Assembly (NCBI GenBank): GCA_002104895.1
Contig: MCFG01000103.1
Location: forward strand, 76,001 to 140,000
Direction of reading: 5' to 3'
DNA length: 64,000 nucleotides
Source of the DNA: Anaeromyces robustus
Taxonomy: Eukaryota > Neocallimastigomycota > Neocallimastigomycetes > Neocallimastigales > Neocallimastigaceae
The notes below the pieces were generated by a model that saw only the letters and a list, made by a program, of their open reading frames with translations, ran no database searches and was not told the origin of the DNA. Both the position numbers and the translations under genes were made by a program. Below are positions 1 to 64,000 of the stretch, piece by piece; the stretch's first letter is position 1; each line of letters opens with the position of its first letter.

Positions 1-1169
1 ACATTTAAAAAAAAATTTATTAATCTAATATAATTACTAATTTCCATATTTCCATATATGGAATGAGTCATAATAATACCAATTATTTCCTTTTATGTAA
101 AGTTTTAATTGAAAATGTTTTATATTATTATTATGATACTATAAAATTATTAAATTTTATTTCTTTTGTAATACTATTAATAATAAAAAAAATAAATATT
201 AAATAATAAATAAATAGAATATTAATATTGATTAAATAAAAATAATATAATTAATTATTTTATTAATAAAAACATTATATATTATATATATTTTTTGAAA
301 AGATGGATATTTTTTTTTCTAAATAATTATAATATCATATAATTAAAAAAAAAAGAAAAAAAAGGCTATTATTTCATTAATAATAAGAATCTTAAAAAAA
401 GACTTTACTAAGTAATCTTTTAAAATAACCCATAAATTGGTACTTTTTTTATTAAGACAATATATATAATAATTAATATATGTATAAAACAATTTAAAAA
501 AGTAATTAAAATTAGTTAATTATTAATAGAAGTTATTTAAAATTTTCTTATTATTATTGTTAATTTATTCTTTTTTTCCTTTTTTACAATTCAAAGCCTA
601 TTTTTTTTTTTTTTTTAAAAAAAAATAATAAAATTAAATTATTGTTGGTATTTTAACTTTTATTTTTAATAAAAATATTTTCCTTTATAGGTTTTTTTTG
701 AAAAAGTTTAAATATAAAATGTATAATGTTAATATTTTAAAATCCTTAAAGTAAAGAAAAAATATATTTATTAAAGTTTCTTATTAATAATTTTTATATT
801 AAATTTTTAATATTTATTATTGTTTAAAAATAAATAATATTATAATAATATTATTATAATAAATATTTATTAATAATTGAATAATAATATTATTATTATA
901 AATAAATATTTATTAGTAATAATTGAATAATAATAATATTATTATAAATAAATATTTATTAATAATAATTGAATAATAATATTAAATGATAATATATTAT
1001 TAATATTCTATAATAATAATATAAATCAAATCATCCATACATTTATAATACTATTTTGTATAATACTTTTATTTATTGATTAAACTATATATTATTTTAA
1101 GGGGGATTTTGTTACATTTATTCCTTATTACTCATAATTAATTTATAGTTGTTGGTTTAATCTAATATA

Positions 1170-1185
1170 TTTGGGCATGCCCAAA
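1170..1185. repeat. 16-bp perfect palindrome
   Basis: The sequence TTTGGGCATGCCCAAA is its own reverse complement. A core with six G or C in a row is striking in DNA that is otherwise nearly all A and T. It could be a dimeric protein-binding site. A second short palindrome, GTACATGTAC, follows about 45 bases downstream. Function is unknown. Confidence 0.6.
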
Positions 1186-2828
1186 AAATTAATTAATTTT
1201 TAAATTTATTATTATCTATACCAATTTACGGTAGTACATGTACAACATAGACTAACAATGAAATATACAATTATTTAAATTAAATATATGTTAAAGATAA
1301 AAAATAAATTAATATTAATTAAAATTAATATATTGAATAATATATTATTATATTATTTTTTTTTACTTAACATATTAATTTTTTTTTTATTTCTTTTATA
1401 TATCAAAAAGAAATATATATATTTATATATTTTATACATATATAATTAAATAATCTTATTTAATATATTTATTTAATATTTTTATATTAAATTAAGCACG
1501 GTTGAATTATTTATTTTTCATTATTAAAAAAATCGGTTGAATTTAATTTACCATCTTTTCTTTTTTTTTTTTTTTTTTTATATTATTTTATTATTTTTAG
1601 TTCTTTTTTTATTTTTTTTTTATTTATTTATATATAATTAAAAATTATTTTTTACTTTTTTAGTATAAAATTTATATGAATAATAAATATAATAATAATT
1701 AAATGGAAAAATTTTTTTTTTATTTTTCTTGTCCTAAAAAAGAATATTAAATTTTCTATCTCTATTTTTATTATTATTAATATTATGAGAGTTGACAATT
1801 ATAATTTTATTTTATGTAAAGAAAAGGAATAAAAAAAGACAATTAAAATTTTAAGGATTTAAAAAAATAAAAATATAAAAAGAAGAATAATAGCAAGAAA
1901 GAAAGAAAAAGAAAAAAAACAATGGTATTATAAATGATGGAAAAGATAAATAAAAAAATAATAATAACAATACATAAAAATAATTAAGATAAATTAATAA
2001 TTATAATAAATAATAAAAAAAATGTATTATATAACAATATTTTTTATTATATTTATTTTTTCTTTTTTAATCTTTGATTTATTTTTTCTTACTATTATTT
2101 ACAAAAATTGACAAAACGGAAAAATAAAAGGGGTTCATTTACATAATATTTATAAACTTAAATTAATAATGTATTTGATTTTTATAGGAAATTAAAATAT
2201 TAAAAATGTTTATTAATATATATTAAACTTACTTTATAGTTAATATTATATATATATGGATGGGTTGTAATTTTTCTTAATAATTAAAAAAAAATTATTA
2301 ATCATAAAATAATCTTATGATTAAATGACAATTTTTTACCACTTTATTATTAATTTTAATTATAATCTATTGTTGTATATTTATTAAAATTTATGTAATC
2401 AAATTAGTTAATTTTTTTTTATTTTTTTTGTTTCTATTTTTAATCTTTAATTTTTATTTTAAATTTCTTTCATTATTACATTTTTTTTAAAAAAAAAAAA
2501 AAAAGAGTGGTTTTGTCATTGTACAACATGATATAAAAGATTTCATAGGTTTCTAAAAAAATATATGTAATCGATTACACAATTACAAAGTTATTAAAAT
2601 GGAAAAATAATAATTGAAAATTATAATTATGTTTTATTTCGATAATGAAAATCATTTATAATAGAATATTATTGATTTATTTTTTATTTATTTAGGTATT
2701 ACAGTAATAAATGATCATTTTATTTTTATTTTTAATTTCTAAATATATATTTAATAAAAGATAATTATATTTGTAAAATATAATTTTAATTATAATTAAT
2801 TATTCATTTTTACCATTTCTATTGAAAG

Positions 2829-2876
2829 GTGGATTTTTTATTTATTGCACTATTGTACAATGAATAAAAAATCCAC
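2829..2876. repeat. Hairpin with 19-bp arms
   Basis: The left arm GTGGATTTTTTATTTATTG pairs with the right arm CAATGAATAAAAAATCCAC with one mismatch, around a 10-base loop. It stands alone in gene-free DNA. It may be a tiny foldback element or the remnant of one. No flanking target duplication was seen. Confidence 0.7.
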
Positions 2877-3443
2877 TTAATTAATTAGTAATAATGCTAA
2901 TAATTATAAATTAATTTATTGTACATTTTAATTATAACAAAATAAATATAAAAAATGAAACAAAATAAATTTAAAACAAAAAAATATATATATGTAATAC
3001 ATAATAAATTTTTTTTAATTATTTTTTTTTTACGAATGATATATCTAAATTTTTAATATTAATTGTAATTTAATTATGTAACGATGTATCATTATTTATA
3101 ATTATTATTAATATGTATTAATTTATTTATTATTTATTAGATTAGATAACTATTATTTATTTAATAATTTATTAATGATGACTATTAATAACAAAGAATT
3201 GTTTGTATTCTTTTTTTTCTTAGTCATAAAAATAAAAAATGAAAAAAAACATAATTAATAAAAAAAGGTACAAATATATTATAAATTTTCCTATATGATA
3301 AAATCATATAAAGTAAAACATAATATAATTAAAAATTGCATTCTTTTGTTTTTATTTTGGCTTATTTTTATTTTTTTGTATTTTTATTTGAATATATATA
3401 TTTTAATATTAAAACTTATTTTGCTATTGAATAAGAAAAATTA

Positions 3444-3570
<127 letters not shown>

Positions 3571-5925
3571 TATTCTGAAAGATAAATATTTAAAGATAAA
3601 ATTTAAAAAACTTTATTTTAGTATATTATATAAACTATATATTAAATTTATTATAAATTTAAAATTTTTATATATATATATATTTATAATAATACTAATA
3701 ATAATTTTTTTTCTTTGTTTTGTTTTGTTTTTTTCTTAATATTTATGGAAATAATTCCATGTTATAATAATATTAAATATTTTATTAAATAAATAATATT
3801 AAAAAAAATTTTACATAAAAAAAGGAGTATATTTTTATTATTATATTATGTTATATATATGTATAAATATTAAAAAAAAATTATATATATTATAACTATC
3901 AAACACATAATAATAATTTATATTAAAGATTGGAAGACTAATAATAATGGAAATAAAGAAATAATAATAATATATTATTTCCAAAAAGAAAAAAAGAAAA
4001 AAAATTTAATATATAAAAGAATATATATGAATATAATTTAAAGAAAAAAAGAATTTAAATTAATATATTATTAATATATTATATTATTTTTAGGGTTAAT
4101 CCATTTAAATTAGCTAAAGATAAATTAATTGTTTAATAATCTTATAATAAATTAATATATTATTATATTATTATATATTTTAATGTATATATTACTCCAT
4201 AAAATTTTATATAATATATAAAGTTTGTTAATTATTTTTAATATATAATTTACTAAATGAAAGAATATTTAGAATAATATATCAAAATATTAATATATTT
4301 GTACTCATTTACTTTAACCATTCATATTTTAAACATAATTTTCTTAACTAATTTAATTATTATTTGAAATACTTTTTTCATTATTCCATTTTGTAATACT
4401 TTCCTTATATGTTAATTAAGGAAATACAAGGTAAAAGATTTAATTTATTAAATTAAAAAAGGATTATAGAGAAAGTACTTTTTTCTTTCTTGAAAAAATA
4501 TAGGAGATGATAACCAAAAAAGGATAATTAATAAATAAAAAATAATCCAAATTACATAAAATAAAAGTTTTAAGATGAGGCGTATGTTCCATACACAAAA
4601 TCATAATATATAATATTAAATAAATAAAATAATATTGATTATATACACTATGATAACATTTAAATATATTTTATTAAATAAATGTATAGTAATATATATA
4701 TAAATAAATTAAATTGAAAAAACAATATCCTTAAAAAATAGTTAATAACTTAATAGTTACAAAAAAAATTTATGATAAAAAATCCATAATTTTTTTTATA
4801 TAATCTAATATTTATTTTTCTTTGTACTAAATAATATTTAGAAATATTATTATATATATATATTATATATTATTTATTAAATAATTTTTGTACATATTAT
4901 TATTTACATTTGTTTTATAGTTTTTGGCTTTTTTTTGTTTTGTATTGTTAGGCTTTTTTGCATTGTTCTATTGGGCTTTTTTGTTTTGCTTATTATTTTT
5001 ATTAAAATTTTTCTTTACCTTTATTTTTATTTACATTATATAAAAAATATTTTTAAATATTTAAATGAAAAAATTAAAAATTATTTATAGAAAAATTTAT
5101 AAAATAAAAAAAAAAACATAATAATAATTAATATATTATTCAATAATATTCCTGACTTTTATGCATATAAAAAAAATTAAAAATGAATGGATAGGAACAA
5201 AAAGTAATGGATAGGAATAAAAGCAATAGATATATAAAAGTTAAATATATATATAAATATATAAATTGAAAGAAAGAAATAAATAAACAAAAAAAGATAA
5301 AATATAAAAGTGGATCAATTATGCCGTTAAAACGAAAATAAAAAAAAAGCCATTATATAATTATAATATATATTAAATATAATATATAATAAAACTTAAA
5401 AATAATATGATAAAATCCTTTTTTTTTTTTTTTTTACTAAAATAAATACAAAAAATTAATATTCAAAAAAAATCAAACGGCTTGTCAATTATTCCTAAAG
5501 ATTCTCCACTTAAAAAAATATAGATTAAATTTAATTTTTTTTTTCATAATCAAACAAAAATCACCTCATTTTTAATATTTTTAAAACTATTAGTAATTTT
5601 AAAATATTTATTTATCTTTGTATTTACGTTTCATTTTTCATAATAGTTATATATAATTTATAATATATAAACTTTATTTTATATAAAATTTTAAAATATA
5701 AATTATATTTAATATTATTAAACTATAATTTTATTATTTATTTCCTCACTAGTTTTTTTTTTTTGATTTACATATTGAAGTATTTTATATGGTTAATAAT
5801 AAACGACACAAGAATTATATAATATGAATATCTTTTTTTTTATTGGAAACTTATTTTATTAATAAACTTTATTATTTATTATTTTTTATTATGAAAGATA
5901 AAAAGATAAAATAAAATAGAATATT

Positions 5926-5938
5926 TATAGAATATTAA
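5926..5938 (+). repeat. Left target-site duplication of SINE copy 1
   Basis: TATAGAATATTAA here is repeated exactly at 6449-6461, directly after the poly(A) tail of the element between them. A 13-bp AT-rich direct repeat is typical of insertion by LINE-type target-primed reverse transcription. Confidence 0.9.
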
Positions 5939-6448
5939 GTCAAACCAGTTTTTATCCTGGTTGTTAAGGCGTTGTCTTAGCATACATAAAGTCTCTGGTT
6001 CGACCCCGCGGGTCTGATGTTTCCTCTATGTGGGTTTTTCATCAGGACTTGTTCGACCGCCAGGTTAAGTATTGTCCTTCCTTAATTATACCAAACTTCT
6101 TAATTTAATAATTTATTGTACTGCCTGACACTTATAGTCTTTAATATTGTTTCTTTGAGAAAATCCAACCTGTACCAATCAATAACGTAGAATAACCAAG
6201 TGAATTAGAATCACGTGACCATTGGGCTTTTCATCAGCCTTGTTTGAGGTTTGTCGGGCACCGAGAATGTGTGGCTTGCGGATATAAATTCAGCAATTAT
6301 TGTACATGATTGGGAAAGCCGAAGCTGACTTTCAGTATGGCAGTCCATGAGGGACACACTACCACCTAATTATTAGGGAGTGGGCTTACTGCTTCACATT
6401 AGGGAAGGTCAAAGAAGCATACCCCGGTCATAGCAAAAAAAAAAAAAA
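5939..6448 (+). mobile_element. tRNA-headed SINE-like retroposon, copy 1
   Basis: A 510-bp island with much higher GC than its surroundings. The head has a box A-like TGGTTGTTAAGG at 5958-5969 and a perfect box B GGTTCGACCCC at 5997-6007. The 39-base spacing suits an internal RNA polymerase III promoter derived from a tRNA. A hairpin ACCAG/CTGGT precedes box A. The unrelated-looking body ends in 14 A residues (6435-6448). Perfect 13-bp target-site duplications flank it. No long coding frame is present, so it would depend on a LINE for movement. Copy 2 lies at 34044-34470 in the same orientation and shares the first ~66 bases at 57 identical positions. Confidence 0.88.
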
Positions 6449-6461
6449 TATAGAATATTAA
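6449..6461 (+). repeat. Right target-site duplication of SINE copy 1
   Basis: TATAGAATATTAA, identical to 5926-5938 and immediately following the poly(A) tail. Confidence 0.9.
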
Positions 6462-6792
6462 ACTTAAATTATTAAGAAAAAAACTTAAATGATTAAAAAT
6501 TAAAATAAAATAGTGTAAAACAAAAATAAATTTTATATTATATAAAATAAAATAATTTAGTAATAGAAATTTTCCTATTAATAGATTAAACTCCTTATCA
6601 ATTTTCGTTTTTTTCCTTAATTGTCTTAAATAAAAATATATATATTTCAAATTTATTATTAATTTAAATTTGGTTGATCTTTGTATCACAAGGAAAATAA
6701 AATTACTATTATTAATATTTTCTTATCTTTTTAATATAGCATAATAATTATTTTTTTTATTATAAAATAATAATGTATATATTATATTTCTA

Positions 6793-6880
6793 TTTAATTA
6801 TTATATTGATTATTAATGGAAAATAAAAAAAAATTATTTAATTATTATATTGATTATTAATGGAAAATAAAAAAAAATTA
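6793..6880. repeat. 44-bp direct tandem duplication
   Basis: Two adjacent, essentially identical 44-base copies beginning TTTAATTATTATATTG at 6793 and 6837. This is probably a recent slippage or unequal-exchange event. Confidence 0.85.
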
Positions 6881-7813
6881 ATTATTTATCTTTATTATTA
6901 TTTTAAAATTCTGTGTGATTTTTTCCAGTTACACTATTTTTTTATTTGTTTTACTTTTATATTATAATTATTACTTTTTTTTTCTATATTAGATTTTACT
7001 ATTATTATTTTTTATCATATAAAAAATTAAAATATGCTATATATAATGCATAAAAAGAATATAATCGAAGGGTGACATAATAATAATAATAAAAGGAAAA
7101 AAAGAAAAAAAAAATTATATTATATGAAATTATATTATTAATTCCATATAACCTTTTTGATATTTTATTAGCTTATTTGATTTACATAGGAAAAAAAATT
7201 AAAATTATTAAATTAATATTGACCATAAAGTTTTAAAGTATAAATTTGATGGACATTTTTTTAATTACAATTAAATTATGATTTTTTTAATAAAATTTTT
7301 TATTAATAACATAAAAAAAGAAAAAGAAAAAAGAAAAAAAAGAAAAAAGAGAATAGAAAATAGAAAATAGAAAATAGAAAATAAAAAATAGAAAATAAAA
7401 TTTAAAATATATATATTATTATTATTACAAGTTAATTTTTGTTTATTTATGAAAAAAAAAAAATACGCATTTAAAATATTTAAGAAAGCTGTAGATAAAA
7501 GAAAATGGAGTTTTAAAATACATAAGATATGTATAATAAATTGTAATTATTTTAAATTTCATATAATTTATTTATATATGACTAAAAAAAATTAAACCAT
7601 GGTTATTTTAATAATAAATTTTTTAAAAAAAAAAAATAAATAAAACGAATTTTAATAAATAAACTTTTAAATATTAAAAATAATTAAAATTTAAAATTTC
7701 AATCAACTTTAAATAAAATAATTTTAAAAAAAAAAATACATACATACATAAGTTTATTAAATAAAAAATGGAAAAAAAGATTAAAATTGTTAGCTTAGCC
7801 AAAAATAAAGTTA

Positions 7814-7985
7814 ATTAAAAAATACATTTAAAATATTTTAAATATTATAAAAAAATTATAATTAAAAAATACATTTAAAATATTTTAAATATTATAAAAA
7901 AAAATAATTGAAAAAAAGACATTTAAAATATTTTAAATATTATAAAAAAGAATTAAAAAAAAAAAAATAGACATTTACAATATTT
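7814..7985. repeat. Imperfect tandem repeat, ~50-bp unit
   Basis: Four degenerate copies around the core ACATTTAAAATATTTTAAAT followed by A-rich linkers. Each core is itself nearly palindromic. Confidence 0.75.
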
Positions 7986-9272
7986 TATATATATATATAA
8001 GAAAAAAAATATAAAAGACAATATATATAAATTACATAAATTATATGTACATATATATATTGCTTTAATGAAAAATAATAATTTTAATTTTTATTGTTTG
8101 TCTAAATGTCTAAATCAATAGACATATTAAAAACTAATAATGAATAATAAAAATAATATATATATATAGTTATAAAATTTAAACTTTTTATAATATGCTA
8201 ATCTTTTAAATCATATCAACTAATATGGAATGACATTTTTATAGTAAGATTATTTACATTTAATAAAAATAAAACATTAACGTAGTATTGGTAAAAAATA
8301 TAACCTTTTTTTCATTTCATTAATAATTTATTATTTTAATATATTAAATCTATAATATTTCAAATTAAAAAATAAAAAGTTTTTTTTTTTAATTATCATG
8401 TAAATTATATATAAAATTTAATTAATAAATAGAATAAAAAATAATTTAATTAAATATTACAAGAAATTATTATTATTATTATTATTATTATTTAATTTAT
8501 CAACTTTTTTATTTTTAAATATACTTTAATTTTAAATTATTTTATTTAATTTCATTACATTTAATGAAATATAATATATATGTGCTGTTATTAAAAAAAA
8601 AAAAAAAAAAAAAAACTGTTTTAATATACGAATTTTTTTAACTTTAAAATTAAAATAAAAATAAAATAAGGAAAAAAAAACTATAAAAAATGTTATTATA
8701 AATGTATATATGTGATTAAAAAACTTTATAAGACAACATTAACTAATAATTAAAAAATTGATTATTCAATTTTTTCTTTTGTTTTTTTTTTTTTTTTAAT
8801 ATTTCAATTTAAAATAATTATATATAAGTTACCTTTATATATATATATATTTTTAATTATTCTTTAATACTTAAATTTAAAGAATTATATAATCTTCTTT
8901 ACCTTAATTTAGGTTTATTTCCTATTTAAGATATTTAAAATAATTAAAATTTACTTTATTAATCTTAGATGATTAATTATTTAAAATTTTTAACATTTTA
9001 AAAATTTTATAGTTATATTCCTTATTTTAAAAATTATAGATATAGAAGACTAATTATTTATTTGATTTTAATTAATTTTTTTATATATTCTATTTTATGA
9101 TTTTAAAATTTTAAAATTTCCAAGAAATTAATAAAAATAAGAAGCATACATAAAAAATAAAAAATAAAAATGAAATAAAATAAAATATCGTCTTAATACT
9201 TTATATATATATAATCTGAAATTAAAATCTTTTTTTTTTTTTTTTGCTTTTTCTTTTTCAAGTAAATTTAGT

Positions 9273-9370
9273 TAACTAAGGTTAGTTATAAATAATAATA
9301 ATACATTGAGCTAACTTGTTAAAGTTAATTAACATTAGCTCAATATAAGTATTAATAACTAACCTAAGTT
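9273..9370. repeat. Imperfect ~98-bp inverted repeat
   Basis: The left half (CTAAGGTTAGTTAT ... CATTGAGCTAA) is mirrored by the right half (TTAGCTCAAT ... ATAACTAACCTAAG), so most of the segment can fold on itself. It resembles a miniature foldback element. No target duplication was recognised. Confidence 0.65.
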
Positions 9371-10250
9371 TAATTTTCCATCTATAACTTTAATTAAAAA
9401 CTAATATTTATCTATTTTAATTTATAAAGATAACTAAAAAAAAGTTATAATTAAAAATTATATATTAATTATTAACTAATTTCCATTAATAATGAAAAAT
9501 AAACATATTAATAAAATATAATAAAATATATTATTATAATATAATATTAATAAAATATAATGAAATATATTATTATAATATAATATTAATAATAAATAAA
9601 TAAATAAATAACATTATAGTATATTTAAGTTTTATTACACGAATAAAAACTGTATTTACTATATAATAATGAATAGCAATTTTATAATTATTAAAATTTT
9701 AAACAATTTCACTATTAAATTAAATTTTGGGTCAATAAAATAATGTTCAAATTTTAAAATACAAGAAAAAAAAATTTTTTTAAAATGAAAATCAATCAGA
9801 AAATAAATAAATAAATAAAAGAAATAAAGAATAAAAATACATTTGTTTTGAAATTAAATAAAAAAAAAAAATAGTGTTCAGTATTCAGTATCAGAATTTA
9901 GATTATCTACCGTTAATTTTTAATAATAATAATAAGAAAGAAAAAAAAGAATATAATAACATCCCTATAATCATTGAAATTATAGGGATATATTTTTATT
10001 TAAATAAATTTAGATCTTCTAAAAACAATATAATAAAAATAAAATAAATTTAGATCTTTTTAAGACAATAGGATAATAATAATAAAAATAATAAGAATAT
10101 AAAAAACAATAATGATTTACCTACAATATAATTTTAATTATTATAATAATAATATAAATAATAAATAATTTAAATCATTATTAATTTATATTAATAATTA
10201 ATGATTTTCTTAAAATATAATATTAAATTATATTTCTATTAATACTAATA

Positions 10251-10283
<33 letters not shown>

Positions 10284-11109
10284 TCTTAAACATTCATATT
10301 TATTTCTTTATTTATTAATTAAATATTATATCAATAATTATTTTATTTATTATTTCTTAATTACTTTTGATTTCTTAATTATTTTATTTTATTTTTATTT
10401 TATTTTTGTTTTATTTTTGTTTTATTAGTATATTTTATTTCACTATTTATTTTATATTAGGATTATTTTAATTTTTAATTTTATTTTTTTTATTTTTAAT
10501 ATTTCAGTATAATAATATTAATCATGTCAAAGTAAAATTTATTTAATAAATCTTTATTCTATAAAATCTAATTAATTCTATAAATGTTTTTAAATTGAGT
10601 TTCAATTAAATTGAATAAATAAATATATAAAATAAATAAATTATACTTTTTTTATATTGAGTTTTAATTAAATTAAATAAATAAATATATATAAATAAAT
10701 AAATAAATAAATAAATTATTCTTTTTTTATATATATATATTTTAATTTATTAAAAAGAGTTAACTATAATTAATAAATTAAATAATTAATGAATAAAAAT
10801 TTATTATATGATTAAATAGAATTAAATAAATTAATAATTTATTTTATATATTTTCTTTTTTAAATTATAATTATTATTTTTAATTATTTTTTATAATTAA
10901 TATAGAATTAAAAATGATGTAAAAAAAAATTAAATAATAAAACATAATTATTAAAAAATTATAAAAAACTACCATTTTAAGTATTAAGTAAATAATAAGC
11001 CAAAAATTTTAAAACAATCAATGCATACTTTTATGTTATATAAAATAAATTAGTTTTTATATATTTTATTCATTAATAAATATATATATACATACATATA
11101 TATATATAT

Positions 11110-11111
11110 AT

Positions 11112-11158
<47 letters not shown>

Positions 11159-11161
11159 TTA
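11110..11161. repeat. (TTTA)n microsatellite
   Basis: Uninterrupted TTTA units following a TA-rich tract. Confidence 0.9.
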
Positions 11162-12232
11162 CTTTATTGTATTTTCTATTCAATTTTTTATAGAAAACTT
11201 GATATTTTTTTTTATTCTATCAATATGTAAAAATTTTAAATATGGGATTGTTTATCATCATCATTATTATATTGTTTTTATTATATTTTTATTAGTATTA
11301 ATATTAGTATTATTCTCTATAAAAATTTAATTTATCATTAATTAAATGACCATGTACATTTGTGTTACATATACATAAATGAATGTATCGTTTCAAAAAA
11401 TGGTAATTAATTTGTACCATAAATCTCCTATTTCTGGTGTATTGCCGTATATTATTCAATATAAAATTATGCTATATTAAAAAAATTATACCTAATATAT
11501 ATATAATAATGACACAATAGGTAACATTAAAAATAATCTAAAAATATATCTGTAATATATAATACTAATATAATATAAATTCAAATAAAAATATAAAATA
11601 TATATATAAAAATAAAATAAAAAAATATATAAAAAAATTTATTACAATAAACAACAAACAAAATAATAAATTATACCAATATTATGAATAATACTTTTTA
11701 ATTTAATATTAATGTTACAAATCATTATTATTTAAATTATTTTTGTACTAATAAGAATAAGGAAATCTTTGTTTTTTTTATAATTTCTTATTTTTTAAAA
11801 TTTATATGAAAAGAAATACAAATAAGTTTTTCTATATAGGTCACTTATTAGGTTTTATGATTAATTTTATTTTTTTTTTATTATTAATATGTTTATATTC
11901 ATTAATATAAAATAATATAAAATAATAAAATAATACTTAATATAAAATTATTATAAAAATATGAAATAATATTAAATAATGATAATTATTATATAGTACA
12001 AGAATAATCTTTAATATATTCTAAAACAAATAAAATTTATGTATAACATTTACATATATTTGAATATTTTTTGTAGTATAATATTTATTATTAATTAAAA
12101 TATAATATATAATAAATAAAAAAATGAAATAGTGGATATATAATAATCCACTATATATTAGAATTATGATTACAAAATAGTTTTATATTAATTAGTTTTG
12201 GTTTAATTGATTAATTAATTAAATATTTATTT

Positions 12233-12252
12233 AGTTATTTATTTATTTAATT

Positions 12253-12337
<85 letters not shown>

Positions 12338-12340
12338 TTT
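12233..12340. repeat. (TTTA)n microsatellite
   Basis: About 100 bases of TTTA units, preceded by a few diverged TTAA-type units. Confidence 0.92.
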
Positions 12341-12736
12341 CAAAAGACGCACATATATCTCTTACAGAAAATATTTGAATTTTAATAATAATCTTATTTT
12401 AATATAAATTTAAATAAAATATAAAATTTATATAAATATATATATAATAAAATAAAAAATGTAAAAAATATATATATAATTAATGTTTTATGTATTTTAA
12501 ATCACTTAAAATATATAAAACATAAATAGGCTAAAATAAAAAAAGTCATATGTTTAATGTTTAATACTTATTTATTATCCCCAGAATGTATCTATTAAAA
12601 CTCAAAAATTTTGTATGAAACTATATAAATGAAACATTAAAAATCTATAAACAAATTTATAATAATCAAATAAAAAATTTAAATGAAATAAATAATTGAA
12701 TGTTATAATAATAGGTAGTAGAATGATTTTAATTTG

Positions 12737-12769
<33 letters not shown>

Positions 12770-13630
12770 ATTTTACATATCTTATACCGGAATAATAAAC
12801 TAATAATAAAAAACATAAAAATAGTTTTTAAAAAATAACATGTTATTTTATTGGAATAAAAAAAAAATTTTTTTTTCACTTATCCAATAACTCTTTTTTT
12901 TTTAATTTTCATTTAAAATGATGGATAAAACTTAATTTTATATTAAAAATTATTAAAATGTTATTAAATAATTAAATATTAAAAAAAATATTAAAAAAAA
13001 TTTTTTTTTTAATATAACTCAAAATAAAGTTATTTGATTTTGAATTTTATTTGTTCTTGAGAAAAAAAAATTTTTTGTGTGTTGTTATACAACATATATT
13101 AATTTATTCTTTATTTAATAGTAAATATATTAATTATAATTATTAAATTGCAAATACAGAAAACAAAAAAAAAAAAAAAAAAGTTATCTATTTAGTAAAC
13201 AATTGAAAATCTTGAAAACTATTATTAAATTTTTAAATATTTGTAACAGATAAAAAGATAAATTAGAAATATTAAATATTAATGTTTTTATTCTAGATCT
13301 TATTTTATGATTTTACACAAATAAGTATTAAACTTAAGACTTATTGTTGTAATACTATAAATATTATAGATAAAAAAGTTTAAAAAAAAAATTTTTTTTA
13401 TAATACAATATTACATATTATTATATTATTTTTTAATAAATATACAAGAGTAATATACAATGATGAATCATGCATAATAGTTTTATTAAAACAATTATTA
13501 TGATTTACCTAATTAATTTAACATTAAAAAGTATTATATTTTATATATAATAGAATAAGAAAAAAATCCTTATTTTCATTTATAATATTATTTTTATCAT
13601 TTTATCATCCATAAATGGATATAAAAATAT

Positions 13631-13673
13631 TAAAGATTGCTTTATTTATATAACAATAATAAAGCAATCTTTA
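13631..13673. repeat. Perfect 16-bp-arm hairpin
   Basis: TAAAGATTGCTTTATT at 13631-13646 pairs exactly with AATAAAGCAATCTTTA at 13658-13673 across an 11-base loop. The GC-containing core makes chance less likely than for pure AT hairpins. A T-run follows, but no transcript is evident. Confidence 0.7.
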
Positions 13674-15428
13674 TTTTTCTTATTATTATGTAAAAGTACA
13701 AAGAATTTTTTTATATCTAATAATATATAATAATAAATACTAAATAATATAAATAATAAATAATTTGATATTCAACATTAATACCATGTTAATTATAGTA
13801 CAATATATTTATTTAAAGTTTTCTCCTTACCACAATTTTTCTCCTTTTTCTTTACTAATAATACTATTTTTTATTAATATTTATTAATATTATAATAAGA
13901 AAATAAAATACATTTATAATAATTATGCATTTATTTATATATATTTATATATATTTATTTATATATTATATATTATATATTTATTTATATATTATATATT
14001 ATTATATATATATTCATTTATTTATTTATTTATTATATAATTTGATTATATTTTCATATGATATTAATGAATTCGATTTACTTTTATTTGTTACACAAGT
14101 GTTTCATTACAAAAACAACTCAAAATTAAGTTAAATTATTATTTTTCATTTATTCAATAATAAAATATGTATGATAAAAATAATTTTTTAATCTTTGTCC
14201 ATTATAATTTATTACTAATTATATTATATTATTTATATATTCATAATATATATTTTTTTATTTTTTACTTATATTTTATAATTAATATATTTATTTATAT
14301 ATAAAAGAAAATAAAAAAGAAAAAAAGAAAAAAAAACTTTATTAGCTTTCTTTTATTAGGATAACTTTAAATATTATACTATAATTATTATTATTATTAT
14401 TATTATTATTAAGAATTAAGCTTATTTTTTATATATAAAATTTTTCCTTTTTTATATAAATGGTAGACAAAACTATTACAAATTAAAAAAAGTAATGATT
14501 AATCATGAATTGATCTTCTATTTTTTTTTATCCTATTGTTTTAATTGTATTCAATATTATTTTTTTTTTATTTTTATTTTCGTTCATAATTTTAATTTTT
14601 CATTTTTTTATATTAATATTTTTTTTTATTTTCGTTGTTATAATTAATATTTAGAAATATTGTTCCTTACCATTAATTATTTTCGTTTTATATTAAAATT
14701 TCGAATTTTTTACTGTTCAATATATTAAAATTTTCGTTTTTTTTTTACAATTAATATATTAAAATTTTCGTTTTTTTTTTAAATTAAATGTCTTTTTTAT
14801 TTTCGTCTATATATTTATTATTTTCATTTTCTATATATTATATACATTTTATAATATATATAAACTTTATATCTTATTTTTTTATTTTTTTATATATAGT
14901 AAGAATTTTTTTTAATATAAAATTGGATAAAATGAACTTTAGTATATTTTGTATTTCCAATCATTTAATATTTAAAGGAATACAAATAGGCTAAAAAATT
15001 GAAAAAAAATTCTTTTTTCTTACTATTTCCTTTTTTTTTAAGTTATTTTATTATATATTATTAAATAGTATATATATTATAAAATTAATTAAAATTTCTG
15101 AATAATTTAATAATAAATAAACTTTAATAATTGATTTAATATTAAAAAATGTTACAGTTTGAATATTCTATCTAGTCTAAAATAATTATTAATATATTAA
15201 GTTTAATATAAATCCATAAAAACTTTATTTTTATCTTCAAAAAAGGAAACAAATTTTTAATATTTAATATTAGGATTAATTATTTATTATTATTCATAAA
15301 TTTCAATAAATAATTAAATTTTTCAATGTTAATCTTTTTATTATTAAAAATATTAAATAATACTATAATAATATTTATAATATTAATAATTATTATAATG
15401 ATATTATAATGATATTAAATAATTAATG

Positions 15429-15444
15429 ATTAAGATTATTATTA

Positions 15445-15529
<85 letters not shown>
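15429..15529. repeat. (ATT)n microsatellite
   Basis: About 100 bases of ATT units with one early interruption. Confidence 0.92.
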
Positions 15530-15532
<3 letters not shown>

Positions 15533-16012
15533 TAAATATTAGATATTGTTATAATTATTATTGTTTTTTTTTTTATTATACTATTTTATATAACATCATC
15601 AAAATATTTATAAATTTTTAATATAAAAAAAAAAAGGATTTGAAAATTTTTGGAAATCTTTATTTATTTATTCCTTTTATTATAATAAATATATAATAAA
15701 AAATATATTATTATTATTATTATTATATAATTATGAAAATTAATTATAGGAATAAAAAAAATAAATAAATAAATAAATAAAGGATTGAAAATAGTAAATA
15801 ATATTAATATTTATAAATAAGCTTTAGATACCTTAACGGTTTACTTCTTAACGGTGACTTTTTTTCAATAAGATATAACTTGACTAAAAAAATATGCATA
15901 ATTTATTACTAAATTTATATAATAATTTTTACATATTATATATTTATTATATATATAATATATATATATTTATATTTATATATATATTATTAAATAATTT
16001 TTAATAATGTAA

Positions 16013-16050
16013 AATAATGAAAAATTTCATATAAGAAATTTTTCATTATT
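16013..16050. repeat. Perfect 16-bp-arm hairpin
   Basis: AATAATGAAAAATTTC pairs exactly with GAAATTTTTCATTATT across a 6-base loop. It is isolated and of unknown role. Confidence 0.7.
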
Positions 16051-16277
16051 TATAGGATTTTTTATTATTGTATTATATTTTTATTGTAATGTATTAAAAT
16101 ATGATAAGATATTGATAAAATTATAAAAGTTTTATTATAAATAATTAAGAATAATAATAATTGTATGATTATAAAATACATAATTATTTATTATTATTTA
16201 TTATTATTTATATTTATTATTATTATTAATTTTATTATTTTTATTATTTTTATTATCATTATTATTCATTATTTATT

Positions 16278-16287
16278 TATTATGTAT

Positions 16288-16366
<79 letters not shown>

Positions 16367-16384
16367 TTATTTATTTATTTATTA
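16278..16384. repeat. (TTTA)n microsatellite
   Basis: About 105 bases of TTTA units with one short interruption. It creates a spurious Leu-Phe-Ile-Tyr frame. Confidence 0.92.
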
Positions 16385-17904
16385 TTTTTATTATTATTAC
16401 AATTATTATTATATCATGAAAAATATGAAATATGAAATAAATAAAACTACATTTGTTATTTAATTAAAATGATTATTGATATAATGTTAATTGATTAGTT
16501 TTTTATATTTAATATTGAAGACTTTAGTATTTTAAGAATTCAGTTATGAAAATTATCAATAAAAAGTCTTAAATATTAAAGTTTTACTTAGAGAAATAAT
16601 AAAACACTAAAGTTCATATATATATTAACTATTTTGACGTATTACTACAAAAACGAAAAAAATAGTAGAAAAAAAAAATAATAATAATACTTAGGTTTTA
16701 TACTGATTCATACTGTATTAATTATTCAAATTAAAGAATAAAAAATTAATAACATTTAAACATTTATGGTAATAATTAAATTTTTTTTACCAAGAATATA
16801 ATATTGGATAAATAATTTAAAGATAAATTTATAGATAAAAACTTTAATAAGTTTTAACATTAAATAAGTTCAAATTAAAGAATAAAAAATAAATAATATA
16901 TACAAATAAATGTATATATATTTCTCCATATAATATTCATTTGAACTTTTCATTATCATTATTCAAATCGAATGGCAATACATATAATATATAACTATTT
17001 AAAACTTTAAATTGATATGAATCTTAATAATAATAATAATATATATCTTACTTGATAATAAAATAAAATAAATAAAATATAAAATTCTATAATAAATGGA
17101 ATCAAATAAAAATCACTTATTTTATTTATTCCATTACAGAAATATTAAAATTAAAAAAAAAAATAAAAAAAAAAAAATAAGCAAATAAATAAAATAAATT
17201 TTAAAATTAATTATTATATATTATATCTCTTTATATGTATGGTATAATTCTTAATTTTCTATTTAATAATTAATGTTTGACAAATAACATCTTCAAAATA
17301 TTTTTTATAACAATTTGTTATTGTATTATATTTCATTATTTCTATTAATTTTTAATGTGTACTTCTAATAAATTTAATGTATTACAAAATATTCATATAA
17401 AATTTGAGTATTTTTTTGTTACTGAAAATCTTTTTTGTTTTTTTCTATAATAATTTTATTATATTTAATATTTATAAATAATTACTTTAATATGAAATAA
17501 AGTTGTAAAATTTTTAAAACCAATCAAAATATAATAAAAAAAGGAAATAGTTGAGTTTAGTTTAGTATGAATCAAGGTGTATATTAATTTTTATGCATTA
17601 AATTAGGGACTAGGGAGAAAAAAAAAAAAAAAAAAAGCCTAATATAATATATAAAAAAAAATCTCTATATTTGAAAGTGGATGAAATTTTCAAAATATAA
17701 TTATTAACAATAATTATAATAGCCATTATTGATTTTTATAATAATAATAAAAAGTTTTTTATTATTTTATTTTTAAATATAAAATAATTAAAAGTGATAA
17801 TTTTTGATAGATTCATACATATATAATTAATTTACTAAAAAAAAATAATTATAAAGCATATTGAACTTTAATAAATTATAAAACATATATATAATAACTT
17901 AAAG

Positions 17905-18022
17905 TTCAATATGTTTTATAATTACATACAATAATCTGGTACCTATTCTTTGTCATTACAGATTTCAATATGTTTTATAATTACACACAATAATCTGGTA
18001 CCTATTTTTTGTAATTATAGAT
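17905..18022. repeat. 59-bp tandem duplication with GGTACC
   Basis: Two 59-base copies start TTCAATATGTTTTATAATTA at 17905 and 17964 and both carry the motif CTGGTACCTATT. Just upstream, an inverted copy of the TTCAATATG start (around 17855) gives a foldback. The unit is more complex than its surroundings but has no coding sense. Confidence 0.8.
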
Positions 18023-18564
18023 TTTTCTTTTATCAACCTCAACTCTTAACTTTATTAATATGATTAAATAATTAAAAAATTTTTTTTAACTTTATTAATA
18101 TGATTAAATAATTAAATTTTTTTTTTAAATTTATAAAATGTTTTGGTTGATTTTTTTCATTCCTATTAATGATATATTAGGTAATATTTCTTTCTATTTA
18201 CCAAATAATATTTCATTAGGTTAATAACCCAAATTCTCTTTAATAATTATTACTATTATTTATTATTTATATTTATTATTATTATTAATTATTTATTATT
18301 TAACATTTATTATTTATTATTTATTATTACAATGATGGATATTACACTTAATAATAATAATTACAGTAATGATAATAATAATAATAATAATAATTTAATA
18401 ATAATAATTACAGTAATGATAATAATAATAATAATTATGATATTATTTACACTAATTATTTTTATAATAATTTATTATTATTACTGTCTTTATTTATTAT
18501 TGTGTTTAGGTTTTTTTATTTATAATTTTATTATATATAATTAGTAATTAACTTTCAGATTAAC

Positions 18565-18584
18565 TGCCAAGAAATTTTTTGGCA
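18565..18584. repeat. Short GC-stemmed hairpin
   Basis: TGCCAA pairs with TTGGCA across an 8-base loop. It is small and may be chance. Confidence 0.4.
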
Positions 18585-19318
18585 TTTTGTAATAGAACTT
18601 TTACAATAAAAATAAAATTAAAAAACAAATATTATTTATAATAAAAAAAAAAAAAGGAAGATACTACAATTAATACCTTTATTCATATAAAATATTTTTT
18701 CTCTCTTTCCTTCATTCTTTTTATGTTTTTCATTCATATATACTTAACTAAATGATATTTATTTATTAATTTCATTCATTAAAACTTTTTTTTTTTTTCA
18801 TTTCATTTTCAAACAAATTTTGTCTTATAATTATTTAATTTAATTAATATTTATATTATTATATTAATATATAATTGTTTCAACAATTCTCTTTAAACTA
18901 TTATTTTTTCTTCAATCTAATATGATTGTTTTATAATATTTTTTTCAATCTTTTATGATTGTTTTATAATATTTTTCTTCAATCTTTATATGTATAAATG
19001 TATTATTTATTTCATTCAAACATTATTCTTTATATTTTTTTTAATATTTTTGTTCACCTTTTTCACTGTCTTCTTGTTTTTTAATAAATCTTTTTTCTTT
19101 TAAAGTTATTACTCTAAATATATTAATTTTTATTTCAAGATGACTGTTAAAATTAAATCATATATTTATATATAAATAAAATTATTATTATATAATTCAT
19201 GAAAAAAGTGAAATAATAATTATATTTGTAAAAAATAAATATTCCTTCTATATATTAATAATCTATCTATAATATATATATATTTTTTTTATTAATTTTA
19301 TGCTCGTTTAATTATTTA

Positions 19319-19453
19319 TATTTTTATTCAGAAAAATGATAATTATATTTTTATTCAGAAAAATGATAATTATATTTTTATTCAGAAAAATGATAATTAT
19401 ATTTTTATTCAGAAAAATGATAATTATATTTTTATTTAGAAAAATGATAATTA
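19319..19453. repeat. Minisatellite, five 27-bp units
   Basis: Five consecutive 27-base units with the core ATTCAGAAAAATGATAATTA. The last unit has TTTAG in place of TTCAG. Copies are almost identical, so the array is young or homogenised. Confidence 0.92.
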
Positions 19454-20023
19454 TATTTTTAATATTCTTTTTATATTATTTATAAATTTTTATTAATTGA
19501 GTTTCTAATATCAATGTATTATTATTTATAAAAAATAATAACTATTTAAAAAAAAAGTTCAATAATTCATATCAGTAATTAATTATCTTTGAATAGTTTT
19601 CTTAAATAATTTATTGATTATTATTAAATGGTTCTTGTTATATATATAAAAATGATGATATTTTAATATTTTTTTATATTATTTATGAATTTTTATTAAT
19701 TGATTCTATACATTTATAAATCAATTTTTTGTTTCTACTATCATCCTATCATCCCATTATTATTTTTAAAAAAAAATAGTAATAACTATTTGAAAAAAAA
19801 AAAAATTAATAATTCAAATCGATAATTGTTTTATCTTTTAATAATCATCTTATAATTTATTAATTATTATAAGATGACTATTAAAGTAAGATGACTATTA
19901 AAAATCAAAATTTTAATTTCTAATATTATCAATTATTATTCAAATAAAACAAATTCATAAAGGATTTATATACTTGACAATAAACTTCTTATTGAATATA
20001 AATATTTATTCTTAATAAATATC

Positions 20024-21042
20024 TTATTCATATAGCTCCTCTATTAATATATGAATTAAGAAAAATATCTTATCTATATAGTTCCTCTATTAACATATGA
20101 ATTAAGAAAAATATCTTACCCATATAACTCCTTTATTAACATATATGAATTAAGAAAAATATCTTATCCATATAACACCTCTATTAACATATGAATTAAG
20201 AAAAATATTTTATTCATATAGCTCCTCTATTAACATTTTATCTATATAGCTCCTCTATTAACATATGAATTAAGAAAAATATTTTATTCATATAGCTCCT
20301 CTATTAACATATATGAATTAAGAAAAAAATATTATCTATATAACTCCTCTATTAACATATATGAATTAAGAAAAACATTTTATTCATATAGCTCCTCTAT
20401 TAACATATATGAATTAAGAAAAAAATATTATCTATATAACTCCTCTATTAACATATATGAATTAAGAAAAACATTTTATTCATATAGCTCCTCTATTAAC
20501 ATATGAATTAAGAAAAAAATAAGTTTTATGTCTTTATTTCATTCATTCTTTTATTTCGATTAAACATAACATATGAATTAAGAAAAATATCTTATCCATA
20601 TAACTCCTCTATTAACATATATGAATTAAGAAAAACATTTTATTCATATAGTTCCTCTATTAACATATGAATTAAGAAAAATATCTTATCCATATAGCTC
20701 CTCTATTAACATATATAAATTAAGAAAAATATTTTATCCATATAGCTCCTCTATTAACATATATGAATTAAGAAAAAAATAAGTTTTATGTCTTTATTTC
20801 ATTCATTCTTTTATTTCGATTAAACATAACATATGAATTAAGAAAAATATCTTATCCATATAACTCCTCTATTAACATATATGAATTAAGAAAAATATTT
20901 TATTCATATAGCTCCTCTATTAACATATGAATTAAGAAAAATATTTTATCCATATAGCTCCTCTATTAACATATATGAATTAAGAAAAAAATAAGTTTTA
21001 TGTCTTTATTTCATTCATTCTTTTATTTCGATTAAACAACAA
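20024..21042. repeat. 1-kb minisatellite with higher-order repeat
   Basis: About 18 tandem units of 46-48 bases, each containing CATATAGCTCCTCTATTAAC and ATGAATTAAG. Three times (starting near 20520, 20780 and 20994) the array is interrupted by the same ~50-base spacer containing TTCATTCATTCTTTTATTTC. The array has therefore been amplified both as monomers and as larger blocks. It encodes no protein and has no dyad symmetry like a CRISPR repeat. Confidence 0.9.
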
Positions 21043-22939
21043 TCCATATTCATTATTTAATAAATTCTATATTATCTTATTATCTAGAAATATTATTTCT
21101 CACTCGAAACATCTCATACAAAGTTCGGTTTTCCAATATATTCCAAATTGTATAATGAATTTTTTCTCAAAAAATTTTCGCTTATTGCTAAACATCCTCG
21201 ACAATTCAATTCTATAATAAAATATATTATTCATTATGAATATTATAAAAAACTTTATATTAAAAAATGATATATCCTTCTATTAATTTCCTTGACAATC
21301 CTATAACAACGCATAACATAAATATTATTTATTATAAATATTATAAAATTCTTTTCAAAATGATCTATTAAAGTTAATATAAAATTATTTATTATAAAAT
21401 AAATAAATATATGTATATATTATTACAATATATATTAATTATAAATGTTTTATATATATATATATATTAAAAGTAATATAATTATATATAATTAAATACT
21501 TTTTTTCATAAATAATAACAATAATAATAATAATAAAAAGTTTAATTTTTGTTAATAAAAGTATACATAATTATACAACAATTATACTAAATAAAATAAT
21601 AACAATAGTAAGGATAATAATAAAAAGAACCAATAAATATAATTATTTTCTTTTTTTTTTTAATGTTTTGCTTTTTTGTTTTTGTTTTTTGATTTTTGTC
21701 TTTATTTTTTACTTGAAACAGGGTAGTAAAATTGATTAAATATGTGAATAAGTAATATCAATCATAAATTAAAGATTTATTTTATTTCATAAAACTATGT
21801 AAGAATGACATTATTAAAAGAAAAAGCATGATTCTGTTATAATTAATATTATTAAAAGTATAATTAATTAATTAATTAATTAACATTATTATGTATTAAA
21901 ATTTTTATTATTAATTTGGATAAAATTTACTATTTATTATATAAAGGGTTAGGTTTAGTATTAGTAGTCAAATATATTCAATTAAAATTTTTTATTTAAT
22001 TCTTAATTAATAATACTATTATTTTATGATTTCCTCTATTATTTATCTAATACCTTCATCCAATTTATTATATAATTATATATAATATTGTTTAATATTG
22101 TATATTACTAATATATATTAAATAATAAAAACAAGTTATTATTTATATATATATATATATATTGTAATTCTTTTTTTAATATTAATAAAGTTATAAGAGT
22201 TAATTAATATAAAAAAGAAACTATCACATACATTAATAATTAAATTGTTTTTACTGCCAATATTATATGTAATATAGCCATCTTTTTCACTTAATTATTT
22301 TCTTAATAATATATATAATTAAAAATAAAATAAAATAATATATGTATAATAGGAATATAATGAAAAAAGACAATTCTAAAAGATTTACTATTTTATAAGT
22401 ATTTAAAATTATTATGATATATTTATTATATATTTTATTATATGAATATTTTGTCTTTTTTATTCATTATTTTTTTTTAATTTTGTGTTCCTATAGGAAA
22501 AAAAGAATATTATTAATAAACCTACATGTTAAGTCATTAAATTATACTTATATTTAGTTTGAATAACTAATAATTTAAGTAATAAGTCATTACACAAGTC
22601 ATTTTTTTATTTAGGTCATATTTTATTAAATAAAATTATTTAGTTAATTATTTTTAATATATAAAATGTTGTTATTAAAAAAATAATATAATATATTATA
22701 TTATTTTAATATTTAATAATAATATAAATGATTATTATATTTAAAATTATTTTTATTAATATTTTATATGTTTTAGTTAAATTTAAATAATTTTATTTAA
22801 TAATATTATTTATTATTATTTTAATAATGTAAAATAATAATTAATAATATTTTTATTCATATATCAAAAGAATAATTATTAATTAAGGAAAAATCTAAAA
22901 TTTATTTCAGGTAAAAATAGGTAAAAAAAAAACGAATGT
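21043..22939. other. AT-rich gene-free stretch
   Basis: No supported feature. A slightly less biased patch at 21060-21320 continues from the minisatellite, but its frames are broken. Confidence 0.55.
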
Positions 22940-23938
22940 GTTGCATTTCGCAATGTTGCATTTCGCAATATGATATGGGGCGCATATTAAATTTTTGCAA
23001 TGAGGCGCATAAAAAACAAATAAAAAAATGAAAAATTTTTTAACACAAATTATGAAAGCCACGTTATGAAATAAAATAAAATAGAATTTAAAAAAATTAA
23101 ATAAATAAATAAAAAATATATATATAAATAAATGAATAGAAAATAAACAAATAAATAAATAAATATTTCTTTTCTTATTAATTACTTACAAAAAAAAAAT
23201 AAAGTAAAAAAATTAAAAAAAAAAAAGCTTATTATAAAATTAAATATATTTATATAATTTTTTTGATAAATGAATAATAATAAATAAAATAAAAGATAAT
23301 AAATAATATAACAGTATTATATATGTATTTTTATTAAAAAGACGATAACAAATAATAAATAAAAAAAATAATATAAATTTTAGAATAAAGAAAAGAAACA
23401 AATAAATAAATAAATATTTTTTTATTAATTACTTATTTACAAAAAAAAAATATAAAAATAAAAATTCATTATAAAATTAAATATTTTTATAAAATTATTT
23501 TGATTTGAAATATTAAAAAAAAAATTCAATATTATTAAAATATTAAATAAAAAATATAATTATAAAAAAATATTCAAAAAATATTCAATATTATTAAATT
23601 ATTAAATAAAAAAAATATTCAAAAAATATTCAATATTAATTAAATAAAAAATAATGAAGAAATATTCAATATCATTAAATAAAACAAATAAATAAAATAT
23701 TATTAAAATACTAAAAAAAATTCAATATTAAAAAAATATTTAATATTATTAAATCATTAAATAAAAATATTATTAACTAAAAAAAAATTATTAAATAAAT
23801 AATTCTTTATATTATATTTTTATTTATTTAATTATTTATACAATTATGCGCCCCATTGCGAAATGCAACATTGCGAATTGCAACATTGCGAAATGCAACC
23901 TACAAATCTTTGTCATGCGCCCCATTGCGAAATGCAAC
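22940..23938. mobile_element. 1-kb module with inverted motif clusters
   Basis: The left end (22940-23010) has two GTTGCATTTCGCAAT units and two GGCGCAT units. The right end (23846-23938) has the same motifs in reverse complement: ATGCGCCCCATTGCGAAATGCAAC twice (written here as ATGCGCCCC plus ATTGCGAAATGCAAC), plus two more ATTGCGAAATGCAAC-type units. The interior is AT-only and includes a ~245-bp internal direct duplication (about 23150-23250 and 23395-23500). The layout resembles a non-autonomous DNA transposon with subterminal repeats. No transposase frame and no clear target duplication were found, so the element class is open. Confidence 0.6.
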
Positions 23939-24436
23939 TCTCCCAAAAAAAACAAATAATATTTTTTGTTATTATACAAACAAAATTTAAAATAAAAAAA
24001 TTTTAATTATTATGAAAATATAAATATTATCATCTGATTCATGTGACCATTTATAATAATAATAATTAAATAGATTTAAATTAATAAACTAAATTTAATA
24101 TATAATAAAAATTTAGAATATATATTGTAATATAAAATATAGTCAGACAATATATTGTTTATTATATCATATATATTAATAATAATTTATAAGAAATATA
24201 AAAACAATTTAAATTTGACAGTCAGTTAAAATAACTAATGATAATTGTTATATAATTATCCTTTTTTCTTATATATATTATTCATATAAGAAATATATTA
24301 GATATATATTAGATATAAAACTGATAAATGAAGATAGTTTTATTAATGACTTAAATTTAAAATAGTACAGATTTATTTCTTATTTTATTATTTATTTATT
24401 TATATATTTTATTATTGTATATTATTTTATTAGTTT

Positions 24437-24468
<32 letters not shown>

Positions 24469-25112
24469 TTTGTTTATTATGTTATATGAATTAATAATAT
24501 TATTAAATAAATGATAATTTAAATATAAAAAAATTATTATAAAAGATTAGAATTAATTTTGATATATAATTGGAGATTAAGGATAAAAAAAAAAAAGATT
24601 TTTTTTTATTTATTTTAAAAAATCAATAATTACTAACCCACATTATTGTAAATAATTTTAAAAAGAAAAAAAATTATCTTTATCTATGATTAATTATATC
24701 TTATATTATTTAAAAAACAAGATAATATAGCATTTAAAAAAAAAATCGACTATTTTTTTATACGGAAACATTTAAAGATATCAATAATTAATTAAAATCT
24801 ATTAAAAGACTATTAACGAAGAAACAAGATTATTTGAAAAAGTTTATCAATAAACATTGTATAAAATGTAATATATAGCATTCTTTATTTATATAAAAAA
24901 AATTTATATTTTTTATTTATAAAAAATTGTTAGAAGTTTGGATATTATGGATAATGATAAAATATTAGAAAAAAAAAAAAAAACTTATAAATTTAATAAA
25001 TAATATTAATAATAAAAAAAGAATACAAGAAACCTTTTAATGACTTACTGAAATTATATAAATATTAGACCATTACTTCATACGATTATTTGATAAAAAT
25101 TATTGAAACAAA
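23939..25112. other. Upstream region of the R3H gene
   Basis: AT-rich DNA with a (TTTA)n tract at 24430-24470. It presumably includes the promoter and 5' leader of the gene starting at 25113, but I recognise no specific element. Confidence 0.5.
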
Positions 25113-26567
25113 ATGGCGAGAGGATTTATTTTAAATAATAATGTTAATTATGACCAAAACAACAACAATAATAATGCCGCTTATAAGTAATTATAATGCT
25201 TTTTTTTTTTTTCTACTTATAATAAATTTTATATATTTTTAAAATATTAAAAAATAATAAATTTTATGTTAATTTATTTTTTTATTATTTATTTATTAGT
25301 GTTGATTATTATATTGTCAACAATGAAGAACAAAGCGATGCCATGAGAAAAATTACAAAATCAATTAAACAACAAGAAAAGATTAAAACTAAAGTTGATA
25401 CTATCTATGGTTATGAAGAAAGAAGTGAAAGAATGGGTTCAAGAAAAAGAAATCGTTGGATTAATGGTATAGATAATAATTATATATTTAAATAAATATC
25501 TAATATATTGAAAAATATATCAATATAATTATCTTTATAATTATCTTTATCTATATTTCTTTAAATTTTAAAATTTAAAATAATATTTAATAATTTTTAA
25601 TATGTTTTATTATTATTATTATTATTATTATAATATTTCAAATATAATAAAAAGATAATTTCATTAATCACCCAATTGCCAGACAATTACACTATGAACC
25701 TGAAGATATTAATTCTCAATATCCTTTAAAATCACCTTCTCCTTTCACTAAAATCGTTAATTTATGTCAAACTGGTATAAACATTTCTAGTTTTATTGAT
25801 ATTAATGATGACCGTCAACGTCTCTTCTTGAAACGTATTTCAAAATATACCAATACTTTTATTAATAAAGATAATATACAAAAAGCTCATTATGGTCAAG
25901 ATAATTTAACTCGTCTTGATCGTCGTCTTAAACAAAATTTAAATAAAAAACCACAATATCGTGAAGTAATAGAAAATTATGAAAAAAATATTAGACTTAT
26001 TCTTTTAAAAATACAGAAAGAAAATTATAAAAAGCAACTTGAAGCTGAAAAAGAATTAAAAGAAGAAGAAAAGGAAATTATTAAAGAAAAGGCTAAAAAT
26101 ACTACAAAAAGTAAAAAGGAACATCATAAAAAGAAGAAGCATAGTAAAAAAAATCTTTCTGAAAAACTTGTTAAATTAGGAGAAAAAATTAAAATGGAAA
26201 AGAAAAGTGATTTAAGTATTCTTGAAAATGTTCTAAATAATTTAAATAAAAAATATTTCATTGTCTCATGGAAAGTTGATGATGAATTCCATCGTTTAAT
26301 TATTCATTCTATATGTCGTTGGTATGGTTTACCATCAAATAGTAAGTATTTTTTTTTTTTTTTTTTTTTTTTTAGTTAATTTATTATTTATATAATATAT
26401 AGTTTATAAATTAATATAAATATTTATTAAAATTTAATTTATTATAATTATTATAAAAAAATTAGGTAAAGATAAAGAGAATGGTAGATACATATGTATA
26501 GAAATTAATCCAAATGAAACTGATTTCAAGGATAGATTAACAAATACTTTTGTTAAATATATTTATG

Positions 26568-26572
<5 letters not shown>
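25113..26572 (+). CDS. R3H-domain protein with R3H-associated N-terminus
   Basis: Four exons: 25113-25186, 25300-25466, 25655-26341 and 26466-26572, giving 344 residues. Every junction keeps the frame. The C-terminal ~55 residues hold an R3H-like nucleic-acid-binding domain with the defining Arg-x3-His (R294, H298 in FHRLIIHSICRWYGLPSN). The region around residues 80-180 (NHPIARQLHYEPED..., SPFTKIVNLCQTGINI, LTRLDRRLKQN) resembles the R3H-associated N-terminal domain of fungal and animal R3HDM4-type proteins. A Lys/Glu-rich, probably helical linker lies at about 195-270. The likely role is binding single-stranded nucleic acid; the target is unknown. The start was chosen because it opens the only frame joining exon 2. 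A long A run begins right at the stop codon. It is convergent with the next gene. Confidence 0.85.
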
Positions 26573-26606
<34 letters not shown>

Positions 26607-27767
26607 ATTAAAAAATTTATCTCTTAAATCAAAAAAAGAAAACAAAAAAAAATATATATATATCTTGTATAATATAGAAATAATATATTTAAAAATTATA
26701 CCTTTTTTTATATATTATTATTATATATAACCCATTTTTTATTAAAATAATCTTTTTTTATTATTCATATAGAGAAATGGAAAAAAAAAAAATTTTTTTT
26801 TTTTCATCTTCTTATTATTTTTAAAATTTACAATTATAAGTTTTACTTATTTTTTATCAATATTTTAATTTTTTTTGTATCAATTTCAACTATAATTACA
26901 ATTATAATATCATTCATATGCATTTTAATTAAACATTAAATATATATAAATCATTTTTGTACTACTATTAAAATAATATATAACCAATATTAATACATAT
27001 ATGTATATAAAAGCAAAAAAAAAAAAAAAGTATTTTGTATATTTCATTTTTGCTTATTATATTTGTAATATTTATTATATATATTATATATATTATATAT
27101 ATATTAATATATTCATCATTATATAAAATAATTTATTTTAATTTTGTCTTTTTTTTTTTTTTTTTTTTTTTGAGTATGTTTAATACATATTTTTGATTTA
27201 AATAAGATAGAAGATATAATAATTAAACTATTTTAATATACATTATTATGTTATTTATTTTGTTAAATAATTATTATATTATATTATTTATTTATTTTTT
27301 TTTTTCTTTTATGTTATTTTTATATTTTATTATTATTATTATTATAATTTTTTTTTAATTTAATTTGATTTATAAATATAGAAGTAATATAACATGAAAA
27401 AAATAAAAATAAATACAAAAATAATTTAATAGAAAATATATAAAAATCAAATATATATATATATATGTTAAAATAATATTTATACCTTTAATATAAATAA
27501 GTATAAGAATGGAATGAAATAATAATAAAGAAAAAAAATTTTTTTAAATAATCATATCCTTTTTTTTTTATTAATATATTTTTATTTATTTATTAATTTA
27601 TTAATTACTATATATATTTATATTTTTAAATATAAATTAATAAATCTTTTTCTATTTAATATAATATATATATATATTATATATATATATAAATATATAT
27701 AAATTTATTTTATAAATAATTTATTATTATTATTTTTATTTTTATATTTATACATTAATATATATAT
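26573..27767. other. Intergenic between convergent genes
   Basis: 3' flanks of the R3H gene (+) and the coiled-coil gene (-). It contains poly-A/T runs and TA repeats and presumably both polyadenylation regions. No further gene is seen. Confidence 0.55.
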
Positions 27768-30700
27768 TTAGGATGGTGAACCTTCATCCTTTATGAGATG
27801 TTCATCTTCCAAAAAGATATCAACAAATTTCATAATAATACGAATACCTAACATTTTTTCTACTATTAATACAACACTAATAGCTGTAATAAATATAATA
27901 AATGATTGGAAAAATATAAATGATATTAAAGCTTTAGTACTCCGCTTTTTTTGAGAAGATGGTGATAAAGTTTCAATTTGATTCATATTATTACTATTGG
28001 AAAGAACTAATGAATGATTAGGTATTGAGGTATCTAATAAAAGTTTGTCTTTATTATTATCATCATTTTCATTATTTTCATTCGTTAATGTTAAAGGTTG
28101 ATTTAATAATTCATCTATATTTTCTTCTTGTTTTGTTACTGAATTATCCAATTTATCATCTGAAGTTTTAGTATCAAGACGATCAAGAATGGGTATATTT
28201 GGATCAAATGAATCCTTTTTATTAATATTCTTTTCTTGATTAATTAAACTTGTGATTTTGTCATTTGGAATTGGTTGAGTTTCAATTTTATTATCATTAT
28301 CATTATTATCATTAATATCATTAATATCATTATCATTGTCATTATTATTATCATTATTATCATTATCATTTTCATTATTTTTATTACTACTTTCTTCTTC
28401 TTTATTATTATTATTTTCTTCATTAGAATTTATTATTATATCATTCTCATTTTTTTCTTCCTCTACTTTTTCTAAATTTTCATTTAAAATATTATTATCA
28501 TTATCTTCATCATTATTTTTATTTTCAACAAAATTCATTTCAGGTAATGAATTTGCAATTAAATCCATTTGATTATTTGAATTTAATAATTCTTCGGGTA
28601 TTCTATCAAGTTTATTTTTTTCATTTAGTTTTGCTAAATCTTCTTCCATTATACTAATATTACAAGAAATTACAGGAACTTCACTATCTAGATTATTTTC
28701 ATCAGCGATAATTAATTCTGATTGATCTATTGATATATCATGATCATCATATTCTTTTTTACCTTCATCTTTAATTAATTAATTATTATTATTATTATTA
28801 TTATTTTTTTTTTATTATTTTAAGGAATTATATATATAAAATAAAGATATAATTAATTATTTTTATATATTTTTGTTATAACATATTATTAATAAATCCT
28901 ATTGAAAATAATTAATTTTTAATATTTTTTTAGGATAACTTACCAAATACATTATTATCTTAAAAATTATTTTATTTAATAATAAACAAATAGAATAAAT
29001 GAACATAAAAGATAAAATTAAAATTAAAATTAAAATAAAAATTAATATTAATTATTATTATTGTTTTGTATATCTTTTTATATATACCTATATGGTATTC
29101 TGGTGGTGGTTTTAATTTATTTTCCATAAATTGATTGTTCATATCATCAAAATCCTCTATACTTTTTTCTAATTGTTTCTATTTTAGATCATAATATATA
29201 TTAAATATTATTATATAATTGTATAAGTATAATAAATTGGATAATTAATAATTAATAATAATAATTAATAATAATAAATACAATGATATCTTTCATATCT
29301 CCAGATGTTTGAACTGCATCATTAACCATATATGCAAAAGTATTAATATTATTCATTTGTCCATTTAATCCAAGTTCCTTTATCATTTCTTCTTTTTCTT
29401 TTAAAAGTAATTCTTGAACTATTTAATTATATTTATAAAATTATATTATATATATATATATATATGAGATTAATTAAGTAATAATTATTAATAAAATTGA
29501 AATTATTTTCATTGAAACAACAATATAATCATTCATTTACCTTTGGCATCTATATTATCTTTCAAGTCATTTAATTCATTATTTAATTCTTCAATAGTAT
29601 TTTTTAATATCGCTTCATTTGCTTTATGTTCCTCTATTTGTGGTTTTAAGTATTCTTTAATTATCATAATATTATCTGATTGCTCTTTTTTCCATTGACT
29701 TTCGCGTTTAATTAATTCATCATTATCTAATCAATAATCAATAATCAATAATCAATAATCAATAATTAATAATTAAATATTATTTATTCATCAAAGTATA
29801 ATAATTAATAATAAACCTTTTTGAATATTTTTCAAATCTTCTTCAAGTAATTGACATTTATCTTTTAAATTTTGAATTTCTATTATATTTTCTTCAATTT
29901 TTTTATCCTTTATTATATATATATATAACGTTGAATGTTAATACTTTTAGGCATTTATTATAATTTTTTTTTTCATAATATATTTTATATAAATTACTTT
30001 TTCTTGATCCATAGCTAATGCATTACTTAATTCAACATTCAAATTCTATTTTAATAATATTAATAATAATAATAGTATACATATAATAACATGGTATATA
30101 AATATTGTATTGATGATTATGATTATGTATATATATGTATATAAGGTATATTTATTTAATAATTTATTTTTTAAAAACAAAGATAAATTGAATATCCACT
30201 AACTTTCATTGCACCAACAGATCCATTCATACTTTGACTTAAACTTAAACTATTTTAATTTTTTTTATCGTATTAATAAATATATCAGTATACCAATATA
30301 CCAATATATTAGTATATTATCTTAATTATTATTATTATTATTATTATTGTTTTAATATAAAATATAAAAATATTATTAATAATAGTACTCTAAATCTCGT
30401 TCAGCTTTTAAATCATTAATTTGGCTACTTAATGCTTCAATTTGTATTAATAATTCTTTATTTCTTCTAATTAATTCATCTTCTTCTCTACTTTTTTTCT
30501 CAATTTCTTCTTGTAGTTGCATAAATTGTTCTTCATAAAAATCTTTTTGTTCTTTTACTTTTTGTTCCCATTTTAAATCATTATTTTCAATTTCTTCTTT
30601 AATTTCTGTTGGTATAGTTTTAAGTTGTTTTTCATATTCTTTTAACCTTTTTTTCATTTCATTTTGTTTTCCTTTGAAAAAAAATTTTTTTTTTTTTTGT

Positions 30701-31369
30701 AATTTTATTTAATTTTATATTGATAATTTAAGTAAAAAGGAAAAAAAAAATTTTTTATAAATATATATACTATTTTTATTTTATATATAATTAAAATATT
30801 TTTTTTATTTTATTATACCTTCTTCAATTTTCATGCCATCTCTAGCTTTATTAACTTCTTCAAGTGCAACTTTTAATTCTTCTTCTTTTTGTTTTAATTC
30901 ACTTAAATGTCTTTGAGATCTGTCATGAATTAAATTTAATTCAGTTTGTTGATTATTATACTGTTTTTCAAGTTTATTATATTTTGTTATTAGATTACTT
31001 GCGTTTTTTTGTTGTTCTAATTCTTTTTCTGAATACTATTATGTATAATATATATAAATTTATTATTATTTATTATAATAATAATAATAATAATAATTAT
31101 AATATATATATATATATATATAATATTAATACCTCTTTTATATTTTCCATAAATTGAGTTTCTCTTTGTTTCATAATATTTATTTCTCTTTCACTACTTC
31201 TTAATTTTTTGTTGCTTTCTTCAAAATTCTTTTTTAACTCATCTATTTCTGTTTTTAAACCTTTAATTGTTTTATCTCTTAATTTTAAATCATTACATAA
31301 ATTTTGACAATTTGCCATAGATTTTATAAGATTTTGACGTAACATTGTTGCTAATTCTTTAAAATACTA

Positions 31370-31429
<60 letters not shown>

Positions 31430-32601
31430 ATTATTATTTATATTTATTTTATCTAATTATTAGTTACCTTTTCAGTATTATCTGAATCTAATTTTATTGA
31501 TGATATATCTGTTACACTTTCAACATTATTATTATAATTATTATTTTCACTTATGGTATTTCTCCGTGAACTTCTTCTACTTGTTCTTTTTCTATCTTTG
31601 ATATTGTCAGTATTAAATATTGAATCAGTATGAAGAGACTGTGCTTCTGCATCTAATAAATTGGATATATTTAAAATATCAGAGGTTGAATATTTATCTA
31701 ATTTTATAATTTTTAAATTGTCAGAACTTGAGGTATATGGCATAGTACTATCCTTCCCAAAAGAACCAAATAATAATTCTGAATTTTCATTAGCGCTTGA
31801 TTCTGAAGGGGGTATTAAATTGTTATCATCATTTAAATCTATTGAAAAGTTATCATTGTCTATATCAAAAACTATTTTATCTTTATCTTTATCTGAAATA
31901 TTATTATTGTTATCTGTAATTTTATTATCGTTATTATTATCGTTATTATTATTAGTATTATTATTATTAGTATTATTTACATTTTTATTACTATCAATAC
32001 TATTTTTATTTTCATTATTATTCTCTATATTGCTATTTTGATTTTTATCTATAGCTGCTGGTATATGAAATTCTTCTTTTGATTTATCAACTTCTTTTGT
32101 ATTTGATTTCATATGATTATCACTTGAAAAACTTAATTCTGAGTCTGAGTCATATAAAGATATATCTTTTTCAGGTTGTGGTATGAATGACTGAATTAAA
32201 CTACATATATCATCCAGTGAAACATCTTGTATTTCAGAATCATATTGATTAATAAATAATTCCAAAGATTCATCTAGTTCTTTTAATTCAATCAAATTTT
32301 TTTCTTCAAATAATTTTAATACATTAAAAATTTCTTTTATATCAAGTCGTTCCTTATTTGGATAAATTTCAGCTATAATATCTTTTAAATGATCTTTAAT
32401 AGCATCATATTCCTCTTTCTATTATAATTTATATATAACATTAATATAGTAATACAGTAAGTACTTAAAAAAAAAATAGTATTTATATTTTATATACTTT
32501 TCTTTATTATTTTATTTAAGTATAAATACATCAATAAAGGAAATGTTACTATCCAAGTAATCATTCTTAGACTCAGTCATTATTAAATTATTACTACCCA
32601 T
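27768..32601 (-). CDS. Tail-anchored coiled-coil protein, golgin-like
   Basis: Thirteen exons, 5' to 3' on the minus strand: 32530-32601, 31468-32418, 31133-31366, 30819-31035, 30389-30671, 30204-30249, 29998-30045, 29817-29907, 29541-29726, 29282-29418, 29088-29178, 28944-28958 and 27768-28768. The total is 1123 residues, with every phase matching. An acidic, Asn/Asp/Ser-rich region (about 100-270) is followed by roughly 450 residues of Glu/Lys/Leu heptad coiled coil (about 345-790), then a second low-complexity Asn/Asp region. One hydrophobic helix (about 1070-1093) is followed by 26 residues. Long coiled coils with a C-terminal anchor are typical of golgin-type tethers or other membrane-attached scaffolds. 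I do not recognise a named orthologue. A second in-frame ATG lies seven codons in (32580). The 15-base exon 12 is unusually small. The Asn/Asp tracts also create antisense open frames, which I discount. Confidence 0.8.
31371..31430. repeat. (ATT)n in an intron
   Basis: Trinucleotide repeat filling intron 2 of the coiled-coil gene. Confidence 0.9.
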
Positions 32602-34043
32602 TGAATTATTATATATCAATGAATAAATATAAATATATTATTATTATGTAATTAGTATTTTTTTTCCAACAAAAATCTTCTAAGTTTATATTTATATATA
32701 TATGATTAATATTACAACTAATAATTTAAAGATAATAATAAATAAATAAATAAATACATAAATAAATAAATAAATAAATAAGTAAATAAAAAGTTTTAGC
32801 AAAAAAAAATAATTTATTTAACATTCATTTACAAAGTTTTTTTATATTTTATTAAATGACTTAAAAAAAAAAAGTGTTTATTATGTATATATAACATGTA
32901 AACCGTTTAACTAATTAAAGTTATTATTTAACATAGGAAAAATAAAAATTAAAAAAAAAAAAAAAAATTAAATATAAAAAAAAAATAAAAAATCATAAAA
33001 TATATTTATTATTCTTTATGAAAAAATAAATAAATGGATAACTAAATTAAAAAATAAATAATTCATTGTATATATAAAAAATTATTTTATAAATTCTTAA
33101 TAATTAAAAAAAGTTTCTCCAAATTATTTAATTAAAAATGATTTTCTTTTTTTAATATTTTCAAATTTTTTTTCAAAATTTTTTCATTTGTTTACTATTT
33201 ATTTTAAATATTATATTTTTTATAATTTTTATAAATTTGTGTGTATTAAATAATTTAATATTAATTTTAATATTAATAAATTATATTAAGTGAGGTGATA
33301 TATCACATGATGTACTCTTATATAATGTTTTGGTAGTAATAAAAAAAATGATAATAAACATAAAACTATTATTTTATTATTGTAAAAATTTAATTTTCAT
33401 TTTAATCTATTAATGTAATGGTGGACTAAAATCATTGGATTAAAAAAGACATGATTGTACATATATGAAAATATAAATAATCAATATTAAATTTGAATTA
33501 TTGAAACATATTCAAAATTATATTATTTAATTAATATATATATGTTTCTTAATACAAAAGTTACATACTATAATTTTATATATTTTTGTTTGAAAAATAT
33601 AGACATATAACTTCTATTGATCAGTGCAAAAATGAATAAATAACTATATTTAGATATTAAAACATAAATAATTATAAGTAAATAAACATTAGCATACATA
33701 TTTTCTAAACTGTTTTACCTATTTTCCAAGTTAATATATATAAAACAAAAATATAGTGCTTTGACAATATGTGAAACATAACATGTGTAAAAATGAATGA
33801 ATGAATGAATATATAATATAAATAAATATATATAAAAATGAATATATAAATGAATGAATGAATAAATAAATAAATGAATTAATAAATAAATATTTTCTAT
33901 AAATATGTCATATTCAATATATAATTTATTATAATCTAATATATATAAAATATTAAATATTAAATAATTTATTTATATGATATGACAAATGTATGAATAA
34001 TTTTAATATAATAAACTTAATCCTTTAATCTTAAAATTAATCC
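32602..34043. other. Intergenic, upstream of coiled-coil gene
   Basis: Promoter side of the minus-strand gene, up to SINE copy 2. AT-rich, with AAAT and AATG simple repeats (32735-32790 and 33790-33890). At 33297-33308 GTGATATATCAC is a perfect palindrome. No gene is seen. Confidence 0.55.
34031..34043 (+). repeat. Left target-site duplication of SINE copy 2
   Basis: TTAAAATTAATCC, repeated exactly at 34471-34483 after the poly(A) tail. Confidence 0.9.
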
Positions 34044-34470
34044 TCGACCAGTTTCTATCCTGGTTGTTAAGGCGTTTCCTTAGCATACATAAGGCTTCTG
34101 GATTGACACCGCATCTACCCCAAGCAAAGTGGTTTTCTCCTTCACGGGTTTTACACTGTGGCAAGGTAGTGCACAGGTATAGTATTTGAGGCGTAGCTAC
34201 TCACGCCTCATTAAATAATATAAGTATATGAGTAGATCTTTAAGTCTAATAATGTGGGGTGCGGCTCTAAATTATTGGGCGGTTTCCTTGGTGACTACTA
34301 TTCATATGTGGGGCTTGTAGACTGGACCCGTTATTAAGTTAGCGTTAGGGTTTAAGTACAAATGTAAAATATATGAATATACCAAGGGCGTCGACGCCGA
34401 AAAGGTAAGGCAGGGAATTTAATTCCGATACATTCATGTGAAAATCACATGATAAGTCTATAAAAAAAAA
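34044..34470 (+). mobile_element. tRNA-headed SINE-like retroposon, copy 2
   Basis: A 427-bp GC-richer island. The head has the same box A-like TGGTTGTTAAGG (34061-34072). The box B position (34100-34110) reads GGATTGACACC, three changes from copy 1, so its internal promoter is probably weakened. A 5-bp stem CCTTA/TAAGG with a 7-base loop lies between the boxes, like a tRNA anticodon arm. The 3' end carries the hairpin TCATGTGA/TCACATGA, then GATAAGTCTAT and nine A residues. Perfect 13-bp target-site duplications flank it. Beyond the head the body aligns with copy 1 only in patches (for example ATTGGGC ... ATGTGGGGCTTG), so the two belong to diverged or chimeric subfamilies. Confidence 0.87.
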
Positions 34471-34483
34471 TTAAAATTAATCC
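34471..34483 (+). repeat. Right target-site duplication of SINE copy 2
   Basis: TTAAAATTAATCC, identical to 34031-34043. Confidence 0.9.
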
Positions 34484-35142
34484 AAGCATTTTTTTTTTTC
34501 ATTATAATAGTAACTGTTTTATTATTGTTTTTATTTTATTAAGCTTTTTTTTTAATATTTTTTTTTCTTTAAAACCTATTATATATATATATATTTATAA
34601 AATATTTTTAATTTTAAAATTAAATAAATATTTTATTATTAATAAAAAAAGAGAAGTTACAGTATCTCTCAAAGATTCAGATATTTTTTTATTTAAAGTA
34701 AAGGTATATATTAATTAATAATTTTTTTTATAAAAATTGTTTCGGTAATGATATATAATTATAATTAAATCGAACAAAAAAAAATTATGAATCAAAAAAA
34801 GCAATAATAATAATAATAATAATAATAAAACCTTCAGTATATATAGCATTTTTTTTTTAATTTTATATTTTGAAATTATATATCTGTATATATACTTTTA
34901 AATATTTTGTAAATAAAAGTATCTCTATTATCATTATATTATAGTTAAATAAAATTAGAAAAAAAAATTTTTTTTCTTATTACATGATATTAATAACATC
35001 AATTATATATTTTATTTTATTTTTCAATAAAGAAAATATTTTGATATATTGATAATAATAATAAAATCAAATAAAACAAAAAATATATATACATATAAAT
35101 ACTAATATAGAAGAAAGAAAAAAAAAAAAGGAAAAAAGAAAA
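34484..35142 (+). promoter_or_regulatory. Upstream region of calreticulin
   Basis: About 660 bases between the SINE insertion and the calreticulin start. AT-rich, with an AAT repeat near 34800 and a purine-rich leader (GAAAGAAAAA type) in the last 40 bases before the ATG. No stress-response element is recognisable by eye. Confidence 0.4.
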
Positions 35143-38454
<3,312 letters not shown>

Positions 38455-38591
38455 GCAAAATCATATTGATTTTAATTAATTTATATATTTATAGTATTAA
38501 ATTATTGAAATAAAATACAGAAAAAAAAAAGAATAAAATAATTAAAAAATAAAAAATAAAAAATAAAAAATTAAAAATAAAAAAGAAATAA

Positions 38592-38632
<41 letters not shown>

Positions 38633-39970
38633 AATAAAAAAAATATCTATATAAAAATTAAAAAAATATAAAATAAAAACTATTATTATTTTTTTAAGTA
38701 ATAATAGTTTTTATTATTACTTAAAACAATATAAATATATACTAAAAAAAAAACGAAAATCTAAAACAACATCAAATAAATAAAATATAAATCTAAATTA
38801 TAAAAAAAAAAAAAAAAAGTAATAAATGTATAAAGATGTTTTATTACATTTGTTAATTTATATATTAATAATAAATTAAATACTATTTGTGTTTCATCTT
38901 TTTTCTTTTATTCAATGAAATTATTTTAAATGTTATGTAATATATTTATAATTTTTAATTAATTTAATTAGCATATTTTTGTAATTTAGATTTGTATTCA
39001 AAAAAAAATTATTTTTTTAAAAATAAATGATCCATTTTAATATAATTTAAATAATTTTATGATTAAATAATTATTTTAATTAAATAAAATGTGAGTACAT
39101 TCTTTAATTATTGATGTTTTTTTTTATATGAATATTTTTTTTTTTTTTTTTTTATTGGTAATAAATAATAATAATTTTTATTTTTTTTTATGGTTGTCAT
39201 TTTTAAAATATTTTATGAATTTTTTTTTTTCATTATATATAAAGTTAATGATATTAATTATATTATTATAAGCTTTAAATTCTAGTTGTAGAGCATTGAT
39301 TAAAAAACCTGCTATCTTTTTTTTTCAATAACTTATTTTAAATGCTTTAGTAATAAAATAAAAAATAAAGTTTTGTAGTTAATGGTTAAATTCATTTAAT
39401 CAAATAAAGTATGATTTCATATATTAAAGTTGTTTAAACTTTACTATTTCGTATAGGAAATTTTTATGAAAAAAAAATTAATTAGATATAAGGAACGATT
39501 GCTAATATTTTAAATTATAACTTTTTTATTTAAAAAAAAAAAAAAAAATAAAATAATTAAAATTATAAAATTATAATTTTAAAATTTTTATATTGACATT
39601 ATTTTATTATAATTAATTATCGAAGAAAGTGTAATAAACTATCTGATATTTTTTTTCTTTTTTTTTTTTTTTTTTTGAAATTTTCATATAATTAAAATTT
39701 GATATATTAAAATATATATAATAAATTATATTTTTTTAAATATCGATTTAATTATTTAGAATTTGTATTTTGATATTTTATTTTTTATTCATTTTATTTA
39801 TTTTACTAAAGTAATTAGAATAGATAGTTAATTAATTTTATATATGATAAGGAAAAAAAAAGTTACGAGCAATTAATAAAAATATAATAAAACTAAAAAA
39901 TATATATAATTTTTTTTTTGTCATTAATAAAAAAAAATAGAAATTAATATATAAATAAAAAAAAAAAAAA
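38455..39970. other. Intergenic, calreticulin to EF-hand gene
   Basis: Two same-strand genes are separated by 1.5 kb of AT-rich DNA with long A and T runs (such as 38590-38630). It should hold the calreticulin polyadenylation site and the downstream promoter. No further gene is seen. Confidence 0.5.
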
Positions 39971-44500
<4,530 letters not shown>

Positions 44501-45156
44501 ACTTATCCAATTATTATTATATATGTTACATTAAATATTTATTTTTTTTTTATTTTATTATGCATTTCATTTACAAATATTATATTATTACTACAATTTT
44601 TATTGCAATTATCAATTTTTCACCACATTATATATATTAGTATATATACTAAACTTATTTTTTATATTTATTTAAAAAAATTTTTTTTTTTTCCTTATTT
44701 CAATACTTTTTTTATACAACCAATATTATAAGTTATATTCTTTATAATATTTATTTTATCTTTCATTATAAAACAATACATAAAAACAATTTTTAATATA
44801 TTATAAATACTATAATTTTATTATTATTTGTTTTAAAATTGTATATATTTAATGTATGTATTTTAATATATATAAAAAAATATTTTAAACTATAATAAAA
44901 CTAAATAAATGATCATAATAACCAATCATGTTATTATACAAAATAAATTTAACCAATCAAGTATTTTTTTAACATATAAAAATGAAAATTTTATAATTCA
45001 TTTATTTTTTTACTTCATAATAAAAAAAGAAATATTAATATAAGAATAATTATATAATATAATTATTATGATATTAATATGAAGATAAGTAATATGAAAA
45101 AAACTTTTAAATAAAAGGTAAATATTAGTAATTTATTTTTAAAGAAAAGCGTATAT
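44501..45156 (+). promoter_or_regulatory. Intergenic with two CCAAT boxes before snoRNA cluster
   Basis: CCAAT occurs at 44932-44936 (in ATAACCAATCAT) and 44953-44957 (in TTAACCAATCAA), about 200 bases before the first snoRNA. ATAACCAATCAT also occurs, in reverse orientation, upstream of the ribosomal P1 gene near 55117-55128. This suggests an RNA polymerase II promoter for the cluster that is shared with ribosomal genes. The 5' part is the 3' flank of the EF-hand gene. Confidence 0.5.
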
Positions 45157-45265
45157 AGAATTATATTAAATTTAAATGATGTGAAGTTCCAACCTGAAAC
45201 TTTATATGATGAATTACGGTTATAAACCAAGAATTCCTCGTTTCTGATATATTTAATATAATTCT
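45157..45265 (+). ncRNA. C/D snoRNA, snR57-like (18S G1572 guide)
   Basis: Box C ATGATGT (45176-45182), box D' CTGA (45194-45197), box C' ATGATGA (45206-45212) and box D CTGA (45244-45247). A 15-bp terminal stem brings the ends together (AGAATTATATTAAAT with ATTTAATATAATTCT). The guide GAATTCCTCGTT next to box D is complementary to the conserved 18S segment AACGAGGAATTC. The fifth base before box D pairs with the G of AACG, which by counting from yeast C1639 is G1572, the snR57 target. It directs rRNA 2'-O-methylation in the nucleolus. The second guide (GAAGTTCCAAC) has no target I recognise. Confidence 0.88.
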
Positions 45266-45375
45266 TAAATATAATATTTAACATATATTAATAAGTTAAT
45301 ATAAGATAATATAACTAATAATCTTTTATTAATTTATAGGTAAATATTATTGTATATTTAATTAATAAATAATTA

Positions 45376-45460
45376 TATTTTAAGTGATGTGACTATCCAT
45401 ATTTATTTAACATGATTCCTGAATGAAACACCTGGAACATGCACCACCATCTGATAAAAT
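45376..45460 (+). ncRNA. C/D snoRNA, snR55/U33-like (18S U1269 guide)
   Basis: Box C GTGATGT (45384-45390), a D'-like CTGA (45419-45422) and box D CTGA (45451-45454). The short terminal stem is ATTTTA/TAAAAT. The guide CATGCACCACCA before box D is complementary to the universal 18S sequence TGGTGGTGCATG. The fifth base before box D pairs with the U two bases before the snR40 site G1271, that is U1269 in yeast, the target of snR55 (human U33). Box C' is poorly preserved, which suits a snoRNA using only its D guide. Confidence 0.88.
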
Positions 45461-45625
45461 TTTTTTTTAAAAAAGATAAATATTAATAATAAAATTATAA
45501 ATACTAATAAATATATACATATATATATTGGTTTTTAGGAATAATATTTATTATTAAATATTATTTATTTAAATTCAGAAATGGTAAATATTTTTTAATA
45601 TATTTATGATACTATTTTAATATTC

Positions 45626-45728
45626 ATTGTTTTTTTTAAATGATGATTGGTAATTGTCCAGTTCTGCTACTGAAAAAGCATGCTGATATTTTACCTTTGC
45701 TTACCTTTTACTGATAAAAAAAAGCAAT
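45626..45728 (+). ncRNA. C/D snoRNA, snR61/U38-like (25S A1133 guide)
   Basis: A consensus box C ATGATGA (45640-45646), D' CTGA (45670-45673), C'-like ATGCTGA (45680-45686) and box D CTGA (45711-45714). The terminal stem pairs TTTTTTTTA with TAAAAAAAA, extended by ATTG/CAAT. The guide CCAGTTCTGCT before D' is complementary to the large-subunit rRNA sequence AGCAGAACTGG. The fifth base pairs with the A after GC, the site methylated by yeast snR61 (A1133) and human U38. The guide next to box D has no target I recognise. Confidence 0.87.
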
Positions 45729-45840
45729 GAATGAATAATAATAAATAAAATAAATAATAATAATATTAAAATACTAAATAACTAATATGATTATTATTAT
45801 ATAAATAGAATATAGGGAAAATATTTATAAAAAATGAAAT

Positions 45841-45968
45841 AACGACACATTTGCAGTATTATTATTTCTGATAAGTGAGATAGTAATGATTCCCAGTGTC
45901 GAATAGTAAAAGATGTTATTTTAATATATGTTTTTCTTTAATATAAATAGAATTAATGTATGACAGGT
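45841..45968 (+). ncRNA. Probable H/ACA snoRNA at end of cluster
   Basis: The hairpin has a 6-bp lower stem (CGACAC 45843-45848 with GTGTCG 45896-45901). An internal pocket has arms ATTTGCAG and ATTCCCA, topped by a 12-bp upper stem with G-U pairs. One base later comes ATAGTA (45903-45908), which fits the H box ANANNA. It lies 14 bases after the pocket, the distance expected for pseudouridine guides. An ACA at 45963-45965 could be the 3' box, but the second hairpin is weak. The rRNA target was not identified. Its position right after three C/D snoRNAs supports co-transcription. Confidence 0.6.
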
Positions 45969-47400
45969 AGCATCGAAATTTTTTTTTTTTACAAAAAAAT
46001 TTAAGAAAAATAGTTTTAATAATGTAGTTCATTATTAAATGTAATATTTTTTTTTAAATTTATTGTAAAAATTTATTATTTATGAAATAAAAATAATGAA
46101 AGTAAAAATAAAAGTAAAAAAATAAAATGAATGTCTTTTATATTATTGTATATTATTATTATATTATGAATATAATTTATCATTTTATGCTTAAGTGTTA
46201 TTACAAATCATTCAAATTTAAATATTATCTGTATTTTTATATTTTAAATTTTAATATATTTATATTTTTATATTTTTAATATTATGAATATTTTTTGTTG
46301 TTTTATGATTTATTTAATGTATTATATTTGTTTAAATATTTTTCTACAATATCTGTTATATAATTTATAAAGAAAAAAAAATGAAATAATTATAAATATG
46401 AGTTATATAATAAAAAAGACTAAAAAAAAATTTTATCAAAAAATTTATTATAAAAATAGTCTATTAATTTCTTATATTTATTTTAATTTTCTATAAATGT
46501 ATTAAATTATATATATATATATAAACATGGGTATTCTCTTCCTTTTGTTTAAAAAAAAAAAAAATAGGTTAAACTTAATCTGTTTTGTATCTGATGATAT
46601 AGTTATATATTAGATACTAATGCTGCTAAAGCTACAAATATATATAAGATTTTTGCATGGAAGTGATTTCTATTCCTTTAGTCTAAAATATATATGTTGA
46701 ATTTCTGCCTTAAATTTCATTTATGTTATTTTAATAATAATAATGAAAATAATATAAAGTCTTGACCATTAGGTTTTTAGTTATCATATCTTTAGAGATA
46801 TCTATAAAGCATACTTTTTCAATTTAGATAATTTTTTTTTTCTTCTTCTTTAAATAACTTATTTATAAAAGTATATTTATAATAGTTATAGTATAAATAA
46901 TGTTTTAATCGGTGGAGAGAATTAGTAGTAATATTAATAATAGTGATATTAAAAACACAAATGTTAATCCTTTAATTCTTTTATTAATATATTATAAAGT
47001 AAGCATTTTTTTTATGTTATCAAAAACTTTTTACTAATGTAAATTAATATTGAAGAATTACAGGTCTAGTATGAAATATTTACTATTTTTTTTATTATTA
47101 TACTGATTTCCATTAGATTTAACAATATTTTCAACTTCTCATTTCTCATTGCTTGGTTTATTATTATTTGTCTTTTTATACATGTATTTAATATTGAATT
47201 TTCAATAAAAATGATATATATAATATATATTTTCTCATACCCTATCAATTCGAATAACAATATGTTAATTATTTGATATGTGTTCAACTGTTTTCTATGA
47301 CAGTCTAATTAGTAAGTAATAATAACAAATTTTTTTTAGAACAATTAATAAATGGATAAATAAACTTATAAATAAATAAATAAATAAATAAATAAATGAA

Positions 47401-47446
<46 letters not shown>

Positions 47447-47711
47447 TTTTTTATATATTTTATTAAATATTTTAAAATTATTTTTAATTATTTTTATTTT
47501 TTTGCCATTTTTTTTTAATTTTTATTTTATTTATTTATTTTAATTTTTATTTTTTTATTTTTTTATCATTTTTTTTAAATTTTTTATTATTTTTTGTTAT
47601 TTTAAATAGTCTTCATTTTTATTATATATAAATATATTTTTATTTCATTTATATTTGAATAAATGCAATTATTTAATCATAAAATCTATAAAAAAGTGTT
47701 AATTAAAGATG
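45969..47711. other. Intergenic, snoRNA cluster to PDI-like gene
   Basis: Mostly AT-rich with an AAAT array (47365-47441). Parts of 46560-46840 and 47040-47330 are less biased than usual. One holds a GTATCT/AGATAC stem followed by GCTACA, the other a CTATGACA end. Either could be a further non-coding RNA, but I cannot complete a C/D or H/ACA model. The 3' flank of the minus-strand gene is at the right. Confidence 0.45.
47365..47441. repeat. (AAAT)n microsatellite
   Basis: About 75 bases of AAAT units with one AATG interruption. Confidence 0.9.
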
Positions 47712-48216
47712 TTATTCTTGGTTTTGATGTTTATTTAAATAATTTTGTTTTGCTATTTCCTTAGCACTGTTAGTAACTTGAGCATAATGAACTACATATG
47801 TGGTTGGGGTTAATTCATAATAAGCATCAGCTAAATTTTTTAAATTAAAAATATATAATTATATTGTTATTATTATGAATTATAATATATTATTTTATAA
47901 TAATTAGATTAAAATAATAATACTAACTTAATGGAAGTTCAGCATATTCTGTATTTCCAATGTAATAATTTGGTGCTTCTGATTCAATACTATAATAAGA
48001 TTGATCTTTTCCTTCACCAAAAACAGTATATATTAAATCAGGATCACCTAATAACTTATTGACTCTAATTTCTTCCATTTCTTCTTGGGCGTCTTGTTGA
48101 ATAATAGCTCCGTCAATTTCTGTTACCTTTTCAAAGTCTTTTGTACTGTACCTAACCTCTTCATAAGAATTACTATAATATTTATAAAATAAAATTATAA
48201 TAATAAGAATTATTAG

Positions 48217-48270
<54 letters not shown>

Positions 48271-49807
48271 TAAATATTGATAAGACTTACGTTACTCTTT
48301 TAAGCAACCAGTTAGCAATATTAATAGCACTTCTACCTAAGTTTTGTTTCATAACATAATATTGTCTCTTCTTTCCATTTTTAGAGGCTGGATAGAGAAC
48401 AATTGTTGGATATTCTACAATTTATTATAATAATCAAAATATACATTAGAAAAGATATTAACAATTATTATTATTATTATTATTATTATTTTATTATTAT
48501 TATTTATTTTTTTATGCTATTATTATAATTTTTATTTTTTTCTTTTATTCCTCTTTTATATCTAATAAATAATAACTTTTATTTTAAAATTTACCTTGTA
48601 AATTTCTCCATGGGGAAGATGGTGGTATATTTTGATTTTCGGCTTCAAATTCACCAACTGTTAATTTATGACGTTGATCGATATATCTTTTTGCTAAATC
48701 TTGAAATGATTTCATTACCTTAGATAATATTAATATATATGTATAATTATATTTAATATCTAGTTTTTCTAATTTATTAAATTATTATTATTTCAATAAT
48801 AAAAAAACATTTTATATATTTACTTGTTGAGAATATGGACAATCGGCTTTGTAATATAAAACAATTACATCATTATTTTCATTAAGAACAACACTATCAT
48901 AAATATTTGGTCTAATTTCAGTAACATATTCATTAAATTCCCAATTCATTTCCTCTCTTCTCCATAAAAATTGTGGATCCATTATGGCTGCTTTATAAGC
49001 ATCAACGAAGTATGAAATATTTTCAAAGTTAGTTTCATCTTCATCACTTAATATATCAAATTGTCGATAGAAGGATTGGACGTTTTTAGTAACAATGATA
49101 AATTTTCCTCTTAATTCTGGCATATTAATATTTAATGAATTTTGGTCTAAATTAATATATTTTACATTCAATTCTTGGAAGTATTTTATAGCTAATTGTT
49201 GTAAAAGATCAAATTTATTCTTTTTATCTTCTTCATCAATGTAGAAATAAAGTAAATTGTCAAAATTATAATTTTCTATAAGTGCTAATTCATCAACATA
49301 TGGTTTTAAGGCTTTTAAACATAATTCTCTTAAATCATACATAGCTGTACTTTGGACCTTATCAAAAGGGATTGGATAACCATTACCTTGTTTGAAAATA
49401 ATTAATCCTGGATTATTAATTTGAATATTAAGTTTTTCAGTAGCCCATTGATTACTGTTTGGATCAGTAGTAATAATATAATTCAAACGTTCATGTTCTT
49501 TTAAAGAACGTGCAACACCTTCAATAAATGGTGCTTCTTTAGCATCAAGATTATCAAAGAATGCTACAATAGCGATTTCATTTGTATCAACAAAATTTTT
49601 AAGTTCCTCAGCATTAAAATATTTAACAAAATTATCAGAGACTGTTTCGGCAGGTTCTTCAACTGCTTGAGTTTCACTATCAAATTCTGTAACGGTGATT
49701 TTTTCTTTTACAGTAACAACATTATTTTCTTTATTTTCTTCTACAGATGCTGTAATCTGTAAGATAAAGAAAAAAGTTAAAATAAGAATATAATATAGTT
49801 TATTCAT
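47712..49807 (-). CDS. PDI-like ER protein with single-Cys CxxS site
   Basis: Five exons on the minus strand: 48824-49807, 48595-48718, 48291-48414, 47938 (more exactly 47928)-48172 and 47712-47830. The product is 531 residues. A signal peptide (about 1-20) leads to two thioredoxin-fold domains without active sites (about 60-170 and 170-285; PGLIIFKQGN includes the cis-Pro region). The last domain (about 295-430) has VIVLYYKADCPYSQQ where PDIs have a WCGHC site, followed by EYPTIVLYP with the expected cis-Pro. Only the first cysteine remains. Such a domain could hold mixed disulfides or bind clients but should not oxidise like normal PDI. The C-terminal ~120 residues are acidic and unmatched. 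The end, KHQNQE, is not a KDEL/HDEL signal. Intron 3 contains a TAA array. Confidence 0.82.
48216..48268. repeat. (TAA)n in an intron of the PDI-like gene
   Basis: Trinucleotide array between exons 3 and 4. Confidence 0.9.
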
Positions 49808-50491
49808 TTTTTAAAATTCTTTTTTTTTTTTTTCTCTTTATTCAATTTTTTCTATTTGTTATTATATTTTTTTTAATTTAGTTTTTTTTTTATAGTTATT
49901 ATTTGTTATATTTTGTACTTAGTTTTAATTGTTTTGCATAAATTATTATTTTTTTATATATTTAAATTTAAATATAGTTATATATTTAACTAAAGAAAAA
50001 GAATTTTATCTTTTTATTTAAATATTAAATATATTTTTATTGTTTTTATTATATTTTATTATTATTATTATTATTATTGTTAATATTAATAGAAAAAAAA
50101 ACCAGTTTTTTTATATTAATTTACTATTATTAAAAAAAAGTACAAACGAAAAATAGTTAACATTTATAATATTAAATATTATATATTATATATTTTATAT
50201 TATATAATTAAATTATAAATTATATATTAAATCTTTTTATTTTACTTTTTCCCTTTTTATGATATTATTCTGTTTTATTATTTTATTCTTTTGTTATTTT
50301 ATTAACTAATAATATTTTATTATTATATGATAATAAAATATTAAAATTAATATATTTAAATTTTAAAGATTCGAAAATACAAAATATGAAAAAAAATTGT
50401 TTTAAAAGATAATCTTTTTTATTTAATTGTATTGTATAATTTAATATTACCTTTTGTGTATATTAATGGTAATAAGATTATAATAATAAGA

Positions 50492-50493
<2 letters not shown>

Positions 50494-50574
<81 letters not shown>
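50494..50574. repeat. (TAA)n microsatellite
   Basis: About 80 bases of TAA units. Confidence 0.92.
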
Positions 50575-50575
<1 letters not shown>

Positions 50576-51363
50576 GTAAATATGAAAATAAATGGAACAT
50601 GAAATAAATATATATTTTAATAATAAATAAAGTTTTATGTATAAATTAAATATGATGTTATATTATTGAATAATAAATCGTAAATAATCATTAAAAAACT
50701 TTGAATTAATAAATATAATATCAATATATTTTAATTATATATTAATTATGATTTTAATATTAATTACTATTAATAATGAAAATAATTTGTTAATAAAATT
50801 ATTTATTTAATTATAATTAATGATTTAATTATTTATGCAATAGTATCAAAAACTATATATGTACATACTATTCATATATATAGTATCATGTAACATTGTT
50901 GAATAGTTTTATAGTAGTAGTAAATAACAGTAGTATGTAAATGAAATATATATAATGATAGTTTATAATAATTTAAAAGTCTATACTATTGTATTTTTTT
51001 TTTTGTCATTATAGATTGTTACAATGTTTTATATTAACATTACACAACAACACATTTCACATTCCACATTACACATACATCATAAAAAAGTAAGATTTAA
51101 TATATACTATTATATATTACTAATATATTTTATTATATTCATCAATACATTATGAATATATTCATAACTTTTTGTTTATTATTATCTTTTTTAATTTGGT
51201 GTTTATATATTATTTATAATTAAAGGATTAATACTATTTTATAAAACTATTTTATAAAACTATTTTAACCAATCATCTAATAAATATTTATTATAATCAA
51301 TTTAATATTTACAAATTTTCCAATTACAATAATATTTATCAATTAATATATAACTATATTATA

Positions 51364-51535
<172 letters not shown>

Positions 51536-52113
51536 TACTATTAATAATTTAAAATTAAAAAAAAAAATCCAATAATTTACACTTTAGAAATATAACGTTA
51601 TTAAGAATAATTTTAAAGATTAATTATTTCGTTTAGAGTATACTTTTAAAAATAATAATACTAAAATAATAATTATTATAATTTAACAATCATACTAAAA
51701 TAATAATTTTTTTTTTTGTGAATAATTTATATTTATTTTTTTTAATTATCGAGAAAGAAAATTCATTATGAATCATAATTTTATATATATTTTTATTTAA
51801 TAAGAAGAGAAAGATTAATTAACTTTAAATAAGTTTAAAAATATTGTATCATAAAACCAGCAATATTCTTTTGAAACAAATTTCAAGAACTTTCTAAAAA
51901 TTTTCAATATAAAATTTATAAATAAAATTAAATATGTATTTATGTATATATACATAGTATTATTATTAGTTTATTATTATACTAATTAGATGAAAATTTA
52001 TTATTTATAATGAAATAATTACACCATTAATATTAATTTATACAGTTCTTTTTTATATTTTATTTATTAATAATAATATTATTGTTTACTTAATTTTAAA
52101 TTATATCCAATAA

Positions 52114-54415
52114 TTAGTTCATTTTTAAATCGTCTTTTTGACTATTAATATTACTTTTTGAACTATTAAGTGATTCATCAATATTTAAATTACTGTCACT
52201 TCTTACAATACAATATTCATTGTCAGTATCATTAATTCTTGATTCTCTATAATTTAAAGTGTTATATAATGAAAAATTTAAAGTATTGAAATTACTACCA
52301 TTTTCAAATCCATCTAGAGTATTTCTATTAATATTTATTTTCTTTTTATTTTTTTCATCTTCATTATTACTATTTAATTTTTCATTATAGTCTGAATTAT
52401 TATTTTTAAGATTATATTCAGATATATCAATTACATTCTCATTAATTTTAACATTATATTCAGATAATTGATTAATATTTAATGATTGATCTATATATCG
52501 TTCTTTAATTTCTTTTCCAAATGTTTTTTCAGAATCATCAATATTAATTTGAGTTGCACCTCTATCATTATTACCATTATCATTTTGATGAACATTTTTT
52601 TCCATTATTAATTTATTGCTTTTTTGAATTTGATCCATTGTGTTTTCATGCTGTATCAATGATTCTTTTTTCTTTTCATTAGGTTCTGTTAATGGTTCTA
52701 GTTTAAGTTTCTGGTTAATATTGTCTATATTTATTACGTCATATCTAATGGAAGGACGAACACTATCTGATTTTAAATGAATTTTCATATTGAGTTCTAT
52801 ATCTGAATATATACTATTGCTTCTAGATTTAGTGCTACTACTACTAAAGCTTTTAAGACTATTATTTAATTTAACTACAATAAAATAAAAATACATATAT
52901 ATATTTATATATAATTTCATTATTAATATAATTTTAATTTACATATATTAATAATCATCATACTATGATCTTTTAATCCATGTCCATAATTAAGGTAACA
53001 TAAAATTAAATTCAACATAGTCAATACTCCCAGTATTAGACATATGACAGCTAATATATATATATATATAAGCAAATATTACTATATTAATTTTCAGAAT
53101 TATATAATAAAACTTAAAATGCTTACTAAAAAATGTCATATATATAAGAGATCCTGCATAATTTTCTTTCTTAACTGTGTACATTCTTATTAATTTAAAT
53201 GAAAAGTAAAAAATTTCTAATACAAAACATATTAATAAAAAATATGTTAAATTTTTAGGTTCCTCTTTTACCTTTTATAGATATAAAATTTATTTATATG
53301 TTATTTGCATTATTAATCATATAAATTTTAGAAATAAAAATTATTTTAATTAAAAATTATATACTTATTAAATATTTTTTAAAACTATAATATTAATTTT
53401 ATTAAAATATATATAATTGAAATCTTACATATGTAATAGATATATATAATAAAATTAGAGAAAAAAAAATTAACCCGACAGTAATCCATTTTTCAGGATC
53501 AGAATTTCTCAAAATTAAAAATATCATTTGTACTGAATAAGAAACGAAAAAGAAAAAATCATATTTTATCAAAGTAATAAAAATTTCATAAATTCTAAAT
53601 ATTTCTTATATATATATATATATAATAAATATTAAGTAGTACGAATTTATTAGAGAAAATTTTCCAAATATAAAAAAAAATTTTATTTATTGTGTTTATA
53701 AAAGTAATAGAATTACTTCTTAATTTTGGATCTGCCCCGATAGATTTGTAAATTGACCATCCAAATTCAATGTATAATTTATATGTTAAAAAAATATGAA
53801 ATAGAGAATAAATAATACTAAAAACTGGTATAATAAAACAAAAAATTTTAATTCTGTTATAACAACTGTCTGTTAAATATTTGTATAATTGAAATGCTTG
53901 AATGAATGTATAACAGCAAATACAAATATAATTAATTGATGACCCAATAATTTCTATATTATTATTATGATATAGCTTATATAGTTTTATTTATATATAT
54001 ATGTTACTTATTAAATATAAATAAATTTATAATTAAATTTATAATTATATATTTACTGCATCATATGATATATATATGTGAAATAATTGTGATGTAATGA
54101 ATATAAATAAATATAAAGGTATTGGTGCCACATTTTTTGCATATTCTGAATCCATTGATTCATTATAATAGCATTTATCTTTTAAAGTTCTAGATACCAA
54201 TACGCCTTCTAAAATAATAATAATTGCTGCTGAAAGCAACACACTCCATGCAGTAAATACAGCATATTTCCCCGAATTAGTCTAATTTCAAAAATCGATG
54301 ATATAACAGTTCAAGTATATAAAATAAATAAATTATTTTATATTGATTTAAATATCTTAAAATTTATTATAAATATTTATTTTCCTACCAAATTTTTCAA
54401 ATATATTTTTCTCAT
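52114..54415 (-). CDS. Polytopic membrane protein, UPF0658-like
   Basis: Seven exons on the minus strand: 54389-54415, 54057-54281, 53717-53975, 53429-53604, 53127-53271, 52943-53050 and 52114-52874. All phases match, giving 566 residues. The first ~310 residues hold seven or eight hydrophobic helices. The last is followed by CYLNYGHGLKDH, which resembles the NFGKGL motif after the final helix of fungal UPF0658 Golgi membrane proteins. The ~255-residue C-terminal tail is hydrophilic, Asn/Ser-rich and probably cytosolic, with a serine run near its start. The first exon encodes only MRKIYLKNL and is the least certain. For exons 3, 4 and 6 I chose the AG that restores the frame rather than the nearest one. 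A GPCR-like protein is the alternative. Transport or signalling function is unknown. Confidence 0.72.
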
Positions 54416-55238
54416 ATAAATTTTTTTCTTAATTATTTTATCCTTTTTATATCAATGAATATATTTTTTAAAATAATAATTATATATATTATAATAATAA
54501 AACAATAAGAGTAAAATTATAAAATATATGTTTTAAACTGATTAAAATAATACAAATTTTAAAAAAAGTTATAGGATTATTTAACAATAAAATATATGAA
54601 TGATTTATTATATCATATAAAATATATATTTCAAAAATTATTATAATTAGTATATATAATTATATAAATAGAGTATTTAAATATCTACAATAAATATTAG
54701 TATAATAATACATAGTATTACATTATATGAAAAAATTTATATAAAATATTCAATTATTAAATTATTAAATAGTTTGTTATTAATTAATTATACTTTCTAT
54801 TATACTTTAAGTACTAAATAGTTAATTATAAAAAATTTTCCATTGTTAAAATTAAAAAATAATTAAAATAACTATCATTTAATATTAAAAAATTTTTATT
54901 ATTTATTTATATATTTATTTATTTTTGTAATTAATTATACTTAAATTATTTATTTTTTATTTATTTATATATTTATTATTAACTGTATAAAAAAAATTTA
55001 TATATATAAAAAAAACAAATACATTTAAATACATTATTTAATAACAAATATACTGTAATATTTAATATATGATACTATATAAATAAACTGTAATATGATT
55101 GGCCAATTTTTTGAAATGATTGGTTATTATTCATTCTTGCACTAGTTTGTTTTTTTTTTTTCAAAAAATTAAAAACTAATTATTATTACGAAAAATTTTT
55201 GTTCCCTCTTGCATAATATAATCAAATATTAGATTAAC
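54416..55238 (+). promoter_or_regulatory. Divergent promoter region with CCAAT boxes
   Basis: Lies between the minus-strand membrane-protein gene and ribosomal P1. A palindromic ATTGGCCAAT (55098-55107) and ATTGG (55119-55123) sit about 115-140 bases before the P1 start. Read on the minus strand, the second is within ATAACCAATCAT, the motif also found before the snoRNA cluster. The rest is AT-only DNA. A pyrimidine-rich TTCCCTCTTGC lies about 30 bases before the ATG. Confidence 0.6.
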
Positions 55239-56131
55239 ATGTCCACTCAAGAAACTGCTCTTGTTTACGCTGCTTTAATTTGCCAAGACTCTGACGTCGA
55301 AATTACTGTATGTTTAATTTAATTATTTTAAATCTAAGTTTTTTTTATAATTATTCATTTAAAAAATATAAATTTAATAAAATTGGATATATAATTATTA
55401 ATCGGATCATCAGTAAATAAATAATTCAGTAAAAATGAAAATATTCAAAATTCTTAATTAAATATTTCAATATATGTATAAAAATGTGTTAATTTTTGAT
55501 GTTATTAATATACAGAATATGTTATCAAACAATAAATATATTCAATATTTTAAATAATCAATAATTAAAGAAACAGAAATTTCTTATACAAGAAAGTAAT
55601 CAATTTGAGAATAAATAATTAATATATAAAATAAATTTTATATAAATATAAATAGGCTCAAAACCTCTCCAACCTTCTTAAGGCTGCCAATGTCGAAGTT
55701 AACGATGTTTACTCCAATGTCTTCGCCAAGGCCTTAAACGGTGCTGATGTTGCTGGTTTCATTGAAAAGCTCTCTGTTGGTAAGTGACAAAAAAGGATCT
55801 TTTAATTTTTTTTCTATATAAATAATTGATTTTATTATAAATAATATTAAAAATATATAATATAATAATATTATTGAACTATTAAAAACAATAGCTGCTC
55901 CAGCCGCTGGTGCCGCCGCTCCAGCTGCTGCTGGTGGTGCTGAAGCCCCAGCTGAAGAAGCTAAACAAGAAGAAGAAGAAGAAGAAGAATCCGACAGTGA
56001 CATGGGTTTCGGTAAGTCTATACGAACATAAATAATAAAATATAATCTTTATTTTTGAAAAATTTTTAAAAAATATTTTTTATTAACTTTTTTAAATAAT
56101 TTATATAATTACAATAGGTCTTTTCGATTAG
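55239..56131 (+). CDS. RPP1: 60S acidic ribosomal protein P1
   Basis: Four exons: 55239-55307, 55656-55779, 55895-56011 and 56118-56131, giving 107 residues, the usual length. The N-terminal dimerisation domain starts MSTQETALVYAALICQDS. An Ala/Pro/Gly hinge and a Glu-rich segment follow, then the invariant end SDSDMGFGLFD. P1 pairs with P2 on the ribosomal stalk via P0 and recruits elongation factors; the C-terminal peptide makes that contact, and the serine is a CK2-type site. The start resembles P1 rather than P2. The last exon has only 14 bases, encoding GLFD. Codons are far richer in C and G third bases (GCC, CTC, AAG, TTC) than in neighbouring genes, as expected for very high expression. 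Confidence 0.97.
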
Positions 56132-56383
56132 ATTATTTAAATAAATTAAATTTTAATAGAAAAATAATCAAATCAATAAAATACAAAAACATAATCGAAA
56201 CAAAAATAATTAATTGTGTGAAAATATGAAATGATTTTTTTTTTATTTTAAAATTTATTTAAAATTTGATAAGGATTTATACATTTAATTAAAAAAGGAA
56301 AAAGGAGAAATAATTATAAAAAGTATAATGAAACGAGGAAAATATTCTAATATTTTTTAAAAAAGAAATGAAAAGTTTAATTT

Positions 56384-57249
56384 TTAAATAATTGATTCAC
56401 CCTCTTTCAAGAAACTTTTATCATTTGTTTTAGAAAGCACAAATATTACAATAACTGCAGAAATAATAGCAACAATCATAAGAAAAAATAATGAAAGGAA
56501 TAGTTTATCTTTTTGTAAATTTCTAAAGTTAAATATATATTTAGAAATGAAAATGAAAAAAATATTATTAGTTTATTTAAAAAAAAAAAAAAAAAAAAAG
56601 AAAAAAAAAATAATATATATATTTTTAAATAATTAAATAATGAAGTTAATTGTTTTATTGTTGAAAACATTTATTATTTTGAAATATTTTATATATTTAA
56701 TAATTAAATTTTTGAATAATTGATGTATTAGTTGATTAATTAGAAATTTAATGCCTCTATCTTAAATTGTTGACATGTGTTATATATATATATTTTTAAT
56801 AATTAAATAATGAAGATGATTATTTTATCGTTTAAAACATTTATTATTTTGAAATATTTTAATATATTTTTTTAATAATTAAATTTTTAAATAATTGATG
56901 TATTAGTTGATTAATTAAAAGTTTAATACTTTTATCTTATTATTGAAATATATGTTTTATTCTTTTAACATTTTAATTATTTAATAAATGATATATAGTT
57001 GACTATATAGATATTTTGTACACTTTGTTTTTAAATAATATATAATTATTAAAGAAATTATTTTTTTTTTATTATTTTATTATTTTGATATGTACTAAAT
57101 AATTACCTCAAAATAATACGTAATTGAACGTCAGCTCTTTTTAAGTTACTTTCTATTAATTCAGCATTTCCTTCTATATTTGTTAATTGTTCAGTTTGCA
57201 TTTGTAAATCAATCCCTACCTCAGTTCCAATCTTTTATTTTATTTCAAT

Positions 57250-57296
<47 letters not shown>

Positions 57297-58078
57297 TTGT
57301 TGTTGTTTAATATATGAATATATGAATATATATTATATATATTAATTAATAAATTTATGTAGTATTAAAATATAGTATGTAAAAATAATTATTAATACCC
57401 CAATATTAATATCAATAATTAATAATAATAAAACTATTAATTATTGTTTAATTTATATATATATGTACATACCATAATTATATTATCAACTACTTGTTTT
57501 GTTCTAGCAGCAGATTCTTTTGATTCTTGTTGAATATTTTTTGCAGCAGTTGTCATATCTTTTGATGTAATAACAGCTATAATTCAATGAAAAAAAAAAA
57601 ACAAAAAAAAAGTTCAATAATTTTTTTTTATAAAAAAAAAAAAAAAAAACTATTATATTTTTTAATTTTTTATTTTTAAATAAAAAAAGAATTATGATTT
57701 AGTTACTATTTTTTGATATAGTTGGTGTTTCTGCTTCAGCATCTAAAAGTTGTTGTTGTAATGATGTTTGCTGCACTTCAAAATTATCAATGATCTAATT
57801 TTTTATTTATATATTAGTTTTAAAAAAATTATTTTTTTAAAAAAAAAAAAAAGATTATTGTTAACAACAGATGATTATGGTAATAATAATTGTTATTATT
57901 ATTTTAAGATTATAATATATTCATTATACTTGTTGCCATTTTGAAGCTTCAAGTTTTGATGATAAATCATTAATTTCATGTAACATACTTCTACGAATTA
58001 CGCCAACTCGTTGAAGTCTCTGCTTGAAATATCTACATCTCTAATTATATATATATAAGAAGAGATAGATAATAATTG

Positions 58079-58128
<50 letters not shown>

Positions 58129-58298
58129 TAATTAATAATAATAGTTAATAATAATAAAAATAGTAACCATTTATTTCAAATAAAAATGATTAATAAAATA
58201 ATAAATAATATTATTCAAGCATTAAATAGAATATCCATATTTTTTTTATAATATTGATATTATCTTTTAAACCTTTCTATATAATAATCATTAATATT

Positions 58299-58330
<32 letters not shown>

Positions 58331-59550
58331 ACTCTTTTCTGGTATTTTTCGAATATAATTTTTTTCTTTCTTTTTTTATAATGAACATTTAAATATAAAA
58401 TTTTTATTTGTATTTATATATTCATTTGTTATTAATTAATAAATCATTCGAATTTAATAGTTATCAATTTATATTAGTTATACATTTATATATTTTTTAA
58501 TTATAAATAATCTATATTTTCAAATACATTTTTAGATTTTTTATTTAGTTATTGTAAAAATTGATGAAGTGTCATGAAGATAGCATATTATTATTATTCA
58601 ATTTTTATTTGATTTCATGTTTATTTGATATTGGTACATATTTATTCTTTGTCAAATGTTATTTAAATGGTTTCACTCATTATTTTAAAATTATTATATT
58701 TTATTCCCTTTCACTCATTATTTTAAAATTATTATGTTTTATTCCCTTTCACTTATTATTTTAAAATTATTATATTTAATTCCCTAAGCACATATATTAA
58801 TGACTCAACTATTGTTAATCTTATTAATATTATAGATCCAAAATTTTTTTATCATTAATTTTTATTATATCTAATAACTTTTTTATTCATTTCTTAATAA
58901 TCTGAAGAATTTTTTCTTATTATATCGATAAATACTATTTATTTCATTTATATAAGTTGTAGATAAAATAATAATTATAATCATTGTATTATTTTATTTT
59001 AATTTCTCATTTATTAGTTATAATATACTTAATTCACTATATCCTTTTATAATTCAATTAAAAAATTATTAAAATAATCTTTTAATTAAGCAATATAAAA
59101 AGAAAGAGTAAATAAAAAAAAAAATAAAATCAAAAATCTAGATATTTAACAAATTACTTCAATTCTTTCTGTTCCACTTGTTATTTTTGGTAATTCTGAT
59201 AATAAACCATTTCTAACTTCCTCAAAAATATCTTCGATTTGTTCCTTAAAGTCATCAAGCAAATCTTCATTATATTTTTTTTTAATTATAAAAAAAGATA
59301 AATCATTCACAATAAATAATATATATATGTATAATAAACAATATTCAATAATCGATTAATTTATAAATATTAATTTGAAATTAATTTATCATAGTTCTTT
59401 TTTTTATATATCATATTCAAATAATATAATATTATATAAAAAAATTTTAAATAGTATTTTCTTCAATAATTAATTTAAATGTTCTTTATAATATATAATA
59501 TTTCTATTTCTATTTTTTTTTAAATATATATAAAAAAAAATACCTGTCAT
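56384..59550 (-). CDS. NPSN-like Qb-SNARE
   Basis: Seven exons on the minus strand: 59544-59550, 59158-59264, 57930-58040, 57707-57794, 57473-57576, 57107-57231 and 56384-56522. All phases match, giving 226 residues. An N-terminal helical domain (about 5-95) precedes ESAARTKQVVDNIIMIGTE and the SNARE helix (about 125-180), with Q151 in LQMQTEQL as the likely zero-layer glutamine. LQKDKLFL leads into one membrane helix (about 188-210) and a 16-residue tail. The run SKQVV-x-GT-x-LxxQTEQ-x-RxLxxDK matches novel plant SNARE (NPSN) proteins better than Vti1, Bos1 or Sec20. It would contribute the Qb helix in vesicle fusion. The first exon is just ATGACAG. Intron 2 is 1.1 kb, so an extra small exon cannot be excluded. 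Confidence 0.8.
57241..57298. repeat. (TTTA)n in SNARE intron
   Basis: About 58 bases of TTTA units directly after exon 6 on the plus strand, inside the intron between exons 5 and 6. Confidence 0.9.
58078..58131. repeat. (TAA)n in SNARE intron 2
   Basis: Trinucleotide array inside the 1.1-kb intron. Confidence 0.9.
58671..58784. repeat. Three 38-bp tandem units in SNARE intron 2
   Basis: Units start TTTCACT at 58671, 58709 and 58747 and contain TTTTAAAATTATTAT and TTCCC. They are nearly identical and explain the size of the intron in part. Confidence 0.85.
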
Positions 59551-60053
59551 TTTTATATTTATATTTTTTATAGATTATAAAATGGGTAAAGTATATTTAA
59601 TATATAAAAGGAAAAAAAATTTAAAATGTTTTTGGTAAATTTTATTATCGTATATTTTCATAGTAATTAAGAATATACTAAAAAAAAATTATTTTATTAT
59701 TGTCACAATAAATTTTTTATTTAATTATTCAATTTTTATTTATATATTTAGTTATTATTATTATTAAACCATATTTACTACTATAATACTATTGTTAGTA
59801 GTAGAAGCAATAGTATATTATATAATATTATTATTTTTCTGTTTATATATAAGTAATAAAAAGGTTATGTTATTTAATCAAAAATTTTAAAAATAAAATA
59901 AAAATATAACATTTCAAACTTTATTATTTTAAAAATTTAAATATAAAGTAAATAACCAATAATAAATAGTAAATAATAAACATTTCAATAATAATTATTA
60001 TATTTCAATATTATAACATAATATAATCTAATTAAGAGATTATGTTATGTTAT

Positions 60054-60125
<72 letters not shown>

Positions 60126-60459
60126 TAAAATTAATACTATTTCATTAATATATTATATTTATTAATATATATAACAATATAATTTAATAATACTATTGCC
60201 TCTTTAGTGATGAGAAAGAATAAACACAAAAAAAAAAAAAATAAAATAAAATTAAAAGCTTATATATATATGGAAGTTTTATTTTTATTTATATTAGACC
60301 TAGAATTAATATTTAATTGGTAAAATCATAGTTTACATAAATTAAAAAAATAAATTATATAATATGACAATTTCAAGAATATTTAAAAATAATATTCTTT
60401 TTGGTTCATTAGTTAATTATATTTATAGATTCAAAACTACTATAAAATAATTTAAATAG
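59551..60459. other. Upstream region of SNARE gene
   Basis: AT-rich DNA with a (TTTA)n array at 60054-60124 and one AATAACCAATAAT near 59950, about 400 bases before the SNARE start. No other gene is seen. Confidence 0.5.
60054..60124. repeat. (TTTA)n microsatellite
   Basis: About 70 bases of TTTA units. Confidence 0.92.
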
Positions 60460-60775
60460 ATATAATTATATTATTATGATATTTTAAATTGTAGAATTAT
60501 ATATCATGATAATATATTATAAAATAAAAAAAAAGGAAATATAATTATATTATTATGATATTTTAAATTGTAGAATTATATATCATGATAATATATTATA
60601 AAATAAAAAAAAAGGAAATATAATTATATTATTATGATATTTTAAATTGTAGAATTATATATCATGATAATATATTATAAAATAAAAAAAAAGGAAATAT
60701 AATTATATTATTATGATATTTTAAATTGTAGAATTATATATCATGATAATATATTATAAAATAAAAAAAAAGGAA
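60460..60775. repeat. Four identical 79-bp tandem repeats
   Basis: The phrase GTAGAATTATATATCATGAT recurs at exactly 79-base steps (60491, 60570, 60649, 60728). Each unit has an inverted pair, ATATTATTATGATAT and ATATCATGATAATAT, so each can fold into a hairpin. Identity between copies indicates very recent amplification, or a possible assembly artefact. Confidence 0.93.
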
Positions 60776-60859
60776 ATAAAGAAATTTACATGTGCATAAA
60801 ATAAACGTTTTAAATAAAGTGTCCACTAATAAATAAGAAAATTCCAATAATAATCATAA

Positions 60860-62200
60860 AAGAAAGTTTCTTCAAACGAAAGAAGAAAATTCAGAAGAAA
60901 ATAGAAGGATATTTGAAAAGGAATATCGTAGAGCTGAAGAAAAATCTAAAAGAGCAATGAAATGTGTATAATTAATAATTGATTATATGAATCGACCAAA
61001 AGAAATGTCTTTTGGACAAAGACTTCATTGGAATAATAAACAACAAAAAAAAAAAGCACAAAAAAATACATGTTACTTCCGATAAAGTTTGTCAATTAAA
61101 TAAAGTTTTTTAATCTTTCAAGAATAATCCAATGAATACAAGTATTACTATAATGTTTGGAAAAGTTCAAGAAATATTAGATCTTTCAAGAATAATTCAA
61201 TGAATACAAGTTTTACTATAATGTTTGGAAAAGTTCAAGAAATATTAGATGATAATTCAAAATCTTTAGAAATTATTTTAAATGAATGAAAAAGTAAATT
61301 TATTAAAGAAGTTTTTGATGTTTTTGAAAAAAAAGGAAAAAAAAAAAGTAAAAAACAAGAAAGAAGTATTTTATTTTGGGATAGTAATGTTTATTTAAAT
61401 GGTTATTTACTCGTATCTCAAGATATTGATTATTTATATATAAAAAGTAAAAGATATCATATAAAACAATTATGTGAAATATTAGGATAAAAAATTGAAG
61501 ATATTAAAGCAACCGAAACAATATCTGAAAGATTTTCAAATTTGAATGATGTATTAACATGGTATTTTATTAAAAATTCTTAAGAAGAAACAAAAGAACA
61601 AATTAATTATTATATAAATTAAACAATATTGAAATATCAACAATTATATCCACGTAGATTTCATGAATATTTAGAATGAGTAGCAGAATATTTAAAATCA
61701 TTAAGTAGATTATTAAAGATAAATACAAAAAAAATCTATATTTTAGTGTAAAGGGATTATTAATATCATATAATAAAGAAAAATCATTAATAAAAGAATT
61801 TTTGAAGAAATTTGGAAAGTACATAGGAATTTTAGTAAAGAAGATGAAGAATTATTTATAAAATAAATAAAAAGTATTGAAGATTATATAGAAGAAGTAT
61901 CTTATCAGATTTTAGTCATTATATACATACAGAATATATAATACGATATTTATAAATGAAAAATTCTAGGGAAATAACTCCAACTTATATAGTTCCATAT
62001 TATGATATGTGTAAAGATTGTGAAAAATTATTTTCAGAACGTACAAAAGAAGATAAAGGTAAAGATAATACCATGATTATTTCTGTATAGAATATAAATG
62101 TAGTAAACAACGAGGCCATCCAGGAATTTTGTGTAATAAGAGCTTTTTGTAAATACAATGGACTTAATTGAAATAGAAAAAAAGTATACATTTATATTCC
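60860..62200 (+). pseudogene. Decayed protein-coding relic
   Basis: Coding-like composition (Lys/Glu/Ile rich, GAA/AAA codons) persists for 1.3 kb, broken by stops and shifts. At 60867-61084 one frame reads EENRRIFEKEYRRAEEK and then MNRPKEMSFGQRLHWNN with a single TAA. From 61200 to 61740 another frame stays readable (RSILFWDSNVYLNGYLL, RYHIKQLCEIL, YPRRFHEYLE) with just five stops, at 61287, 61488, 61581, 61620 and 61677. Further on comes TYIVPYYDMCKDCEKLFSE with a CxxC. A 68-base tandem duplication lies at 61114-61249. I do not recognise the family; a dispersed multi-copy gene or transposon protein is likely. No intact copy is in the window. Confidence 0.65.
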
Positions 62201-62629
62201 AGAAAGAAAAAAAAAATTTTTTTTATTATAACTTGGAAAATTGAGATAAAAAAAAAGATACATTAATATTCCAAAAGAAAAAAAAAATTATTATAACTTG
62301 CAAAGGTGAATTTATATGAAGGAAATCATGGAAAAGGATTGAAAATAATTAGTATAAATATAAGGCAAACAAATGAGATCAACAGATATTAACTATAATA
62401 ATAATTCATATATGATTTATTAGAAATTTAAAGGTTATATCACATTCTTAACTATTGTTTAATATATCAAATATATTTTTTCTTAATAAAAGCCTACAGA
62501 AAAATCTATGTTTTCTATGAGTATAAAAAATTTTTTTTTATGTTTTAAACAATATAATCATATAAAAAGAATGGTTTTTATTCTATCTTTAAAAAAAATG
62601 AAATTTATATATATAAATATATATATATA

Positions 62630-62666
<37 letters not shown>

Positions 62667-62889
62667 TTACTATATATGTTTAGTTTATATTATAAAATTA
62701 TAAACTAAAATTTTCTTATTGTATATTTATCAAAATAATATGTATTAATACATATTATTTTATTATATATATATTTACTTTTATAATAAAACAATATAAT
62801 TAAATAATATTATTATTCATTTTTAATAACTTAAAATTTTTTTTTATTCATATATATAAATGACTATAAAAAGAATTATTAATAGATAC

Positions 62890-63012
62890 ATTATATATTA
62901 TTAATGTTATTAATAATAAATTATTATTAATATATATATTATTAATGTTATTAATAATAAATTATTATTAATATATATATTATTAATGTTATTAATAATA
63001 AATTATTATTAT
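62890..63012. repeat. Three 41-bp tandem units
   Basis: ATTAATGTTATTAATAATAA starts units at 62900, 62941 and 62982. Each unit is internally palindromic. Confidence 0.85.
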
Positions 63013-63649
63013 TACAAATACGATTATCAAGTAGAATATAATAAAACTAATAAATATTTACATATAAAAAAGTTTGACATTTTAACGAACATCTTTTTTT
63101 TTTAATAGAAAAAATAATTTTCCTTTAAAACAACTAATGGATAATTAGAATATTAGAATATTAAAGTTTTATTTTGTATAAAAAATTTTTAATAAAAATC
63201 ATTCAAATTATTAACTTTTTTAAATAACCATATAATCAATAAAAATAAATATTATATATATATATTTTTCCATTTTTTTTATAATATTATTCTTAAATAA
63301 ATAAAACAAAGGTTAATTTGGTTCTTTTTAATGGATAATAGCAATTTAAACTCATAATGTTATAGTTTAATACCAGAATTTAAAGTAAAAATAATATTTA
63401 TTTTTACTTTTAATAAATCTTATTTAATCTTATTTACTTTAAATAAATCTTATTTTTCATTCTATTTAAAAAAATTTTTTTTTATATTATAATAGAATGA
63501 ATGAAAATTAAGATTTATTAAATGACATATTATATATACTTTTTTATTATAAATATTTTTGAACATTATTAACAATTTATCCATATCTAGGAAAATCAAA
63601 TAATTATGTTTAAACTTTTTTTTTATACAAAGTTTAAATATATTTAAAA

Positions 63650-63679
63650 CGTGATATTCACATGATAAGTCATAAAAAA
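63650..63679 (+). mobile_element. Possible SINE tail fragment
   Basis: TCACATGATAAGTC followed by ATAAAAAA matches the last bases of SINE copy 2 (one base missing), and it is preceded by a similar CGTGA/TCACA foldback. It may be a 5'-truncated insertion of which only the tail is left. It is too short to be sure. Confidence 0.35.
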
Positions 63680-64000
63680 TGACTTGAAATTTTTGATTAT
63701 TTCACTTAAAATATAATATTTACTTTTAATTCTTATTTTAAATAATAGAGAATAGCATATATTATGAGTATAATTGATTTTAATATTTTAAAATAAACAT
63801 ATCTTCTTAAGAATATATATAAAAAAAAATAAATTAATGATATTAATTGAAAAACAAATAAAAAATAAATAAAAGTGAATAAATAATTAAATATATAATA
63901 TCATAAAAAATCTAAAAAAAATAATATAAATAAATAAATAAATAATTAAAAAAAATTTTTTATTGTTAATTATTCTCATTATTAATATATAATATATATT

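Follow-up and report, generated by a model that had tools for sequence, protein, structure and literature searches.

Three box C/D snoRNAs were found on the forward strand of the window (the whole 64-kb stretch of DNA analysed; 14.5% GC and 85.5% A+T), each inside a predicted intron of its own. The features of the locus are listed below.

44921-44982, forward strand: possible promoter (tentative), with two ACCAATCA motifs (44921 and 44952) and a TATA-like TATAAAAA at 44975
45118-45339, forward strand: predicted intron 1, 222 nt, opening at AAAAG/GTAAATATT, hosts the snR57 equivalent
45157-45728, forward strand: snoRNA trio snR57, snR55 and snR61, in the yeast order
45157-45265, forward strand: snR57-equivalent box C/D snoRNA with terminal stem, from boxes, stem and guide
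45231-45242, forward strand: snR57 guide for an 18S G (yeast G1572 equivalent), 12 of 12 Watson-Crick pairs
45340-45538, forward strand: predicted intron 2, 199 nt, opening at TATAG/GTAAATATT, hosts snR55
45377-45460, forward strand: snR55/SNORD33 box C/D snoRNA (RF00133)
45438-45449, forward strand: snR55 guide for an 18S U (yeast U1269 equivalent), 12 Watson-Crick pairs
45539-45583, forward strand: inferred internal exon between introns 2 and 3, 45 nt, bounded by inferred splice sites
45584-45808, forward strand: predicted intron 3, 225 nt, opening at AAATG/GTAAATATT, hosts snR61
45635-45717, forward strand: snR61/SNORD38 box C/D snoRNA (RF00476)
45658-45668, forward strand: snR61 D′ guide for a 25S A (yeast A1133 equivalent), 11 of 11 Watson-Crick pairs
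45842-45965, forward strand: candidate exonic H/ACA snoRNA (tentative), downstream of intron 3

The boxes, the guides and the gene order were read directly in the DNA. C and D boxes were present in all three elements, as in box C/D snoRNAs; a canonical C′ box was found in snR57 alone. An Rfam scan of both strands of the 64 kb at the gathering threshold gave two matches in total, RF00133 and RF00476. The RF00133 match, snR55, barely passed (45.0 bits vs. a cut-off of 44), with box C (GTGATGT) at 45384 and box D at 45451. When the 70-Mb genome (70,169,043 bases in 769 contigs) was searched, the window copy was the best of two RF00133 matches at E ≤ 1 (E = 1.5e-5, above the cut-off), and 1 of 14 prokaryote controls matched at this E-value, none above the cut-off. 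The 6-bp terminal stem of snR55 was uninformative and no better than chance, because 592 of 1722 other placements were as good, and its folding energy was reached by 30 of 200 shuffles. Judged by sequence, snR55 is above the RF00133 gathering score and carries a guide to the U1269 equivalent. The second, weak SNORD33-like match of the genome (G000:C37:33819-33898; 26.6 bits, E = 0.53) is possibly an snR40/U32 relative that guides a neighbouring site.

The RF00476 match, snR61, also barely passed in the window scan (45.7 bits vs. a cut-off of 45), with box C (ATGATGA) at 45640, D′ at 45670 and D at 45711. The window copy was the best of six genome matches at E ≤ 1 (E = 4.1e-6), where it aligned to part of the model and scored 32.5 bits, below the cut-off; 10 of 14 prokaryote controls matched at E ≤ 1, none above the cut-off. 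Its terminal stem was 9 bp long (45 of 1722 other placements as good), and 4 of 200 shuffles had a folding energy as low. Taken together, snR61 is at the gathering score of RF00476 in the window scan and has a predicted D′ guide to the A1133 equivalent. In the D region of snR61 (45684-45714), a TTTGCTTACC stretch lies ahead of box D and, by eye, could pair with GGTAAGC(AGA), which adjoins and overlaps the A1133 target; the stretch may make an additional contact with rRNA. The Rfam snR61 consensus there is UACCAAA, which would pair with UUUGGUA. The TTTGCTTACC stretch is also found in Tetrahymena TtnuCD8 (RF02285), a family that shares the snR61 D′ guide and GCUUACC before box D and scored 37.3 bits here; unlike a member, snR61 falls below the family cut-off of 70.

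The first element had box C (ATGATGT) at 45176, D′ (CTGA) at 45194, C′ (ATGATGA) at 45206 and D (CTGA) at 45244. Its terminal stem paired 45157-45171 with 45251-45265 in 15 perfect bp, equalled by 0 of 1722 other placements, and its folding energy was reached by 2 of 200 shuffles. The snR57 model (RF00474), whose cut-off is 50, scored 20.1 bits and gave no support because a match on the opposite strand scored nearly the same (19.7 bits). In the 70-Mb genome RF00474 found no match at E ≤ 1, the window copy included, and 5 of 14 prokaryote controls matched at that E-value, none above the cut-off. Therefore, guide pairing carries the case for snR57, and since the score is under the gathering cut-off we describe the element as a functional equivalent and not as a member of RF00474. 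The check by Rfam families that the initial annotation had proposed thus succeeded for snR55 and snR61 and failed for snR57.

The guides were scored by pairing the nucleotides that precede each CTGA with a 912-nt stretch of the 18S 3′ region of L001, an IMG/VR contig identified by Rfam SSU_rRNA_eukarya that comes from another organism and is not host rDNA; L001 was the one of three contigs with the 18S pattern that Rfam called rRNA. When the 141 CTGA motifs of the window (67 forward, 74 reverse) were all ranked, the boxes of snR55 and snR57 came first and second (12.3 and 12.0), with the next best at 9.3. The snR55 duplex reached 13 pairs when one G-U was counted, its target being TGG[T]GGT with U at D+5, and the D+5 nucleotide of snR57 was the G of AAC[G]AGG (both in L001). 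From this G, 229 nt remained to the end of L001, taken as the 18S 3′ end. In yeast, with an 18S length of 1800, 228 nt follow G1572. The D guide of snR57 is thus, by predicted pairing, directed to the 18S G1572 equivalent. The seven CTGA boxes of the snoRNAs were also scored against L125, again from another organism, with nt 1-130 of its reverse complement as the target. We take L125 to be 28S, and L138 agrees by eye; Rfam called no rRNA on either. The snR61 D′ guide paired with AGCAGAACTGG in L125, placing D′+5 on the A of AGC[A]GAA. The D′ boxes of snR57 and snR55 formed no duplex of at least 8 within the L001 and L125 stretches. Pattern matches to the snR55 guide and to the snR61 guide were each found in more than 100 stretches of viral and prokaryote collections, and none was taken as a relative.

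One DNA query of the host genome with the L001 18S returned six pieces (L297-L302) on five contigs (C340, C216, C301, C261 and C90) and no intact functional host 18S. Five of the pieces were at 74-85% identity and one at 92%; they are scattered and AT-eroded and look like decayed rDNA fragments. A comparison with host rRNA, as the initial annotation had suggested, was partly run on them. The snR55 target was intact in L302 and altered in L300 and L301, and the snR57 target differed by two changes in L297 and by a single change in L298. A 120-base 28S/25S query of the host genome gave no match, a result that shows little without a positive control.

Each snoRNA was preceded by one GTAAATATT, at 45118, 45340 and 45584, and these were the only three on the forward strand of the 64 kb. 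Intron 1 contained just one CTAAT resembling a branch site, 21 nt from its end. Introns 2 and 3 contained the branch-like ACTAATA, with the branch A 31 nt and 23 nt before the end, respectively, and all three introns ended at the first AG after the site. GTAAAT-ACTAATA-AG triples occurred five times in the window (four forward, one reverse), and three of the five were the introns of the trio. This splice-signal anatomy was read directly in the DNA, and the intron calls follow from it (GTAAATATT...CTAAT...AG) as a rule uncalibrated on proven introns of the genome. By the inferred splice sites, introns 1 and 2 abut (TATAG/GTAAAT), forming a zero-length exon. No stop-to-stop frame of at least 80 aa overlapped 44211-47065 on either strand of the unspliced DNA, which fits a non-coding host. 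Upstream, the ACCAATCA motif of the possible promoter occurred 7 times on both strands of the window vs. 1.2 expected from shuffles, with the pair at the cluster 31 nt apart; the TATA-like TATAAAAA run was read by eye. A DNA search of the host genome with 45100-45820 gave 111 matches. Only the window itself covered the query, and the other listed matches (up to approximately 180 bases) were taken as AT-rich background.

We infer transcription, splicing and methylation of the cluster as follows. RNA polymerase II would produce one transcript across snR57, snR55 and snR61, from which the three introns would be spliced out, with introns 1 and 2 meeting at the zero-length exon. Because these two introns abut, removal of intron 1 would bring the intron 2 donor directly against exon 1, and splicing would be stepwise. 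Each intron would be debranched and trimmed to one box C/D snoRNA, and the snoRNAs would guide fibrillarin to 2′-O-methylation of 18S G1572, 18S U1269 and 25S A1133 (yeast numbering).

We consider it unlikely that the snoRNAs, though genuine and clustered, lie in exons and are released from a transcript that is not spliced, as in Saccharomyces cerevisiae, with the splice-like motifs arising by chance. At 85.5% A+T, GTAAAT (37 forward and 51 reverse occurrences in the window) and CTAAT are common, and over both strands of the window GTAAATATT was at chance level (8 found vs. 8.6 expected). Yet the only three forward-strand copies all fall here, one per snoRNA, and downstream of each there is just one CTAAT, placed 21-31 nt ahead of the AG that comes next. 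Moreover, most or all such snoRNAs are intronic in fungi beyond S. cerevisiae and its close relatives, according to the portion of PMC3596301 consulted. The trio is therefore probably not a plain polycistron of the yeast type, with each snoRNA in its own predicted intron. Of the yeast-like polycistron proposed in the initial annotation, the linkage of the trio held and the bare polycistron probably does not.

A different doubt concerns the first element, which might be a C/D RNA of another kind, or match by chance, beside a real snR55 and snR61. Its RF00474 score far under 50 (20.1 bits, with 19.7 on the opposite strand) and the lack of any RF00474 match genome-wide at E ≤ 1 would agree with this, but we regard it as very unlikely: the element places 12 Watson-Crick pairs to 18S beside its D box, which ranks second among the 141 CTGA motifs, has a 15-bp terminal stem (0 of 1722 other placements), shows C, D′, C′ and D boxes, and stands first in the cluster, as expected. 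Finally, the trio could have been assembled independently in this lineage and not have stayed linked since the common fungal ancestor. Fungal snoRNAs do move between loci, as snR72, U45 and U55 illustrate in the part of PMC3596301 used here, but the members, the order, the strand and apparently the layout of one snoRNA per intron are the same as in Rhizopus and Basidiomycota. Parallel assembly of all these seems extremely improbable. We conclude that the locus very probably represents fungal snoRNA cluster II in a Neocallimastigomycete, in the form of a host gene with snR57, snR55 and snR61 in order.

The stretch at 45842-45965 is possibly an H/ACA snoRNA, with the balance tilted somewhat against it. 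Its 5′ hairpin has a 6-bp lower stem, an internal loop and a 12-bp upper stem, and it is followed by an ATAGTA hinge at 45903 and an ACA at 45963. This hairpin was stronger than expected (z = -4.5; 0 of 200 dinucleotide shuffles as strong), and its energy was reached by 10 of 5329 same-length windows in the 64 kb. As a whole, 45842-45970 was not unusual (z = -1.5; 12 of 200 shuffles as low). The 3′ stretches ending at 45966 were poor (only about -4 kcal/mol), and a stronger 3′ hairpin reaching 45975 (0 of 200 shuffles) draws the ACA into the stem region. The SNORA63 model (RF00092) scored 23.2 bits (E = 0.1), below its cut-off of 90, and found no match at E ≤ 1 in the 70-Mb genome or in any control. 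An rRNA target for the candidate was sought by reasoning alone, and none was found.

Dockerin-type domains in very large number, together with a very high A+T content, mark a eukaryotic genome as that of an anaerobic gut fungus (Neocallimastigomycota). A first look for PF02013 (CBM_10, fungal dockerin-type) gave 683 candidates in the genome, and all 150 that were scored were above the cut-off; 0 of 14 controls was positive, these being prokaryotes that cannot separate one fungus from another. Together with the 14.5% GC of the window and the 70-Mb genome, this makes an anaerobic gut fungus the most likely host. Upstream of the cluster, 39959-44210 (forward strand) is likely a multi-exon gene with EF-hand-like repeats, and EF-hand_6 was below its cut-off in one of its ORFs. 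ORFs at 36307-38454 (forward strand) resemble calnexin/calreticulin exons by eye, and 35825-36325 is approximately 500 bases of near-pure trinucleotide repeat with several open frames. On the reverse strand, 55734-56048 holds an alanine/proline-rich ORF with 53-70% GC (60-nt windows) in a window of 14.5% GC; by eye it resembles the tail of a ribosomal stalk P1/P2 protein read in antisense.

In the sections consulted of Luo 2013 (PMC3596301), snR57-snR55-snR61 constitutes cluster II, present in nearly all fungi analysed. It is intronic in Basidiomycota and Rhizopus and unspliced in S. cerevisiae and its close relatives; Euascomycetes lost the snR57 intron from the cluster and several groups lost internal exons. 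The yeast guides, as given in the part of PMC5199042 examined, are snR57 for Gm1572, snR55 for Um1269 and snR61 for Am1133. The present trio has the linkage, strand and order that define cluster II, as far as its DNA can tell. It shares with the Basidiomycota and Rhizopus clusters an apparent intron for each snoRNA, and with the ascomycete clusters, in the same portion of Luo 2013, introns that abut without an exon. It differs in coming from what is most likely a gut fungus, outside the groups named in those sections (the word "chytrid" occurs 0 times in the text of the paper), and in the possible exonic H/ACA RNA downstream. Compared with S. cerevisiae SNR57-SNR55-SNR61, the targets (PMC5199042) and the order (Luo 2013) are the same in the passages used, whereas the transcript there is unspliced (PMC3596301) and introns are predicted here. 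In Candida relatives the cluster undergoes nested and recursive splicing, and the exon between cluster introns is likewise absent or of negative size; in contrast to the ordinary Rfam family found here, snR61 there is a hybrid with U45 (PMC5033589, from the excerpt considered).

The initial annotation had described three box C/D snoRNAs on one strand with guides for 18S G1572, 18S U1269 and 25S A1133, and both statements were confirmed, with the boxes in the places it gave, duplexes of 12, 12 and 11 pairs, and G, U and A at the fifth position. Its order, snR57-snR55-snR61 as in yeast, agreed with our Rfam matches, boxes and guides when set against the consulted part of PMC3596301, and its view that the trio is kept in a very distant fungus stood as well, the host looking like a distant fungus outside the groups named in that part of Luo 2013. 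An ancient cluster is supported, although as a conclusion it is not new, having been published in PMC3596301 (within the portion seen here). Five snoRNA clusters are highly conserved between yeast and Neurospora crassa, by the excerpt of PMC2780460 used, so that with Luo 2013 the conservation of the cluster was already established and the new point is the lineage. In the literature searched we found no report of the cluster in Neocallimastigomycota; Canzler 2018, "The fungal snoRNAome", may cover the lineage. PMC3511168, PMC8817022 and PMC9196750, in the parts consulted, provide background on the sites and nothing on the cluster outside fungi.

The predicted abutting introns at snR57/snR55 add a separate case, of use in asking whether zero-length exons go back to an ancestor or arose repeatedly. 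It seems rather doubtful that this zero-length exon is old and present already in zoosporic fungi, and that the last exon encodes an H/ACA snoRNA; if true, ordered recursive splicing of one non-coding gene would yield guides for methylation as well as for pseudouridylation. Beyond Dikarya and Rhizopus, the trio would now be linked in a zoosporic fungus of anaerobic habit too, and therefore the cluster and its layout of one snoRNA per intron probably date from an early fungal ancestor.
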